Assembly: GCA_033763975.1 (NCBI GenBank)
Contig: JANRJM010000012.1
Location: 124,001 to 188,000, forward strand
From: Planctomycetota bacterium
Lineage (GTDB): Bacteria > Planctomycetota > Phycisphaerae > Phycisphaerales > UBA1924
Direction of reading: 5' to 3'
DNA: 64,000 bases
The translations under genes and the position numbers were made by a program. Shown here piece by piece: positions 1 through 64,000 of this stretch (the first letter of the stretch is position 1; each line of letters begins with the position of its first letter). Under the pieces are notes generated by a model that saw only the letters and a program-made list of their open reading frames with translations, was not told where the DNA came from and did no database searches.

Positions 1-430
1 TCCGTTCGCCGAAGACGGCGTCGACGATGCGGTCGCGGTCGAAGACGCCGACCATGGCGTCGATGCCCGGGGCCCACTCGAGCATCTTGGCGCGGTGGCG
101 CTGCACGAGACACCCGGCGACGACGACGCGGCGGACCTCGCCCCGCTCCTTCGCGGCGATGGCCTCCTTGATGACCCCGAGCGACTCGTCCTTGGAGGCT
201 TCCAGAAAGCCGCAGGTGTTCACGACGACGGCGTCGGCCCCGCCGAAGGAGGGGTCGTCGGGAGCGCAGGGGACGGGCGCGATCCCGCTCTGGGCGAGCA
301 GGCCGAGCATCTTCTCGCTGTCGACGAGGTTCTTGGGACACCCGAGGCTGACGAAGGCGACGGTGCGGCAGGCGTCGTCCGCCTTCTGGCGAACGCGGGC
401 TCGCGGGGACTTTCTGGTGGGTCGGGGCAT
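1..430 (-). CDS. rimO: Ribosomal protein S12 methylthiotransferase RimO (N-terminal part, cut by window edge)
   Basis: The reading frame opens at ATG 430 and runs off the left end, leaving 143 codons of a protein usually near 450 residues. The start region reads VSLGCPKNLVDSE followed by NTCGF and AGCLVQR, the three-cysteine pattern of the N-terminal methylthiotransferase (UPF0004) domain that holds the auxiliary 4Fe-4S cluster. SLGCPKN separates RimO from its tRNA-modifying relative MiaB. RimO is a radical-SAM enzyme that methylthiolates an aspartate of ribosomal protein S12; the radical-SAM and TRAM domains lie outside the window. The first 20 residues are basic and probably unstructured. 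No strong ribosome-binding site precedes the ATG, so the exact start is less certain than the identity. Confidence 0.93.
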   Translation of the reverse strand, partial: MPRPTRKSPRARVRQKADDACRTVAFVSLGCPKNLVDSEKMLGLLAQSGIAPVPCAPDDPSFGGADAVVVNTCGFLEASKDESLGVIKEAIAAKERGEVRRVVVAGCLVQRHRAKMLEWAPGIDAMVGVFDRDRIVDAVFGER

Positions 431-456
431 TGGCGAGGCAAGCGTAGGAAAGCCGG

Positions 457-493
457 CAAAACAAAGCGGGGCGCACCGGTAGGCACGCCCCGC
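457..493 (-). terminator. Rho-independent terminator after the MshEN-like gene
   Basis: Arms at 466-473 and 486-493 form an 8-bp GC stem. On the minus strand it is followed by a T-rich run (TTTGTTTTG) at 465-457. It sits just past the stop of the 517-999 gene and separates it from rimO. Confidence 0.7.
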
Positions 494-516
494 CCCTCTC
501 GCTCCTCCGGACGCCG

Positions 517-999
517 CTACGCCGCCATCGGCAGGGGATCAGACAGCATCGACGCGCGCATGCCGGCCATGGGGTAGTACCGCTCCATCGCCTCGCCCAG
601 GGGGTTCGCCTCGGCGATGACGAACTGCACCGCGTGCCCCAGGCGCCAGCCGGTGAACTTGAGCGCCCGCACCAGCGCCTCGCGCGTGGTGCACAGCACC
701 AGGTCCGACCCGCGGATCTCGAGCGGGAGCACGCGGAACTGCCACGCCTGGCGCCGGGAGATCACCTCCAGCACGCGGTGCTGCACCGGGAACGTGCGCG
801 GGTCGACGTGCGGCGCGATGGTGTCGAACTGCTCGGCCCAGGCGCGTTCGACCGCGCCGGGGTTCACGCCGAACATCTGCTCGGCCAGCGCGCCGAAGGG
901 CCCGCCCCGCTCCTTCTGCGCCGCCAGCACCGCGTCGCGCTGCGCCGCGGTCAGCACGCCGTGCTGCACGAGCAAATCACCCAGGTGAACAGTCCTCAT
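517..999 (-). CDS. Stand-alone MshEN / GspE-N-like domain protein
   Basis: 160 residues. The N-terminus (LGDLLVQHGVLTAAQRDAVLAAQ) has the helix-turn-helix-like pattern of the T2SSE N-terminal/MshEN domain, which normally sits in front of GspE or PilB ATPases and in some proteins binds cyclic di-GMP. No ATPase domain follows; the rest is a single alpha/beta region rich in Val and Arg. It is a separate unit, with a terminator at 457-493 and a 324-bp gap upstream. A role as a small sensor or adaptor for a pilus or secretion ATPase is inference; cyclic-di-GMP binding cannot be judged from sequence alone. Confidence 0.6.
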   Translation of the reverse strand: MRTVHLGDLLVQHGVLTAAQRDAVLAAQKERGGPFGALAEQMFGVNPGAVERAWAEQFDTIAPHVDPRTFPVQHRVLEVISRRQAWQFRVLPLEIRGSDLVLCTTREALVRALKFTGWRLGHAVQFVIAEANPLGEAMERYYPMAGMRASMLSDPLPMAA

Positions 1000-1323
1000 C
1001 GCGCCGGTCCTCCGTGCCCCCGAGGATGCGCGGCTCGCCGCCGCCCATCGATCGGACCGCAGTGGATCGACGCCCCGCGCCCGCCCCGCGAGTCAACATG
1101 ACGCAGGACCGCCCCCGCGCGCCGTGCGGCGCCGCGTGCGCCCGTCGCATGCGGCGCGACGGACAAATCGAGCACGCGGGCCGGCATCGCGCGGCGTGCG
1201 CGGATTCCGCTTGACGGTCGGGCGATGCAATTGCAGCGGGCGGGGCGTCCGAGAAGCCGCGGAGCCCGGGCGCACGGCCCGGCACGCAACGCACGCACCC
1301 CGCACGAGCGCCCGGCGCGATCG
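1000..1323. other. Intergenic region, no gene seen
   Basis: 324 bp between the MshEN-like gene and the 3' end of the M32 peptidase. It is very GC-rich with several imperfect CG dyads (for example around 1122-1165). The open frames crossing it are Arg/Ala-rich and overlap real genes, so I read them as antisense artefacts. No clear promoter or terminator could be assigned. Confidence 0.5.
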
Positions 1324-2910
1324 CTACACGCCGTAGACCTGCTCCGCCTTGTGCTCGAGGTGGCGCAGCAGCGCATCGTGCGAGAGCGCCTGCCCCGTCA
1401 CACGCTCGCACAGCGCCCCGGCGGTGTACCGCCGCCCGGGCGCGTGGATGTGCTCGTTCAGCCACGCCTTCAGCCCGCCGAACTTCCCCTTCGCGATCTG
1501 CTTGGGCAGGTCCGGCAGGTCGTGCTGGATGCGCTCCCAGAACTGGGCGGCGTAGAGATTCCCCAGCGTGTACGTCGGGAAGTACCCGAACAGCCCGAGC
1601 GACCAGTGCACGTCCTGCAGGCAGCCCCGCCGGTCGTCGGGCACCTTCACGCCCAGGTACTCCTTGTACCGCCGGTTCCACTCGGCGGGAATCTCGCCCA
1701 CCGCGATGTCGCCCCGCAGAATCGCGCGCTCCATCTCGAAGCGGATCATGACGTGCAGGTTGTACGTCGTCTCGTCGGCCTCGACGCGGATGAAGCTCGG
1801 CGTCACGGTGTTGGTCGCCGCGAAGAGGTCCTTGTGGTCCCACTTGTCGAGCGCCTTGCCGAAGAACTTGCGCGAGTGCGGCAACGCCCACTTCCAGAAG
1901 CCCTTGCTGCGACCCACGAAGTTCTCCCACATCCGCGACTGGCTCTCGTGGATGCCCAGCGAGACCGAGTCGGCGAGCGGCGTGCCGAAGTACGCCGACA
2001 CGCCCCCGTCGGGCGTGCGCTTGAAGAGGCCCTGCTCGTACAGCCCGTGCCCGGCCTCGTGCATCGTGCCGTAGAGCGCGTCGGTGAAGCGCTCGTCGCG
2101 GTAGCGCGTCGTGAGGCGGACGTCCCCCGGGGCGATGCCCGAGCAGAACGGGTGCGCGGTGGTGTCGAGACGCCCGCCCTCCAGGTCAAAGCCCATCGCG
2201 CGCAGCACGAACAGCCCGAACGCGTGCTGGCGCTCCGCCGGCACCTTCACGTCTAGGCACTTCGTGCTCACCTTCGCCCCCGACTCACGCACACGCCCGA
2301 TGAGATCGCTCAGCCGCGCACGCAGCGGCGTGAACACCGCCTCGATCTGCGCGGCCGTCGCCTCGGGCTCGTACAGGTCCAGCAGCGCGTCGTACGACTC
2401 GCCCCCCTCCCGGAACCCGAGGCACTCGGCCTTGCGGCGCATCAGCACCACGACCTGCTCGAGCCACGGGCGGAACAGCGCGAAGTTGTTGTCGGCACGC
2501 GCCTTCTTCCATACCTCCTGCGCCTCGCTCGTCGTCTTGGCGATCTCCGCGACCAGGTCCTTGGGCAGCTTCGTCAGCCGGTCGTAGTCCCGGCGCATTT
2601 CGCGCAGGTTCGCGCGTGCAACCTCGTCGCCCTGCAGCCCCTTGTCGCCCTCGCACGTCGCGAGCAACTCGCCCAGACGCGGGCTGGTGCGGCGTTCGTG
2701 CACGAGGCCCGCCAAGATCGACGCGGTCTCGGCCCGGGCCGCGGCGCCCTGCGCGGGCATGTACGTTTCCTGGTCCCACGATGCGAGGTGGGCCGCGGAT
2801 TCCAGCAGCGCGCTCTCGCGCAGGTGCGCACACAACGCCGCGTACGGCGTGCCGGGCTCCGGCGGGCGAACATCAGGGGCGGGGCTGGCGGGCGGGTTCG
2901 TGCGGGCCAA
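1324..2910 (-). CDS. Carboxypeptidase Taq family metallopeptidase (M32)
   Basis: 528 residues, close to the usual ~500 of family M32. The zinc motif is HEAGH within MHEAGHGLYEQG, and the downstream GIHESQSRMWEN carries the conserved HES/Glu segment of the family. M32 enzymes are cytoplasmic zinc carboxypeptidases that remove C-terminal residues; no signal peptide is visible, which fits. The N-terminal 25 residues are Pro/Ala-rich. It is divergent from the M19 dipeptidase across a 92-bp gap, so the two may share a regulatory region for peptide turnover. The start at 2910 is the first ATG and is preceded by an AAAGGAG-like site. Confidence 0.93.
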   Translation of the reverse strand: MARTNPPASPAPDVRPPEPGTPYAALCAHLRESALLESAAHLASWDQETYMPAQGAAARAETASILAGLVHERRTSPRLGELLATCEGDKGLQGDEVARANLREMRRDYDRLTKLPKDLVAEIAKTTSEAQEVWKKARADNNFALFRPWLEQVVVLMRRKAECLGFREGGESYDALLDLYEPEATAAQIEAVFTPLRARLSDLIGRVRESGAKVSTKCLDVKVPAERQHAFGLFVLRAMGFDLEGGRLDTTAHPFCSGIAPGDVRLTTRYRDERFTDALYGTMHEAGHGLYEQGLFKRTPDGGVSAYFGTPLADSVSLGIHESQSRMWENFVGRSKGFWKWALPHSRKFFGKALDKWDHKDLFAATNTVTPSFIRVEADETTYNLHVMIRFEMERAILRGDIAVGEIPAEWNRRYKEYLGVKVPDDRRGCLQDVHWSLGLFGYFPTYTLGNLYAAQFWERIQHDLPDLPKQIAKGKFGGLKAWLNEHIHAPGRRYTAGALCERVTGQALSHDALLRHLEHKAEQVYGV

Positions 2911-3002
2911 TGTCCGGAGCTCCTTTCCGACGGTGCGGTACGCAGTGTATTGGCCGCCCCGCCGCTGCGTCCGACCCCGCCCGCGCGCCGGTACCCTCAG
3001 CC

Positions 3003-4169
3003 ATGACCGGACGCGCTCCGTCCTTGTGGTTTGACGCCCACCTCGATCTTGCCTATCTCGCCGTCACCGGACGCGATCTCCGCGCTCCCCTCGCCACCCT
3101 CGCGCTCCCCGACGCCCCCGCGGGCCCGCACCGCCCCGCGGGCGTAACGCTGCCGGCCCTGCGCGAGGGCGGCGTGCACCTGTTCCTCGCGACCATCTTC
3201 ACCGAGGTCATGCCCCCGGGAGAGCCCGTGCCGCCCGGCCCCGAAGGACACGCCTCCTACACGTTCGGCGACGCCGACGGCGCGTACCGACGCGCCAGGG
3301 GCCAGCTCGAGGTCTACCTCTCCCTCGCGGAGGGCGGCGTGCTCTCCCTCGATCTGCCGCGCGCCCTGCGCGCGCCCGAGGGCGTGGGCGAGATCCGCGG
3401 GGGCATGGGCGTCGCCGAGGTCGTGCCCCCTTCGATCGACGCCCGCGTCGCCGCCGCCACGCGCGCCGGGCGTCCGCTTGTGGGCATCCTCATGGAGAAC
3501 GCCGACCCGATCCGGTCGCCCGCCGACCTGGAATGGTGGGTCGAGCGGGGCGTGTGCGCCGTGGGGCTCACGTGGGCGCGTTCGTCGCGCTACGCGACGG
3601 GCAACGGCGCGCCGCCCGGCGAACGAGTCGGACTCACGCCCCTGGGGCACGAACTCGTCCGCGAGATGGATCGCCTGGGCGTGCTGCACGACGCCTCGCA
3701 CCTCTCCGACCGGGCGCTCGAGGACCTCTTCGAGGCGACGCCGCGGGTGGTCGTGGCGAGCCACAGCAACTGCCGCGCGTTGCTCGATCGCGACGGACGC
3801 CCGCCGAACCAGCGCCACCTGACCGACCGGGCGATCCGCGAGATCGTGCGCCGGGGGGGCGTTGTGGGGCTCAATCTGTATTCGCCGTTCGTGTCGCGCC
3901 AGGGCGAGGACCGCCGCGCGACGATCGACGAGGCGATCGCGCACGTCGAACGCGTGTGCGAACTGGCGGGCTCGATGCGTCACGTCGGGCTTGGCAGCGA
4001 TATCGACGGCGGATTCGGCGCCGACCGCCTGCCCGCGGGCATCGACCGCCCCGCCGACTACCGCAAGCTGGCCGAGGCGCTCGCCCGGCGGGGCTGGACA
4101 CGCGAGCAGCTCGACGACTTCGCGTGGCGGAACTGGGCCCGCGTGCTGGCGGGGGACGCCGCGCCCTAG
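3003..4169 (+). CDS. Membrane dipeptidase family protein (M19)
   Basis: 388 residues from ATG 3003, chosen because the family core (DAHLDLAYLAVTGRD, with the first metal-binding His-x-Asp) begins immediately after it. Frame upstream of 3003 remains open but is low-complexity. Later segments DASHLSD, VVASHSNCRAL and GLGSDIDGGFG match conserved metal and substrate loops of M19 zinc dipeptidases, which hydrolyse dipeptides including some with D-amino acids. No signal peptide or lipobox is visible, so a cytoplasmic enzyme is likely. It is convergent with nuoH, with the 3' ends 39 bp apart and a short tandem repeat between them. Confidence 0.9.
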   Translation: MTGRAPSLWFDAHLDLAYLAVTGRDLRAPLATLALPDAPAGPHRPAGVTLPALREGGVHLFLATIFTEVMPPGEPVPPGPEGHASYTFGDADGAYRRARGQLEVYLSLAEGGVLSLDLPRALRAPEGVGEIRGGMGVAEVVPPSIDARVAAATRAGRPLVGILMENADPIRSPADLEWWVERGVCAVGLTWARSSRYATGNGAPPGERVGLTPLGHELVREMDRLGVLHDASHLSDRALEDLFEATPRVVVASHSNCRALLDRDGRPPNQRHLTDRAIREIVRRGGVVGLNLYSPFVSRQGEDRRATIDEAIAHVERVCELAGSMRHVGLGSDIDGGFGADRLPAGIDRPADYRKLAEALARRGWTREQLDDFAWRNWARVLAGDAAP

Positions 4170-4203
4170 TGCCCGGTGCCCAGTCCCCAGTCCCCAGTGC
4201 CTT
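4169..4203. repeat. 7-bp tandem repeat at a convergent gene junction
   Basis: Five successive 7-mers (gtgcccg, gtgccca, gtcccca, gtcccca, gtgcctt) start at the last base of the M19 stop codon and end 5 bp from the nuoH stop. A 21-bp stretch (4181-4201) recurs exactly at 60421-60441. Confidence 0.75.
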
Positions 4204-4208
4204 CTCGC

Positions 4209-5531
4209 TCAGTACGCCGCGGGCGCGTCGTGGAGGGCGGAGGACTCGTCGGAGACGGTCCGCACGCGTTCGCCGGGCATGGGGCTGAAGCGCGAGCCGT
4301 AGAGCGGCAGCTTGCGGTTCGAGGTGCTCTTGGGGATGAGCGGGGCGGCCATCACGGTCAGCGCCATCAGGATGACGTTGATCACCAGCATCGGCAGCAG
4401 CCCGCTCGCGCCCAGCGTGATCAGGATGCTGACGCTCACCACGAGCGCCAGCGCCACGGGGATCACGAACTGCCAGGCCATCATCATGACCTGGTCGTAC
4501 CGCATGCGGGGAATCGTCCAGCGGATGACCATGCTGAACACCGCGACGCCCACGACCTTGCCGAAGAACACCCCGATCTTCGTCAGCACGCCCCACACCG
4601 TCACGTTGTCCGGGCTCGTGAGCTCGTTCAGCCCGGGGATGAACGGCACGTGGTACCCGCCGAAGAAGATCAGCACCAGGAACGCCGAGCTCGTCACCAG
4701 GTGCGCGTACTCCGCCAGGAAGTACAGCGCGAACCGCATCGACGAATACTCGGTGTGGTACCCCCCCACCAGTTCCTGCTCGGCCTCGGCGTTGTCGAAC
4801 GGGGCCCGGTTGGCCTCCGCCAGGATCGCGATGAAGAAGATCAACGCCGCCAGCGGCTGGGCCAGCACGCCCCACCCCTCGCTCACCTGCAGGCGGACGA
4901 TCGAGTCGGGCAGCACCGTGCCGTAGTACAGCAGGGCCGCGAGCAGCGCGAGCCCGAGGGGAATCTCGTACGAGATCATCTGGGCGCTGGCGCGCAGCCC
5001 GCCCAGGAACGAGTACTTGTTGTTGCTCGCCCAGCCCCCCAGCGTGACGCCGTAGACCCCCAGCGACGCGACGGCCAGCAGATAGATGATCCCGACGTTG
5101 ATCGACGCGCCGGCGATGGCGACGGTCGTGCCCTCGGTGACGTTGCCGAGGAACGGGACGTCGCCGTTCCAGTGCCCGCCCCAGGGGATCACGATGAACC
5201 CCATGAGCGCGGGCGTCACGATGATGATCGGGGCCAGGGTGAACAGCACCTTGTCCACGCGGGTGGGGGTGTAGTCCTCCTTGAGCATGAACTTGATGCC
5301 GTCGGCCAGCGGCTGGCCGAAGCCCAGGCAGCCCTTCAGGAACTTCAGCGCCGGCAGGCCGAAATCGAACCCCGTGCGGTTGGGGCCGATGCGGTCCTGG
5401 ATGTACGCGGAGAACTTGCGCTCGGCCTGCACGAGGTAGGCGACGAGAATGAGGATGACGTGCACGATCGCGATGATGACGATCGCGGAAGTGACGAGTT
5501 GGGGGGTGACCCAGTCAAAGAGGCCGCTCAT
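4209..5531 (-). CDS. nuoH: NADH-quinone oxidoreductase subunit H
   Basis: 440 residues from ATG 5531 (an in-frame ATG seven codons upstream would only add a non-conserved tag). Subunit H is the membrane subunit of respiratory complex I that forms the quinone chamber with NuoB/D. Seen here are QAERKFSAYIQDRIGPNRTG and EANRAPFDNAEAEQELVGGYHTEYS, both signature loops, and about eight hydrophobic helices. It is longer than the ~325 residues of E. coli because of expanded loops and a C-terminal tail. It stands alone: neighbours on both sides are unrelated and on the opposite strand, so the other complex I genes must lie elsewhere. Confidence 0.95.
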   Translation of the reverse strand: MSGLFDWVTPQLVTSAIVIIAIVHVILILVAYLVQAERKFSAYIQDRIGPNRTGFDFGLPALKFLKGCLGFGQPLADGIKFMLKEDYTPTRVDKVLFTLAPIIIVTPALMGFIVIPWGGHWNGDVPFLGNVTEGTTVAIAGASINVGIIYLLAVASLGVYGVTLGGWASNNKYSFLGGLRASAQMISYEIPLGLALLAALLYYGTVLPDSIVRLQVSEGWGVLAQPLAALIFFIAILAEANRAPFDNAEAEQELVGGYHTEYSSMRFALYFLAEYAHLVTSSAFLVLIFFGGYHVPFIPGLNELTSPDNVTVWGVLTKIGVFFGKVVGVAVFSMVIRWTIPRMRYDQVMMMAWQFVIPVALALVVSVSILITLGASGLLPMLVINVILMALTVMAAPLIPKSTSNRKLPLYGSRFSPMPGERVRTVSDESSALHDAPAAY

Positions 5532-5571
5532 GGGGCAAGAGTGTAGCGGCACTCGACGAGCCCAAGCCGTA

Positions 5572-5633
5572 CGAGCCCGACGCGCTCCGAGCCCGACGCG
5601 CTCCGAGCCCGACGCGCTCCGAGCCCGACGCGC
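5572..5633. repeat. 16-bp tandem repeat upstream of nuoH
   Basis: The unit cgagcccgacgcgctc is repeated 3.9 times without mismatch, about 40 bp upstream of the nuoH start and in the gap shared with the M1 aminopeptidase gene. No spacer is present, so it is not CRISPR-like. Confidence 0.9.
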
Positions 5634-5653
5634 AAACGAGGGTCCGTTTCAGT

Positions 5654-5671
5654 CCTCCCCCTTGGGGGAGG
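5654..5671. repeat. Palindrome cctccccc-tt-gggggagg, possible REP-like element
   Basis: An 8-bp perfect inverted repeat with a 2-bp centre is followed by a second half-palindromic stretch up to about 5697 (gccggaggggg). It lies between the 16-bp repeat and the M1 promoter region. Its size and location suggest a dispersed intergenic palindrome; genome copies would be needed to prove that. Confidence 0.5.
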
Positions 5672-5874
5672 TGGCGAGTCTGCGAGCCGGAGGGGGCTAC
5701 CCGTCCATCGATCCGCGATCCGGCGTCGGTGATGCGGGGGCTTGGTGGTGCCGCGCACCCCGAATCTTCCCCGTCCGCAGAACCCGCGCTTGCGCTTGAC
5801 CGAATCTCCTTTCCATGCTCTAGTGGCCTTTTCGGTTTCATGGCCAACTCGCGGGGTATGCAAAGGGGTGCGTG

Positions 5875-8337
5875 ATGCGGCGTGTTTTCGGACCGGCCCG
5901 CTCTGGGCTTTCGTGCGCTCGGCTTTCGTGCGCGGCTGTGATTTCCCTGGCGGGCCTGGCCTCTGGCCAGCCGATTGACCGGCCCAGCATCCAGCCGACT
6001 CCCCATGCATTCCCCGCCTTCACCCACGCCCACGACGAGCAGCCCGGCTGGGCCGCGTGCTCGTGCCACAAGGCCGACATGCTCCGCGCCCGCATCGAGC
6101 GTGGCCTGCCGATCGGTGAGCCCGAGCTGCCCGGGTACTCGGACCGCGAGGCGATGGCCGACACCGACGTCATCTCGAACGACATCGACATCGAGATCTT
6201 CCCGACGACCGAGGTCATCTCGGGCTCGAACACCATCCGCGTGCGCTCGCTGGTCGATGGCCTGACGCAGTTCACCTACCGCCTGCGCGGCAACTTCACG
6301 GTGCAGCGCGGGCTCAGCGGCAACGCGGCGGACACCAACCGCGTGACGCTCAACGGCACGACGGTCGCCGTCAGCACCACGCCCCCGACGAACAACGCGA
6401 CCTACGGGCGCACCGTGACGCTCGATCGCCCGTACAACGCGGGCGAGGAGTTCACGGTCCGCATCGACTACACCGGCGTGGCGGTCTCGCGCGGGTTCGG
6501 GTCGATCGAGTTCGGGACGACGAGCGCCGGCAACCCGGTGGTCGCCACGCTGAGCGAGCCCTACTACGCCGCCACGTGGGTGCCCGTGAAGGACGGCGAG
6601 GTGACGCAGGCGGGCGACAACATCGACCGCGCGACGTTCGCGCTCGCGGTGACGGCGCCGTCGAACCTCCGCACGACGGCCAACGGGCTGCTCGAGAGCG
6701 TGACGCCCCTCTCGGGCGGGCGCACGCGCTACCGCTGGGTGACGAACTACACGCAGCCGACGTACCTGGCCGCGTTCTGCACCACGGTGTACAACACCTG
6801 GACCGTGAACTACTCGTACCCGCTGCCCGGCGGGGGCACGGGCACGATGCCCGTCGAGTTCCACATCTATCCGAACAGCGACACGCCCAGCAACCGCGAC
6901 GCGTGGGAAGTCTGCGTGCCGATGATGGCGGCGTACCGCCCGGTCTTCGGCGAGTACCCGTTCATCAACGAGAAGTACGGCATCTATCAGTTCCCCTTCG
7001 GGGGCGGGATGGAGCATCAGACCAACAGCGGGCAGGGCGGGTTCGGACAGTCGCTCACGGCGCACGAACTCGTGCATCAGTGGTGGGGCGACATGGTCAC
7101 CTGCCGCACCTGGAACGACATCTGGCTGAACGAGGGGTTCGCGACCTACGGCGAGGCGCTGTGGGAGGAGCGCAAGCCCGGATCCAGCGGGCTCCCGGCG
7201 CTGCACGCCGCGATGGCCGCCCGTCGCCCGTCGGCGGTCGGCGATTCGGTGTACGTCTACGACACGAGCTCGGTGAACCGCATCTTCAGCAGCAACTACT
7301 CGTACCGCAAGGGCGGATGGGTGGTGCACATGCTGCGCAAGGTCGTGGGCGACGAAACGTTCGTGAACATCCTGGCCGAGCATCGCGCCCGCTTCGCGTT
7401 CTCGGCCGCCTCCACCGATGACTTCGTTGCGACCGCCAGCGACGTCGCCGGGCAGGACATGACGCGGTTCTTCCAGCAGTGGGTCTACGGCATCGGGGCG
7501 CCCGCGTACGCCAGCGGCTGGCAGAACGTCGCCATCAACGGGCAGAACTACCTGCGCCTGCGCGTCCGTCAGACGCAGGACACCGGCTGGCCCGGGCTCG
7601 GCACGCCCGCCGACGCCTTCGTCATGCCCATCGACGTCCGCCTCGACAGCGCGCAGGGCCCGTCGACCGTCACCATCATGAACACGAGCCGCTCGCAGCA
7701 CTTCCTGATCCCCGTCGCCAGCCCCGTCAGCGGCGTCACGCTCGACGAGTTCACTTGGATCCTCGAGACCGGCAAGGCCAACGAGGCGTACGTCGCCGGC
7801 CCGCCCAAGGTCATCTCCGCCTCGCCCGCGCCGGGCGAAGCCCTCGACGACTCGCCCGCCTCGATCGTCGTCGGCTTCAGCGACAACGTGACCGTCCCCG
7901 CGCCGCAGGTCACGCTCAGCGGCCCGTCGGGCGCGGTGCCCGTCTCGGTCTCGTACAACGCGACCACCTGGCGCGCGACCATCACGCCCCAAGGCACGCT
8001 CGCCCCGGGCGCGTACACGCTCACGCTCGGCACGGGCATCACCGCGAACGCCCTGGCGCTCGACGGCGAGATCGCCGGGGGCGCGCTGCCCTCGGGCAAC
8101 GGGCTCGCCGGCGGGGCCGCGTCAATCGCGTTCACCGTCAGCGGCGGGGCGCCCTGCGACCCCGATTTCAACGCCGACGGCAACGTCGACCAGGACGACA
8201 TCGCGTGCCTCGCGCAGGTCGTCGCGGGTGATCCGTCGTGCTCCACGGCCGACCCGGACTTCAACGGCGACGGCAACGTCGACCAGGACGACATCGCGGC
8301 TCTCGAGCAGGTCGTCGGCGGGGCGGAGTGCCCGTAA
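5875..8337 (+). CDS. Secreted M1-family aminopeptidase with Ig-like and C-terminal dockerin domains
   Basis: 820 residues from ATG 5875 (a GTG one codon earlier is possible). An N-terminal signal peptide ends near LASGQ. The catalytic zinc site is HELVH at 397-401 with the third ligand E420 in NEGFA, exactly the HExxH-18-E spacing of M1, and GGGMEHQ stands for the family's GxMEN exopeptidase motif (His in place of Asn). A Big_5/SbsA-like Ig domain follows (about 640-750). The last 60 residues, from 761, are a double EF-hand dockerin with four Cys and terminal Cys-Pro. It probably trims peptides at the cell surface. A weak promoter TTGACC-17-TCTAGT lies at 5796-5824. First gene of the dockerin island. 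Confidence 0.9.
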   Translation: MRRVFGPARSGLSCARLSCAAVISLAGLASGQPIDRPSIQPTPHAFPAFTHAHDEQPGWAACSCHKADMLRARIERGLPIGEPELPGYSDREAMADTDVISNDIDIEIFPTTEVISGSNTIRVRSLVDGLTQFTYRLRGNFTVQRGLSGNAADTNRVTLNGTTVAVSTTPPTNNATYGRTVTLDRPYNAGEEFTVRIDYTGVAVSRGFGSIEFGTTSAGNPVVATLSEPYYAATWVPVKDGEVTQAGDNIDRATFALAVTAPSNLRTTANGLLESVTPLSGGRTRYRWVTNYTQPTYLAAFCTTVYNTWTVNYSYPLPGGGTGTMPVEFHIYPNSDTPSNRDAWEVCVPMMAAYRPVFGEYPFINEKYGIYQFPFGGGMEHQTNSGQGGFGQSLTAHELVHQWWGDMVTCRTWNDIWLNEGFATYGEALWEERKPGSSGLPALHAAMAARRPSAVGDSVYVYDTSSVNRIFSSNYSYRKGGWVVHMLRKVVGDETFVNILAEHRARFAFSAASTDDFVATASDVAGQDMTRFFQQWVYGIGAPAYASGWQNVAINGQNYLRLRVRQTQDTGWPGLGTPADAFVMPIDVRLDSAQGPSTVTIMNTSRSQHFLIPVASPVSGVTLDEFTWILETGKANEAYVAGPPKVISASPAPGEALDDSPASIVVGFSDNVTVPAPQVTLSGPSGAVPVSVSYNATTWRATITPQGTLAPGAYTLTLGTGITANALALDGEIAGGALPSGNGLAGGAASIAFTVSGGAPCDPDFNADGNVDQDDIACLAQVVAGDPSCSTADPDFNGDGNVDQDDIAALEQVVGGAECP

Positions 8338-8408
8338 GTTCCGCAGCAGGCCTGAGCCCGGGGGCGGGCGAAGCGATTCCCGTGTGACCCTGGCCACAGC
8401 AAGCGCCG

Positions 8409-8437
8409 CGCCGGGCTGGTCCCCAGTCCGGCGTTTT
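8409..8437 (+). terminator. Rho-independent terminator after the M1 aminopeptidase gene
   Basis: Arms 8409-8419 and 8423-8433 form an 11-bp stem with one G-T pair and a 3-nt loop, followed by TTTT. It ends 3 bp before the predicted promoter of the next gene. Confidence 0.75.
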
Positions 8438-8440
8438 CAC

Positions 8441-8468
8441 TTGGCGCGTCTGTCACGTCCGGTAGGCT
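8441..8468 (+). promoter_or_regulatory. Predicted promoter TTGGCG-N16-TAGGCT
   Basis: The -35-like box is at 8441-8446 and the -10-like box at 8463-8468, 62 bp before the ATG at 8530. The same 16-bp spacing and a TAGGCT or related -10 recur before other secreted-protein genes here. Confidence 0.5.
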
Positions 8469-8529
8469 GCGCGGACGAGCGACGCTGTGCAGCGCCGCGC
8501 GCCAAACCCCTCGGACCAGGAGAAGCGCC

Positions 8530-9444
8530 ATGATCCGTCGCCTGATGACAACTGTTTCCGTGCTTGTGCTCGGGGCGGCTTCGCTCCCCGCCGCGGCGGG
8601 CGAGCCCGACGTCGCCCTCATCGCCGCCGACTCGGCCGCGGCGCTCGCCGACGTGCAGACCAAGCTCATGAACACCGGGCTGTTCAACTCGGTGACGACA
8701 ATCTCCGCCGTCACGAACACGCCCACGCTCGCCGAACTCCAGCAGTTCGAGGCCGTCATGACCTGGAGCAACCAGACCTACCAGAACGCCGCGGGGCTCG
8801 GGGACGCCTTCGCGGACTACGTCGACGCCGGGGGCGGCGTGGTCGTCGCCGTGTTCGCCACCAGCACCACCACCGCCAACCGCTCCCTCGGCGGGCGATT
8901 CCGCAGCGGCGGGTACGAGATCATCCCCACCCAGGGCGGCAACACCACCGGCGCCCAGACCCTCGGCACCATCCTCGTGCCCGGGCATCCCACGCTCGAC
9001 GGCGTCAACACCTTCAACGGCGGCACGTCCTCCTTCCGCCCGACGCAGACCGCCCTCTCCTCGCACGGCGAGAAGATCGCCGAGTGGAGCGACGGCAAGA
9101 CCCTCATCGCCGTCAGCAACCAGTACTCGAACCGCGTCGACCTCGGCATGTTCCCCACGTCCCGCGACGTCTCGGGCGGCTCGTGGGACCCCACGACCGA
9201 CGGCGCCCGCATCCTCGCCAACGCCCTGGTCTACACCGTTGCCCCCCCGCCCCCGCCCCCCTGCAACCCCGACTTCAACGCCGACGGCAACGTCGACCAG
9301 GACGACATCGCCTGCATCGCCCAGGTCGTCGGGGGCGATCCCACCTGCGCCAGCGCCGACCCGGACTTCAACGGCGACGGCAACGTTGATCAGAGCGACA
9401 TCGCCGCGCTGGAGCAGGTCGTCGCCGGCGCGCCCTGCCCGTAA
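8530..9444 (+). CDS. Secreted ThuA/glutamine-amidotransferase-like domain protein with C-terminal dockerin
   Basis: 304 residues with a clean signal peptide (MIRRLMTTV... to AAAGEP) and a purine-rich ribosome-binding site AGGAGAAG. The body (about 25-235) looks like a class I glutamine-amidotransferase/ThuA-like Rossmann domain: it opens with VALIAADS, has FEAVMTWSN and a glycine-rich YVDAGGGVVVAVFA segment, but no catalytic Cys-His pair is recognisable, so the fold call is tentative. After a proline-rich linker, residues 245-304 are the dockerin (four Cys, terminal CP; the second loop has Ser in DQSD). No enzymatic activity can be named. Flanked by its own predicted promoter and a strong terminator, so probably monocistronic. 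Confidence 0.75.
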   Translation: MIRRLMTTVSVLVLGAASLPAAAGEPDVALIAADSAAALADVQTKLMNTGLFNSVTTISAVTNTPTLAELQQFEAVMTWSNQTYQNAAGLGDAFADYVDAGGGVVVAVFATSTTTANRSLGGRFRSGGYEIIPTQGGNTTGAQTLGTILVPGHPTLDGVNTFNGGTSSFRPTQTALSSHGEKIAEWSDGKTLIAVSNQYSNRVDLGMFPTSRDVSGGSWDPTTDGARILANALVYTVAPPPPPPCNPDFNADGNVDQDDIACIAQVVGGDPTCASADPDFNGDGNVDQSDIAALEQVVAGAPCP

Positions 9445-9482
9445 GCCCGGCATCCGCACGACGCAGTCCATCCGCACCGATC

Positions 9483-9507
9483 GCCCCCACCTCGGGGGCT
9501 TTTTTTT
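9483..9507 (+). terminator. Rho-independent terminator
   Basis: The stem GCCCCC (9483-9488) / GGGGGC (9494-9499) with a 5-nt loop is followed by eight T (9500-9507), 38 bp after the stop of the ThuA-like gene. Confidence 0.9.
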
Positions 9508-9510
9508 GCA

Positions 9511-9538
9511 TTGACACGCCCCGGGACGGGCGTACGCT
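9511..9538 (+). promoter_or_regulatory. Predicted promoter TTGACA-N16-TACGCT
   Basis: A perfect -35 consensus at 9511-9516 and a TACGCT -10 at 9533-9538 begin four bases after the preceding T-tract. Transcription would give a leader of roughly 245 nt before the multicopper oxidase start at 9792. Confidence 0.65.
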
Positions 9539-9690
9539 GCGATAGATGACTCAGAAGTCCGCTTCAATCGCGGAACATGGGTCTGCCGTGGCAAACCATT
9601 GATGATCTCGGACTTATGGCATCACCGCCGATCGAGAACAAGTCGTACGCTCGTCGGGTCGAAGGTCTGGACTGCCCGTGGGGGCGAACC

Positions 9691-9736
9691 GTTGCGAGCG
9701 CGGTTGATGAGCATTTTGTGCGCTCGGTTGCGAGCG
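9691..9736 (+). promoter_or_regulatory. Leader region with mutually exclusive hairpins upstream of the multicopper oxidase
   Basis: The decamer gttgcgagcg occurs at 9691-9700 and 9727-9736. The hexamer cgctcg at 9721-9726 can pair either with cgagcg at 9695-9700 (20-nt loop) or at 9731-9736 (4-nt loop), but not both. The whole 9541-9780 leader is about 58% GC by my count, lower than the flanking genes, and has no convincing coding frame. A structured regulatory leader is inference. Confidence 0.35.
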
Positions 9737-9791
9737 GCGTGCGAATAGGCCGTCTTTGGTCCGCTGATGTGTCTGGAGAAGGGTCGAACCG

Positions 9792-12680
9792 ATGCACAAC
9801 CTGAAGTCGCGCGCGGCGCGGGGCGTGTTCGCACTCGCGGCGGTGGTCACCGGGCTGGCGGCGCAGGCCGAGATCGTCACGCTCGCGCCCGTGGCCGACA
9901 CCACGATCCTCGAAGAGTCGGGCGACATGTCGAACGGCGCGGGGACGCACGTCTTCGCCGGGCGGAACGCCTCCGGGCAGGTGCGCCGGGCGCTGCTGCG
10001 CTTTGACCTGTCCGTGTTCCCGGCGGGAACGGTGGTGAACGCCGCGACGCTTGTCCTCGAGATGGACCGTTCGAACGCCGGGCCCGAGCCCGTGACGCTG
10101 CGCCGCGTGCTGAACGCCTGGGGCGAGGGAACCTCGTCGGGCGGGAGCGGCGGGGGCGGGGGCGCACCCGCCGAGCCCACCGACGCCACCTGGCTGCACC
10201 GGTTCTACAACGCCACCCTGTGGAGCATGCCCGGGGGCGACTTCGCGCCGAGTTCCAGCGGCATGACGATGGTGGACGGCCTGGGCACGTACACCTGGAC
10301 GGGCGCGGGCGTCGCGGGCGACGCGCAGTACTGGATCGACGTGCCCGGCGCGAACCACGGCTGGATCATGCTCGGCAACGAGGGCCCGGGCGTGAGCGCC
10401 AAGCGCTTCGCGAGCCGCGACAACCCGGAGCCGGCGCTGCGCCCGCAACTGATCTTGGACGTGACGTTCCCGCCGGGCTCGATGGGCGCGTGCTGCACGC
10501 CGGGCGTCGGGTGCTTTGTCACGGTGCCCGGGCTGTGCGCGCAGCGGGGCGGCACGTTCCAGGGCATGGGCACCAGCTGCTCGCCCGACCCGTGCCCGCC
10601 CACCACGGGCGCGTGCTGCCTGCCCGACGGCTCGTGCCAGGACCTGACGGGGGCGGCGTGCGCGCTGGCCGGTGGCACGTACGCCGGCGACCTCACGTCG
10701 TGCGCGACGAGCCCGTGCGCCCAGCCGCTCGCGCCCTTCGTCGACGCGCTGCCGATCCCGCCGATCGCGCAGCCGACCATCGGGGTTCCGGGCGGGGCGG
10801 CCCACTACGACATCTCGATGACGGAGTTCTTTGCGCAACTCCACCGCGACCTGCCCCCGACGCGGGTGTGGGGGTACGCGGGGTCGGTGCTGGGGCCGAC
10901 CTTCGAGGCCCGGCGCGGGCTGCCGGTGACGGTGACCTGGACGAACGACCTGCGCGTGTTCGAGACCGGGCAACTGCGCACGTCGCACGTCCTGCCGGTG
11001 GACACGTGCCTGCACGGGCCCGACATGAACGGCGACGTCCCCTACACCGTCGTGCACCTGCACGGCGGGCACGTGCCCGCGGACAGCGACGGTCACCCGG
11101 ACGACGCGTTCCCGCCGGGCGTGAGCTCGTCGCTGTACAACTACCCGAACAACCAGCGGGCCGCCACGATGTGGTACCACGACCACGCGCTGGGCCTGAC
11201 GCGCCTCAATGTCTGGATGGGGCTCGCGGGGTTCTACCTCCTCCGCGACACCGACGAGGACGCGCTCAACATCCCGCGTGGCGAGTTCGAGGTGCCCCTC
11301 GCGCTGCTCGACCGCTCGTTCAACGCCGACGGCTCGTTCTTCTACCCGCCCATGTGGCACGAGCACGTCTTCGGCGACCACATTCTGGTGAACGGCAAGG
11401 TCTGGCCCTACTTCAACGTCAAACGCGGGAAGTACCGCTTCCGCGTGCTCAACGCGAGCAACAGCCGCGCCTACACCCTCGCGCTCCCCGCCAACGCCAC
11501 GTTCTGGCAGATCGCCTCCGACGGCGGGCTTCTGGCGGCCCCGGTCGCCAAGACCAGCCTCACCATCACCCCGGGCGAACGCGCCGACATCGTCATCGAC
11601 TTCGCCCCGTACGCCCCCGGCACCGAGCTCGTCCTGACCAACAGCGCGCCCTCGCCGCTGCCCGGCGGGGGCATCGGGCCCGAGGTGCCCAACGTCATGA
11701 AGTTCATCGTCGGCGCCGACGCGGGCGACACCGACCCGCTCCCGACGAGCCTCGTGCCCGTGCCCCGGATCTCCGAGAACGAGGCGGCCCAGGAACGCGA
11801 GTTCCTGCTCCGCAAGATCCCCGGGCAGCACTGCGGGCACGACGTGTGGGCCATCAACGGGCTCATGTGGGACGACATCACCGAGTACCCGCTGCTCGGC
11901 AGCACCGAGATCTGGTCGTGGGTGAACCGCTCGGGCGTCACGCACCCCATGCACATGCACCTGGTGTCGTTCCAGGTGCTCGACCGCCAGGACTTCATCG
12001 TGCAGGGCGGGCAGATCGTGCCGATCAGCGATCGCGTGCCCCCGCCCCCGGAGGAGATGGGCTGGAAGGACACCGTGCAGGCGCGCCCGTTCCAGATCAC
12101 GCGCGTCATCGCGCGCTTCGAGAACTACGCCGGACGCTTCGCCTACCACTGCCACATCCTCGAGCACGAGGACCACGAGATGATGCGCCAGTTCGAGGTC
12201 TGCGAGCCCGCCGCCATCACCAACCCGCCCGATGACTTCGAGGCGTGCCAGGGAGGCGAGGCGCACTTCGGCGCCGAGTTCAGCGGGTCGAGTGTCCAGT
12301 ACCTCTGGTTCAAGGACGGCTTCCCGCTCTCCGACGGGCCCACCGGCACCGGCTCGGTCGTCACCGGGTCCGGCGCGTACTACCTCGCCATCGCGAACGT
12401 CGGGCCGGCCGATGTCGGGCAGTACTACTGCCTCGCCACCAACGGCTGCTCCAACGCGACGAGCAGCGTCGCCTCGCTCACCATCAGCGGCCCGTGCTGC
12501 GACCCGGACTTCAACGCCGACGGCAACGTCGACCAGGACGACATCGCGTGTTTGGCGCAGGTCGTCGCGGGCGACCCGGCGTGCTCCGCCAGCGATCCCG
12601 ATTTCAACCGCGACGGCAACGTCGACCAGGACGACATCGCTTCACTGGAGCAGGTGGTGGCCGGCGCGCCGTGCCCGTGA
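9792..12680 (+). CDS. Secreted multicopper oxidase with DNRLRE-like, Cys-repeat, Ig-like and dockerin domains
   Basis: 962 residues. After a signal peptide comes a beta-rich DNRLRE-type domain (about 30-230), then two Cys-rich repeats (GACCTPGVGC and GACCLPDGSC, about 235-305), then a multicopper oxidase of the bilirubin-oxidase/CotA type. All copper motifs are present: HLHGG (H422), WYHDH (H463), HPMHMH (H718) and HCHILEHEDHEMM (H786), giving eight trinuclear-site His plus the type-1 His/Cys/His/Met set. An Ig-like domain with PADVGQYYC follows and the dockerin fills 903-962. Such enzymes oxidise phenols, bilirubin or metal ions using O2; the substrate here is unknown. The oxidase core has intact ligands, so it should be active. 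Confidence 0.92.
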   Translation: MHNLKSRAARGVFALAAVVTGLAAQAEIVTLAPVADTTILEESGDMSNGAGTHVFAGRNASGQVRRALLRFDLSVFPAGTVVNAATLVLEMDRSNAGPEPVTLRRVLNAWGEGTSSGGSGGGGGAPAEPTDATWLHRFYNATLWSMPGGDFAPSSSGMTMVDGLGTYTWTGAGVAGDAQYWIDVPGANHGWIMLGNEGPGVSAKRFASRDNPEPALRPQLILDVTFPPGSMGACCTPGVGCFVTVPGLCAQRGGTFQGMGTSCSPDPCPPTTGACCLPDGSCQDLTGAACALAGGTYAGDLTSCATSPCAQPLAPFVDALPIPPIAQPTIGVPGGAAHYDISMTEFFAQLHRDLPPTRVWGYAGSVLGPTFEARRGLPVTVTWTNDLRVFETGQLRTSHVLPVDTCLHGPDMNGDVPYTVVHLHGGHVPADSDGHPDDAFPPGVSSSLYNYPNNQRAATMWYHDHALGLTRLNVWMGLAGFYLLRDTDEDALNIPRGEFEVPLALLDRSFNADGSFFYPPMWHEHVFGDHILVNGKVWPYFNVKRGKYRFRVLNASNSRAYTLALPANATFWQIASDGGLLAAPVAKTSLTITPGERADIVIDFAPYAPGTELVLTNSAPSPLPGGGIGPEVPNVMKFIVGADAGDTDPLPTSLVPVPRISENEAAQEREFLLRKIPGQHCGHDVWAINGLMWDDITEYPLLGSTEIWSWVNRSGVTHPMHMHLVSFQVLDRQDFIVQGGQIVPISDRVPPPPEEMGWKDTVQARPFQITRVIARFENYAGRFAYHCHILEHEDHEMMRQFEVCEPAAITNPPDDFEACQGGEAHFGAEFSGSSVQYLWFKDGFPLSDGPTGTGSVVTGSGAYYLAIANVGPADVGQYYCLATNGCSNATSSVASLTISGPCCDPDFNADGNVDQDDIACLAQVVAGDPACSASDPDFNRDGNVDQDDIASLEQVVAGAPCP

Positions 12681-12711
12681 GGAGGCGAAGGCACGGGGCA
12701 CGGAGGACTGG

Positions 12712-12732
12712 GCATTCGGCATTCGGCATTCG
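12712..12732. repeat. Three 7-bp repeats gcattcg
   Basis: Three exact copies of gcattcg follow the multicopper oxidase stop. They are in inverse orientation to the cgaatgc/cgaacgc units at 12870-12932, so the two arrays can pair in RNA; on the minus strand only G-U wobbles would be needed. Confidence 0.75.
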
Positions 12733-12869
12733 GACATTGCACACCGCATCGAGTGCAGGGCACTCGTGATTCCGCATGGCGTAGAACGCATCGCAAGGCT
12801 ACTTACAAGCGCGCACTGAGGGCTTGTCGATCGACATCAGGCATGTCCACCGAGGGCGTCGCCAAAATC

Positions 12870-12932
12870 CGAACGCCGAACGCCGAACGCCGAATGCCTA
12901 ATGCCTAGTGCCTAGTGCTTCATGCCGAACGC
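12870..12932. repeat. Nine degenerate 7-bp repeats
   Basis: Nine head-to-tail 7-mers read cgaacgc x3, cgaatgc, ctaatgc, ctagtgc x2, ttcatgc, cgaacgc. The array ends 9 bp before the stop of the minus-strand FG-GAP gene. Confidence 0.8.
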
Positions 12933-12941
12933 CTCGTCTTC

Positions 12942-14606
12942 TCACGGGCACTCCGACCCCGCGACAACCTGCTCGAGGGCCGCGACGTCGTCCTGATCGA
13001 CGTTGCCGTCACGGTTGAAGTCGGGGTCTGCGCTCGAGCACGCGGGATCGCCCGCGACGACCTGCGCCAAACACGCGATGTCGTCCTGGTCGACGTTGCC
13101 GTCGGCGTTGACATCGGGGTCGCAGACCTCGTTGCCCCGGTTGGTGTACAGCAGCATGACGTCGGCGATCTCGTCGAGGAGCGCGAGGTCGAGGTCGCCG
13201 TCGTTATCGAAGTCGGCGCTGATGCTGCACGCCGGGTTGTTGGGGGCGATGAACTGCTGGACCTCGGTCATGACGCCCGCGCCGTTGTTCACGTACCGGT
13301 GCCAGCGCCCGCCCCCGAAGCACGCGACGAGCCAGTCGAGGTCGCCGTCGCCGTCGTAGTCGGCCAGTTCGGTGCCGACGGTGTGCCCGGAGACGCCCTT
13401 GATGACCGCGGCCTGGAGCGTGCCGTTGCCGTTGCCCAGGAGCACCGAGGCGTTCGCCGAGCCGGAGTTGGCCGTCACGATGTCCATGAACGAGTCGGCG
13501 TTGAGGTCGCCGGTGGCGACGACCCACGTCGCCCCGCCGATGGAGCGTGACGACGCGAACGTGAACGTGCCGTTGCCGTTGCCCCGGAGCACGACGGCGG
13601 TGCGCGAGTAGACGTGCCCGACGACGAGGTCCATGACCCCGTCGTTGTTCATGTCGGCGGTGACCAGGCCGTAGGGTCCGTCGCCCCCGCTGGGGATGTT
13701 GACCGGCGGGGCGAAGGCACCCGAGCCGTTGTTCGCCAGCAGCGAGATGGTGTTGACGGAGGTGTTGGCGACGGCGATGTCGAGGTCGCCGTCGGCGTCG
13801 AAGTCGAGGATGGCGTTGCCCCGGGGGTAGCCGGGCATCGCGATGATCGTGGGCGGGTCGAAGGTGCCGTCGCCGTTGCCCATGGCGATGGTGAGCTCGT
13901 TGGTCGCGTTGCTGGTGGTGATGATGTCGACGAACCCGTCGCGGTTGAAGTCCGCGGGCTCGTTCGGGCTGCTCTCGTACGGGATCGGCGTGGGGGGCGT
14001 CAGGAAGGGCTGGAAGAGCCCGGACCCGTCCGCGCGGTTGAGAAACACGCGCAGGTCCTGGGAGACCTCGTTCACGAGCGTGATGTCGAGCCACCCGTCG
14101 CGGTCGAGGTCGCACGCGAGCCCGCCGTAGATCCGCGTCTGCGCGTTGTTGGGCGAGCGGTCGCTGATGATCGCGAGGGGATCGAAGGTGGCGGTGGTGG
14201 GCTTGGCGCGCGTGGTGAAGGTGAGCGTGTGCCCGGCGGAGCGCATGGGCGTGCCGTCCGCGCCGCGCAGGTCGCGCGACATCACGACCATCACCGGGTC
14301 GCCGGCGTGAAGCGGGGCCGCGGGCGTGAACGTGACGGTGCGATCGTCGTTGGAGAACGAGATGGAGCCGTCGACCATGCCGCCCCAGCGCGAGAAGACC
14401 CAGAAGTTGTCGCCCGCGAAGGTCGCGCGGTCGACGGGACGATCGAAGGTGACGGCGATGGGAGCCTCGCGCGCCACGTGCAGCGCGTTGACCGAGGGCG
14501 ACGTGCCGGTCACGACCATCTGCCCGAAGGCCGCGTTCCCGACGCCCCCCACCGCCGCGATCACTGCGATCACCGGGGCCAGCGTGCTGATGACGTGCGT
14601 GCGCAT
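12942..14606 (-). CDS. Secreted FG-GAP/VCBS beta-propeller protein with C-terminal dockerin
   Basis: 554 residues. A signal peptide ends near AAFGQ. Residues 30-130 resemble a Big_5 Ig-like domain (VTFDRPVDRATFAGDNF). From 150 to 490 there are about six FG-GAP/VCBS repeats, each with a calcium loop such as DLDRDGWLDIT, DFNRDGFVDII, DFDADGDLDIA, DMNNDGVMDLV and DYDGDGDLDWL, which would build a seven-bladed-type propeller used for adhesion or ligand binding. The dockerin is 495-554. A TAGGCT -10 like that of neighbouring secreted-protein genes lies at 14655-14660 on the minus strand. No catalytic motif is present; ligand unknown. Convergent with the multicopper oxidase gene. Confidence 0.88.
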   Translation of the reverse strand: MRTHVISTLAPVIAVIAAVGGVGNAAFGQMVVTGTSPSVNALHVAREAPIAVTFDRPVDRATFAGDNFWVFSRWGGMVDGSISFSNDDRTVTFTPAAPLHAGDPVMVVMSRDLRGADGTPMRSAGHTLTFTTRAKPTTATFDPLAIISDRSPNNAQTRIYGGLACDLDRDGWLDITLVNEVSQDLRVFLNRADGSGLFQPFLTPPTPIPYESSPNEPADFNRDGFVDIITTSNATNELTIAMGNGDGTFDPPTIIAMPGYPRGNAILDFDADGDLDIAVANTSVNTISLLANNGSGAFAPPVNIPSGGDGPYGLVTADMNNDGVMDLVVGHVYSRTAVVLRGNGNGTFTFASSRSIGGATWVVATGDLNADSFMDIVTANSGSANASVLLGNGNGTLQAAVIKGVSGHTVGTELADYDGDGDLDWLVACFGGGRWHRYVNNGAGVMTEVQQFIAPNNPACSISADFDNDGDLDLALLDEIADVMLLYTNRGNEVCDPDVNADGNVDQDDIACLAQVVAGDPACSSADPDFNRDGNVDQDDVAALEQVVAGSECP

Positions 14607-14708
14607 GACGAGTCTCCGTTCGGTTGTGTCGTCCGCCGCTCCCCGCCAGCGCCCAGCCTACCGACGTCGCGTGCCGCGTTCTAGGCGATCTTGAACCGCG
14701 CACCCATG

Positions 14709-14739
14709 AAAAAACGCCCCGGGGGATCGCCCCGGGGCG
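14709..14739 (-). terminator. Rho-independent terminator after the metzincin gene
   Basis: A 10-bp stem CGCCCCGGGG (arms 14730-14739 and 14715-14724) is followed on the minus strand by six T (14714-14709). Confidence 0.9.
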
Positions 14740-14771
14740 CAGAAGACAGCGGCGTGGCGGCGGGCGTCGCC

Positions 14772-17700
14772 TTAGGGGCAGGGCGCCCCGCCGACGACCT
14801 GCTCGAGTGCGGCGATGTCGTCCTGATCAACGTTGCCGTCGCCGTTGAAGTCCGGGTCGTTCGACGAGCATCCGGGATCGCCCGCGACGACCTGCGCCAG
14901 GCACGCGATGTCGTCCTGGTCGACGTTGCCGTCGGCGTTGAAGTCGGGGTCGCAGGGCGGGGCGTTGTTGGGCGGCTGGCACGTGCGGGGCGCCTGCGTC
15001 GAGAGGATGAGCGACCAGTTGCGCAACGTACCCGTGTCGCCCGAAGCGCGGTCGGAGACGTCGAGCCGCCACTCGCCGTTGGGGCTGAGCCCGTCGAAGG
15101 CGCTCAGCGCCCCGTTGGGCGTCCAGGAGCCGGTGAACGGCGCCAGGGTGTTGGCGGCGTTCTCGATGGGATTGCTCGCCTCGTCGTCGAAGATCGACTG
15201 GCAGAAGTTGTTGCCGTCGTTGCCGAACTGGCTGGCCGGGACGCCGGGCCGATCAACGACGATCACGGTCGGGGCCCCGCCCGGTGCGCGGAGCGCCAGG
15301 ACGAGGTCGCCGACCCAGGAGTGCGTGAGGCCGACGGTGGTCGAGCCCTGGGCGGCGCTGCACGACGTGCCGTTGATACGGAAGTTGACGTCCGAGAGCG
15401 TGCCGGTCATGCCGGAGACGTTCAGGGGCGCGCTGACGCCGGTGGTGTTGTTGTCGGGGATGGCGAGCGCGGGTCCCGACCAGGTGAAGGTCTGCGAGAC
15501 GGGCGGGGGCAGCGTGCCCGTGGCGAACGAGAAGTTGTAGGTGCCCGAGCCCTGCGCCGAGGCGATCGAGAGGCGGAGGTTGATGGGATCGCCGCAGGGG
15601 TGCGAGGGCGACACGTTGATGACGTAGGGCGTGAGGTTGGTCGCGGGCGCGCCCGGCGCGAGGTTCACGTACGCCGAGACGCCCGAGACGATGGTGACCG
15701 TGGGGGTGAGCGACGTGAGCGTGCCGGCGACGCCGGTGGCGGTCTGCGCGCCGCCGTTGAGGACCTGCACGCTGACGCCGATGGCCGACTCGCCGGAATC
15801 AATGACGCCGTTGGCGTTGCCGTTGCCGGCGGTATCCGTGAAGGTGTCGACGCCCGTGCCGTTGAGCGCGACGCCGGTGGCGGGCGAGATGGAGAAGTTG
15901 GTGTTCGAGATGTCGAAGAAGATGTTGCCGACACCCTCGACGCGGATGCGTGCCGTGCCGGTGGTGATGTTGGGCAGTGTGACGATGTGCGACCCGTCGT
16001 TGGGGGTGCTCTCGGCGAGGACGGTGGTCCAGGTGTTCCCGCCGTTGGTCGAGAGCAGGATGCGGACGTTCGCGCACGAGATGGGCGCGCCGGTGGTGCC
16101 GGCGACGTTCCACGTCACCGTTCGTGTGCCCGACCAGGCGACGTTGGTGTTGGGGCTGGTGACGGCGAAGGCCTGGCCCGTGTCGGTGACGGAGACGGTC
16201 ATGTCGTCGGTGGCGATGCCGCCGCCCCCGGCGCGGTTGTCGCGCGCCACGACGCGGTACGAGAGGCTGCGCGTCGTGGTGGGGAGGATCTCGCCGAACG
16301 CGACCGTGTTCGCGAGCAGGTTCGAGAGGCGGGGGATGGTGCGTGCCGGGCTGGTGGTCGGCAGCCAGGTGCGCTGGATGGGCGACGACCCGTTGTCGAC
16401 GTTCACCGCGACGGTGGCGCCCGTGTTCCGCTGCTCCCAGGAGTAGGTCACCGCGTCGCCGTCGGGGTCGCTGCCCGTGGCGGTCAGCACGAAGGGCGTG
16501 TTCGCGGGGATGGAGTAGTTGGGCCCGGCGTCGACGATGGGCGTGTTGTTCCCCGTGCTGACGGACGACCCGCACGACGTGCCCGAGACGAAGGCCGACA
16601 TGAGGGCGATGCTGCCCGAGTGGAACATGGCGTCGGAGTTGTTCTGGAGGTTCGTCGGGCCGCAGATGCCCGCGTAGGCCATGATGGTGGCGCCCGAGCC
16701 GGGCTCGTAGGCGAAGGACTGGTCGTCGCCGGGCCCGCCGTCGCAGTTGTTGAAGCAGTGGCGTCCCGCGAACTGATGCCCGACCTCGTGGCAGACGTAG
16801 TCGATGACGAACGGGTCGTTCACGGGCGACGGCAGCCCGCTGAGCCCGCGCGCCTTGCCCGTGCCGCACACCGAGGAGAGCTGCGCGACCCCGCCGTTGC
16901 CGGTCTGAAAGAGGTGCCCGACGTCGTAGTTGGCGGTGCCGATGATGTTGTTGCACTGGGTCTGGTTGGCGGTCAGGTCGGCGCCGGAGCCGTTGTTCGC
17001 GTAGGGATCGGTGGCGGCGTTGGTAAAGATCAGGTTGATGTTGTTCGCCACCAGCGTGAACCGCACCGCCAGGTCGCGCTCGTAGATCTGGTTCATGCGG
17101 TTCACCGCGGTGACCACCGCGGCCTGTCCCAGCGCCGCCGTCCCGCCGTGGAACGCCGTGTACTCGCCCGTGGTCGCGATCGCCAGGCGGTACGTCTTGA
17201 GGTTGACGATCGCGCGCTCCTCGTAGCGGGGCTCGGGCGCGGGCGCGCCGTCGTCGATCACCGTGCACGCCCAGCCGCCGATGGGCCGGCGCAGGTCACG
17301 CTTCCAGTAGCTCGCGACGTGCTCGGTCTCGCCCATCGTCACGGGATCGATGTAGAACGAGCCCTCGCCGGTAAAGACCTGCGCATGGAACCCGTGCGGG
17401 GTGTAGTCGAACCGAACGGTGGAGGCGGGATCATCCAGCCCCTGCCCGAGGAACGTCTTGACGTCCGGCAGCGCCGCGGCCAGGCCGGGCTCCATCACCG
17501 GCGACTCCACGACCGAGAACCGCATCCACCCGCCGTCCGGGCGCGGCAGGCTCACCACGATCGGCTCCCCGCCCCCCACGGTGTTCTCGAGCGGGGCCGC
17601 CCCGAGCGACGCCCGCAGCGCCGGCCACTCGACCCGCACGGGCTGGAACACGTCGGGGCGGACGTTCGCCGGGCCGCCGATGACGTCCTGCGGCACGTCC

Positions 17701-17795
17701 TTCAGCATCGTGAACGCGCCGTCCGGGCTCTGCACCTGGGCGGACGCGAGCGACGCGCACACCCCCACCACCGCCATCAGCACGATCGACCTCAT
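14772..17795 (-). CDS. Secreted reprolysin-like metzincin protease with P domain and dockerin
   Basis: 1007 residues from ATG 17795, chosen because a signal peptide (MRSIVLMAVVG to ASAQ) begins there; an in-frame ATG nine codons earlier is less likely. A propeptide-like region precedes the catalytic domain, whose zinc site is HEVGHQFAGRH (near residue 335), the HExxHxxGxxH metzincin motif, followed by the Met-turn in IMAYAG. Downstream come Ig/CARDB-like beta domains (PDGDAVTYSWEQ, WSGTRTVTWNV), then a proprotein-convertase P domain (THSWVGDLVLALRAP to NGEWRLDVSD, about 800-940) and the dockerin (948-1007). It is likely an extracellular endoprotease. P domains are common C-terminal modules of planctomycete and gammaproteobacterial exoproteases. 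Confidence 0.9.
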   Translation of the reverse strand: MRSIVLMAVVGVCASLASAQVQSPDGAFTMLKDVPQDVIGGPANVRPDVFQPVRVEWPALRASLGAAPLENTVGGGEPIVVSLPRPDGGWMRFSVVESPVMEPGLAAALPDVKTFLGQGLDDPASTVRFDYTPHGFHAQVFTGEGSFYIDPVTMGETEHVASYWKRDLRRPIGGWACTVIDDGAPAPEPRYEERAIVNLKTYRLAIATTGEYTAFHGGTAALGQAAVVTAVNRMNQIYERDLAVRFTLVANNINLIFTNAATDPYANNGSGADLTANQTQCNNIIGTANYDVGHLFQTGNGGVAQLSSVCGTGKARGLSGLPSPVNDPFVIDYVCHEVGHQFAGRHCFNNCDGGPGDDQSFAYEPGSGATIMAYAGICGPTNLQNNSDAMFHSGSIALMSAFVSGTSCGSSVSTGNNTPIVDAGPNYSIPANTPFVLTATGSDPDGDAVTYSWEQRNTGATVAVNVDNGSSPIQRTWLPTTSPARTIPRLSNLLANTVAFGEILPTTTRSLSYRVVARDNRAGGGGIATDDMTVSVTDTGQAFAVTSPNTNVAWSGTRTVTWNVAGTTGAPISCANVRILLSTNGGNTWTTVLAESTPNDGSHIVTLPNITTGTARIRVEGVGNIFFDISNTNFSISPATGVALNGTGVDTFTDTAGNGNANGVIDSGESAIGVSVQVLNGGAQTATGVAGTLTSLTPTVTIVSGVSAYVNLAPGAPATNLTPYVINVSPSHPCGDPINLRLSIASAQGSGTYNFSFATGTLPPPVSQTFTWSGPALAIPDNNTTGVSAPLNVSGMTGTLSDVNFRINGTSCSAAQGSTTVGLTHSWVGDLVLALRAPGGAPTVIVVDRPGVPASQFGNDGNNFCQSIFDDEASNPIENAANTLAPFTGSWTPNGALSAFDGLSPNGEWRLDVSDRASGDTGTLRNWSLILSTQAPRTCQPPNNAPPCDPDFNADGNVDQDDIACLAQVVAGDPGCSSNDPDFNGDGNVDQDDIAALEQVVGGAPCP

Positions 17796-17861
17796 CGGAG
17801 TCCCCTTTGCGCGCGCCATCATGTCGCATCACTTGCATCGGACGAGCACGCGACGTCCGCC

Positions 17862-17889
17862 AGACTATCAGTCGAGGCACGCGCGTCAA
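17862..17889 (-). promoter_or_regulatory. Predicted promoter TTGACG-N16-TAGTCT for the metzincin gene
   Basis: On the minus strand the -35 is at 17889-17884 and the -10 at 17867-17862, about 67 bp before ATG 17795. Spacing is again 16 bp. Confidence 0.55.
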
Positions 17890-17933
17890 GACGGACGTCC
17901 GCGCCGCGTGTGTGCGCGGCGACACGGGCGCGC

Positions 17934-17966
17934 AAAGAAATGCCCCGGGCACGGGCACCCGGGGCA
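17934..17966 (-). terminator. Rho-independent terminator after the M36 protease gene
   Basis: A 9-bp stem (arms 17958-17966 and 17941-17949, TGCCCCGGG type) is followed on the minus strand by TTTCTTT (17940-17934), about 70 bp past the stop of the fungalysin gene. Confidence 0.75.
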
Positions 17967-18033
17967 TTCATGGTCTTGGTGTTACGCGGGCCCTGTCCGG
18001 ACGCAGCGTCCGGAAATCAGCTCCCGCGAGCGG

Positions 18034-21000
18034 TTACGGGCAGGGCTGGCCGCCGACGACCTGCTCCAGGGCCGCCACGTCGTCCTGGTCGGCGTTGCCG
18101 TCGCCGTTGAAGTCCGGATCGATCGAGGCGTCCGCGCAACCGGAGTTGCCGGCGATGACCTGCGCGAGGCACGCGATGTCGTCCTGATCGACGTTGCCGT
18201 CGGCGTTGATGTCCGGGTTGCAGGGCACGCTGTCGTCACAGAGGCGCCGGAAGACGCGCAGGTCGTCGATGGCGGCCTCGACGATGCTCGCCGTCCCGCT
18301 GTCCTCGGCCCGGAACCGCAGGCGCATCTGGCTCGTGCCCGTCAGCCCGAGGCTCGAGAGCGAGCGGGAGACGGTGACCCAGCCGTTCTGCACGGGCGCG
18401 CCCACCGGGATGCTCTCGAACGTGACCCAGGTGGAGCCGTTGTTGTTCGAGATCTGCACCAGCCACGGATCGCCGTAGGTGGTGCTCACGTTGTTGCTGT
18501 ACCACCGCTGGTACTGGATCTGGAAGTCGCCGGGGCTGGACATGTCGAACACCGGGCTCGTGAGCTGCGTGAACCCGCCGTCGATGTCGAACGTGCCCAC
18601 GCCGGTGCCGGCGTTGCCGTCGGTCACCCAGCAGTTCACGCCAGGGCTCGGCGTCGTGTCATCCTCTGGCTGGGCCGTCGTCCCCTGCGGGTCCATGCGG
18701 TTCCAGTTGCCCGTGGTGGCGGTGTTCGGCCCGACAACCCAGCCCGTGTCGGTCTCCATCGTGTCGTTGATGGGCTCCAGCGTGCTGCTGAACACGGTCG
18801 CGGCGTACGACGACGCCGGCGCGTCGACCGGGTCCGTGCGCACGCCCGCGTTCGTGTTCGTCGAGACGTAGTACCGCACGTCCGCGAAGCACCCCGCACC
18901 CGGGATGGTCGCGGTGTACGAATCGCCGCCCGTGCTGACCAGCGGCCTGGGCGTGAACGCCCCGCCGTCGACCGAGATGAACAGCTGCTGCGTGTTCGGG
19001 GTGATGGTGAGAAGCTGGGGCGACATCGTCACCGTGAACGACGTGGGCGTGTTGGGCTGGAGCTGCGTGGGCAGACCATCGGGGTAGGAGAAGGTCACGC
19101 GCTGGGGAACGTCGAAGGCTTCGACGATGCCCGACGTGGACCCGCCCGTGGGGCTGGTGGCCGAGAAGCCCATGCCGCGAGACGCGAAGGCTTCCCAGAG
19201 GCGCGCGGTGTTGGCCCCGCCGTAACGGACGAGGTCGGACTGAAGGATGGCGTCGCGCTGCTGGAGGTAGTTGGGGTTGGCGGGGGCGAGCTTCATGCCG
19301 TCGACGACGAGCTGCATGATGCGCTCGTTCGCGGCGAACCCGCTGTCGAGGGACATGCGATAGCGCGCCGTGATCAGCGTCGTGCACCACATCTCGCCGT
19401 TGTTGTGGACCGACGCGGTGCTGGTGCCCGGGCCGCTGTTCCAGGGCACGCCCGCCGCCGGGGTGAAGGAACTGATGTCCAGGAAGGTGTGGGGGTTCTT
19501 GGTGAAGTCGGCGGAGTACGGGTAGCGCCGGATGCCGTAGTAGTAGTTGTTGGTCTCGTTGCCGGCCCACAGGTTCAGCGTCGCGAACCCGCCCGTGGTG
19601 TAGGTGCCGAAGAGGTCGTCGCTGGGCTCGGCGGAGAGGCACACGCCGAAGAAGTCGCCCCAGCCCTCGCCCATCGAGCGGGCCTGGGTGCCGGTGAGGG
19701 TCGCCTCGTGGCAGCGGATGCTCAGGCCGTGCGTCAGTTCGTGGTAGATGATGTCCACGTCGAGCCCGCCGTCACGATCGAGCGCCGGGGGCGTCCAGAG
19801 GTACATCTGGCAGCGGGCGGTAGAGCCATCGGTCGAGCTCGACCAGTTCGCGTTGTTGGTGCCCGAGCCGTCCTGCATTTCCATGCGGACGTAGTCGCCC
19901 TGGACGCCGCCGCGCCCGAAGTTGTCGGCCTGGTAGTTGCCGGCGGGCTCGTCGAAGCCCATGGCCCAGAGCCGGTCGTGGTAGGAGTTCGCCGTGTAGA
20001 AGCCCTGCGTCACGGTCGCGAGCGAATAGTTCGTGGGGATCTCGGTGATGACGTTGGCGCCGTCCACCGCGATCGGCAGGTCGAAGAGGCGAGCCGCGCT
20101 GATGGGGCGCCCGTTGGGGTCGGGCGTGTTCGACGTGCCGTCACGGTCGAGGTACGCGTCGACGTTGTTGCCGGTCGTCGTGTCGCCGCCGTCGGGGATC
20201 CACCCGTTGGGCGAGAAGGCGATGATGTCGGCCGGCTGCACGGTGACGAGCTGGCGCGGCACGAAGGGGGCCTGCGAGCCGTCGGGCGAGCTGGGCCCGG
20301 GCGTGTAGGGCGCCGGGCTGTCTGACGTGTAGACGCGGTAGGTCACGGGCTGGGTGGTGTCGTTGCACAGCCAGTTGTGACGCCAGAGCACCTCGCCGCT
20401 GATCGCGTCGAGGATGACGTCGTACGTGTGCCCCACGCCGGGCGTGGGGATGACGACGTGGAACGCCGGACGCATCGTGTCGCGGGTCGTCGCGAAGTAC
20501 ACGCGCTCCGTGGTCACCGGGGTCCAGGTGTCGAACTCGGGGCCGACGGTCCAGGTCGTCTTCTCGCTGGCGCCGACCGACTCGTTGGGGGTGATCGCGC
20601 CCGAGACATACACGCCCGCGTCGCGGGCCGCCAGGCGGATGGCGTCGCCCGCCTCGATGGTGGCGGCGGGGACGTTCCAGCCCTCGGCGGGCTCGGGCAC
20701 GATTGAGCTGCTGACGTTGATGATCTCGCCCCGGGCCGTCACGTTCGCCCGCAGGATGTTCCCGTAGACCTTGACCCCGCCAATCGCCTGCTGCAGCGTG
20801 ACGTGGTGCATGATCCCGTGGGTCGAGAAGTCACGGGCGACCATGGCCGCGTCGAGGTCCGCCGCCGAGAGCCCGAAGAGGTCGGCCTGCTCGAGCAGGA
20901 ACGACTTGACGACCTCGACCGGGGCCGCGTTGCTGGGCCCGCTGAGGAACGCCGCGGTCGACCGCACGAAGTGGGGCGTGCCGAAGAGGTGGTGGTCATC

Positions 21001-21318
21001 GCTGCGCAGCTGCGGGACGCGGGCCGCCAGCGTCGCGAGCGCCGCCTCGCGGCGCTGCCAGGCCTCGCTCGCGCGGTACGCGCGGAGCGACGCCTCGACC
21101 GCCTCGCTGGGCAGCTCGTTCTGCGTCTGGCGGATGTCGAAGAACCGCTCGCCGTTCAAGTGCACGTCGGGCGTGTGGTCACCCAGGACCTCGTCGCCGC
21201 CCTTGGGCGGCGACGCCAGCGACGTACCCGACAGCGCGAGCAACGCCGCCGCCGTCATGCCGCACGTCAGACCCATCGGCCCGCTCGCGCGGCGCCACGT
21301 GGAACTCATCCCCTGCAT
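18034..21318 (-). CDS. Secreted M36 fungalysin-family protease with C-terminal dockerin
   Basis: 1094 residues. The ATG at 21318 is kept because an AAAGG site precedes it; a signal peptide follows (core MTAAALLALSGTSLA). Residues about 80-300 are an FTP-type propeptide (KSFLLEQADLFGLSAADL, GGVKVYGNIL). The M36 catalytic domain has the zinc site HELTHG (about 525) and the glutamate motif GEGWGDFF. Later come a bacterial pre-peptidase or carbohydrate-binding-like beta domain with QISNNNGSTWVTFE and the dockerin, which has a slightly longer linker and the variant NADQDDV in its second loop. Fungalysins are extracellular zinc endopeptidases. With the M1 and metzincin genes it gives this island three unrelated protease folds on one anchoring domain. 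Confidence 0.92.
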   Translation of the reverse strand: MQGMSSTWRRASGPMGLTCGMTAAALLALSGTSLASPPKGGDEVLGDHTPDVHLNGERFFDIRQTQNELPSEAVEASLRAYRASEAWQRREAALATLAARVPQLRSDDHHLFGTPHFVRSTAAFLSGPSNAAPVEVVKSFLLEQADLFGLSAADLDAAMVARDFSTHGIMHHVTLQQAIGGVKVYGNILRANVTARGEIINVSSSIVPEPAEGWNVPAATIEAGDAIRLAARDAGVYVSGAITPNESVGASEKTTWTVGPEFDTWTPVTTERVYFATTRDTMRPAFHVVIPTPGVGHTYDVILDAISGEVLWRHNWLCNDTTQPVTYRVYTSDSPAPYTPGPSSPDGSQAPFVPRQLVTVQPADIIAFSPNGWIPDGGDTTTGNNVDAYLDRDGTSNTPDPNGRPISAARLFDLPIAVDGANVITEIPTNYSLATVTQGFYTANSYHDRLWAMGFDEPAGNYQADNFGRGGVQGDYVRMEMQDGSGTNNANWSSSTDGSTARCQMYLWTPPALDRDGGLDVDIIYHELTHGLSIRCHEATLTGTQARSMGEGWGDFFGVCLSAEPSDDLFGTYTTGGFATLNLWAGNETNNYYYGIRRYPYSADFTKNPHTFLDISSFTPAAGVPWNSGPGTSTASVHNNGEMWCTTLITARYRMSLDSGFAANERIMQLVVDGMKLAPANPNYLQQRDAILQSDLVRYGGANTARLWEAFASRGMGFSATSPTGGSTSGIVEAFDVPQRVTFSYPDGLPTQLQPNTPTSFTVTMSPQLLTITPNTQQLFISVDGGAFTPRPLVSTGGDSYTATIPGAGCFADVRYYVSTNTNAGVRTDPVDAPASSYAATVFSSTLEPINDTMETDTGWVVGPNTATTGNWNRMDPQGTTAQPEDDTTPSPGVNCWVTDGNAGTGVGTFDIDGGFTQLTSPVFDMSSPGDFQIQYQRWYSNNVSTTYGDPWLVQISNNNGSTWVTFESIPVGAPVQNGWVTVSRSLSSLGLTGTSQMRLRFRAEDSGTASIVEAAIDDLRVFRRLCDDSVPCNPDINADGNVDQDDIACLAQVIAGNSGCADASIDPDFNGDGNADQDDVAALEQVVGGQPCP

Positions 21319-22111
21319 GAATCAAGCCTTTCTCCACGCCCGCGCGTGGCCAGATTTCCCCACGACGCCCGCATCACATCACCAGACCATCACCGAAACC
21401 GATCGATCCGTTCTTCGGCGTCGCCCACGTCCGGCGGCCCGGCTGGCCGTCCGAAAACGCTCCTCTGCCCGTTCACCATGCTCCTCACGACCACCGCCGT
21501 CACCCGGCAGAGGCCTCTCCGTTCAGAACTGCTCGGGGCGCACCGTCCGCGCCCACGGGTGTGGTATATCGACTTTGCCCACGCCCGCAAGCCCCGCCTC
21601 TTCGCACTTCGGTAACTTTTTCGGCCCCATCGCGATCCGATCAAAGTCCAAAAATGCAGAGAGCAGGGCGCTGCCGCCCCGCTCCCCGCGAACCTCACGT
21701 CTCCTCCTTCTGGTGCCGGATCACGGGCACGGCGAGCCGGCGACGACCTGCTCCAACGCCGCGATGTCCTCATGGTCGACGTTCCCGTCCCGGTCGAAGT
21801 CCGGGTCGGCCTCCGGGTGCTCGCCGACCTTGACAGGCCGCCCGCGGACACCCCGCGCTCGTCGTGCGTGTTCGGCCGGAGGCGCCCCGTCCGCCTCCCA
21901 CCACGAGCCGACGCGGCTCGGTGCGAGGAGCGGGAGGCGAACGGGCGCGACCGGTCGAACACGAGAGCCCCGTGGCCCCGCAGTCGTCCAGCGACGCCGC
22001 CCTACCCGTGTCACGCACGTTCAGGAGAATTTTCAACTCTTGAAAGCGTCCGCGTGTCCCTCGACAGCACCCGATGCCCGGCGAGCGGCCTCGACCGCTT
22101 GGTTGAACTTC
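21319..22111. other. Long intergenic region with a dockerin relic
   Basis: About 790 bp between the M36 start and the next promoter. GC is lower in places (for example 21555-21665). No complete gene is evident; the only recognisable coding signal is the half dockerin at 21721-21813. The Arg-rich frames over the rest do not look like protein. Confidence 0.5.
21721..21813 (-). pseudogene. Orphan second half of a dockerin domain
   Basis: Thirty codons plus stop encode ADPDFDRDGNVDHEDIAALE followed by QVVAGSPCP, matching the second calcium loop, helix and terminal Cys-Pro of the family. The first half-dockerin and any catalytic domain are missing: upstream in this frame the sequence is Arg/Gly/Pro-rich and unrelated, and neither of the other two minus frames restores it. 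One substitution, His for Gln in DHEDI, is unique in this window. It is most simply the 3' scar of a deleted or decayed dockerin gene, though a short translated product starting upstream (up to 22014) cannot be excluded. Confidence 0.65.
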
Positions 22112-22139
22112 TTGACGCCCGTGTAAACCGTGGTAGGCT
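22112..22139 (+). promoter_or_regulatory. Predicted promoter TTGACG-N16-TAGGCT
   Basis: The -35 is at 22112-22117 and the -10 at 22134-22139, 64 bp before ATG 22204. The boxes and spacing match those at 8441 and 9511. Confidence 0.6.
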
Positions 22140-22203
22140 GGGCCGCCTGCGCTCCAGCGTGGCGCGCGGGCGGTGTGTCAGCCAGGGGTGAAGGAGTCTC
22201 GCC

Positions 22204-24168
22204 ATGTCGCGTGGATTGCTGTTGTCGCTCGTTGCCGGGGCCGCTCCGTGCTTCGCCCAGGTCGTTCAGCCCGCGGACCCTATCGAGGAGTCCATCATCC
22301 TGCAGGGCGGCGGGTACGAGTCTCGCGCGCCCGGGTTCGTCTACGACAACCTGAGCCAGACCTTCGGCCAGACCCCCGCCCGCTGGGGCAGCGTGACGAA
22401 CTGGAAGCACCTGCTCGAGGACGTCTCCTTCGCGCCCGGCCCGTGGGCCAACGCCAGCACTCGCGTGATCGACCAGATCTCGTGGGGCATCCGGCGCGCC
22501 GCGGGCGGGCCGTACGCCTGCGACGTCAACTTCAAGTTCTGGGACAAGGACGACGTGAACTTCGCGGGCTTCGCGGCCCCCGGCGCCGTCATGATCAACC
22601 CCGGCGCGACCCCCATCGCGGACCTCACGATCGCCCTCGCGAACCAGGGCACCCCGGCCGGCGGCGCCGTGGGCAACCAGTTCACCAACACCCTCACCAC
22701 GCCGATCAGCATCCCGGACGACGGGTTCTGGCTCGAGGCCAGCATCTACGAGCCCGGCACCACGACCTACCTGACGACCGACAACTTCCGCTGGGTTGTG
22801 GCGACCAACTCGAACCTCGCCGCCCCCGCCAACCCCGCCACCATCGGCAGCACCATCCTCGACATCGGCTTCGACGCCGACAACAACGGCACCTTCACCG
22901 GCGCCGCCGCCGCCGGCGCCACCATCGAACGCCGCATCTATAACCTCGGCACGCCCACCCGCTCGGCCGGGTACATGTTCCGCGTCCGGGGCGACATCCC
23001 CCCGCCCCCGCCCCCCACCACGCGCACCAACGCCGGCTGCATCCCTGACTCCGGCTACTCCAACAGCGGCAGCCTCGCCGGCGGCGACGTCGCCTGGTAC
23101 GAGGTCTGCCTCGTCACCGACGCCACCGACGCCCTCGTCCAGTTCCTCGACGCCGACACCGAGGGCAGCACCGCCGACGTCTCCCTCGCCCTCTTCAACT
23201 CCGATGGGCAGGTCGTCTCCACCGACGCCGACAGCGGCAGCGGCGCGAACGCGCAGCTCTCCTTCGGCGTCGGCCGGCGCGCCGCCGTCGGCGATGGCGT
23301 GCAGTACGACGGGCGCAACGGGCAGCTCTTCGCCGGCACGTACTACGTCGCCGTCGCACCCGCCGGCTCCACCTTCGGCGACGGCTTCACCGTCGGCGCC
23401 GGCGCGGGCAGCGGCAGCTTCACCCTCAACCTCGCGACCAACGTCAACGGCACCCCCGCCGCCCCCAGCGTTGCACCCATCGTCAACCACGTCGACTACT
23501 CCTCCGTGCCCCCCACCGGCCCCATCGGCTTCCCCGATGCCCGCCAGGGCCTGGGCGTCGGCGTCGCCCTCCGCGGCGTGCTCTGGTCCACCTTCGAGGT
23601 CGGCGCTGAGGCCGGCTCGGGCGACTCATTCCTCGACATCGACTTCGCCCGCCTCTGCACCAACGTCGCCGACGGCGTCGCCTACATCTTCAACTCCAAC
23701 GGCGACTTCGTCGCCTACTCCGACGACGAGGGCGAGGGCAACCTCCCGCAGTTCTCCTTCGGCGCCGGCAGCGGCCCGCGCACCTACCCGCCCGCGCTGA
23801 GCACCTTCGAAGGCCTCAACGGCACCCTCCCCGCCGGCACCTACTACATGGCCACCGCCCTCTTCGACACCGACGATCTCCAGGCCATCGGCCAGGGCCG
23901 CTTCCACGTCCGCGGGCTCTCCGGCTCGGCCTACACCCTCGGCGCCGACATCTACTCCGGCGGCACGCCCGGCTCCGCCTGCGACCCCGACGTGAACCAG
24001 GACGGCAACGTCGATCAGGACGACATCTCCTGCCTCGCGCAGGCGGTCGCCGGCGACCCCACCTGCCTCGGCGGCGGCGTCGACCCTGACTTCAACCGCG
24101 ACGGCAACGTCGACCAGGACGACATCGCCGCCCTCGAGCAGAGCGTCGGCGGCGCCCCCTGCCCGTAA
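22204..24168 (+). CDS. Secreted pre-peptidase/DVUA0089-like protein with dockerin
   Basis: 654 residues with a strong GAAGGAG ribosome-binding site and a signal peptide ending at CFAQ. Residues 25-255 form a beta-rich domain of unknown function. After a polyproline linker there are two similar domains (about 275-425 and 430-585) of the bacterial pre-peptidase/DVUA0089 type: both have SLALFNSDGQVVSTDADS or YIFNSNGDFVAYSDDE, then an LPAGTYYMA-type strand. Such domains bind calcium and support secreted proteins. The dockerin (593-654) has the longer CLGGGVDPDF linker shared with the 35619 and 42257 genes. No enzymatic motif is seen. Its own promoter and terminator flank it. Confidence 0.8.
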   Translation: MSRGLLLSLVAGAAPCFAQVVQPADPIEESIILQGGGYESRAPGFVYDNLSQTFGQTPARWGSVTNWKHLLEDVSFAPGPWANASTRVIDQISWGIRRAAGGPYACDVNFKFWDKDDVNFAGFAAPGAVMINPGATPIADLTIALANQGTPAGGAVGNQFTNTLTTPISIPDDGFWLEASIYEPGTTTYLTTDNFRWVVATNSNLAAPANPATIGSTILDIGFDADNNGTFTGAAAAGATIERRIYNLGTPTRSAGYMFRVRGDIPPPPPPTTRTNAGCIPDSGYSNSGSLAGGDVAWYEVCLVTDATDALVQFLDADTEGSTADVSLALFNSDGQVVSTDADSGSGANAQLSFGVGRRAAVGDGVQYDGRNGQLFAGTYYVAVAPAGSTFGDGFTVGAGAGSGSFTLNLATNVNGTPAAPSVAPIVNHVDYSSVPPTGPIGFPDARQGLGVGVALRGVLWSTFEVGAEAGSGDSFLDIDFARLCTNVADGVAYIFNSNGDFVAYSDDEGEGNLPQFSFGAGSGPRTYPPALSTFEGLNGTLPAGTYYMATALFDTDDLQAIGQGRFHVRGLSGSAYTLGADIYSGGTPGSACDPDVNQDGNVDQDDISCLAQAVAGDPTCLGGGVDPDFNRDGNVDQDDIAALEQSVGGAPCP

Positions 24169-24239
24169 CACCGCGCTGACCGCGCGAGCCCGAAGCGCCA
24201 GCGAGGGCGCTTCTCCTCACCGCACCGCAACCGCTTGAT

Positions 24240-24270
24240 CGCCCCGGGCCCTCGCCCGGGGCGTTTTTTT
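24240..24270 (+). terminator. Rho-independent terminator
   Basis: The 10-bp stem CGCCCCGGGC (24240-24249) / GCCCGGGGCG (24254-24263) with a 4-nt loop is followed by seven T (24264-24270). Confidence 0.9.
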
Positions 24271-24354
24271 GTTAAGAGCCTCTCGCAGGGCGCACGGCAC
24301 CCGCGCCGCCGGCAGGGGCGAATCCACGGCCGCGATCGCACCGCGCTCTGCCGC

Positions 24355-24588
24355 TCAGCCGCTGCGGGTGTTGTCGCCCGCCTTCATGAGCCGCTCGCCC
24401 TGCTCGGGCGTCATCGAGCCCTCGGCGATGTACGCGGCGATCTCGCGCCGGGTGCGCTCGCGCGCGACGGACGAGATCACGTTCGCCACCGAGCGAATGA
24501 GCACGACGAGCACGATGCCGCTGAAGATCAGCACCGGCGTGAGCACGTTGCGATCCGCGATCGTCTCCACCATCTGGTTGACGTCCAT
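24355..24588 (-). CDS. Small single-span membrane protein with SHOCT-like C-terminus
   Basis: 77 residues from ATG 24588, preceded by AGAGGAG. One hydrophobic helix (about 15-35, VLTPVLIFSGIVLVVLI) is followed by a basic stretch and EIAAYIAEGSMTPEQGERLM, which resembles the short SHOCT-type helix pair (in-order leucine/glycine turn 'GSMTPEQGERLM'). Proteins of this type are frequent in planctomycetes next to envelope regulators, but the function is unknown. It is separate from its neighbours, with about 90 bp to the next minus-strand gene. Confidence 0.65.
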   Translation of the reverse strand: MDVNQMVETIADRNVLTPVLIFSGIVLVVLIRSVANVISSVARERTRREIAAYIAEGSMTPEQGERLMKAGDNTRSG

Positions 24589-24677
24589 GGCCACTCCTCT
24601 CGGCGCGCACCCCGCCCCGGGTTTCCCGCCCGTGTTCTTCTCCAAACCCCGGCGTGGGTTTCACCCGACCACGAACA

Positions 24678-25553
24678 TTACCCCGCGCCCCCGTAGGGCC
24701 AGGGGGCGCGCGCACCGCGCTCGACGAGCCGCACGAGCCCCAGCACCGCCGAGTACACGCTGAAGGCCAGCAGCCCGCGCCGATCCATCCCGCCCCTCGA
24801 GGCCCGCACGCTCATGAGGTCGCCCAGCAGCGACGCCGTCCACGTCGCCCCGTCGAACTGCGTGTCGACCACCGCCCGGGGGGCCTGCCCGGCGAGGCGC
24901 AGCGCCAGCCGGTCGGCGTTGTCGATGTCCGTCAGCCCGCGCTCGTCGCCCAGCGTCTCGCGGAACGAGAACGTGCTCCCGTCGCAGCGCAGGTGCGTGC
25001 CGTCGCGCAGGTGGAGGTCGACCAGTTCCACGTACGACGCCTGCCGGTCGCGGACGGTGCGGTCCTCGGGGATCGGCAGGCCGCTCGTCGGCTCGACCCG
25101 CGTGCGGAGATAGTCCCCCACGCCGCGATCCCGCACCTGCTCCTGCACCGTGCGGCTCCGCCCGCGCACGATGAGGCGGATGTCCGACGCCCGCAGGGGC
25201 ATGCTCTCGGCGGGCCCCCCGCGCGCCCGCGCAAACTCGGCCATGTACAGGGGCTCGGGGGCGCCCAGCGCCGCCCGCAGCACGCGCAGGCACGGCGGCT
25301 CGGTCATGCGGCGCAGGTGCTCGTTCGACACGCCAAGACCCACGACGCCCTCCTCGAGCAGGCGGCGCAGCCCGACCCCGCACTCCCCGAGATCACCCCG
25401 GTACACCATCGCCGGGGTCGTGCGGCGGGCCGTCAGGGCCGCGTCCTGCGGCGCGAAGCCGAACGCCCGCTCGAGCAGGTCCGCGACGAACTCGGGCCCA
25501 GCGCCCGGGGGCCATCGCGCCACGAACACGTACCCCCGCATCGCGTCGCTCAT
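24678..25553 (-). CDS. Conserved-looking hypothetical protein
   Basis: 291 residues; family not recognised. There is no signal peptide or clear membrane segment until a weakly hydrophobic C-terminal stretch near 260-275 (LLAFSVYSAVLGLVRLV). The central part has alternating charged strands (SDIRLIVRGRSRTV, YVELVDLHLRDGTHLRCDG) with codon use like the neighbours, so it appears to be a real gene. The start is only 35 bp from the divergent aat start. A slightly later ATG (MRGYVFVARW) is possible. No function is proposed. Confidence 0.7.
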   Translation of the reverse strand: MSDAMRGYVFVARWPPGAGPEFVADLLERAFGFAPQDAALTARRTTPAMVYRGDLGECGVGLRRLLEEGVVGLGVSNEHLRRMTEPPCLRVLRAALGAPEPLYMAEFARARGGPAESMPLRASDIRLIVRGRSRTVQEQVRDRGVGDYLRTRVEPTSGLPIPEDRTVRDRQASYVELVDLHLRDGTHLRCDGSTFSFRETLGDERGLTDIDNADRLALRLAGQAPRAVVDTQFDGATWTASLLGDLMSVRASRGGMDRRGLLAFSVYSAVLGLVRLVERGARAPWPYGGAG

Positions 25554-25588
25554 TCAGGTATCGTGCGCGCCCTCACGCGGCGTGTCCA

Positions 25589-26275
25589 ATGTCCGACCGT
25601 GCCCGCCACTCCCCGTCCGCCATCACCCCCGCCCAGCGCGCGGTGCTCGACGCCGTTCTCGCCATGTACCGCCAGGGCTGGTTCCCGATGCACGACGACC
25701 GCAGCGGCGGGCTGCGCTGGGTCCAGCCCCGCAAGCGCGCCGTCATCCCGCTCGACCACCGCTTCCACGTCCCCCGGTCGCTGCGGGCGCGCATCCGCGC
25801 CGGACGATTCCGCATCACCTCCGACGCCGACTTCCCCCGCGTCGTGCGTGCCTGCGCCCAGCCCCGCCCGGAACGCCCCTCCACCTGGCTCGACGACGAC
25901 ATCGTCGCCCTCTTCGACCTCCTCCACCGCGCCGGGCACGCCCACAGCGTCGAGGCCTGGCTTCCCGGCCCGGGCGCTCCCGCCCCCGCCGCCCCGGGCG
26001 CAATCGTCGGCGGGCTGTACGGCCTGTGCGTCGGCAGCGTGTTCTGCGGCGAGTCCATGTTCTCCCGCCCCGACCTCGGCGGCACCGACGCCAGCAAGGT
26101 CTGCCTCGTCCGCCTCGTCGAACATCTGCGCGCGCGCGGCTTCACCATGCTCGATTCTCAACTCGCCAACCCCCACCTCGACCAGTTCGGCGCCATCGAG
26201 ATCGACGCGCGCGAGTACCAGGCCCACCTCGACTCGGCCGCCCTCGAACCACGGGCCTGGACGCCCTTCAACTGA
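25589..26275 (+). CDS. aat: Leucyl/phenylalanyl-tRNA--protein transferase
   Basis: 228 residues, the normal size. It transfers Leu or Phe from aminoacyl-tRNA to proteins with N-terminal Arg or Lys, marking them for ClpS/ClpAP degradation. Diagnostic segments are MYRQGWFPM near the start, GLYGLCVGSVFCGESMFS and DASKVCLVRLVEHLRARG, ending with LANPHLDQFGAIEI. The N-terminal 20 residues are not conserved, so initiation could be slightly downstream. Only 35 bp separate it from the divergent hypothetical gene, leaving little room for two normal promoters. Confidence 0.95.
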   Translation: MSDRARHSPSAITPAQRAVLDAVLAMYRQGWFPMHDDRSGGLRWVQPRKRAVIPLDHRFHVPRSLRARIRAGRFRITSDADFPRVVRACAQPRPERPSTWLDDDIVALFDLLHRAGHAHSVEAWLPGPGAPAPAAPGAIVGGLYGLCVGSVFCGESMFSRPDLGGTDASKVCLVRLVEHLRARGFTMLDSQLANPHLDQFGAIEIDAREYQAHLDSAALEPRAWTPFN

Positions 26276-26347
26276 CTTCTTCCCGCGGCCGCGCTTCGCC
26301 CGCCCGGCGCTATCGCCGCTCCGCCCGAGGCGTGTCCAATCCCGCGC

Positions 26348-27106
26348 TCACCGCGGCGGGCGCCACCCGCTCCCGCACTCCGGGCAGCGGTCCAGGCCGG
26401 TCGTGGTGGTCATGTCGTACCCGCACACCTCGCACCGCCCCGCGTACCACCGGCGACGGCGCTTCGCCAGCAGCGGCAGCAACACCGCCGGCCCCATCAC
26501 GAACAGCCCCACCGCCCCGCACAGGCTCAGCCCCAGGTACGTCCCCGTCGCGCACACACAATCCTCGCGCCGGCGCACCAGCACGTCGAGCGGGATGATC
26601 GCCGCGGCTTCCACGATCGTTCCCATGAACAGGCGCGCCGACAGACGCTGCAGCACGCTCTCGGGCCGCCCCCGCCTGGTGAACGCGATCAGCAGGGGCG
26701 TGCTCACCAGCCACCCCGCCGCCAGCACGCCCGCGCCCGCCCACCCGATGAACTCGTCGCTGGGGTTGTTCGCCCCCACCACCACGATCACCGCGTTTCC
26801 GACGGCCAGCACCAGCCCGGTGGCGAGCGCGCCCACCAGCAGACCCGCGACGATCAGGCTCCACACGATGCCCCGCCCGTCGCCCGCGGCCCCGGGCTTG
26901 CGGATGGGCCACAGGAACAGCACGTGCAGCCCGACGAACGCCAGCGTCGTCACGATCGACGTGACGCCGCCCGTTTCGTCCAGGTTGGTCGCGGATTCCA
27001 GGTGCCACATGAACGGCATGCCGATCATGTAGCCGGCCAGCGCGATGACCACGAGGTAGAGCCCCGCAGCCACGCCGCGCCGTTTGAACACCCCCATCGT
27101 CCGCAT
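26348..27106 (-). CDS. Multi-pass membrane protein with C-terminal zinc ribbon
   Basis: 252 residues with about six hydrophobic segments (around 15-35, 55-70, 85-110, 122-142, 160-175, 195-215). The C-terminus carries CEVCGYDM and LDRCPECG, a four-Cys zinc ribbon of the short rubredoxin-like kind found on many planctomycete membrane proteins. No transport or enzyme motif is recognised. It is convergent with aat, 72 bp away, and 36 bp downstream of the TlpA-like gene on the same strand, so the two may be cotranscribed. Confidence 0.7.
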   Translation of the reverse strand: MRTMGVFKRRGVAAGLYLVVIALAGYMIGMPFMWHLESATNLDETGGVTSIVTTLAFVGLHVLFLWPIRKPGAAGDGRGIVWSLIVAGLLVGALATGLVLAVGNAVIVVVGANNPSDEFIGWAGAGVLAAGWLVSTPLLIAFTRRGRPESVLQRLSARLFMGTIVEAAAIIPLDVLVRRREDCVCATGTYLGLSLCGAVGLFVMGPAVLLPLLAKRRRRWYAGRCEVCGYDMTTTTGLDRCPECGSGWRPPR

Positions 27107-27142
27107 GCGTGCAGACTCACCCGTTCGCGCGGCGTGCGCGCC

Positions 27143-28555
27143 TCACTTCTTCGCGAGCAGGCGCTCGATGTCCTCGCTGAGCTTGGTGTCGAGGTCGTCG
27201 CTGTACCCGCGGTGCACCGACGCGACCTTGCCCTGCTGGTCGATCACGAAGAGCATCGGGTACCCGGTGACGCGGTAGTCCTGCGTGGCGCGCTCCGCGT
27301 TCAGCGCCAGGGTGTACGTGTAGCGGTTGCGCCGCATGAACCCCGCCGGGTCGGCGCGCGGGTCGTTCTCGATGTTCATGCCGATGATCTCGACGCCCTT
27401 GCCCTTGTACTGCTTGTGCACCTTCTCGATCATGGGCATGGCCTTCACGCACCAGCCGCACCACGTGCCCCAGAAGTCCAGCACCACCACCTTGCCCTGC
27501 ATGTCGGCCAGGCGCACCGGCTTGCCCGCCGGGTCCTTCAGGTCGAACGCCGGCGCGTCGTCGCCCACCGCCAGCGGGCCCGCCTTGCGCCCCGCGCGGT
27601 TCTCCGGGTCGCCCAGGATCTTCTTGCCCCCGCCCCCGGCCTCGCGCGTCTTCGCCGCCTCCGGGTCGCGGATGCGGTAGCCCTGCGGCACGGGCAGCGC
27701 GAACACCGCGTTCGCCGCCTCGCCGTCCGTCGCCACCTTCGTCAGTTCCACCACCTGCGCCGTGCCCGCGTTGAATCGCTCGATCCGGCGCGGCAGCCGA
27801 TCGCTCCGCGCGAACGCGTACCGCACGCCCGTCGGCGCGATCGCCGCGTCCTTCCTCGGCCCGGTCTTCGGCCCGGTCTTGGGCGCCGGGTCCGCCTTCG
27901 CCGGCACCGCCGGCGCCTTCGGATCGGGCACCAGCACCACGTCGCACAGCTCGCCCGCGATCGTCTCGCGGCCCTCGAACAACGCCTTGTCACCGTCCTT
28001 CCCGAACGGCTCCTCGCTCAGCAGTTCCCACGCCACCACCGGACGCGCGTGCTGCGAGCCCAGGAACGACTGCAGGTCTTCCATCTCCAGCACGGCCTTC
28101 TCGAACACGATCTTCTCGCTCGCACGCACCGCCCGCGCGTTCACCCCGTCGTACCCGATCTCGAACGCGTTCGGCGTCGGCGCGTCGCCCGTCGACGGCG
28201 TCGCTTCGCCCTTCACATACATCATCCACCCGCCCGCGTCCGCCTTCCGCACCACCACCGTCGCGGCGTACGTCGGCGACGCCTCCGCCCCGCCCGTCAC
28301 CTTCGCCTCGTACGACAGCGTGCTCACCGTTGCCAGAGCCTCGCGCGCGCCCGCGATGACCGCCTTCGCATACTCCGGCGCCGGGGGCGCCGGGGCCTTC
28401 GCCGGCGCCTTCTCCGGCTTCGCCCGCGGGGCGGCCTTCGGGGCCGCGCCCTGCGCCAGCGCCGTGCCGGCCCCCGGCCCGAGCACCACGCACGCCGCTC
28501 CGATCACCCCGGCGACGAACGCCGCGCTCCATCCCCGCGTCGTGTGTTTCGACAT
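27143..28555 (-). CDS. Secreted TlpA-like thiol:disulfide protein with N-terminal DUF2092-like domain
   Basis: 470 residues with an AGGAGG ribosome-binding site and a signal peptide (to ALAQ), followed by an Ala/Pro/Lys-rich spacer. Residues about 55-290 form a beta-rich domain resembling the lipoprotein-carrier-like DUF2092 group. The C-terminal 150 residues are a TlpA/ResA thioredoxin domain with the active site WCGWC and the cis-Pro loop in TGYPMLFVID. TlpA-like proteins reduce cytochrome c or other periplasmic disulfides; the substrate here is not known. It may help maintain the many Cys-containing secreted proteins nearby, but this is inference. Confidence 0.85.
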   Translation of the reverse strand: MSKHTTRGWSAAFVAGVIGAACVVLGPGAGTALAQGAAPKAAPRAKPEKAPAKAPAPPAPEYAKAVIAGAREALATVSTLSYEAKVTGGAEASPTYAATVVVRKADAGGWMMYVKGEATPSTGDAPTPNAFEIGYDGVNARAVRASEKIVFEKAVLEMEDLQSFLGSQHARPVVAWELLSEEPFGKDGDKALFEGRETIAGELCDVVLVPDPKAPAVPAKADPAPKTGPKTGPRKDAAIAPTGVRYAFARSDRLPRRIERFNAGTAQVVELTKVATDGEAANAVFALPVPQGYRIRDPEAAKTREAGGGGKKILGDPENRAGRKAGPLAVGDDAPAFDLKDPAGKPVRLADMQGKVVVLDFWGTWCGWCVKAMPMIEKVHKQYKGKGVEIIGMNIENDPRADPAGFMRRNRYTYTLALNAERATQDYRVTGYPMLFVIDQQGKVASVHRGYSDDLDTKLSEDIERLLAKK

Positions 28556-28715
28556 CGCGCACCCTCCTTGCCGCTGGCACCCGGGGCCCGCCCCGCCCGC
28601 CGAGAGTCAGACGGTCACGCCGCCCGGAAGTTCCGTGGGCGAGCGCGTTGACGGAAGTGTACGGGGCGGGGCATGGTCCCGCCGGGGGCACCGGGCCTCC
28701 GGGCCGCGCGACGGC

Positions 28716-30107
28716 TCAGGCGTCGATCGCGCGGACGGGGCTCGGCCCGGCGAGCGCCCGCCCGTTGCTCTCGATGACCGTGCGGTACCAGTGCGCCGAA
28801 AGTTTGAGCGTGCGTTCCTGCGAGGGAAAGTCCACGTAGATCAGCCCGAAACGCTCCTTGTACCCCTCCGCCCACTCGAAGTTGTCCATGAGCGACCAGT
28901 GGAAGTACCCCCGCACGTCCGCCCCGTCGCGGATGGCCTGGTGCAGCGCGCGCAGGTACCGGCGTGTGAAGTCGATCCGCTGCGCGTCGGGCACCTCGCC
29001 CTCGGACGTCATCCAGTCGAGGTTCGCCATGCCGTTCTCCGTGATGACCACCGGCAGGCGATAGCGCTCGAAGATGAACCGGGGCCCCCAGCGCAGCACC
29101 TCGGGCGTGACGAACCAGTTGAAACTCGTGCGCGCCGCGCCGGGCGGTGTCGGCACAGCCTCCGCCGCACCGTTCGCCCCGCGCCGCACGAGCGACCCGG
29201 AATAGATGTTCACGCCGTAGAAGTCCAGCGGCTGGCAGATCGACTCCATGTCGCCCGCGTGGATCTCCGGCAGGCTGCCCGCGTACGCGTGCAGCCCGTC
29301 CTCGGGGTAGCGCCCAAGGCACACGGGGTCGGAGAACCACGTGTTGTTCCACAGGTTCTCGCGCTTCACGCGGAACGTCTCGGCCCGGGCCGCCTCGATG
29401 GTCGCGGGGTCCTCGTCGGCGGGGCTGGCGATGTGCCCGACCGGCGCCCAGCCGACCCGCACCGGGCGCGTCGCGCCCGCGCGGATGGCCTGCGTCCCCA
29501 GGCCGTGCGCACGCAGCATGTTGTGCACGACCGTCAACTGCTCCGCGCGCGACAGCCGCACGCCCGGCGCGTGCGTTCCGTCGGCGTGCCCCAACTGCGC
29601 CACGACCTGCGGCTCGTTGATCGTCATCCAGTGCGTCACCCGGTCTGACAGGCGCGCCGCCACCCGCCCCGCGTACTCCGCGAACCACGACGCGCTCTCG
29701 CGGTTCAGCCACCCGCCCCGGTGGTACAGCGCGAGCGGGTAGTCCCAGTGAAACAGCGTCGCCCACGGCGTGATGCCCCGCGCCAACAGCCCGTCCACCA
29801 GCCGGTCGTAGAAATCCAGCCCCCGGTCGTTCACGCGCCCCAGGCCCTGCGGCACGACGCGCGGCCAGGACACCGAGAACCGGTACGCCCCCAGCCCCAT
29901 CGCCTCCATCAGCCCCAGGTCCTCGTCCAGCCGACGCACGTGATCGCACGCCACCTCGCCCGTGTGCCCGGAGTACACCGCGCCCGGGCGCGCCACGAAC
30001 GCGTCCCACACGCTCCGCCCGCGCTCCTGCTCGCCCGACGAGCCCTCGATCTGGTACGACGACGTGGCCGCTCCCCACACGAAGCCCGGCGGAAACTCGG
30101 TCGACAT
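28716..30107 (-). CDS. GH1 beta-glucosidase
   Basis: 463 residues from ATG 30107, the only start that gives the standard GH1 beginning FPPGFVWGAATSSYQIEG. Both catalytic glutamates are present: the acid/base in TINEP (about residue 165) and the nucleophile in VITENGM (about 355). There is no signal peptide, so it acts in the cytoplasm and would split imported oligosaccharides to glucose. It is the last gene of a minus-strand operon, 14 bp after the MalG-type permease. With GH17 and GH16 in the same locus, beta-1,3- or mixed-linkage glucan fragments are the likeliest substrates. Confidence 0.95.
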   Translation of the reverse strand: MSTEFPPGFVWGAATSSYQIEGSSGEQERGRSVWDAFVARPGAVYSGHTGEVACDHVRRLDEDLGLMEAMGLGAYRFSVSWPRVVPQGLGRVNDRGLDFYDRLVDGLLARGITPWATLFHWDYPLALYHRGGWLNRESASWFAEYAGRVAARLSDRVTHWMTINEPQVVAQLGHADGTHAPGVRLSRAEQLTVVHNMLRAHGLGTQAIRAGATRPVRVGWAPVGHIASPADEDPATIEAARAETFRVKRENLWNNTWFSDPVCLGRYPEDGLHAYAGSLPEIHAGDMESICQPLDFYGVNIYSGSLVRRGANGAAEAVPTPPGAARTSFNWFVTPEVLRWGPRFIFERYRLPVVITENGMANLDWMTSEGEVPDAQRIDFTRRYLRALHQAIRDGADVRGYFHWSLMDNFEWAEGYKERFGLIYVDFPSQERTLKLSAHWYRTVIESNGRALAGPSPVRAIDA

Positions 30108-30121
30108 GCGTACGCCCTTCC

Positions 30122-31000
30122 TCACCCCTTCACCGCGCCGCTCGTCAGCCCGGTGACAAAGTCCTTCTGCAGCAGCAGGAACAACGCGCCCACGGGCAGA
30201 ATCGAGGCCAGCGTGCCGGCCATCAGCAGCCCATAGTCCTGGTAATATACGTTCTTCAACTGCGCGATCATCACCGCCAGCGGCATTTTCTCCGGCGTCT
30301 GCAGCACGACCTGCGGCGACAAGAAGTTGTTCCACGTCGCCAGGAACGTCATCAGCAGGAACGCCGCCACCATCGGCTGCACCAGCGGGAACACCACCCG
30401 GAAGAACGCCCGGACCTCGCCGCACGCGTCCATCCGGGCCGCCTCCAGCAGCTCTCGGGGCACGCTCGACAGCGTCGCCTGGCGGAACAGGTAGACCCCG
30501 AACGCCGGCGCGATCGCCGGCAGGATCAGCCCCGCGTAGCTGTCCAGCAGCCCCAGCCGGTACAGCACCTGGAACCCCGGCGCGATGAGCAGGGGCGAGG
30601 GGATCACCACCGCCGCCATCACCACGTTCGACACCAGCCGCCTGCCCGCGAACTCCAGCGACGCCAGCGCGTACCCGCCCATGGCGCACACGAGCGTCGC
30701 GAGCACCGCCGTCACCGACGACAGCACCAGCGAGTTCAGCAGCGCGCGCCCCACGCCCGCCTCGCGGAACAGGCTCCGGAAGTGGTCGAGCGTCAGCCGG
30801 TCCCACGCCACGCCCAGCACCCCTTCGCCCCGCGGGAGGAACGGGTACAGCAGGAAGTCGGCGTTGCTCTTGAACGAGGCGCACACGAGCCACACGAACG
30901 GCACCGCGATGATCACCGTCGCCACGATGACCAGGATGTAGCACGCGAGCAGCCCGACGCGCCCGGCGCGCGCGTCCATCCCGTCCGATCCGCGCGTCAT
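30122..31000 (-). CDS. Carbohydrate ABC transporter permease, MalG type
   Basis: 292 residues with six transmembrane helices. The cytoplasmic coupling loop reads ELLEAARMDACGEVRAFFRVV, the EAA motif of importers. The start at 31000 overlaps the stop of the MalF-type gene by 4 bp (ATGA), showing translational coupling. It forms the membrane channel with MalF for oligosaccharide uptake powered by the MalK-type ATPase encoded upstream in the same operon. Confidence 0.95.
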   Translation of the reverse strand: MTRGSDGMDARAGRVGLLACYILVIVATVIIAVPFVWLVCASFKSNADFLLYPFLPRGEGVLGVAWDRLTLDHFRSLFREAGVGRALLNSLVLSSVTAVLATLVCAMGGYALASLEFAGRRLVSNVVMAAVVIPSPLLIAPGFQVLYRLGLLDSYAGLILPAIAPAFGVYLFRQATLSSVPRELLEAARMDACGEVRAFFRVVFPLVQPMVAAFLLMTFLATWNNFLSPQVVLQTPEKMPLAVMIAQLKNVYYQDYGLLMAGTLASILPVGALFLLLQKDFVTGLTSGAVKG

Positions 31001-31878
31001 CGGCGCACCCCCCGCCGGTCGAGGCTGTACTGCACGACCGCGAAGACCCCCAGCACGAGCGCCAGCGCCCACCCGATGGCCGAGGCGTAGCCGAGGTCGC
31101 CCGTCTGGAACCCGGTCTGGTAGAGGTACATGACGAGCGTGAGCCCGCGGTTGTCGGGCCCGCTCGTCCCGTTCAGCAGGATGAAGGGCAGCTCGAACAA
31201 CTGGAAACTCCCCAGAATCGCGAGCAGCACCACGAACGTCGCGACCGGGCGGATCGCGGGGATCACCACGTGCCGGAAGCGCGACCAGGGCCCCGCGCCG
31301 TCGAGCAGCGCGGCCTCGCGCATCTCGGGCGAGACGTTCTGCAACGCCGCGAGGAAGTAGACCATGTTGTACCCCACGTACTGCCACAGCGTCGCCACGA
31401 TGAGCGAGGGGATGACGTACGTGTCGAGCCACGGGAAGTCCAGGTCCCAGCCGATGGCCGCGTGCAGCACCTGGTTGATGAGCCCCGTGCGCTTGTCGAA
31501 GAGCACCGTGAAGATCATCGCGACGAACACCACGCCCACCAGCACCGGCGAGAAGATGATCATCCGGAAGAACGCCCGCCCACGCAGGCGCGGGTGGTTC
31601 AGCGCCAGCGCCAGCAGCATCGACAGCGGGAGCTGCACGAGCACCGTGCCCACCGTGTACAGCCCCGTGTTCCGCAGCGCCCGCCAGAACAGCGGGTCGG
31701 CGAACAACTGCTCGAAGTTCCCCCATCCCACCCCGCGGCTCGTGCCCGGGCCGAACGTCTGACGCGTCGAGAGCACCACCGACGTCGCCAGGGGCCACGC
31801 CACGAACACCGCGAACACCGCCAGGAACGGCGCGAGCATCAGCCAAGGCGCGAACCGGGATCGCGGCGCGTCGGTCAT
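30997..31878 (-). CDS. Carbohydrate ABC transporter permease, MalF type
   Basis: 293 residues with six predicted transmembrane helices and the EAA loop EMREAALLDGAGPWSRFRHVVIP. It lacks the extra N-terminal helices of E. coli MalF and resembles the shorter UgpA/LacF type. The start at 31878 overlaps the stop of the solute-binding protein gene by 4 bp. Partner of the MalG-type permease. Confidence 0.95.
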   Translation of the reverse strand: MTDAPRSRFAPWLMLAPFLAVFAVFVAWPLATSVVLSTRQTFGPGTSRGVGWGNFEQLFADPLFWRALRNTGLYTVGTVLVQLPLSMLLALALNHPRLRGRAFFRMIIFSPVLVGVVFVAMIFTVLFDKRTGLINQVLHAAIGWDLDFPWLDTYVIPSLIVATLWQYVGYNMVYFLAALQNVSPEMREAALLDGAGPWSRFRHVVIPAIRPVATFVVLLAILGSFQLFELPFILLNGTSGPDNRGLTLVMYLYQTGFQTGDLGYASAIGWALALVLGVFAVVQYSLDRRGVRR

Positions 31879-33311
31879 GGCTGCACCCCGTCGTCGGGCG
31901 GGGCGTCCTCGGCGAAGAACCGGTTGCGCCGCACGTGGCGCATGATGTCGGCCTGCATCGCCTTCAGCAGGCGCGCCGCCTCGGGCTCCAGCGATTCGGG
32001 CGTCGCCGGCGGGTGCGCGTCGGCGTACGCCGCCAGTTGCGTCGCGGCGCTCCGCAGCCGGTCGAGCGCCAGCGCGCTGAACGGCGAGTTGTACCGCGGC
32101 GGCGTCTGCGGCGCGAGGTTGATGTACGCGCGCCCGCGCGCCTGCCCGCCGAAGTACGCGTCGGGCTCGTCGAACACCGGGTCCGACCAGAACGCCTTCA
32201 CGGGCGTGATGATGTCGCCCTCGGTGTACAACCGACGCGACAGCTCGGGCGACAAGTACAAGTGCTTCGCGAACGCCCAGCACTCCTCGGGGTTGGGCGC
32301 ATCGCGCGAGATGCCCAGCATCGTGCCGCCCCACGCGCTCGTCCGGCGGCCGCCCTTCTCCCACGCGGGCAGGGGCATGAGCTTCACCTTCCCGCCCAAC
32401 TCCGGGATCTCCTTGCGCCAGATGTTGCACATCCAGTCGGGCACGAACGAGGCGAGCACGTACCCGTCGAGCAGCAGCCTGTTTCCGGCCGCACTGAAGT
32501 ACGGCGCGTCCGCCGCGATCCGGTCCGGGCCGTGCCCCCACGAGACCGCGCGCGCCAGCACCCGCGCGTTGACGGGCGCGTCGAGCATCGGCAGCCCGCG
32601 CTCGTCGATGATGCCCCCGCCCGCCTGCAGCAGCAGCATCTCCAGCACGTCCTGGTGCGTCTCCCACAGGTTGAGCAGGTAGCGGTCGGTGCGCTTCGCC
32701 CCGCCCGCGTCGTACATCAGCGGGCGCAGCGTGCGCACGAAGTCGTCCCAGGTCTCGATGGTCGACACGTCGATCCCCGCCGCCTCCACGATGTCCGCGC
32801 GATAGCCCAGCATCACCGGGTGCACGTCGTGCGGCAGGCCGAAGATCCTCCCGCGGCTTGTCCAGGGCGTGAACGACGACGCGTTGATCGCCTCCAGCAG
32901 GCCCTCCTCGCGCAGGCGGTCCGTGAGGTCGAGAAAACCCACCGACTCCACCGGCCCGGCGAAGGCCCGCGCCGCGATCCGCCGCTCGACCTCCATCAGC
33001 TCCGCGCTCCGCGTGCCCGACAGGAACGACGAGAGCGTCCGCTGCTCCATGGCCTGCACGCCCAGCAGCGACATGCGGACCGTGGGCTCGCGCGTGCGGT
33101 TCCAGTCCTCGACCGCGGGCACGTAGATGTCGCGGTGCAGACGGGCGAAGAGCCACATGCTCGCGCCCGCGGGCGGCGCCTCGCGCCGGGCTAGCATCAT
33201 GACGCTCGAGACGACCGCGATCGCGCAGATCGCCGCGAACCCCAGCCAGGCCGGGCGCCGACGCCCGTCCGACCCAAGCCGCCCTGCTCTCCCACCGCCC
33301 CCGTCGCGCAT
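31875..33311 (-). CDS. Extracellular solute-binding protein, MalE-like, membrane-tethered
   Basis: 478 residues from ATG 33311. The N-terminus has one transmembrane helix (about 23-40, WLGFAAICAIAVVSSVMML) and no lipobox Cys, so it is probably anchored by this helix. The rest is a family 1 binding-protein fold: FGLPHDVHPVMLGYRADI, ETWDDFVRTLRPL and PNPEECWAFAKHLYLSPE are typical hinge and lobe segments. It would capture oligosaccharides and pass them to MalF/MalG. Forty-three bp separate it from the upstream prepilin gene. Confidence 0.9.
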   Translation of the reverse strand: MRDGGGGRAGRLGSDGRRRPAWLGFAAICAIAVVSSVMMLARREAPPAGASMWLFARLHRDIYVPAVEDWNRTREPTVRMSLLGVQAMEQRTLSSFLSGTRSAELMEVERRIAARAFAGPVESVGFLDLTDRLREEGLLEAINASSFTPWTSRGRIFGLPHDVHPVMLGYRADIVEAAGIDVSTIETWDDFVRTLRPLMYDAGGAKRTDRYLLNLWETHQDVLEMLLLQAGGGIIDERGLPMLDAPVNARVLARAVSWGHGPDRIAADAPYFSAAGNRLLLDGYVLASFVPDWMCNIWRKEIPELGGKVKLMPLPAWEKGGRRTSAWGGTMLGISRDAPNPEECWAFAKHLYLSPELSRRLYTEGDIITPVKAFWSDPVFDEPDAYFGGQARGRAYINLAPQTPPRYNSPFSALALDRLRSAATQLAAYADAHPPATPESLEPEAARLLKAMQADIMRHVRRNRFFAEDAPPDDGVQP

Positions 33312-33354
33312 GGCGTCGCCCCCGGCCGTGGGCCTCACGCGCCCCGAGCCCCGA

Positions 33355-34326
33355 TCAGTTGCTGAGCGAGAAGTCCTTGGGCGACCACAGCACGGCCCCC
33401 GTGCTCTGGAACGTAGAGTCCACCAGATCGTTGTACTTGAACTGCTGCACGTGCCCGTCGGCGAACGACATGTTCGCGCCGCTGCGCTTCTCGATCGTGC
33501 GCCCGCGCTGGCGCGGGTGCCGGTAGAACGGTACATACGCCCGCAGCTCGCCCGGGGTCGCCACGCCCGCCAGTTCGGGCGCGAGGTTGAACCAGTCGCC
33601 CGGGAACGCGCCCGGCCCGGTCACCCCAAAGCCCGCCCCGAACCGCTGCGCGGGCATCGCGAGCGCGCCCATGTTCCCGCTTGTGAACCACGTCTTGGGG
33701 TTCAGCACTTCCGAGCCGAACAGCCCCCACCCCTCGGACATCAGCAGCATCTTCGAGGAGAAATCCACCGTCGAGTCCCACGCGCTCCCGCGTGAACCCT
33801 CGCTCGCGTCGTACGGGCTGCGCCCCGGCTTGAACGCGGCCACGCGGTTGCCCTCCAGGCGCCAGCTCCCCGCGCACGACGCCCAGAAGTTCATCGTGTA
33901 CGACCGCCCGCCCGACGGATGGTTCGGGCACAGCATCACGCCCCCGCCCAGCGTGTTGCTCCGCGTGTTGGCGTCCGTCACGTTCGTGAAGTCCACCTGC
34001 GGCAGGTACCGCCCGAGCCGGTTCTCGTCGAACCACTGCATGCTGAACTTGTTCGTCTCGGGGTCCGGCGCATCGTGCAGCGTGGGCGGGAACTGCCCGC
34101 GGTAGTCGTTCGCGTAGGTCAGCATCGCCTGCCCGATGCCCCGCAGGTTCGACTGGCACTTGATGTCGCGCCCGGACTCACGCGCCCGACCCAGCGCGGG
34201 CAGCAGGATGCCGATGAGCAGCGCGATGATGGCGATGACCACCAGCAGCTCGATCAGCGTGAAGCCCGGACCGCCCGCGCGTTGCCGCCCTCCCGCCCGA
34301 CCTCTCGACGCGTGCTTCTCGATCAT
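33355..34326 (-). CDS. Prepilin-like protein (N-terminal methylation motif, H-X9-DG type)
   Basis: 323 residues. The type III-like leader is basic and ends with G before [18 protein letters not shown], with Glu at position 5 of the mature protein, the prepilin peptidase signature. The C-terminus has [10 protein letters not shown], the ADGH form of the H-X9-DG motif in the large planctomycete pseudopilin families. It lies inside the sugar-import operon: its start overlaps the MalK stop by 4 bp and it precedes the binding protein. Such proteins are presumed to assemble into pili or type II secretion pseudopili; a part in polysaccharide capture is inferred from context. Confidence 0.9.
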
Positions 34327-35576
34327 GGCGTGCTCCCTGTTCCTGAAAGTCCCGGTCCCCGATCGTCACGTCCGTCCCAGGCTGTCCCCGCGAACGCCGC
34401 CCCCGCCGGCGCGCCGATCGGGCGCTCCGCCCCGGCGTCGTCGGCCCGCGCGTCCTCCGCCATCCCGCCGATCCGGCGCCCGTCGGCCCCGGGCTCGAAG
34501 ACGTGCACCGCGCCGGGATCAGCCCGCCACGCAAGCCGCGTCCCCGCCTCGATCCCCCGCCGCGCCGGAATCCGCGCCACCAGGCGCCCGACGGGTGTCC
34601 GCACGGTCACGTCCATCGTCTCGCCGAGCAGTTCCACCATCTCCACCTCGCCCGGCACGCCCCGGGCGCCGTCCGCCACCGGGCACACCGACGATGGCCG
34701 CACGCCCACCACGACCCGCGCGCCGGCGCGCACGTCCGGGCTGGCGCCCTCGGCCCGCAGATACCCCCCCAGCACGTGCCCGGCGCCCCCCACGCCCCCC
34801 AGGCGCACCGCGAACCGCCCCGCGCCGCGCTCCTCGAGCGTCGCGTCCATGAAGTTCATCGCGGGCGACCCGACGAACCCCGCCACGAACCGGTCCGCCG
34901 GCGCCTCGAACACCTGCATCGGCGGGGCCACCTGGCGCACCCGCCCCCCGGCCATCACCACCACCGTGTCCGCCAGGCACATCGCCTCTTCCTGGTCGTG
35001 CGTCACGTACAGGCTCGTCACGCGCAGGCGCGCGTGCAGGGCCTTGAGCTCCGACCTCGTGTGATGGCGCATGCGCGCGTCCAGGTTCGACAGGGGCTCG
35101 TCGAACAGGAACACCTTCGGACGCCGCACGATCGCCCGCGCCAGCGCCACCCGCTGGCGCTGCCCGCCCGAGAGCTGCGCGGGCCGCCGCGACAGGATCT
35201 CGGTCAGTTCGAGCATCGACGCGACGTCCGCCACGCGCGCGCGGATGTCGTGTTTCCCCACCCCGCGCATGCGCAGCGGGAAGGCGATGTTCTCCGCCAC
35301 GCTCAGGTGCGGGTAGAGCGCGTAGCTCTGGAACACCATCGCGATGTCCCGGTCCTTGGGCGCCACCGCGTTGACGGGTGATCCGTCGATCCGGATCACC
35401 CCCGCGCTCACCGACTCCAGTCCCGCGACCATCCGCAGGGTCGAAGACTTCCCGCACCCCGACGGGCCCAGCAGCACGCAGAACCCACCCGACGCCACCT
35501 CGAACGACACCTCGTCCACGCCCCGAAAGCCGTTGGCATACACCTTCGAGACGCGTTCGAGCGTGAGCGTGGCCAT
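34323..35576 (-). CDS. ABC transporter ATP-binding protein, MalK/UgpC type
   Basis: 417 residues. Walker [11 protein letters not shown]-loop [14 protein letters not shown], signature [14 protein letters not shown], Walker [13 protein letters not shown] and switch His in VTHDQEEA are all present. A C-terminal TOBE-like regulatory domain follows (about 240-370), then a disordered acidic tail of about 45 residues that is absent from E. coli MalK and reaches into the prepilin start. It energises the MalF/MalG pair. Forty-two bp separate it from the dockerin gene upstream. Confidence 0.95.
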
Positions 35577-35618
35577 CAGTGGTCGCCTCCCGTGCTGGTG
35601 GGCCCGTTCCGGACCCTC

Positions 35619-36845
35619 TTACGGGCAGTCCGCCCCGGCCACGACCTGCTCCAGCCTCGAGATGTCGTCCTGATCCACGTTGCCGTCGCGGTTGAAGTCC
35701 GGATCAACGCCCCCGCCCAGGCAGTCCGGCGTGCCGCCCACGGCCTGCGCCAGGCACGCGATGTCGTCCTGATCCACATTCCCGTCCGCGTTCACGTCCG
35801 GGTCGCAAGGCGGGTTCTGGCCCCCCTGCCCGAACGTGACGTCGTCCCACCACACCGCTCCCCCGCTGAACGCCGGCTGGATGTGCAGCAGCACGATCCG
35901 CGCCACGACCGTGCCCGCCGGCGCGGTGCCCTGCACCGTCACCGGGAGCCACGTGTTGGTCGGGCTGGCCTCCGTCACCGCCGACGCCGTGTCAAAGGAG
36001 ATGAGCTGGTTGGTCGCGTCGCGCCACTCGATGTTCAGCACGGCGAAGTTGCCCGGGCCCACGCGATCGTTCGCGACCGTCCCCGCGAACGCGCTGCCCG
36101 TCCAGGTCTGCCCGGGCGAGGCCGCGAAGTCCTGGAAGACGCCCGACGCGTTCTCCCCGCCCGTGAAGTTGCCGAACATCTTGCACGCGACGGACCCGGT
36201 CCGCACGAAGCTGGAGTCCGGGAAGACGTTGCCGAACTTCGTCCAGCCGGCGAACGTGTTGCCGGCGGTGCTCTCGAAGCCCGGATTGACCACCCCGGTG
36301 CTGGTGACGGGCGCGAGCGAGGCGTCGTCGAAGAAGACGGCGCCCGGCGCGAGCTCGGGGCCCTGGATGTGCAGGAGGGCGAGGCGGGCCGTCGCCGCGC
36401 CGGCCGGCGCGACGCCCGTCACGGTGACCTCCTGCCACACGTCCGTGGGCGTCGCGGCGGTCGCCCCCGTGACCGGCACGAAGCCGATGAGCCCGTCCGA
36501 CGCGTCGCGCCACTCGATGTTCACCGACGCGAAGTTGCTCGCCTGGATCGGGTCGGTGGAGGAGTTCAGCACCCACGCGCGCCCCTCCCACGCCTGGCCG
36601 GGCGTGGTGGGCAGGCCCTGCGAGACGCCCGCCGCGTTGTACGCCGCCCCCCCGTTGCCGAACAGCTTCACGCCGACGAACCCGGAGCGGAAGATGCTGA
36701 AATCCGGGAACGCGTTCTCGAAGTTGTTCCAGCCGTCGAAGATCGTCGACGTGCCGGGCGCCTCGAAGCTCGGGTTCGTCAACTGGCCCCACGCGGTCGC
36801 GCCCGTCGCACACGCCGCCACACCCACCAGCACGCGAAGTTTCAT
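35619..36845 (-). CDS. Secreted protein with two carbohydrate-binding-like beta domains and a dockerin
   Basis: 408 residues from ATG 36845 with a signal peptide to AWGQ. Two homologous domains follow (about 20-180 and 183-345), each starting NPSFE or NPGFE and ending in a WWDDV or FFDDA strand, the outline of family 4/9/22-like carbohydrate-binding modules. The same domain occurs once in the PEP-CTERM protein at 39748-40380. The dockerin (347-408) has the longer CLGGGVDPDF linker. Placed in the operon between the LacI regulator and MalK, it is probably a surface glycan-binding protein feeding the transporter; binding specificity is inferred from the locus only. Confidence 0.85.
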   Translation of the reverse strand: MKLRVLVGVAACATGATAWGQLTNPSFEAPGTSTIFDGWNNFENAFPDFSIFRSGFVGVKLFGNGGAAYNAAGVSQGLPTTPGQAWEGRAWVLNSSTDPIQASNFASVNIEWRDASDGLIGFVPVTGATAATPTDVWQEVTVTGVAPAGAATARLALLHIQGPELAPGAVFFDDASLAPVTSTGVVNPGFESTAGNTFAGWTKFGNVFPDSSFVRTGSVACKMFGNFTGGENASGVFQDFAASPGQTWTGSAFAGTVANDRVGPGNFAVLNIEWRDATNQLISFDTASAVTEASPTNTWLPVTVQGTAPAGTVVARIVLLHIQPAFSGGAVWWDDVTFGQGGQNPPCDPDVNADGNVDQDDIACLAQAVGGTPDCLGGGVDPDFNRDGNVDQDDISRLEQVVAGADCP

Positions 36846-36916
36846 GATCACTCCCTTTCCACGTTGACACTCGGACCACCACCCGCCCGGACGCCACCAC
36901 GCCCGGCGCGCTCGCC

Positions 36917-38035
36917 TCACACCACGCCCGACTTCCCGCCCCGCGCCTTGCGGGGCGCCCGGGCCGCCCCCGCCGTTTCCGACGCTCCCGCCGCCTCCGG
37001 CAAGGGCGCCTCCGATGCGCCGATCTCGTGCCCCGGCGCCGCGGCGGTCGTTCCGTTCACCTCGAAGGTCGTCCCCAGCACGCGCCGGATCGTCCCGGGC
37101 TTGCGCCCGTCCGCCAGCCCGCGCGACAGCCACAACGCCGCCTCATACCCCAGCAACGCCGCGTCCTGGCACACGCACGTCAGCCGGGGCCAGACGTGCG
37201 TCCGCACGTCGCTGTCGTCCATCCCCACCACCGAGAGGTCGCGCGGGATCGACAGCCCCAGCTCCTGCGCCCGGCGCATCACGCCCAGCGTCGTGATCGG
37301 GTTCGTCGCGACCACCGCCGTCGGGGGCGAGGCCATCATCCGGATCGCGTCCACCACGTGCTCGCCCGCGAACAGGCTGTCGGGCTGCTCGAAGATCAGC
37401 GCCGGGTCCACCGGCAGCTTGGCGCAGTACAGCCCGTCGTTGTACGCCCGGCGACGGTCCGCGTGGTCGCTGTCCGTCACATTGTGGATCGCCAGCGCGA
37501 TCCGCCGGTGCCCCAAAGCGATCAGGTGCTCCATCGCCCGGCGGCTGCTCGAGTACGACTCCGCCCGCACGAAGTTGACGCTCTCCTCGTCGAAGTGCTC
37601 CGCCACCACCACCGCCGGGAAGCGCTCCGCCGCGATCTGCGTGATCGTCGAGCGGTTCCGGCGCGAGCACCGCAGGATCACCCCGCGCACGCCCTTGCGC
37701 ATGAAGAACTGCGTGTACGACTCCGACGCCACCCGGTCGCGGCGCAGGCTCAGCAGCTTGAGGTCGAACTGCTGCTCGCCCAGCCCCCGCATGATGCCCG
37801 CCAGCAGCGCGGGCTCGAACGACCCGTAGTCCGTCCGCACCGGCTCGTCCGGGTACGCCAGCGCGATCACGTTCGCGTGCCGCCGCCCCACCTTCGGAAA
37901 GTAATCCGTCGCGTCGATGTACGCCAGCACCCGCTCGCGCGTCGCGCGCCCCACGTCCGGATGCCCGTTCAGCACCCGCGACACCGTCGCCGCCGACAGC
38001 TCGAGCTCCTTCGCGATGGCCCGCACCGATGACAC
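36917..38035 (-). CDS. LacI-family transcriptional regulator
   Basis: 372 residues. The N-terminal helix-turn-helix (VRAIAKELELSAATVSRVLN, about 4-23) with the hinge helix is typical of LacI/GalR repressors, and the rest is a periplasmic-binding-like sugar sensor (VVATNPITTLGVMRRAQELG, LSVVGMDDSDV). The C-terminal 40 residues are an Ala/Gly/Pro-rich basic tail not usual in the family. It is the first gene of the sugar operon and is followed after 71 bp by the dockerin binding protein. It likely controls this operon and perhaps the GH17/PEP-CTERM/GH16 genes. Confidence 0.93.
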   Translation of the reverse strand: MSSVRAIAKELELSAATVSRVLNGHPDVGRATRERVLAYIDATDYFPKVGRRHANVIALAYPDEPVRTDYGSFEPALLAGIMRGLGEQQFDLKLLSLRRDRVASESYTQFFMRKGVRGVILRCSRRNRSTITQIAAERFPAVVVAEHFDEESVNFVRAESYSSSRRAMEHLIALGHRRIALAIHNVTDSDHADRRRAYNDGLYCAKLPVDPALIFEQPDSLFAGEHVVDAIRMMASPPTAVVATNPITTLGVMRRAQELGLSIPRDLSVVGMDDSDVRTHVWPRLTCVCQDAALLGYEAALWLSRGLADGRKPGTIRRVLGTTFEVNGTTAAAPGHEIGASEAPLPEAAGASETAGAARAPRKARGGKSGVV

Positions 38036-38123
38036 GCCGCTCGCCTCGCTTTCGACTCAACGGCCCATCGCCGCCCGGTGCGCCCCCGGCCCGCGCGGGC
38101 CGTGTCCCGGAAGTGTTCCAGGC

Positions 38124-38166
38124 ACCGTACCGGAATCCGCCGGAGGTGTCAATGCACATCTGACAC
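38124..38166 (-). promoter_or_regulatory. Promoter TTGACA-N17-TACGGT overlapped by an inverted repeat, candidate LacI operator
   Basis: On the minus strand the perfect -35 is at 38152-38147 and the -10 at 38129-38124. A perfect inverted repeat GTGTCA-N9-TGACAC (38146-38151 and 38161-38166) covers the -35 box. It lies about 90 bp upstream of the LacI start. Autoregulation of the operon through this site is inference. Confidence 0.55.
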
Positions 38167-38355
38167 GATCTTCATCCGCCGCGCCCGCGTGTGCTCCTGT
38201 CCGCGTTCTCCCCTTCCATTCCGCTCTCTCGGGCGTTCCGCCCGCCGGCCCTGTCGCCCCCTCCCGCCCCGCCTCGCGCCGTCCCGCCCCCGGCCCTCCG
38301 GGCTCCAGCAGCGTGCGTCCCGGCGTTCCGACGCGTAACAGCCCGCCAGCCTACC

Positions 38356-38391
38356 GAAACAGTTGCAGCCGCCGGCCCCGCCCGGTACAGT
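38356..38391 (+). promoter_or_regulatory. GH17 promoter with GAAACAGTTGCAG element
   Basis: GAAACAG (38356-38362) directly abuts a -35-like TTGCAG (38363-38368), and TACAGT follows at 38386-38391 after 17 bp. The start codon is at 38442. The same GAAACwGTTGCA stretch overlaps the -35 of the PEP-CTERM gene at 40484-40471. Confidence 0.45.
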
Positions 38392-38441
38392 CGCGCACGT
38401 CCGCCCGTCGCCGGATTCTTCCCACCCCTCGAGGACCAGCC

Positions 38442-39566
38442 ATGGCCACAGCCCTCCGGTTCGCCCAGATCGCCCGCGCCGCCTCGCTGCTGTGCCTGGC
38501 CGGTTGCGTCGCCGGTGCCCAGCCCGCCACACAGCCCCCCGCCACGCGTGCCCCCGCCGGTGGGAGCATCGCCGCACCGAGCGATCAGCGCCCGTTCCGC
38601 CTCGTCAACACGCCGCAGGCCTGGGGGGGCGTCGGGGTGTGCTACGGCCCGCACCGCGACGGGCAGTTTCCCGAGGGGCCCTCGCCCACCGAGGCCCAGA
38701 TCCGCGAAGACCTGCACATCATGGCGCGCCACTGGAGCATGCTCCGCGTCTACGCCGCCCGCGGATCCGCCGAGATCGTCTGTCGCCTCATCCGGGCCGA
38801 GAAACTCCCGCTCAAGGTCCTCGTGGGCGCCTGGATCGCCCAGGAGTCGATTCCCAACGCCGACGGCACGCCCGGGCCGGTCATCGCCCCCATCGCCGCG
38901 GCCAATCAGGCCGAGGTCGCCGCCGCCGTCCGACTCGCCAACGAGTTCCCGGACGTCGTCGTCGCGCTGAACATCGGCAACGAGGCGCTCGTGAGCTGGT
39001 CGGCCCACCGCGTCGCGCCGTCGGTCGTCAAGGGCTACCTCCGCCAGGCACGCGCCGCGACCACCGTGCCGGTCTCGACGTGCGACACCGAGCTCTACTG
39101 GACGCAGCCCGAAAGCCGCGACATCGCCAGCGAGTGCGACTACCTCGCCCTGCACGCGTACGCGATGTGGAACGGGCAGTCGCTCACCGACTCGTTCGCC
39201 TGGACGCGCGACCGCATCGCCGCCGTGCACGCCATGCACCCCGACCTGCCGATCGTCATCACCGAGATCGGCTGGGCCACCGACAAGGGCACCACCGGCG
39301 ACCAGGCGCGGCTCATCACCGCGGTCCCCAACGAGCGCGACCAGGAGATCTTCTTCCGCGCGCTGCGCGACTGGGCCATCGAGCACCGCCAGCCCTACTT
39401 CTTCTTCGAGGCGTTCGACGAGAACTGGAAGGGCGGGCCCGAGCCCTCCGAGGTCGAGAAGCACTGGGGCGTGTACAACGCCGATCGCACGCCCAAACTG
39501 CTCTTCCGCCCGCACCCCGGCGCGCCGGCGCCGTTCCCGCCCGACGCCGCGCCCGCGAAGAAGTAG
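38442..39566 (+). CDS. GH17-type beta-1,3-glucanase lipoprotein
   Basis: 374 residues from ATG 38442 (GAGGA upstream). The N-terminus carries a lipobox LCLAGC, so the protein should be membrane-anchored by lipid. The body is a TIM-barrel with the GH17 landmarks: acid/base Glu in NIGNEAL (E181) and nucleophile Glu in VITEIGW (E275). GH17 enzymes hydrolyse or transglycosylate beta-1,3-glucans; the bacterial members are often lipoproteins in laminarin loci. The tail is Pro/Ala-rich. It stands between the LacI operon and the GH16 gene. Assignment to GH17 is from motifs; relation to other clan GH-A families cannot be fully excluded. Confidence 0.85.
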   Translation: MATALRFAQIARAASLLCLAGCVAGAQPATQPPATRAPAGGSIAAPSDQRPFRLVNTPQAWGGVGVCYGPHRDGQFPEGPSPTEAQIREDLHIMARHWSMLRVYAARGSAEIVCRLIRAEKLPLKVLVGAWIAQESIPNADGTPGPVIAPIAAANQAEVAAAVRLANEFPDVVVALNIGNEALVSWSAHRVAPSVVKGYLRQARAATTVPVSTCDTELYWTQPESRDIASECDYLALHAYAMWNGQSLTDSFAWTRDRIAAVHAMHPDLPIVITEIGWATDKGTTGDQARLITAVPNERDQEIFFRALRDWAIEHRQPYFFFEAFDENWKGGPEPSEVEKHWGVYNADRTPKLLFRPHPGAPAPFPPDAAPAKK

Positions 39567-39653
39567 CCCGCCCTGCACCACGCCATACAGCACGTCCCAA
39601 CACGCCCGCGTCGGCGCCGCGGCCCGCGCGCTCGCTGCTCGAGAAGCCGTTCC

Positions 39654-39688
39654 AAAAAGAAAACCGGCCCCCGCGCGCGCAGGGGCCG
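39654..39688 (-). terminator. Rho-independent terminator after the PEP-CTERM gene
   Basis: The 7-bp stem CGGCCCC/GGGGCCG (39682-39688 with 39665-39671) is followed on the minus strand by TTTTCTTTTT (39663-39654). Confidence 0.75.
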
Positions 39689-39747
39689 ATCGTGCACTGC
39701 GATTGAAGCGTCGCCCCGCGGCCGCCGCGGGGGAGTGTGCCCTGTGC

Positions 39748-40380
39748 TCAGGCCCGGCGACGACGCGCCATGACCAGCCCGCCCATGCCCAGCAGCGCCA
39801 GGCTCGCGGGCGAGGGGACCGCGGCGAGGTCGTCGAAGAACGCGGCCCCGCCGTTGAAGTTCGGCTGCACGAACAGCGCGAACAGCTCGACGGTCACGGT
39901 GCCGGCCGGCGCCACGCCGTTCGCCGACAGCGCGTGCCACTGATCCTGCACCGTCGCGTTCGTGATGAACGCGGACTCGGCGAACCCGATCTCCGCGTTG
40001 GCCGCGTTCTTGAACGCGATCTTCAGCAGGGCGAAGTTCTCGGCCTGCATGGCGTCGGCGCTCGAGTTGAGCCCGTAGCCCGAGAGCGACCACTGCTCGC
40101 CGGCCGACGCCGGGAACACCTGGAACGCGCCCGACACGCCGGGGAACGTGCCGAACTGCTTCAGCGCGCCCGTGCCGCTGCGGGGCCCGACCGGCGCGGG
40201 GTTCGGCGTCGAAACAGTGAACACGTTGCCGAACGTGATCCAGCCGGGCGAGCCGCCGAAATCACCGTTGCCCGGGGCCGTCCCCGTCTCAAAGCCGGGA
40301 TTCACCAGCACGCTCGCCTGCGCGGTCGACGCCAGCAGGCCCGCGCACACCGTCACGAACAACGCACTCGTACAACGCAT
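39748..40380 (-). CDS. PEP-CTERM-like secreted protein with one carbohydrate-binding-like domain
   Basis: 210 residues. A signal peptide (to AQAS) is followed by one beta domain (NPGFETG to FFDDL) that is clearly related to the two domains of the dockerin protein at 35619-36845: both have SGxF-Q-F-AS, NFALLKIxF or NFAVLNIEW, VAPAGTV and a terminal FFDD/WWDD strand. The C-terminus is VPSPASLALLGMGGLVMARRRRA, a PEP-CTERM-type sorting tail (short motif, hydrophobic helix, Arg cluster) for exosortase-linked export. Thus the same binding domain uses two different anchors in one locus. It is divergent from the GH16 gene. Confidence 0.85.
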   Translation of the reverse strand: MRCTSALFVTVCAGLLASTAQASVLVNPGFETGTAPGNGDFGGSPGWITFGNVFTVSTPNPAPVGPRSGTGALKQFGTFPGVSGAFQVFPASAGEQWSLSGYGLNSSADAMQAENFALLKIAFKNAANAEIGFAESAFITNATVQDQWHALSANGVAPAGTVTVELFALFVQPNFNGGAAFFDDLAAVPSPASLALLGMGGLVMARRRRA

Positions 40381-40447
40381 GACTCTCTCTCCTTTTCGCG
40401 AACCAGGGCGGCGTTCGCCGGGCTTCGGCCCGAATGCCGCGTCCGCT

Positions 40448-40484
40448 ACTCTACCGCGGGATACCGAAACCTTGCAACAGTTTC
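40448..40484 (-). promoter_or_regulatory. PEP-CTERM gene promoter with GAAACTGTTGCA element
   Basis: On the minus strand GAAACTG (40484-40478) abuts TTGCAA (40477-40472), with a -10-like TAGAGT at 40453-40448 after 18 bp. Another TGAAAC lies 11 bp further upstream. The arrangement copies that of the GH17 promoter. Confidence 0.45.
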
Positions 40485-40629
40485 AGCGCGGTTTCAACGC
40501 ATTTTCCCCGCCGGACGCGCCCCCCGACCCCGCCCGCATCACCCCAATCCGCCCGCACCTGCCCTTCTTTCCCATCCCCCCGCGCCATCCGCCCGCATCT
40601 ACCCCCCCGGCGAATGTGCGCAAGCCTAC

Positions 40630-40657
40630 TGGAATCGTTCCGGTCCTTTGGTACGCT
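40630..40657 (+). promoter_or_regulatory. Possible GH16 promoter ending in TACGCT
   Basis: A TACGCTG -10-like box lies at 40652-40657, with only a weak -35 (TGGAAT, 40630-40635) at 16-bp spacing, 48 bp before ATG 40706. Confidence 0.3.
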
Positions 40658-40705
40658 GCGCCACGCCGCGAGCCGGCCCCCCTGCGCCGCGCGGTGGAGT
40701 CATCC

Positions 40706-42145
<1,440 letters not shown>

Positions 42146-42185
42146 GCGCACCCCGCCCCACGCGAGCGACGACCCGCCCGCGCAG

Positions 42186-42214
42186 AAAAAGACCCCGGCG
42201 ACGCCGCCGGGGTC
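42186..42214 (-). terminator. Rho-independent terminator after the 42257 dockerin gene
   Basis: The 10-bp stem GACCCCGGCG/CGCCGGGGTC (42205-42214 with 42191-42200) is followed on the minus strand by CTTTTT up to 42186. The plus side lacks a T-tract, so it serves the minus-strand gene. Confidence 0.85.
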
Positions 42215-42256
42215 TGTGTGCTCATCGAACTCTCACGAACCTCGTCAGCCCGTCAC

Positions 42257-44371
42257 TCAGGGGCAGTTCGCCCCGCCGACGACCTGCTCCAGCGACGCGA
42301 TGTCGTCCTGGTCCACGTTGCCGTCGCGGTTGAAGTCCGGATCGACGCCCCCGCCCAGGCACGACGGATCACCCGCGACAGCCTGCGCCAGGCACGCGAT
42401 GTCGTCCTGGTCCACGTTCCCGTCCGCGTTCACGTCGGGGTCGCACGGCGGCGCCGACTCGACCGGAACCACCACGTACTGCGTGCCGTCGATCTGGCTG
42501 AAGTCGATCACCGAAGGCTCGCCCAGGTCCGGCGCGAAGTCGGCGCCGACCGGCGTGGGCAGCCCGCCCAGCACCTGGTTCGACACGAAGTCGTGCGCCT
42601 GCCCGTTGATGAACCCCGCGACCTTCACGCTCGACGACCCGTCCCAGCCGAGCTCGGCCAGGTCCAGTTCCAGTTCGATGCCCGTCGTGACGAGCCCCGC
42701 CCCCGAGACGTCGATCGGCAGCGTCGTGCCCGACACGCCCAGGATGTTGTTGTTGTCGATCGTGGCGCGCAGCCGCCCGGCGAACTGCGCGTCCGGCGTC
42801 ACGTTGCGCTCGGGCAGCGTCGGGGGCACCTGCAGCGGGACCCAGTCGGCCATCAGGCGCGGCGGGCCGTCGGTCGAGAGCACCGTTCCCTCGGCGTCGA
42901 AGAACTGGTACTCGGCGTACGTGGCGATCAGGCTCACGGGGTCGTTCTGCGACTTCTCGCCGCCGTAGTTCGCCGAGTAGTCGGCCATGAACCCGCTGTT
43001 GAGGCGCGGGCCGTCGGCACGCAGCGTCGCCGCGTTGATGTAGATGTCGACGGGGTCGTTGCCGTTGGTGATCCCGATGTAGTAGTCCGCGAAGAAGTCG
43101 CTCTCGAAGCGCAGGCCCGCCCCGGCGTTCGGGGCGCCGCCGCCGCCGTTGCCCATGCGGTTGAGCCCGTCGTAGTCGATGTTCACGTTGTCGCCGCGGA
43201 GCTGGTTCTGCCCATCGGCCGGGTTGACGTCCAGGAACAGGTCGAGCTTGTTGAAGTTGTTCTCGAGGTTGCCCGTGAGCAGCAGGTACAGCTTCCCGTT
43301 CTCGATTCTCCCGTACAGCCCGTCGAGCTCCGAGCCCACCGCGATGTCGCGGCTGGGCGTCGTCGCGCCCGACGACGTGCCCACACCCGCGACGTTGCTG
43401 TTGTTCAGCGAGGCGCGCACGTTGGCGAGCTCGCCCGTCGGCGTCCCGCCGGTGAACGTGCCCGTGGGCGAGGGGCACGTGTTCGTGCCCAGGTACGTGC
43501 CCACGCCCGGGGTCGCGACCGGGTCGTCGGGCAGCGTGACGTTGTCGACGTAGAAGTCGCCCCCGCTCCCGCACGCCACGAAGAACGTCTGCTCGGGCAC
43601 GAACCCGGGCTCGAACGTCAGCCCGTTGCCCGCGCCCGCGGCGCTCTCCGAGAGCGATCCGAGCAGGTTGAACGAGTGCGCCGAGTTGCCGAAGAGCAGA
43701 CGCTGCTGCCCGCCCGGCTGCGTGTCAAAGAAGATCAGCAGCTTGTTGTAGTTGTGCAGGTTCCCGCCGAAGAACAGGTACAGATCGGTGCCGACCACCA
43801 TCGCGTACATGTTGTCCAGCTCGCTGCCGTTGGCGCCCTGGCCCGTCGCGACCGTGTTGTCACCCTCGGTCGTCGCCCGGTTCTGCACCCACACGCGGGC
43901 GCCCGACCACTCCGGCTCCAGGATCGAGCCGTTGATCGTCGGCGCGGTCGTGCGCGTGGCGGGGAACACCGTCAGGGTCTGCGTCTCCGCGATCGCGCCG
44001 AAGTTCGCCGCGCGCGCATCGCCGATGCGCGACATCGCGTACGTCGCGTCCAGCCCGCCCGTCACCTGGTTCGAGATCAGCCGGCCCGAGTCGCGGAGCA
44101 CGAACGCCATCATCTTGATGCCGACCGCCAGGTCGGGGTTGCCCAGCTGCGCCAGCGGGATCTTCATCTCCACGCCCGTCGCCACGTCCGCCGGGTCGCC
44201 CGGCGTGCCGCTCACCCCGCCGATGTTGTTCCCGAACGTCGTCGGTTGGTTCTGCACCCACTTGATGTTGCCGTACGTATCGCCCGACAGTGATCCGTCG
44301 ATCGTCGGCTGCGCCACCGCCGCGCCCGCGATCGAGGAAAGAACGCCCGCCGTAATCAAACTCCGATTCAT
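42257..44371 (-). CDS. Large secreted protein of unknown function with dockerin
   Basis: 704 residues from ATG 44371 (GGAGG upstream, signal peptide to AVAQ). Three or four similar beta-rich segments recur, each beginning like TIDGSL and containing NNxxGVxGT and a GIELELDLAELG or GVEMKIPLAQLG strand, with NYNKLLIFFDT and NFNKLDLFLDV as internal echoes. These resemble family 9-like or DOMON-like surface sugar-binding folds, but no family is firmly recognised and no catalytic motif is seen. The dockerin (643-704) has the CLGGGVDPDF linker. Lying beside GH16, it may be a further glycan-binding component. It has its own promoter and terminator. Confidence 0.75.
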   Translation of the reverse strand: MNRSLITAGVLSSIAGAAVAQPTIDGSLSGDTYGNIKWVQNQPTTFGNNIGGVSGTPGDPADVATGVEMKIPLAQLGNPDLAVGIKMMAFVLRDSGRLISNQVTGGLDATYAMSRIGDARAANFGAIAETQTLTVFPATRTTAPTINGSILEPEWSGARVWVQNRATTEGDNTVATGQGANGSELDNMYAMVVGTDLYLFFGGNLHNYNKLLIFFDTQPGGQQRLLFGNSAHSFNLLGSLSESAAGAGNGLTFEPGFVPEQTFFVACGSGGDFYVDNVTLPDDPVATPGVGTYLGTNTCPSPTGTFTGGTPTGELANVRASLNNSNVAGVGTSSGATTPSRDIAVGSELDGLYGRIENGKLYLLLTGNLENNFNKLDLFLDVNPADGQNQLRGDNVNIDYDGLNRMGNGGGGAPNAGAGLRFESDFFADYYIGITNGNDPVDIYINAATLRADGPRLNSGFMADYSANYGGEKSQNDPVSLIATYAEYQFFDAEGTVLSTDGPPRLMADWVPLQVPPTLPERNVTPDAQFAGRLRATIDNNNILGVSGTTLPIDVSGAGLVTTGIELELDLAELGWDGSSSVKVAGFINGQAHDFVSNQVLGGLPTPVGADFAPDLGEPSVIDFSQIDGTQYVVVPVESAPPCDPDVNADGNVDQDDIACLAQAVAGDPSCLGGGVDPDFNRDGNVDQDDIASLEQVVGGANCP

Positions 44372-44493
44372 CTCAACCTCCGCTATGCAAAGCCGACCTG
44401 CGACACGCGACGCGCCGCGCAGTACACCCCGGAGCGGCACCCGGTGTGCCGCGACGAGAACCGGCGGCCTCAACGCACGCCGCCGCGTGTCGC

Positions 44494-44521
44494 AGTTTAC
44501 GGTTGAATCGCACAGATCCAA
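44494..44521 (-). promoter_or_regulatory. Predicted promoter TTGGAT-N16-TAAACT
   Basis: On the minus strand the -35 is at 44521-44516 and the -10 at 44499-44494, about 120 bp before ATG 44371. The spacing is 16 bp, as in the other dockerin genes. Confidence 0.5.
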
Positions 44522-44704
44522 GGCAATTCTGCACGCCCGCAAACCCCCCGCCCCCGCCTCATGACTCGAAAATCACCCCACCTTGCCCCCAGGAACTCGG
44601 GCTTTCTCGGGCGCCGCTCCCCGCCCGGCCCGGGACCCGTCCCGCCAGTTCAAACCCCCCGGCGCCGCCGTGTGACTTTGGGCCGCCGAGGGCCATCAGA
44701 ATGC

Positions 44705-44733
44705 TTGACCCGTGTGCCATTTACCAGTAGGGT
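44705..44733 (+). promoter_or_regulatory. Predicted promoter TTGACC-N17-TAGGGT
   Basis: The -35 is at 44705-44710 and the -10 at 44728-44733, 58 bp before the prepilin ATG at 44792. The remaining 44372-44700 gap holds only this and the divergent promoter at 44494-44521. Confidence 0.55.
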
Positions 44734-44791
44734 GCACACTGTCGCGGCGCCAGGTTCTCGCGTCGTGTGCGGCCGCCCGCAGGAGGGCTTC

Positions 44792-45754
44792 ATGCAGTCC
44801 GGTTCACGCGCTCGTGGCTTCACGCTCATCGAGTTGCTCGTCGTCATCGCCATCATCGCCCTGCTCATCGGCGTGCTTCTGCCCGCGCTCGGCAAGGCCC
44901 GGTCAGCGGCACGCATCGCCAAATGCCTCTCCAACGTGCGCCAGAACGGCGCCGCCATGATGTACTACGCCAATGACATGAAGGGCTGGTACCCCCTCAT
45001 CCCCCTCAGCGGCGCCGACAAGACCGCCTTCGAAGTGGGCAGCCCGCCCGGCAACCGCTACCTCACCGGCCAGCACCTCCGCGGCGGGCTCGCCGGCTTC
45101 TTCTCCCTCAACCAACTCGGCCAGCGCCTCGACGACGCCGGCACCACCCGGCAGTACCCCGGCACCACCATCCCCTTCTATCCCGGGGGCAGCCCCACCA
45201 ACCCCAGCAACCCCGTCATGCGGGCGTACCTCGATTCCTACGCCGCGCTCTACTGCCCCGCCGACGCCGAGGACGCCTACTACGGACCCCTGTACCCCAG
45301 CACCAGCAACAACACCTACGCCGGGCGCCCCCGCGTCAGGCCGCAGATCGCCGCCTCCGAGACCGAGGTCTGCTCCGTCAACATCAGTTACCTCTACATC
45401 GCCGGCCTCCGCACCGATGAGCCCAAGGTCCTCGCCGTCGTCCCGCTCTTCGGCGATGAAACCAACGGGCCCGATATCTCCACCGACGCCTTCTGGGGCG
45501 GCGGCGGCACCGGCGGCCCCAACGCCGACCTCGTCGGAACCACCCCGGGTCGCTTCGCCAAGGTCGACAACCACGGCGTCGCCGGCGGGAACTACGCCTT
45601 CACCGACGGCAGCGCCAGCTTCGTGAAGGACGACATCCAGTCCGTCTTCTTCGAACGCCGCGACCCCTCCAACCCCAACGCCCCGCCCGTCGGCCCCCGC
45701 AGCATCAACGCGATGGACCCCTTCCGCAGCAGCCGGGTCTTCACAATCGACTGA
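44792..45754 (+). CDS. Prepilin-like protein (N-terminal methylation motif)
   Basis: 320 residues from ATG 44792 with a strong AGGAGG site. The short basic leader ends RARG, followed by [18 protein letters not shown] and [20 protein letters not shown], a complete prepilin cleavage and helix signature. Near the C-terminus [13 protein letters not shown] takes the place of the ADGH motif. It is the first gene of a plus-strand group, 71 bp before an RbsC-type permease. A prepilin of the same kind sits in the other sugar-import operon (33355-34326). Confidence 0.9.
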
Positions 45755-45825
45755 CCACGCCCCCAGGCCGACGCCGTCCCCGTCCGGGTGGTACGCTGTC
45801 GCCCCCTGCCCGCTCGGGCAGGCGC

Positions 45826-46959
45826 GTGAGAGCCCGACCCGTGCCCGAAGCCGCGGTTACCCCCACATCCCGACCGTCGCTCCTCCGCCGCCTCGTCGCG
45901 GCCCCGGAATCCGGCTTGGTGCTCGTCATCCTCCTGGTGATGATCACCCTCACCGTCTTCGGAGGCACCAAAGAGAAACGCATCCGCGACGCCGACACCG
46001 GCGAGTGGACCAAACTCACCGTCAACCGCTTCCTCGACTTTGAGAACCTCGTCCTCGTCGCCAAGGACGCCAGCTTCATCGCCATCATGGCCGTCGGCAT
46101 GACCGCCGTCATCGTCATCGGCGGGATCGATCTCTCCGTCGGCTCGATGTACGCCCTGGCGGCGCTGCTCGGCGCGCTCGCGCTGCGCGCCCTCCAAGGA
46201 CACTGGCTGGGCGTCCCGCCCGGGGGCGCAATCGTCTCCGCCGGCGGTGCCCCGCTCTGGGCCGCCCTCCCCATCGGCCTGGGCGTGTGCTGTCTCGTCG
46301 GCGCCGCGTGCGGCGCCGCCAACGGCGCGCTCGTCGTGGGCCTGCGCGTGCACCCGTTCATCATCACCCTGGGCACCATGGCCGCCCTCCGGGGCGTCGT
46401 GTTCGTCATCACCGGCGGGCTGTCGATCAGCGGCATGCCCGAGTCATTGAGCGCCGGGTTCTTCAAGTCCGAGGTCGCCGGCGTCTACCCCGTCCCCCTG
46501 CTCGTCATGCTCGCCACCGCCGTCGCCGGGCACCTGGTGCTCACCCGCCTCGTGCTCGGGCGGCACGCCTTCGGCATCGGCGGGAACGAGACCGCCGCCC
46601 GCTACGCGGGCATCCCGGTCGGTCGCGTCAAGATCATTGTGCACACGCTCTGCGGGCTGCTCGCGGGCCTCTCCGCCTGCGTCTACGTCGGCTACTACGC
46701 CGCCTTCGAGCCCAACGCCGGCAACGGCTACGAGCTCTCGGTCATCGCCGCGACCGTCATCGGCGGCGCCTCGCTCTCGGGCGGGCGCGGGTCGGCGCTG
46801 GGCGCCGTCCTGGGCGCCATCCTCATCCAACTCATCACCAACGCGATGATCATCCTCGACATCGACAGCAGTTACACGAGTATCGTGATGGGGGCGGCGA
46901 TCGTCATCGCCGTCGTCATGGACCAGACCAAGGCCCGCTTGTCATCGAAACGCGCGTAG
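45826..46959 (+). CDS. Sugar ABC transporter permease, RbsC type
   Basis: 377 residues from GTG 45826; a second GTG at 45841 is an equal candidate because neither has a strong ribosome-binding site. About nine transmembrane helices. Conserved segments GIDLSVGSMYALAALLGA, NGALVVGLRVHPFIITLGTMAALRG, GGNETAARYAGIPVGRVK and VIGGASLSGGRGSALG identify the RbsC/AraH/XylH family of monosaccharide importers. A 60-residue hydrophilic insert follows helix 1. It works with the RbsB and RbsA-like proteins encoded immediately downstream. Confidence 0.93.
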   Translation: MRARPVPEAAVTPTSRPSLLRRLVAAPESGLVLVILLVMITLTVFGGTKEKRIRDADTGEWTKLTVNRFLDFENLVLVAKDASFIAIMAVGMTAVIVIGGIDLSVGSMYALAALLGALALRALQGHWLGVPPGGAIVSAGGAPLWAALPIGLGVCCLVGAACGAANGALVVGLRVHPFIITLGTMAALRGVVFVITGGLSISGMPESLSAGFFKSEVAGVYPVPLLVMLATAVAGHLVLTRLVLGRHAFGIGGNETAARYAGIPVGRVKIIVHTLCGLLAGLSACVYVGYYAAFEPNAGNGYELSVIAATVIGGASLSGGRGSALGAVLGAILIQLITNAMIILDIDSSYTSIVMGAAIVIAVVMDQTKARLSSKRA

Positions 46960-46985
46960 CACCCGCGACACAGGAGTCCCGCCGC

Positions 46986-48041
46986 ATGACCACGCTCCCG
47001 ACCATCCTGCGCCTCGCCACCTGCGGCGCGCTGGGCCTGCTCGCCGCCTTCACCGGCGCGTGCGAGAAGAAGTCCGAACCCGCCCCGGCCTCGCCGACGA
47101 CCCCCGGCGCCAGCGCCGCCCCCGCCGCCAAGAAGACCATCACCATCGGCGTCATCGCCAAGAGCGAGAGCAACCCGGTCTTCCAGGCCGCCCGCACCGG
47201 CGCGCAAGACGCCGGACGCGAACTCTCGGAGGCCCTCGCCGCCGAGGGCGTCGAGGTCAAGATCGTCTGGCGCACGCCCGTCGCCGAAGACGCCGCCGTG
47301 CAGGCGCAGTACGTCGAGCAGCTCATCAGCCAGGGCGTCGACGGCATCGCCATCTCGTGCACGAACGCCGACCTGCTGACCCCGCCGATCGACCAGGCCG
47401 TCGGCAAGGGCGTCGTCGTCGTGACCTTTGATTCCGACGCGCCCGCCAGCAAGCGCCTCGCGTACTACGGCATCGACGACGTCGCCGCCGGCAAGGCCGT
47501 CATGGCCCAGCTCGCCAAGGCCGTCGGCGACAAGGGCGGACCCATCGCCATCCTCGGGGGCAACCAGACCGCCCCGAACCTGCAGGCCCGCATCCGGGGC
47601 GTCCGCGAGTCCCTCGACACGATGAAGGACAAGGGCTTCACGCTCAAGAACGTCTACTACCACAAGGAAACCGCCGTCGACGGCGCCGCCACCGTCCAGC
47701 AGGCCCAGACCGCCAACCCCGACATCGTCGGCTGGGCCATGGTCGGCGGGTGGCCCCTCTTCACCCAGAACGCGCTCGACGGCGTGGCCGACAAGGCCAA
47801 GGTCGTCTCCGTCGACACCCTCCCCGAACAGCTCGACTACGTCCGCAAGGGCGAGGTCCAGGCCCTCATCGGCCAGGATTGCTACGCCTGGGGGCACGAG
47901 TCCGTGAAGATCCTCGTCGACAAGATCCACCACAAGAAGGACCCCGCCGCCACCGTCATCCACTTCGACCTCGCCGTCGTCACCAAGGACAACGTCGAGC
48001 AATACGCCGGCCTCTGGGAGAAGTGGCTCGGCCGCAAGTAA
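46986..48041 (+). CDS. Sugar ABC transporter substrate-binding lipoprotein, RbsB type
   Basis: 351 residues from ATG 46986 (AGGAG upstream). The N-terminus ends in a lipobox-like FTGAC and then a Pro/Ala/Ser linker. The mature part is a pentose-type binding fold: TITIGVIAKSESNPVFQAA, DGIAISCTNADLLTPPIDQA, VVVVTFDSDAP and VQALIGQDCYAWG are standard sugar-contact segments. It would deliver a monosaccharide or small sugar to the permease; specificity cannot be read. Twenty-six bp after rbsC-like and 11 bp before rbsA-like genes. Confidence 0.93.
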   Translation: MTTLPTILRLATCGALGLLAAFTGACEKKSEPAPASPTTPGASAAPAAKKTITIGVIAKSESNPVFQAARTGAQDAGRELSEALAAEGVEVKIVWRTPVAEDAAVQAQYVEQLISQGVDGIAISCTNADLLTPPIDQAVGKGVVVVTFDSDAPASKRLAYYGIDDVAAGKAVMAQLAKAVGDKGGPIAILGGNQTAPNLQARIRGVRESLDTMKDKGFTLKNVYYHKETAVDGAATVQQAQTANPDIVGWAMVGGWPLFTQNALDGVADKAKVVSVDTLPEQLDYVRKGEVQALIGQDCYAWGHESVKILVDKIHHKKDPAATVIHFDLAVVTKDNVEQYAGLWEKWLGRK

Positions 48042-48052
48042 AAGGCAGGTCC

Positions 48053-49744
48053 ATGGACCCCCGCCCAGACCTCCTCGTCGCCGAGCACATCTCCAAACGC
48101 TTCGGCATCACGCAGGCACTCGACGACGTCACCGTCCGCTTCGCCCACGGCGAGGTCCACGCCCTCATGGGCGAGAACGGCGCGGGCAAGTCCACGCTCG
48201 GACGCATCATCGCCGGCCTCACCGTGCCCGACGCCGGACGCGTCGCCATCGACGGGCACGCCCTCCGCCCCGGCAGCTTCGCCGACGCCTTCCACGCGGG
48301 CGTCCGCATCGTGCACCAGGAACTCGCCCAGTGCCCCAACCTCTCCGTCGCCGAGAACCTCAGCCTGCACGACGTGCCCCGCACCCGCCTCGGGCTCGTT
48401 GACTTCCGCGCCATGGCCGACCGCGCCGCCGCCATGGTCCACCAACTCGACCCCGGCATCGACGTCGAAGCGCCCCTCGGCCTGCTCTCGCCCGGCCGCC
48501 GCCAGATCTGCCAGATCGCCGCGGCCCTCGACGAGCGCTCCGCCGCGTCATCCGGGCCCCGCGCCATCGTCTTCGACGAGCCCACCAGTTCCCTCTCCAT
48601 CGCCGAGGCCGACCGCCTCCTCGAGGTCATCCGCGCCCTCGCCCGCCGGGGTCTGGCCATCATCTACGTCAGCCACCGCATGGGCGAGATCTTCGCCGTG
48701 TGCGACCGCGTCACCGTGCTGCGCGATGGGCGGTACGTCGCCACGACACCCGTGCGCGGGCTCGACGAGCCCACGCTCGTCGAACAGATGATCGGCCGCC
48801 GCCTTGCCACGCCCGTCCGCGCGCACCGCGCACCCACCGCCGCACCACACGCCGCGCCCGGCGCGGTCGAGGCCGCCGCCGTCCGCGCGCTCGCGGGCGA
48901 ACCGCCCCGCACCGAACCGGGCCCCGGCGCCGTACCGGGCCCCGCCCCGCGCGATCGACCAGGCCGCCCCCTGCTCGAGGTCCGCGATCTGAACTCTCCC
49001 GGAAAGCTCCGCGACGTCTCGCTGGGGGCGAGCGCGGGCGAGGTGCTGGGCATCGGTGGGCTCGTCGGCAGCGGACGCTCCGAACTGCTCGACGCCATCT
49101 TCGGGCTCGACCCGGGCGCCACCGGGACCGTGCTCGTCGACGCCGTGCCCGTGCCCCCGCGCGCCCCCCGCGCCGCGATCGGCGCGGGGCTCGGCTACGT
49201 CCCCGAGGACCGCCGCCGACAGGGCCTGTTCTTCGACCTCAGCATCCACGAGAACCTCGTGATGCCCTTCATGCGCCGCCTCGCCGCCCCGCTGGGCGTT
49301 CGCGGCCTCGGCGCCGAGCGCCGCCTCGTGCGCGAGAAGCTCGCCGAGTTCCAGATCAAGGCCGCCAGCCCCGTGCTCTCGCCCGCCACGCTCTCCGGGG
49401 GCAATCAGCAGAAGGTCCTCATCGCCCGCTGGATGGGCGCGGGCACGCGCGTCCTCCTGCTCGACGAGCCCACCCGCGGCATCGACGTGGGCACCAAGGC
49501 CGAGATCTACCGCCTCGTCCGCGCCGCGTCCGACGCCGGCGCCGCCGTCGTGCTCGTCTCCAGCGAGATGCCCGAACTGCTCGCCCTCTCCGACCGCATC
49601 CTCGTGATGTGCGACGGGCGCATCGCCGGCGAACTCACCGCCGACGCCATCACGCAGGCGAACATCCTCCGCCTCGCCACCGTCTCGTCCGCGCCCGGCA
49701 CCCCCGCGCCGCCCGCCGCCCGCGCTAGCGCAGCGGCACGGTGA
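48053..49744 (+). CDS. Sugar ABC transporter ATP-binding protein, RbsA type (two ATPase domains)
   Basis: 563 residues. Domain 1 has Walker A GENGAGKST, a non-standard signature LSPGRRQI and Walker B IVFDEPTSSL. Domain 2 has a degenerate P-loop (GLVGSGRSELL, as is normal for RbsA), signature LSGGNQQK and Walker B VLLLDEPTRGID. The linker between them (about 265-310) is unusually long and Ala/Pro-rich. Its last 20 nt overlap the 3' end of the convergent GH31 gene. It powers the RbsC-type permease. Confidence 0.93.
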   Translation: MDPRPDLLVAEHISKRFGITQALDDVTVRFAHGEVHALMGENGAGKSTLGRIIAGLTVPDAGRVAIDGHALRPGSFADAFHAGVRIVHQELAQCPNLSVAENLSLHDVPRTRLGLVDFRAMADRAAAMVHQLDPGIDVEAPLGLLSPGRRQICQIAAALDERSAASSGPRAIVFDEPTSSLSIAEADRLLEVIRALARRGLAIIYVSHRMGEIFAVCDRVTVLRDGRYVATTPVRGLDEPTLVEQMIGRRLATPVRAHRAPTAAPHAAPGAVEAAAVRALAGEPPRTEPGPGAVPGPAPRDRPGRPLLEVRDLNSPGKLRDVSLGASAGEVLGIGGLVGSGRSELLDAIFGLDPGATGTVLVDAVPVPPRAPRAAIGAGLGYVPEDRRRQGLFFDLSIHENLVMPFMRRLAAPLGVRGLGAERRLVREKLAEFQIKAASPVLSPATLSGGNQQKVLIARWMGAGTRVLLLDEPTRGIDVGTKAEIYRLVRAASDAGAAVVLVSSEMPELLALSDRILVMCDGRIAGELTADAITQANILRLATVSSAPGTPAPPAARASAAAR

Positions 49745-52007
49745 TCGTCGCGCCGTCCACGCCGCCCCACTCCACCACGCGATCGCCCAGCACCACCCGC
49801 ACCACCACCCGGCGCGTCGGGCGCTCCAGACGTCCCTCCGCCCGCACGAGCGCCAGTGTGAGCACGCCGTTCTCCACCCGCGCCTCGTACGTCGACAGCA
49901 GGTACCCGCCCTGCTGATACTCGAACCCGTTCCCCGCGTCCTCGTACAGCACGCCCGACGCGTTGCCCGAGGCGTCGGGCGCCACCACCAGCGTCAGCGG
50001 GTTCAGGGGCTTCTCGCCCGTGAAGCGCAGGTCCGGGCCCATCGGCACGATCGCCCCCGCCCGCACCCGAAGCTCCGGCAGGTCCGGGTTGTCCGACACC
50101 TCGATCGCGCGCCACTCGCCCTTGGGCAGCGACGCCGCCCGCGCGCCCCGCTCCAGCACGTTGGGAATCACCAGCACGTCCGACCCCAGCAAGAACGCGT
50201 CGTCCTCCGCGCGCAGCGCCGGGTCCGACGGATCCGCGAAGAACACCGGCCGCGCCACCGGCAGCCCCGTCACGCTCGCCTCGCGGAACAGCGTGTAGTA
50301 GTACGGCATCAGCCTGTACCGACGCTGGATCGCCTCGCGCGCCGTCGCCGTCGTGTGCTCGTCGAACGCCCACGGCTCCTTCGCGATCGTCTCCTTCCCC
50401 GTGTGCCCCCGCGCGAACGGCAGCAACGCCCCGAACCCGATCCACCGCGCGAACAGCTTCGCGTCCCCGTTCCCCACGAACCCCCCGATGTCCGGCCCGA
50501 TGAACGGCTGCCCCGACAGCCCCACGTTCAGCGTCATCGGGATGCTCATCTCCAGGTGCTCCCACGACGCCGTGTTGTCGCCCGTCCACGTCGCCCCGTA
50601 CCGCTGCCCCCCGATGTAGTTCGCGCGACTCAGCACGAACGGGCGCTCCGCCGGCCGCTCCGCCAGAATCCCCTCCCGCGTCCCGCGGATCATCTGCATC
50701 CCGTACACGTTGTGATACCGCGCGTGATCACCCGCCGCCCGCGCACCCTGCGGCTTGCCGTTCGGGCCCACCATCGCCGGGTCGCCCTCGTGCCGGTTGT
50801 CCAGCGGCATCGTCTTCGACTCCACGTTGAACACCGCCGGCTCGTTCATGTCGTTCCACACGCCCGCCACCCCGTTCGCCAGGAACGGCCCGTACAGGTT
50901 CGCCCACCACTCGCGCACCCGCGGCGCCGTGTAGTCGGGGAACACGCACATCCCGGGCCACACCGCCCCGCGATACTCCTCCCCGCCCGCCGTCTTGACG
51001 AACACGTCCGCCGCACGCCCCGACGCCATGATCGCGCGGTACCGGGCCAGTTCCTCCTCGCGCGCCGCCCGCGCAGACTCGGGCTCCTTCGCCAGGTCCG
51101 CCTCGGGCCGGTCCGCGGGCCCGCGCGCATCGTCCGCCTTCATCCCCGGGTCGATCATCCACACGTTGTGAAAGCCCAGCGACTTGAGGTCCGCGTTCAG
51201 CCGCGCCGGATCCGGGAAATACCCCCGATCAAACGTGAACACCCGGAACGCTTCCATGTAATCAATGTCCATCCAGATCACGTCCGCCGGGATCCCGTGC
51301 ACGCGGAACCCCGCCGCGATCTCCCGCACCCGCGAATCCGGGTAGTACGAGTACCGGCACTGGTGATACCCCAGCGCCCACTTCGGAGGCAGCGGCATCG
51401 TCCCCGTCAGCCGCGCCAACTCCGTCAGCACTTCCTGCGGGCTCGCGCCGTCGATCACCACCACCCCGAACGACGGCCCGTCCGCCACGAACCGGATCTC
51501 GTCCGGGCTCGTCGCCCCCGTGTCCACCTCGCACCGGTACGTCGTGTCCGCCAGCACGCCCTTGGACGTCCCGTCCGCCATCACCGCCAGCACCCACGGG
51601 TGCGACTGGTACAAAGACTTCGTGTCCGCGCCGTACCCGTACGCGTCCGTGTTCCAGCACACGATCGTCCGACCGTTGCGCAGCAGGGGCCCCCCCACCT
51701 CGCCCGTCCCATACATCGACGTGCCCGGCGGCACCGACAGCCGCGCCACCTGCTTCCCCCCCGCCGTCTCGAACCGGGGCGACGCCGACGCGTCGACCTC
51801 GCCCGCCCGACCGCGCACCGTCTCCAGCAGCGCGTACGACGGCAGCGCCTCCTCCTTCGCCTCCGCGCTCGGAAAGTACCGCTGCGCGCGATCGCTCAGC
51901 CGCTCCGCCACCACCGGCTGCCCCGCCGCGCGCCACGCGCTCAGCACCAACAGCGCCAGCACCACCCACGCCCGAACACCTGCGCATCGCGCGATCACCG
52001 GTCTCAT
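49725..52007 (-). CDS. GH31 family alpha-glucosidase
   Basis: 760 residues from ATG 52007 (GGAGG site), with a signal peptide to AAGQ. GH31 landmarks are the nucleophile Asp in WNDMNEP (D386), the acid/base Asp in TWTGDN (about 477), WMDIDYM, and GPDIGGFVGNG. The C-terminal 150 residues form the usual beta domains. GH31 enzymes release glucose or xylose from the ends of alpha-glycans; the context (an alpha-amylase next door and a monosaccharide importer) favours alpha-glucosidase. An insert near 300-345 is rich in charged residues (EPESARAAREEELARY). It is exported, so products would be taken up by the RbsABC-like system. Confidence 0.93.
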   Translation of the reverse strand: MRPVIARCAGVRAWVVLALLVLSAWRAAGQPVVAERLSDRAQRYFPSAEAKEEALPSYALLETVRGRAGEVDASASPRFETAGGKQVARLSVPPGTSMYGTGEVGGPLLRNGRTIVCWNTDAYGYGADTKSLYQSHPWVLAVMADGTSKGVLADTTYRCEVDTGATSPDEIRFVADGPSFGVVVIDGASPQEVLTELARLTGTMPLPPKWALGYHQCRYSYYPDSRVREIAAGFRVHGIPADVIWMDIDYMEAFRVFTFDRGYFPDPARLNADLKSLGFHNVWMIDPGMKADDARGPADRPEADLAKEPESARAAREEELARYRAIMASGRAADVFVKTAGGEEYRGAVWPGMCVFPDYTAPRVREWWANLYGPFLANGVAGVWNDMNEPAVFNVESKTMPLDNRHEGDPAMVGPNGKPQGARAAGDHARYHNVYGMQMIRGTREGILAERPAERPFVLSRANYIGGQRYGATWTGDNTASWEHLEMSIPMTLNVGLSGQPFIGPDIGGFVGNGDAKLFARWIGFGALLPFARGHTGKETIAKEPWAFDEHTTATAREAIQRRYRLMPYYYTLFREASVTGLPVARPVFFADPSDPALRAEDDAFLLGSDVLVIPNVLERGARAASLPKGEWRAIEVSDNPDLPELRVRAGAIVPMGPDLRFTGEKPLNPLTLVVAPDASGNASGVLYEDAGNGFEYQQGGYLLSTYEARVENGVLTLALVRAEGRLERPTRRVVVRVVLGDRVVEWGGVDGATITVPLR

Positions 52008-52243
52008 AACAGCCTCCACACGCGCCCCCGCGGCGCGCCGCGCAGAATAGCGGCCGCCACACTCGCACGTCCCCACGCCCGCGCCGCCTGGGGTTTCCTG
52101 GTCAACAACCGAACACGCACGCCGCCCCGCTTCGGCCAAAAAGCCTTTGCCAGAACGAACATGCGTGCGATACTCCTGCGTGGACTCTCGGGCCCGCCCC
52201 GCGCGCCGCCCCCACGCGCCCACGCACTCCGCCAGGAATCCGC

Positions 52244-55132
52244 ATGATCATCGCTCCGCGACGTTTCACCGCCCGCTCCGCCGCCTGCCTCCTCGCGGTC
52301 GCCGGCGCCGCCGCCTCTGCGACGGCCCAGATCAGCACCGAAAACCCCCCGCCCACGCTCCAGTGGTTCGAATGCCGCTGGTCCGACATGGAACGCCGCA
52401 TGGGCGACTTCTTCGTCGCCGGCTACGGCTCCACCTGGGTGCCCCCGCCCTCCCGCGCGTACGTACCCCCCAGCTCGCCCAACCAGAACTCCACTTCCGT
52501 CGGCTACGACGTCTTCGACCGCTTCGACCTCGGCAAGCCCAACGCCCAGACCGCCTACGGCACCGAGGCCTCCTTCCACCAGGTCGTCCAGGAGTTCCAC
52601 CTCGCCGGCGCCGAGGTCTACATCGACACCATCCTCAACCACAACGGCTTCCGCCAGACCGGCGCCACCTTCCAGGCCGAGGGCGGCTGGCCCGGCCTCT
52701 GGATGGCCTCCGCCAACCCGCCCGTCAACAAGCAGCCCACCAGCCCCTGGGGCGACTTCCACGCCGGCGTCTCCGGTGGCTACCTCCAGAGCGAGAACCC
52801 CGGCGGCAGCCGCTACTGCCTCCTGCGGGGCGACCTCGTCGCGCTCGTCGACATCGACCAGGCCTCCGTCAACAACTTCATCCGCCAGCCCACCACGCCC
52901 GGCAACCCGCTGAACATCCCCGGCGGCAGCGTCTTCAACCGCCCCGACCCCGCCAACGCACGCTTCTACCCCGATCAGGCCCTCGGCACCGACACCGTCT
53001 TCAACCCCGGCATGTCCTTCGCCGGCCCGCTCAACACCGGCATCTTCGCGCCCCCCTGCGACATCCCCGCGCGCAACGAGCCCGCCACCCAGCTCACCCT
53101 CGGCCGCTTCAACCTCGCCGACCCCATGGCCGGCGACCCCGTCCCCGAGAACGCCACCGGCTACCTCCTCCGCTGGGTGCAGTGGATGGCCGACGTCCAC
53201 CACGTCGACGGCTACCGCCTCGACGCCATCAAGCACACCCCAAGCTGGTTCTTCGACACCTTCTTCGACTCCGCCATCGCCAACCGGCGCCGCACGCCCG
53301 ACGGGCGCCTCGTCACGCCGTACTCCTTCGGCGAGTGCGTCGAGGGCAACGACTTCACCTTCGACCGCTACGTCCGCAAGCCCAACGGACGAACCTCCGG
53401 CCGCTCCGTCGCCGGCGATGCCTTCGGCAACCGCGATGCGCTCGACCTCAACGGCGCCGGCCAGCTCCGCGACATCATCAGCGCCAACGGCCTGGGCAGT
53501 TGGAACAACGTCACCAGCGCGCTCCTCGACCTCACCGACGATGGACTCCAGAACGGCTCCATCGGCATGGCCCACGTCTTCAGCCACGACAACGCCTACG
53601 GCGACGGCGGCTCCAACCCCCCCACGCCCACCACGCGCCAGCAGGGCCCCTTCGCCCACGCCTTCCTCCTCATGCGCGCCGGCCGCGCCACCCTCTACCA
53701 CAACGCCCGCGGCGTCGCCCGCAACGGCAGCGGCTTCTACCCCCGCGCCGGGCTCACCGCCCCGCTCGGCGTCGAGCCCGCCACCAACGCCCCCAACGAC
53801 ACCTTCACCACCCTCGTCCGCCTCAGCAACTGGCTCGGCCGCGGCGAGTATCAGCCCCGCGCGCAGGACGCCGACGTCCTCGTCTTCGAACGCCGCACCC
53901 CGCTGGGCGGCGGCGCGTACTCCGGCAACTGCCTCGTCGGCGTCAACGACCGCTACGACGCCGGCTTCGACCAGCGCATCGTCTCTACCAGTTTCCCCGC
54001 CGGCACTCGCCTCATCGAAATGACCGGCAACGCCGCCAACCCCGCCGTCGATCCCAACAACGACATCTTCGACACCATCGTCGTCGGCGCGGGCGGCAGC
54101 GTCACCCTCCGCGTTCCGCGTAACCTCAACCCCCTCGGCGCCGAGCACAACCGGGGCTACGTCGTCTACGCACCCGCCATCCCCGCGGGCACGCTCACCA
54201 TCTCCAACCAGTCCGGCTCGCTCCCCGCCGAATCGTTCTCCGTCCCCTCCTGGCGCCGACGCGCCAACGCCGTCCCCGTCGTCAGCGCGCCCTCCTTCGA
54301 GATCCAGCTCACCACCACCAACGGCGACCCACAGGCCACCACCAACGACAACGCCGACGACAACGCCCTCTTCCGCCTCAACGCCGGCTTCGAAGACTGG
54401 AACGCCTCCGGCGCGCCCGACATCGGCTTCCAGAACGACGTCTCCCCCGGCTACGAGAACTTCGTCACCCAGCGCCAGCCCCTCGCCGGCACCACCAACG
54501 CCAACGGCCTGTACCGCCAGGCCATCGACGCCACCCGCCTCCCCGAGGGCATGAACTACCTCTCCGTGCTCGCCTTCCGCAAACGCAACCTCAACGAAGC
54601 GGCCCTCTTCCGCGAGTGGCGCACCGCCCTCTACATCGATCGCCTGCCCCCCGACGCCACCCTCACTAACCCCAGCCCGCTCCCCAGCGGCACGCTCCAG
54701 CACCGCTTCTCCCTCCGCGCCCTCGACCGCACCGTCTCCCGCATCCACCTCATCCTCAACCCGCCCGTCGGCGGTGACCCCCTCCTCCTCGCCAACGGCT
54801 CCAACCAGGCCGTCCAGGACGACCGCTTCGACTGGTCCCGAACACTTACCGGTCTGGCCGAAGGCCCCAACACCGTCCTGCTCCTCGCCTTCGAAGAGTC
54901 CGGGCGTGGCTCCGCCCAGTTTTTCACCGTCTTCGTCGGCCTCCCCCCCTGCGACCCCGACCTCAACCAGGACGGCAACGTCGACCAGGACGACATCGAG
55001 TACCTCGTCGGCGTTGTCGCCGGCGGTTCCAACGGCACCGGCATCGACCCGGACTTCAACCAGGATGGCAACGTCGATCAGGACGACATCGCCGCCCTCA
55101 CCGACGTCGTCGGCGGCGGGCCCTGCCCGTAA
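52244..55132 (+). CDS. Secreted GH13 alpha-amylase with C-terminal dockerin
   Basis: 962 residues, signal peptide to ATAQ. All four GH13 regions are visible: VYIDTILNHNG; GYRLDAIKH (nucleophile D327); FGECVEG (acid/base E364); FSHDNAYG (H448, D449). Beta-sandwich domains follow, including one with PPDATLTNPSP typical of Ig-like starch-enzyme tails. The dockerin (about 904-962) is the most divergent here: it keeps the first Cys and terminal CP but has lost both internal Cys (EYLVGVVAGGSNGTG). It would cut starch or related alpha-glucans outside the cell. A possible promoter TTGCCA-16-GATACT lies about 80 bp upstream. Confidence 0.93.
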   Translation: MIIAPRRFTARSAACLLAVAGAAASATAQISTENPPPTLQWFECRWSDMERRMGDFFVAGYGSTWVPPPSRAYVPPSSPNQNSTSVGYDVFDRFDLGKPNAQTAYGTEASFHQVVQEFHLAGAEVYIDTILNHNGFRQTGATFQAEGGWPGLWMASANPPVNKQPTSPWGDFHAGVSGGYLQSENPGGSRYCLLRGDLVALVDIDQASVNNFIRQPTTPGNPLNIPGGSVFNRPDPANARFYPDQALGTDTVFNPGMSFAGPLNTGIFAPPCDIPARNEPATQLTLGRFNLADPMAGDPVPENATGYLLRWVQWMADVHHVDGYRLDAIKHTPSWFFDTFFDSAIANRRRTPDGRLVTPYSFGECVEGNDFTFDRYVRKPNGRTSGRSVAGDAFGNRDALDLNGAGQLRDIISANGLGSWNNVTSALLDLTDDGLQNGSIGMAHVFSHDNAYGDGGSNPPTPTTRQQGPFAHAFLLMRAGRATLYHNARGVARNGSGFYPRAGLTAPLGVEPATNAPNDTFTTLVRLSNWLGRGEYQPRAQDADVLVFERRTPLGGGAYSGNCLVGVNDRYDAGFDQRIVSTSFPAGTRLIEMTGNAANPAVDPNNDIFDTIVVGAGGSVTLRVPRNLNPLGAEHNRGYVVYAPAIPAGTLTISNQSGSLPAESFSVPSWRRRANAVPVVSAPSFEIQLTTTNGDPQATTNDNADDNALFRLNAGFEDWNASGAPDIGFQNDVSPGYENFVTQRQPLAGTTNANGLYRQAIDATRLPEGMNYLSVLAFRKRNLNEAALFREWRTALYIDRLPPDATLTNPSPLPSGTLQHRFSLRALDRTVSRIHLILNPPVGGDPLLLANGSNQAVQDDRFDWSRTLTGLAEGPNTVLLLAFEESGRGSAQFFTVFVGLPPCDPDLNQDGNVDQDDIEYLVGVVAGGSNGTGIDPDFNQDGNVDQDDIAALTDVVGGGPCP

Positions 55133-55187
55133 ACCCGACCCGCTCGATCGGGCGTCGTTTCCGCGCGTTTTCTGCGTGCATTTTCGC

Positions 55188-55215
55188 TTGGCGCAATCAG
55201 TCCACTCGGTAAAAT
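55188..55215 (+). promoter_or_regulatory. Predicted promoter TTGGCG-N16-TAAAAT
   Basis: The -35 is at 55188-55193 and the -10 at 55210-55215, 66 bp before ATG 55282. It is the best -10 match among the 16-bp-spacer promoters. Confidence 0.65.
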
Positions 55216-55281
55216 ACGTGCCGCCTTGGCTGTTCTAAGGCGCACTGCATGGCGAGGCCAACGCCTCGAGGAGAGAGATTC

Positions 55282-55974
<693 letters not shown>

Positions 55975-56048
55975 GCACAACGTCTATCTCGCGCGTACAA
56001 CCGCGCGATACGACACCCGATCAACACGCACGCTTCCAAAAACGCACC

Positions 56049-56076
56049 AAGGCCCGGGCACCCGCCCGGGCCTTTT
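56049..56076 (+). terminator. Probable terminator after the PEP-CTERM-like gene
   Basis: A 9-bp stem GGCCCGGGC (56051-56059) / GCCCGGGCC (56064-56072) with a 4-nt loop is followed by only four T. Confidence 0.6.
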
Positions 56077-56157
56077 GTCACTCTCAGCATCGACATCGCG
56101 CCGAGCAGTCTTCCAGCGCGATCGACCTCCGCAGCCCCGCTTCCGGGACCGGGTGTC

Positions 56158-56658
56158 TCACCCCGCACGCGACCCCTTCCGCCTGACCCCCACCACCAAC
56201 CCTCCGATGAGCACCGCCGCGGCCCCGGCGATCGGGTTAGACAGCGCCACCCACGTCGGCTCGCGCCCGACCTCCATGATTTCCTGCACCGTCATCCCTG
56301 CCGGGCGCGGATCCGCCGGATACGGCTTCTGCAGCGTGAAGTACGCCATCACCATCCCCAGCACCAACACCACACCCGCCAACACCATCACCGCCCCGCG
56401 CCCTCGCGTGGCGCGGGTCGTTCCCTCGCCCCCCCCGCTTCCCCCATGCGCGATTCGCCTGCACAGCCACCCGCCGAACAGACCGCCCAGCACCGTGATC
56501 GACGGTGCCGCGATCGTGATCAGCAGATTCCCCTTGAAACTCCCCGGCTTCAACAGCCCGTCCGGCCCCAAGCCGAACCACATCCCCGCAAACAGAGACA
56601 TGATCAGCAGGGCCATCGCGACATACGCGACCACCACGGCGACTATCAAGCGGCCCAT
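56158..56658 (-). CDS. Small membrane protein of unknown function
   Basis: 166 residues from ATG 56658 (an ATG seven codons earlier is possible). Four hydrophobic helices are visible (about 3-25, 45-65, 90-110, 140-160). The loop between helices 3 and 4 includes PRPAGMTVQEIMEVGREPTW. Family not recognised and no conserved catalytic residues are evident. It is downstream of ssrA on the same strand. Confidence 0.65.
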   Translation of the reverse strand: MGRLIVAVVVAYVAMALLIMSLFAGMWFGLGPDGLLKPGSFKGNLLITIAAPSITVLGGLFGGWLCRRIAHGGSGGGEGTTRATRGRGAVMVLAGVVLVLGMVMAYFTLQKPYPADPRPAGMTVQEIMEVGREPTWVALSNPIAGAAAVLIGGLVVGVRRKGSRAG

Positions 56659-56799
56659 GCGCGCGCCTCCTGGCTGCACCCCTGCCGCCCCACTCTACCG
56701 CGCGCCGTCACCCGACGCCGCCGCCCCACATTCGGCGCGCACTCCAACCGCCGCAGCCGCCCGGCCACTTCGCCACGTCAACATCCGCTGTTTCAAGAA

Positions 56800-57152
56800 T
56801 GGAGCCGGGGGGAATCGAACCCCCGTCCCGAGTCAGTCAGCGTGGAGCATCTACGCGTGTATCTGGTGATTTGATCTCGCCTCGGCGTCGAACCCCAGCA
56901 CCCTACGCCTTCGGCCAGCCAACGGTGGTGTTTCGCGGCTTCATCCCCGTCGACGACGGATGTCCGCTAGCCCGCTGTCATTTCGTACCCCAGGGTCGCG
57001 AGCAGCCCCCAGGGTCCGTCGGGGCCTTGTTAGGCCGCGAGAGCGTAGTTACGCTCAGCAGTCAATGTGGTGCATGCTTTTTACGAGGCCTGCATGCTCC
57101 TCGACGCGCCACCGCCACGCCTTCCCTGCCCGGTCGAATCCAGTTCGGCCCC
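56800..57152 (-). ncRNA. ssrA: Transfer-messenger RNA (tmRNA)
   Basis: About 353 nt. The 5' end GGGGCCGAACTGGATTCGAC and the 3' end with a T-arm (GGGGGTTCGATTCCCCC) closing to GGCTCCA form the tRNA-like domain; GGGGCC pairs with GGCTCC through one G-U, as in other tmRNAs. The 3' CCA is not encoded. An internal frame ends CTC GCG GCC TAA; if it resumes at GCT the tag is AERNYALAA, while resuming at the GCA six codons earlier would give a 15-residue tag. tmRNA with SmpB frees ribosomes stalled on broken messages and tags the product for proteolysis. The stretch between tag and 3' end can hold the usual pseudoknots. Confidence 0.95.
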
Positions 57153-57244
57153 CAGTTTTCAAAGACTCGTCGGGTGACCGCACTCACCCCTCCACCCACT
57201 GTACGCCCCGCACCACCCCACCGTTCACGTCCCCCCACCCGCGC

Positions 57245-57316
57245 ACTCCACCACTTTCCCACTCTCCCACTTTTCCACTCTCCCACTTTGCCACTTCGCC
57301 ACTTCGCCACTTCGCT
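57245..57316. repeat. Nine 8-bp pyrimidine-rich tandem repeats
   Basis: Nine degenerate 8-mers (actccacc, actttccc, actctccc, acttttcc, actctccc, actttgcc, acttcgcc x2, acttcgct) end 17 bp before the stop of the minus-strand gene at 57333. Confidence 0.85.
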
Positions 57317-57332
57317 CTCTTGCCACTCCCGC

Positions 57333-58262
57333 TCACAGCTTCAACGCCGCCAGCTTGTTCAGCGCCGCCTTCGCGGCGTTCCGCGATTCGATCACCGACT
57401 TCATCCCAGACTCGATCGCGCCCTTGTCCTTCGACGTGCGCAGCTTTGACATGATCCACTGGTCCTGCTGCGCCCGCTCGTACTTGCCAGCCATGTCGGA
57501 CAGTTCCTTGACTCCCTCCGCCGCCGCCAGCTTCGCGTCCATCAGGGGCTTGAGCTGCTTGGCCTTGTGCGCCTTCTCGCCGGCCGCACAGTCCTTCAGC
57601 ACCTCGGCAAGCGTCGTCTTCGCCTTCCCCACGTTCCCGTTCAGAACGCGCACGTTGAGCGCCTGCTCGTCCATTTCCTTCTGGAACGCCGAGAGCGCCG
57701 CGGCCTTCGTCTTCGACATCTCGTCCTTGATCCACTTGTCCAGCTCCGACCGGTGCTCGGCCGCCGTCTCGGGCGTGAACACCTCGAACGACGCGAACTG
57801 CGCGTCCTTGTATTTGTTCATCTCCGCCAGCAGCTTCTCGAGGTCCGGCAGCGACTTGTTCCCCGTCCCCAGCTTCGTCGACACCGCCTTCTTCCGCGCC
57901 GCGATCTCCGCCTCCAGCGACTTCTTCGTGTCCCAGAACGTCGCGATCGTCTTCTTGAACGAGCCCGCGTGCAGCGCGCCGATGCGGTTGCACTCCGCCT
58001 CGATCTGCTTCATGTACGCGTTCACCGAGCCCATCATCGACTTCACTTCCGGATCGCTCATGAAGTCGTTCACCGACGCACCCGTCTCGCCCATGTCCTT
58101 GAGCTTCTGCACGCGCAGCCCGACCTCCTTCACGCCCTCGTGCATCACGCCCGAGGTCTGCGCGATCGCCGCCGCGTTCTTCTTGATCTGCTCCATCCCC
58201 GCCGTCACGTCGCCCTTGATCGTCGCGAACGCTTTCGTGAACTCCGCCAGGTCCTTCGCCAT
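57333..58262 (-). CDS. Predicted coiled-coil protein of unknown function
   Basis: 309 residues, almost entirely helical and Lys/Ala/Glu-rich, with long heptad-like stretches (EQIKKNAAAIAQTSGVMHE, AAAEGVKELSDMAGKYERAQ). There is no signal peptide or membrane segment. Lysine content is high for a GC-rich genome, and codon use (AAG, GAG, GCG) still matches the neighbours. Family not recognised; a structural or scaffolding protein is possible. Start ATG 58262 has a purine-poor upstream region (GGGGAG 8 bp away). Confidence 0.75.
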   Translation of the reverse strand: MAKDLAEFTKAFATIKGDVTAGMEQIKKNAAAIAQTSGVMHEGVKEVGLRVQKLKDMGETGASVNDFMSDPEVKSMMGSVNAYMKQIEAECNRIGALHAGSFKKTIATFWDTKKSLEAEIAARKKAVSTKLGTGNKSLPDLEKLLAEMNKYKDAQFASFEVFTPETAAEHRSELDKWIKDEMSKTKAAALSAFQKEMDEQALNVRVLNGNVGKAKTTLAEVLKDCAAGEKAHKAKQLKPLMDAKLAAAEGVKELSDMAGKYERAQQDQWIMSKLRTSKDKGAIESGMKSVIESRNAAKAALNKLAALKL

Positions 58263-58479
58263 GACAACTCCCCAGCGGCGGCCTCACATAAAGGCCGGCG
58301 CAGCACAAACCCTACCACACCACCGCTCGTCGAGCGCACGACGCGTCGTCTCGCCCGCGATCGTGCCCTCGCGCCCGGCTCGCGCTCCGTGCGGCTACGC
58401 CGGGCCCTTCGGTTGCCCCGGTTCGGCCGCGCACGCCAGTTCGTCCTGGTATCCCAGTTCGGCCTCTCGCAGTGCTCGA

Positions 58480-58956
58480 CTACGCCGCCCGACGGTCCGC
58501 CGCCTCGCCCGTCGCCGGCACCCGCTCCGCCGCCCGCTGGCGGGCCCACTGCCGGTCGGTCCGCACATTGCTCGGCGCGTCGGGCGCCTCGCGCCAGTCC
58601 TCCGCCGCCGAGACCCGCACCTCCGACGCCATCGTCTTGCGGTAGCCCAGCAGCCGCACGACCTCGAGCACGTCCGTCCACGCCGGGAACGAGACCTGGT
58701 TCGAGCGCTTGAACTGCTCGATCGCCATGAGGAACAGGAACTGCTCCTTGGTGAGCCGCCCGTCCTCGGCGGCGCGAGCAAAGTCCGACAACCGCCGCCC
58801 CGGACCGCGCCGGCGTTCCATCCCGCTGGGCGGGCGCCCGTCGCCGCCAACCTGCGGGTCCAGACGCGGATCGCGCCCGGAACGGCGCTCCACCCCGTCC
58901 CAGCCGCCGCCGCGGCCCGAAGGCTCCGTGCCCATGCTGTCGTGTGTGTCGGACAT
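58480..58956 (-). CDS. Hypothetical protein with a conserved-looking helical core
   Basis: 158 residues. The first 55 are Gly/Arg/Pro-rich and probably disordered (GWDGVERRSG, GMERRRGPGRR). A compact helical core follows (about 60-115, EDGRLTKEQFLFLMAIEQFK and FPAWTDVLEVVRLLGYRK). The C-terminus is again polar. No family is recognised. 217 bp separate it from the coiled-coil gene downstream; that gap holds an imperfect hairpin near 58273-58297 and nothing else recognised. Confidence 0.6.
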   Translation of the reverse strand: MSDTHDSMGTEPSGRGGGWDGVERRSGRDPRLDPQVGGDGRPPSGMERRRGPGRRLSDFARAAEDGRLTKEQFLFLMAIEQFKRSNQVSFPAWTDVLEVVRLLGYRKTMASEVRVSAAEDWREAPDAPSNVRTDRQWARQRAAERVPATGEAADRRAA

Positions 58957-59015
58957 CGCGGTCGCTCCGAGGGCGTCGTGCCGACGCCCCGCGCCCCGCG
59001 ACCTACGACCGGGGA

Positions 59016-59327
59016 CTAGAAGTCGTCGTCGTCGTCTTCATCGTCTTCCTCGGCGTCGTCGTCGAGTTCGTCCTCGGTTTCGTCGTCGAGAAAGTCCTCG
59101 TCGTCCTCCTCAAACTCCTCACCGCCCTCAACCTCGTCATCGTCGCCGAAGACGTCCTCGTCCTCGTCGAACTCCTCTTCCTCTTCCTCTTCCATCACGA
59201 CGACCGCGGCCGACCCGACCCACGCCGCCTCGTCCTCGAGTTCCCACCCCGGCGCCGCACCCGGTCGGCACGCCGGCTCGAATGACCCGACCTCGCTCCC
59301 CGCCGCCGTCAGCACCTTCTGCACCAT
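59016..59327 (-). CDS. Small protein with extreme acidic C-terminal tail
   Basis: 103 residues from ATG 59327 (GGAAGG site; an upstream in-frame ATG at 59423 would add an Arg/Gly-rich stretch). After about 40 ordinary residues (MVQKVLTAAGSEVGSF), nearly all remaining positions are Asp or Glu, ending EDDDDDF. Acidic tails of this kind can act as nucleic-acid mimics or chaperone-like electrostatic domains, but no function can be assigned. The codon pattern of the acidic tract is low-complexity, so chance translation of a GA-rich repeat is also possible. Confidence 0.55.
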   Translation of the reverse strand: MVQKVLTAAGSEVGSFEPACRPGAAPGWELEDEAAWVGSAAVVVMEEEEEEEFDEDEDVFGDDDEVEGGEEFEEDDEDFLDDETEDELDDDAEEDDEDDDDDF

Positions 59328-59637
59328 GAAGCACCTTCCCGCGTGTGCGCGCCCGCCACAACTCCCACCACAGCCGTCACCGCCACGTTCGGTGCGACCA
59401 CGATTTCCACCCCGGCCCGCCATCCGCCCGGCTCCGTACGGGCCACTGTCCGAGACCCGCGCCGTCGCGGTTCCTTCCTCGCCGTCCCTCTCCCGATTCC
59501 GACTCCGCAGAGGACGTCCGGCTCAAAGCGGCGGTACGATACAGTCCGCGCCGGACAAGTCAATCCGGGCCCCCACCCAGCCGCCGCCAGTTCTCCACCG
59601 GTTGTCCACCGCCCCGCCACCGCCTCTCCATCCCCTC
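59328..59637. other. Intergenic region between divergent genes, nothing recognised
   Basis: 310 bp between the acidic-tail gene and the plus-strand membrane protein gene. A TACGAT box at 59535-59540 could be a -10 but has no convincing -35. Confidence 0.4.
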
Positions 59638-60147
59638 ATGAACGCTCCTTCGCCCACCATTCACCCCGCCCCCGCCTTCCGACCCGTCGGCCTCGTCGGC
59701 GCCATCATCCTCCCCGGCCTCGGGCATGTCCTCGTCGGCGAACGCCCCCGCGGGCTGTGCATCGGCGCCGGCATCCTCGCCCTCTTCTTCGGCGGCATCT
59801 TCATCGGCGGCATCGACGTCATCGACTCGCGCGAAGACCCTGTCTGGTTCTACGGCCAAGCCCTCGTCGGCCCCCTCGCCGTCGGCGTCGATCAACTCCA
59901 CCAGCACCATTTCAAGGTCATCGACCCCGTCTCCGGCGTCCTCCGCTCCGCCTATCCCTCCGAGGGACGCGACCCCGCCACACGAGACGCCACCCCCAAC
60001 GGCACGCCCCCCAACCGCAAGTCCATCGGAAAGATGAACGAGATCGGCACCCTCTTCGCCACCATCGCCGGGTTCATCAACCTCATCGCCATCATCGACG
60101 CCGCCGTGCCCGGCCCGCGTGCGCGCCCCGCTTCCGCCAACGCCTGA
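59638..60147 (+). CDS. Membrane protein, DUF6677-like
   Basis: 169 residues. The start reads FRPVGLVGAIILPGLGHVLVGERPRG, a TM2-like glycine-rich helix pair with the PGLGH turn, then ALFFGGIFIGGIDVI and a third helix near 140-155. The polar middle contains Tyr/Asp-rich loops and a basic RKSIGKMNEIG motif. Small membrane proteins of this form are annotated in planctomycetes as DUF6677; that name is from memory and should be checked. Function unknown. It is followed after 12 bp by the next small membrane protein, probably in one operon. Confidence 0.65.
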   Translation: MNAPSPTIHPAPAFRPVGLVGAIILPGLGHVLVGERPRGLCIGAGILALFFGGIFIGGIDVIDSREDPVWFYGQALVGPLAVGVDQLHQHHFKVIDPVSGVLRSAYPSEGRDPATRDATPNGTPPNRKSIGKMNEIGTLFATIAGFINLIAIIDAAVPGPRARPASANA

Positions 60148-60159
60148 TCCGTCGCCACC

Positions 60160-60408
60160 ATGCCCTCCCTCCTCGCCTATCGCCCGTTCATCGATCCCAT
60201 CGAGCTGCACGAACTCTGGTTCGTGCTCATCGTCCCGCTCGCGCTCTTCCTCTCGCTCGCGTACAAGGCCGTCCGCGTCCCCGACCTCTCGACCCTCCCG
60301 CGACAGGTCATCATCATGACCGTCCAGATCTGCTTCTGGATGGCCGCGCTCGGCCTGGCAACCTACCTCTTCGTGCAGTACGTCGCCCCCATCATCGCGC
60401 CGCGCTAG
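60160..60408 (+). CDS. Small two-helix membrane protein
   Basis: 82 residues with two hydrophobic helices (about 20-36 and 50-75). The connecting loop is KAVRVPDLSTLPRQV. It is translationally close to the upstream gene (12-bp gap). Family not recognised; the conserved-looking pairing suggests a shared membrane complex, which is inference. Confidence 0.6.
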   Translation: MPSLLAYRPFIDPIELHELWFVLIVPLALFLSLAYKAVRVPDLSTLPRQVIIMTVQICFWMAALGLATYLFVQYVAPIIAPR

Positions 60409-60419
60409 CCGCCAACTTT

Positions 60420-60440
60420 CCAGTCCCCAGTCCCCAGTGC
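60420..60440. repeat. 7-bp tandem repeat ccagtcc/ccagtgc
   Basis: Three 7-mers abut the stop codon of the terminase gene at 60441. The 21-mer from 60421 is identical to 4181-4201. Confidence 0.75.
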
Positions 60441-62111
60441 CTACTTCTTCAAGTAGTTGAAACTCCCCGCCCGTCCGGGCGCGTCGAGGTTCTGCACGAG
60501 GTATCGCAGCGCGTCCACCGCGTGGTCGTGCCCCTCGCCCTTCACCGGCTCGTCGCTCTCGGGGTTGTCGGTCGGGTAGTGGTACCGCTCGAGCGACGAG
60601 ATGAGCACCGCGCAGCGCTCGTGGATGAACAGCCGCGCGTCCCCCGATGCCGGCGCGAACCGCGCCCGCAGCAGGTCCAGCCCCAGGCGCAGAGGCCGTC
60701 GCGCCGCCCGCACCGCGAACCCCGCCTGCCCGAGCACCTGCAGCGCGCTCAGCCCGGTCTGGTCGTTGCGTGAACGTCCCGCCGGGTCGATCCCCACCCA
60801 CGCGGGCGGGGGCCACGCCGGCACGCCCGCGCGCGCCAGCCCGGCCTTCATCGCCCCGACGTGCTCGCCCAGCACCTGATCGCTCGCCGAGCGCTCGTCC
60901 ACCACCCAGACGCGGTCTTCCTCGTCCACGCACGCCCACAGCACGACCGTCGCCGACCGGATGCCCAGGTCCATCCCCGCGACGAACATTCCCGCCGGCG
61001 CCTCGCCCCGGAACACGTGGCGTACGGGATCGAACTCCGGGATCACCGCGTCGCTCCGCCGCGGCCTTCTGCACAGCATCTCGCTCTCCCACGTCGCCAC
61101 GCTCACGCGACGCTTCATCGCCAGCGCGTCGTCGATCCGCACGTGCCCCGCCCGCTCCGCCGGGCGCTCCTTGGCGCGCCCCGTGCACTCGTCCCACAGC
61201 GCGCACCGCCCGTCGGCCCGCTCGCACGCGTGCCGGGGCGGGCAGTGCTCCAGCACGTCCACCACGCCCCAGCGCAGCAGCCGCCGCGCGCCCGTCCGCG
61301 CCTCGGTCACCAGGCGCTGCATCATCCCGTGGGGCACGTGCATCGTGCTCAGGCACTCCACGCTCCCGCGCACCGCCACGCCGCCGCACACCGCCGAGCG
61401 CGTCACGAGCTGGGCCGCTTCCCACACCCCCGCGTCGAACAGGTCCACCTCGTCGCACCGCAGCTTGTGGACGCGCGTCCCGCGCACCGACGTCTGCGAC
61501 TGCGCCAGGATCTCCACCTCGCCCCCCGTGCGGAACGACAGCCGCTTCTCCGTCGCACGCTTCACGCACGACGCCAGCCCCGGCGAACGCGCCGGATCCA
61601 CCAGCCGCCGCAGGTGCGCGTACATCCGGCGGCTCTGCTCCAGCGAGCCCCCCAGCACACGCACCTCGATCCCCGGCTTGAACACCAGGTCCAGCACCGT
61701 CGCGATCGCCCCCAGCAGCGTCTTCCCGCTCCCGCGGCTCGCCCACACCACGCAGTCCGGCGACGACACGCCCTCGCCCGCCCCCTCGCCCGCCGGTGCG
61801 CCCGCGGAGCCGGCGCCCGGCGCCGCATCCACGAAGAACGCTTGGGCCAGGTAGTCAAACGGCGCGTCGTGCCCGCCCACGATTCCCCGGCGCGCCACGC
61901 GCACGCCCAGCACGCCCGCGATCCACGCGTGCAGCGCGTCGGGCGTGCGCGGATACTCCCACGCGTCCTGCTCGCGCAGCGCGCCGCCCTCCGGCGGCGG
62001 GCCATCCGCCGAGCCGCCCGCGGCGCGCGTGGCGCCCGTCGGCCGCGCCTCACCCGTGGTCCGAGTCGAGCCCGTCGTTCGCGTCGTGCGTCGATTCTTC
62101 GCCGCCCCCAT
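60441..62111 (-). CDS. Phage-type terminase large subunit
   Basis: 556 residues. The ATPase half has Walker A SRGSGKT (about 125-131) and Walker B LRCDEVD (217-223) with a catalytic Glu. The nuclease half has GMDLGIRSATVV (first metal Asp) and ends in GHDHAVDALRYLVQ, the conserved terminase nuclease motif. Terminases cut and pump DNA into procapsids. An Arg/Thr/Gly-rich N-terminal tail (7-35) and a Gly/Ala insert (about 97-116) are unusual. No portal, capsid or tail gene is visible in the window, though the region to the right is unseen. It is the last gene of a four-gene minus-strand cassette, 28 bp after the GNAT gene. Confidence 0.9.
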   Translation of the reverse strand: MGAAKNRRTTRTTGSTRTTGEARPTGATRAAGGSADGPPPEGGALREQDAWEYPRTPDALHAWIAGVLGVRVARRGIVGGHDAPFDYLAQAFFVDAAPGAGSAGAPAGEGAGEGVSSPDCVVWASRGSGKTLLGAIATVLDLVFKPGIEVRVLGGSLEQSRRMYAHLRRLVDPARSPGLASCVKRATEKRLSFRTGGEVEILAQSQTSVRGTRVHKLRCDEVDLFDAGVWEAAQLVTRSAVCGGVAVRGSVECLSTMHVPHGMMQRLVTEARTGARRLLRWGVVDVLEHCPPRHACERADGRCALWDECTGRAKERPAERAGHVRIDDALAMKRRVSVATWESEMLCRRPRRSDAVIPEFDPVRHVFRGEAPAGMFVAGMDLGIRSATVVLWACVDEEDRVWVVDERSASDQVLGEHVGAMKAGLARAGVPAWPPPAWVGIDPAGRSRNDQTGLSALQVLGQAGFAVRAARRPLRLGLDLLRARFAPASGDARLFIHERCAVLISSLERYHYPTDNPESDEPVKGEGHDHAVDALRYLVQNLDAPGRAGSFNYLKK

Positions 62112-62139
62112 GCGTCCCCCTCTCCTGCCCGAGTGCCCT

Positions 62140-62817
62140 CTAGCCCGCCACGAACACCGCGCGGCGCGCGGTGAGGCTCATGGCGGCGAGCGCCGTGACC
62201 TCCCACGCCGCCGCCGACATCGCCGCTCCGCGCGTGCCCTTGCCGGCCCGCGCCCAGGCGAGCGCCGCGTCGCGCAGGCCGGCGCGGGCCGCCAGCGCGC
62301 GCACGCGGCGCGCGTCGGCGAACCGCCACGGCGCCACGCCCGCGCGTCGGAACGCGGTCCGCAGCGCGCGCTCGCGCGCCGGGGCCCGCGCCCGCACCCG
62401 GCGCATCCCGGCGCGCTCGAAGATCGGCGCGTACCGGCCCATCGCGGCGATCGCCTCGGTCCGGCGCGTCAGGGGCGAGGCCAGATACGCCCGCACGAGC
62501 GACACGCCCACGCCCAGCCCCCGCCACGCCGGCGACACCAGCACCCGCGAGATCGTGCGGACCTCGCGGTTGAGCGCCCGGGCCGCCCGCGCGCGCCCGC
62601 CCCGCGGCTCGTACCGCTCGCCCCACGCGCTCCTTCGCCACGTCGAGTTCAGCGTCGGCATCGACACCACCAGCACGCCGGCGAGTTCGCCCGAGCGCAC
62701 GCACCGGGCGGCGAGGATGCACGCGGCGGTCGCCGGGCGCTGCCCCAGGTAGTGCGTCTCCGCCAGGCGCTCGTAGTCGCGCCACGTGCCCGGCCCGATC
62801 GCGAGCGCGCCCGTCAC
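62140..62817 (-). CDS. GNAT-fold acetyltransferase-like protein
   Basis: 225 residues from GTG 62817, which overlaps the stop of the ATPase gene by 4 bp (GTGA). The acetyl-CoA loop is seen in RTISRVLVSPAWRGLGVG. AAMGRYAPIFERAGMRRV further on matches the acetyltransferase part of the archaeal COG2401 fusion proteins (ABC-type ATPase joined to a predicted acetyltransferase). Here ATPase and GNAT parts are separate but coupled genes. The tail is Ala/Arg-rich. Substrate unknown; modification of DNA, RNA or a packaging protein are all conceivable. The GTG start and identity are well supported by the overlap. Confidence 0.8.
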   Translation of the reverse strand: MTGALAIGPGTWRDYERLAETHYLGQRPATAACILAARCVRSGELAGVLVVSMPTLNSTWRRSAWGERYEPRGGRARAARALNREVRTISRVLVSPAWRGLGVGVSLVRAYLASPLTRRTEAIAAMGRYAPIFERAGMRRVRARAPARERALRTAFRRAGVAPWRFADARRVRALAARAGLRDAALAWARAGKGTRGAAMSAAAWEVTALAAMSLTARRAVFVAG

Positions 62818-63506
62818 GCCCCGCCCCCGCGCTCGATGTGCACCGTCGTCCCCGAGCGCCCCCGCGCGCAGCGCACGCGCACGTCGGGCGCGAGGGGCCC
62901 GCGGAGGTCGTCGTGCGCGGTGGCGACGACGACGCGCACGCCGGTGCGGGTCGCCCAGCGGCGGACGCCCGCGCCGACGCGGGCCGCCGACGCCCGGTCG
63001 AGCGTCGACGCGAACTCGTCGAGCAGCAGCAGGTGCCCGGGGGCGCCCGGGCGGACGCGCGCCAACGCCGCGGCGAGCGCGACGCGGGCCCGCTCGCCCT
63101 CGGAGAGTTCGCCGGGCGTGCGCGCCAGCACGCCGACATCGCCCAGGCCGGCCCGCACGAGGCAGGCGATGGCCTCGCCGAGCGAGCCGGGGATGAGGTC
63201 GATGACGCAGCGGGCGCGCTCGACGGGCCGCTGCCCGCAGACGCGCAGGCCCGCGTCCCGGGCGGCACGGGCGACCGCGCGCAGCAGCGTGGACTTCCCC
63301 GACCCGCTGGGGCCCGAGACGAGGACGACCTCGCCGGGGCGCAGAGACGCGAGCAGACGCCGGGCGTCGTCGTGCAGCGTGCGGCTCAGGTCGGCGGGGC
63401 GCACGCGGCGCACGCACACGCCCAGCGCGGCGCACGCGCGCAGCAGGCGCTCGGTGGGGACGACGCTCGCGGGCAGCACGCGGAGCAGCGCACGCGCGTC
63501 GTTCAC
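62814..63506 (-). CDS. ABC-type ATPase, soluble (COG2401-like ATPase half)
   Basis: 230 residues from GTG 63506, with GGGAGGTG upstream. Walker A GPSGSGKS (65-72), signature LSEGE (134-138), Walker B LLLLDEF (159-165) and switch His 198 are complete. Between Walker A and the signature, VIDLIPGSLGEAIACLVRAGLGDVGVLAR resembles the diagnostic 'VID-L...EA..LL..AGL' stretch of COG2401 rather than a transporter Q-loop region. There is no transmembrane partner. The start overlaps the helix-turn-helix gene by 4 bp and the end overlaps the GNAT gene by 4 bp. Confidence 0.85.
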   Translation of the reverse strand: MNDARALLRVLPASVVPTERLLRACAALGVCVRRVRPADLSRTLHDDARRLLASLRPGEVVLVSGPSGSGKSTLLRAVARAARDAGLRVCGQRPVERARCVIDLIPGSLGEAIACLVRAGLGDVGVLARTPGELSEGERARVALAAALARVRPGAPGHLLLLDEFASTLDRASAARVGAGVRRWATRTGVRVVVATAHDDLRGPLAPDVRVRCARGRSGTTVHIERGGGA

Positions 63507-64000
63507 GCGGCACCTCCCACGCGGCGCGGGGCCCGCGGCAACGCCGGCGCGCCCCGGGACGCGTCGACGCCCGCGGGCGGCACGGGCGCCGTTCCGACTC
63601 GACCGCCGATGCTCTCCACCAGCGCGAGCACCGCGTCGCGCTGGCGACGCACGGCGTGCTGCGTGATGCCCAGTTCGGCGGCGGCCTCTCGCACCGAGCG
63701 CCCGCGCAGGAAGATGGCCCGCGCCACCGCCCGGCGCGAGGTGGGCCACGCGCTCTGCTGGCGGAGCACGAAGCCGAACTCGGGCGCGACCACCAGGGCC
63801 GTCAGGCGGCGCAGACGCCGGCGCAGCGTGCGGGCCTGGCGCGGCTCGCCCATGAGCCGAGCGAGGTCCGCGCAGGTGTGCCCGTGGACGTAGACGCCTT
63901 CGAGGATGGCGCGGTCGCGCGGCTCGAGGTATCCCGCGGCGAGGCGGGCCGCGTCGGCGAGACGGGCGCGTTCGGCCGCACGTCGATCCGACCCGGCGCG
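63503..64000 (-). CDS. Helix-turn-helix protein with two sigma-4-like repeats (N-terminus beyond window)
   Basis: 165 codons are visible and the frame is open to the right edge. Two sigma-region-4-like helix-turn-helix units are seen: LEPRDRAILEGVYVHGHTCADLARLMG and RAIFLRGRSVREAAAELGITQHAVRRQRDAVL. The C-terminus is Pro/Arg-rich. This layout fits a phage-type or sigma-like DNA-binding protein, possibly the terminase small subunit or a regulator. A shorter reading from ATG 63853 would remove the first helix-turn-helix and is less likely. The stop overlaps the ATPase start (GTGA). Confidence 0.65.
   Translation of the reverse strand, partial: RAGSDRRAAERARLADAARLAAGYLEPRDRAILEGVYVHGHTCADLARLMGEPRQARTLRRRLRRLTALVVAPEFGFVLRQQSAWPTSRRAVARAIFLRGRSVREAAAELGITQHAVRRQRDAVLALVESIGGRVGTAPVPPAGVDASRGAPALPRAPRRVGGAA

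Follow-up and report, generated by a model that had tools for sequence, protein, structure and literature searches.

A terminase operon with an ABC ATPase–GNAT pair as the probable packaging locus of a vertically inherited gene transfer agent in planctomycetes

Gene transfer agents (GTAs) are virus-derived particles that bacteria have kept to move their own DNA. Here, we focus on a cassette of four minus-strand genes at the right-hand end of a 64,000-nucleotide stretch of a planctomycete chromosome (the window), and conclude that it is probably (at a probability of about 0.7) the locus for DNA packaging in a GTA that is encoded by the host, inherited vertically and distributed in its genes over at least two chromosomal loci. 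The cassette encodes a sigma-like protein with a double helix-turn-helix (HTH), an ABC ATPase, a GNAT protein and a terminase large subunit (TerL), while portal and capsid genes are found at a second locus. Within one class, packaging and shell halves look to have been co-inherited in many families. The original prediction had offered a GTA, a domesticated prophage remnant or a DNA-modification step tied to packaging; the first of these is the best supported.

The packaging operon and its chromosomal site

The cassette and its neighbours comprise the following features.

58480..58956, minus strand: host neighbour, 158 aa, without a Pfam match; in 20 of 66 other loci, 18 of them downstream of TerL
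59326..60147, plus strand: host neighbour, DUF6677 protein (PF20382, E 1.6e-14); in 21 of 66 other loci, 19 of them downstream of TerL
60160..60408, plus strand: host neighbour 3′ of TerL, 82 aa; kept in 22 of 66 other loci (families f1, f4 and f5)
60441..62111, minus strand: TerL, 556 aa; packaging ATPase and RNase H-like nuclease with conserved cysteines in between (phrog_2, E 8.6e-14)
62140..62817, minus strand: GNAT-fold protein, 225 aa; kin to phage phrog_886 (E 2.6e-10)
62814..62817, minus strand: GTGA start/stop overlap, ABC to GNAT, read directly from the sequence
62814..63506, minus strand: soluble ABC-type ATPase, 230 aa (ABC_tran, E 3.4e-11; phrog_293, E 2e-21; phrog_11143, E 3e-17)
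63503..63506, minus strand: GTGA start/stop overlap, sigma-like to ABC, read directly from the sequence
63503..64000 in the window, minus strand: double sigma-70 region-4-like DNA-binding protein (Sigma70_r4, E 2.3e-8, two stretches)

All four genes had been called from the sequence as a double HTH protein, a soluble ABC ATPase, a GNAT protein and a TerL, and profile matches bear out each of them. The sigma-like frame starts at about 64114, beyond the window edge (complete frame, L001:3504-4115). The GTGA overlaps predicted for the cassette hold at two of its three junctions, whereas GNAT and TerL are separated by a gap of about 28 nt. Against Pfam, TerL falls below the cut-off for both Terminase_6C (E 3.5e-4; 21.0 bits versus 22.6) and Terminase_6N (15.4 bits versus 22). 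Regular expressions applied to 61 TerL loci found the Walker A motif in 60, RCDE in 61 and DHxxDA[LM]RY in 60, and alignment A3 contains invariant cysteines; the same approach on 64 ABC ATPase loci found LSxG[QE] in 62 and Walker A in 55. The GNAT fold is supported by an AF2 model (pLDDT 86.5) with Z scores of 12–13 to the top solved GNAT structures. As to the kinship with the archaeal COG2401 fusion suggested in the original prediction, the phrog_11143 profile, which recognises the ABC ATPase, matches the GNAT only weakly (E 0.07). For Mom of phage Mu, comparison with a single sequence gave no match (hhalign probability 0.2) and no sequence support for membership, and the fold match to 8bv8 (Z 11.8, rmsd 3.1, 136 residues) is tied with many GNATs.

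The contig continues for 1,689 bases past the window; these contain a divergent repressor with HTH and Peptidase_S24 domains, whose Ser and Lys motifs are present in 44 of 44 cases, and no structural gene was recognised in them next to the operon. A complete adjacent prophage was considered and rejected: this contig stops 1.7 kb past the window, and in relatives no portal, protease, capsid or tail gene adjoins TerL; portal and capsid map elsewhere, at the nearest about 9 kb away (G010; G513). On the other side, the same host neighbours flank the operon in three families (f1, f4 and f5). A fixed chromosomal site is marked by the 82-aa neighbour, which lies downstream of TerL in 20 loci; in L129 and L054 it is upstream instead, at a distance of about 4.1 kb. 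No tRNAs were found in L001 or L155, and in three class-level loci rpiB sits inside the operon.

Distribution and inheritance of the operon

The survey sample consisted of 201 genomes of the source genome's order. GNAT was found in 105 of these and TerL in 119 (110 strong matches were retained); the two occur together in 103 and are adjacent on one strand in 101. A search of other genomes for the four-gene order, which the original prediction had proposed, found that SIG-ABC-GNAT-TerL (SIG being the sigma-like gene) recurs, far more than by chance, both inside this order and elsewhere in the class, in further orders. The operon is usually present once per genome, and in several families it also encodes a ParB-like protein and a small HTH protein. 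The place of the latter, its HTH and its long helix suggest a small terminase subunit (TerS); the candidate has no phrog or Pfam match, and its model (pLDDT 74) has the phage protein phBC6A51 as best structural match (Z 5.2, rmsd 5.4).

The operon is vertically inherited. The TerL tree, built from 61 loci, tracks taxonomy closely and requires seven changes for eight families, the minimum possible; f1, f4 and f5 each form a single clade (support 98/96, 99/93 and 99/99, respectively), while f6 is not a single clade in the TerL tree and the capsid tree alike. The cassette genes are under purifying selection, with dN/dS values for TerL of 0.06–0.21 (11 pairs). Since the genes are both under such selection and vertically inherited, the term 'domesticated prophage remnant' is apt as to domestication, but 'remnant' is not supported.

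Portal and capsid genes at a second locus

One SPP1-type portal (PF05133) is present, at a second locus, in 27 of 28 operon genomes (including G513, whose operon was read directly), which overturns a reading of the cassette as a capsid-less motor. This locus comprises the portal, a scaffold-like protein, an SU10-type major capsid protein and small genes. All 19 portal loci fetched contain the portal family, and in 18 of them the capsid gene lies within a few kilobases, interrupted in two; G012 has a short portal frame of 381 aa, with about 69 kb between portal and capsid. The two capsids scanned match PF17236 with E 2.5e-91 and 2.6e-90. No tail, lysis or adsorption genes were recognised, the scanned genes 3′ of the capsid being without an informative match. 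An approximately 11 kb serine-recombinase element splits the capsid gene, at the same place, in six genomes.

Several of the features expected of a GTA are found across the two loci. Packaging and structural genes are kept in host chromosomes and descend vertically, in the TerL tree and in the capsid tree (16 rows), where f1 forms a single clade (88/87). Purifying selection acts on the capsid (dN/dS 0.09–0.15, 4 pairs) and portal (0.11–0.26, 3 pairs, a fourth being saturated) as it does on TerL. Terminase, portal and capsid are generally all present; as exceptions, G025 has the operon without SPP1 portal or SU10 capsid, and genus g120 (G352 and G449) has SIG, ABC, GNAT, portal and capsid, with no TerL in G352:C66:1-49900 or G449:C12:62000-95156. 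The ABC gene of G352 is split over two frames.

The two loci are linked by co-occurrence, by distance and by sequence divergence. Across the 201 genomes, 102 have both TerL and capsid, 8 TerL only, 8 capsid only and 83 neither (Fisher p 5e-37); three of the 110 capsid matches are weak, and some single-gene genomes are fragmented drafts. Outside f1 the corresponding counts are 36, 8, 7 and 82 (p 8e-18). On 44 shared contigs the median distance between TerL and capsid is about 40 kb, in genomes of 3–5 Mb. Protein distances correlate at 0.84 for capsid and TerL and at 0.92 for portal and TerL (12 genomes; 0 of 2000 permutations), though this correlation, like the Fisher test, takes no account of relatedness. 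No operator common to both loci was found: a motif enriched at the first locus (21 of 44) is absent from all 19 portal upstream regions.

Relatives in phages and known gene transfer agents

The GNAT alone gave no match to phages, and it was a viral GNAT, L066, that bridged it to phage relatives; the frame start of L066 resembles an ABC ATPase end by eye, for which the ABC profile gave no confirmation. Pseudomonas phage nickie, Rhizobium phage RHph_Y2_11, Salmonella phage SSU5 and Escherichia phage Cyrano carry ParB-like protein(s), as the operon does in several families, together with ABC and GNAT, which the cassette profiles match with E 2e-48 to 7e-54 (ABC) and E 1e-12 to 1e-18 (GNAT); nickie GNAT matches the cassette GNAT profile at a probability of 98. 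These phage genes are labelled 'ABC transporter ATP-binding subunit', except in one record where the GNAT is termed 'MK0520 protein, ABC-type ATPase fused to a predicted acetyltransferase domain'. In nickie and RHph_Y2_11, ABC-GNAT is followed by small genes, TerL (E 3e-27 and 2e-26 with the TerL profile), portal, one gene and capsid; the stretch examined in SSU5 and Cyrano stops before any TerL. The coupling of ABC-GNAT to a terminase, highlighted in the original prediction, is thus real but not unique. Phages hold the packaging module in their own genomes, whereas the cassette is chromosomal and separate from the shell genes.

The shell has other affinities. The nickie portal family phrog_145 occurs in 1 of 40 genomes (G210), and none of 28 genomes matched the nickie capsid family, phrog_212, a weak negative since the search gave no control match. 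An HK97-type GTA or prophage was likewise rejected, since the profiles for HK97-type portal, capsid and protease gave sporadic matches above cut-off, to PF04860 (5 of 40 genomes), PF05065 (4 of 40) and PF04586 (4 of 28), and none in the source genome. The capsid belongs to the same family as SU10-type phage capsids (PF17236), though it is chromosomal and vertically inherited; its nearest phage relative is that of Sporosarcina phage Lietuvens (33.5% identity, E 3e-45, 94% of query covered), and six short peptide patterns from the capsid found no relative in IMG/VR. TerL, GNAT and capsid each have their nearest match in a different phage, so the set is a mosaic.

Among known GTAs, a close parallel is RcGTA of Rhodobacter capsulatus and relatives, which, according to PMC7947584, also has host-encoded TerL and structural genes, host regulation and genes in several loci (in R. 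capsulatus, five or more). There, a single 17-gene head-tail cluster also does the DNA packaging, whereas here TerL is encoded in a separate operon alongside ABC, GNAT and regulators, the portal is SPP1-type, the capsid SU10-type and no tail genes were recognised. The same paper mentions planctomycetes twice, both times for a predicted prophage of Zavarzinella formosa and not for this locus. Among the matches listed in a literature search, with subscription literature mostly outside its coverage, no title or abstract opening pointed to a publication on the locus.

Proposed mechanism

At the first locus, the S24-type repressor would keep the divergent operon off until DNA damage inactivates it, in a form of SOS control, and the sigma-region-4-like protein is the presumed activator. 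Expression would yield the sigma-like protein, ABC, GNAT and TerL (with ParB-like and TerS-like proteins in several families). TerL may then dock onto the portal and fill the capsid with fragments of host DNA, presumably forming particles with randomly packaged cargo. The ABC-GNAT pair would work on DNA at or before packaging, and most likely acylates a base, as predicted for such a phage pair. That proposal is not new: PMC7824862 credits Iyer et al. 2013 with predicting that a GNAT and ABC ATPase system of jumbo phages, for example Tenacibaculum phage pT24, acylates a DNA base. The likeness is one of description, with the same two domains, and the cassette pair differs in being fixed in host chromosomes beside a terminase.

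We propose only tentatively a broader scheme, in which this is a new GTA lineage that predates the split of orders in the class, ABC-GNAT acylates DNA to mark or protect the cargo, and a family of capsid-encoding serine-recombinase elements of about 11 kb, which parasitise the GTA or switch it off, uses the capsid gene for attachment. The lineage is possibly common to another class, because family f30 has an ABC-GNAT fusion (single frames in L082, L083 and L091), TerL and the same capsid family.

Alternative explanations

The genomic evidence for a GTA would equally fit a vertically inherited virus-like particle of another kind, its motor and capsid kept for a DNA-damage response, phage interference or DNA storage. 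The S24 repressor suggests damage control, and no tail genes were recognised in the scanned genes 3′ of the capsid. We nevertheless regard such a particle as unlikely, as TerL motifs intact in 60–61 of 61 loci, and portal and capsid distances that correlate with those of TerL, suggest real DNA packaging, and nothing in the present data speaks for a defence function. A defective prophage, rearranged into pieces and slowly decaying, would account for the dispersed loci and for signs of decay in individual genomes: an internal deletion joins the sigma-like gene to TerL in G164, and the TerL of G011 has an in-frame stop. This reading is largely refuted, and very improbable, given dN/dS far below 1 in nearly all pairs, a usual single operon copy, vertical descent with the same host neighbours in three families, and rpiB within the operon in three class-level loci.

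A divergent repressor adjoining a terminase operon with no capsid beside it also recalls PICI-like phage satellites, which package themselves into the capsids of a helper phage. The likelihood of a satellite is slight: the vertical TerL tree and the fixed neighbours in three families are at odds with mobility, and the host itself encodes portal and capsid. Hardly any probability attaches to the view that the two loci are separate and unrelated, each a domesticated element, and co-occur through common descent alone. They usually lie tens of kilobases apart, share no motif that was found and differ in their nearest phage matches, and the statistics of their association leave relatedness in; yet co-occurrence persists outside f1, their median distance is about 40 kb in genomes of 3–5 Mb, and neither locus by itself could make a packaging particle.

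Significance

To our knowledge, GTAs are known from only a few lineages. If the GTA reading is true, one further class has kept a GTA by vertical descent across orders, its motor and shell encoded apart, and this route of gene exchange would be older and commoner than thought. Split GTAs could then escape searches built around one cluster, and the enigmatic ABC-GNAT pair would gain a testable setting in DNA packaging.

Packaging operon and repressor

The window covers positions 124001–188000 of contig C12 (189,689 in total). The four minus-strand genes originally described in it, encoding a helix-turn-helix (HTH)-type protein, an ABC ATPase, a GNAT protein and a terminase large subunit (TerL), are all present in the predicted order. 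Transcription runs from a protein with two sigma-70-region-4-like stretches through a soluble ABC ATPase and the GNAT to TerL. A divergent gene for an HTH and Peptidase_S24 repressor lies upstream of the operon, just beyond the window edge. The peptidase Ser and Lys motifs are intact in all 44 repressors scored, and 33 of the 44 carry an AGYP cleavage-like motif. Of 44 repressor–operon intervals, 21 contain ATACCA[AT]AC or its complement and 12 contain GTTCA-N0-12-TGAAC, against means of 0.1 and 0.2 in shuffled sequence; upstream of the portal genes described below the counts are 0/19 and 1/19, respectively. At one locus (L119) a spacer of approximately 3.9 kb separates the repressor from the sigma-like gene and by eye holds foreign genes, one of them transposase-like. 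A good predicted model (pLDDT 86.5) supports a GNAT fold, with the best structure match at Z 13.3 and rmsd 3.0 over 127 residues, although a fold alone gives no function.

Distribution in Phycisphaerales

The gene order recurs within the order Phycisphaerales; searching other genomes for it was one of the checks originally proposed. GNAT is found in 105 of 201 genomes and TerL in 119, of which 110 were retained at E 1e-33 or better, leaving out nine weaker or fragmentary matches (G031, G043, G052, G103, G112, G133, G136, G166 and G199). With this retained set, 103 genomes have both proteins, seven have TerL without GNAT (G015, G038, G088, G116, G151, G164 and G172) and two have GNAT without TerL (G133 and G142). 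GNAT lies upstream of TerL on one contig and one strand in 101 of the 103, at a spacing of 66–4,886 nt; in the remaining two the genes are on separate contigs. In the window's own family (f1), TerL is present in 66 of 68 genomes and GNAT in 63.

ParB-like and TerS-like proteins are encoded in every sampled locus of f4, f5 and f6, within the GNAT–TerL interval in the loci read. Among the f1 loci sampled no ParB was found, and TerS occurs in L055 only; the sole f2 locus (L056) has TerS without ParB. Three loci outside the order but within the class (L075, L078 and L079) have rpiB, a gene of the ribose 5-phosphate isomerase B family, placed after the GNAT or TerS gene and ahead of TerL; it was identified by PF02502 in the two loci scanned (E 2e-56 and 3e-59) and by BLAST in the third.

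A second locus encodes portal and capsid

HK97-type genes are sporadic above the cut-off (portal in 5/40 genomes, capsid in 4/40, protease in 4/28). The portal typical of Pseudomonas phage nickie occurs in 1/40 genomes and its capsid in 0/28, the capsid profile matching no control either. Of 28 genomes selected because they carry the operon, 27 have the SPP1-type portal PF05133, each as a single gene; the profile also matched 2 of 14 control genomes. In the window's own genome the relevant features are:

C10 28700–30229, minus strand, portal frame of the PF05133-type locus
C10 26868–28040, minus strand, capsid gene (PF17236)

Nineteen portal loci were fetched, including this one. The portal family is present in 19/19, the capsid family in 18/19 (in L149 and L151 as just the leading fragment of an interrupted gene), a family of approximately 228 aa in 15/19 and a scaffold-like family in 14/19. 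The capsid belongs to SU10_MCP, PF17236 (E 2.5e-91 in G061, 2.6e-90 in the own genome) and also to phrog_1328, and matches annotated phage capsids at E 3e-45.

Association of the two loci

Across the 201 genomes, 102 have both capsid and TerL, eight TerL only, eight capsid only and 83 neither, counting three weak capsid matches (G079, G100 and G110); outside f1 the figures are 36, 8, 7 and 82, and the Fisher test of this association takes no account of relatedness. On the 44 contigs that carry both genes, hand-tabulated spacing is 9–648 kb (median approximately 40 kb), with 37 at 100 kb or less; in G513, from another order, the capsid is approximately 9 kb from TerL. Protein distances correlate at 0.84 for capsid and TerL and 0.915 for portal and TerL (12 genomes), as would be expected for any two vertical genes from shared phylogeny alone. 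Seven of the 19 genomes were dropped from this comparison, G012, G050 and G513 for a missing sequence, G033 and G143 for an interrupted capsid gene, and G049 and G055 for a split TerL match.

At the level of the class, all 10 genomes with GNAT have the capsid; in two of these, from genus g120, no TerL was found in the 33–50 kb readable around GNAT, portal and capsid. Family f30 has the same capsid, and a single ABC–GNAT frame precedes a TerL in three of its loci. In f32, ABC–GNAT is accompanied by a TerL of another family (phrog_9) in both scanned loci, and f32 has no genome among the 55 with the capsid; this is perhaps a second, independent domestication. A conserved gene, which is the phrog_9 TerL in the two scanned, follows ABC–GNAT in all eight f32 loci inspected (L084–L089, L092 and L093), four of which have ParB matches. 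Separately, L081 (G210) has a portal of the nickie type (phrog_145, E 2e-66) together with a one-frame ABC–GNAT and a ParB match, and is perhaps a real prophage of the nickie kind in the same phylum.

Descent and selection

The tree of 61 TerL sequences needs seven changes for eight families, the minimum possible. Families f1, f4 and f5 form starred clades, and f6 is split, with g73 grouping with f2 (85/90) on two rows that fill only 11% of columns; all 12 genera with at least two rows are clades, as read from the drawn tree. Host genes located downstream of the window's TerL are found in 20–22 of 66 other loci, from three families, and lie on the opposite side of the operon in L129 and L054. 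Values of dN/dS are 0.06–0.21 for TerL and 0.07–0.35 for the other operon genes; the exceptions are two saturated pairs and two segments of the sigma-like protein, at 1.0 (17 codons) and 0.7 (33 codons). The operon of G164 has undergone an internal deletion that joins the sigma-like gene to TerL, and both ABC and GNAT are missing.

An insert in the capsid gene

Six genomes from f1, f2 and f6 have an insert of 10.5–11.6 kb that breaks the capsid gene at about residue 57, at a point common to all six within a few codons:

L155–L160 (G033, G143, G164, G122, G097, G128), inserts inside the second-locus capsid gene

The one annotated insert, from G033, encodes a serine recombinase (PF00239, PF07508), an AAA_25 ATPase, a sigma-region-2-like protein and a 649 aa protein with a C-terminal phage capsid domain (PF25209, E 3e-40); frames resembling its recombinase, AAA_25 and capsid frames occur in all five others. 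Between G033 (f2) and G143 (f1), the inserts share 86% identity over 3.9 kb, whereas the second pieces of the capsid genes share 74%, and by this comparison the element therefore seems to be mobile. Is it a parasite of the capsid gene? In a single genome, G164, the insert coexists with the operon deletion, a combination to be expected if both loci serve one particle. Split capsid copies are also seen in G192, G151, G558 (separate contigs), G015 and G088.

Phage relatives

A phage search with a viral GNAT (L066) returned 30 records, including SSU5, nickie and Rhizobium phages. Four phages read closely have one or more ParB-like genes followed by ABC and then, with or without small genes between, GNAT. 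In nickie and RHph_Y2_11, GNAT is followed by small genes, TerL, portal, one further gene and capsid; profiles built here confirmed homology to the operon genes. On the viral contig L067, GNAT immediately precedes the ATPase part of a TerL. Because these phages and L067 show it, the coupling of ABC–GNAT to a terminase is an existing phage arrangement. The nickie GNAT is phrog_886 itself (E 1e-130, its only PHROG match). Since this member aligns with the GNAT profile, the family's name, 'ABC transporter ATP-binding subunit', seems to be a misannotation derived from the MK0520 fusion.

Among IMG/VR relatives of TerL (L033–L045), 10 of 13 contigs encode the nuclease domain separately, in a same-strand gene lying upstream of that for the ATPase; the ATPase part alone is seen in L039, L041 and L044, and L034, L037 and L038 have an additional nuclease-only frame.

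A putative gene transfer agent

The original prediction had offered a gene transfer agent as one reading, and it is now the best supported, given vertical inheritance of TerL, the linked capsid and portal locus and low dN/dS. According to PMC7824862, an earlier prediction held that a GNAT working with an ABC ATPase makes an acyl modification, itself uncharacterised, to a DNA base. Most likely, DNA damage would lift the repressor, the operon's motor would join the portal and capsid of the second locus, and host DNA would be packaged; the ABC–GNAT pair would act on DNA, probably as a base acylase.
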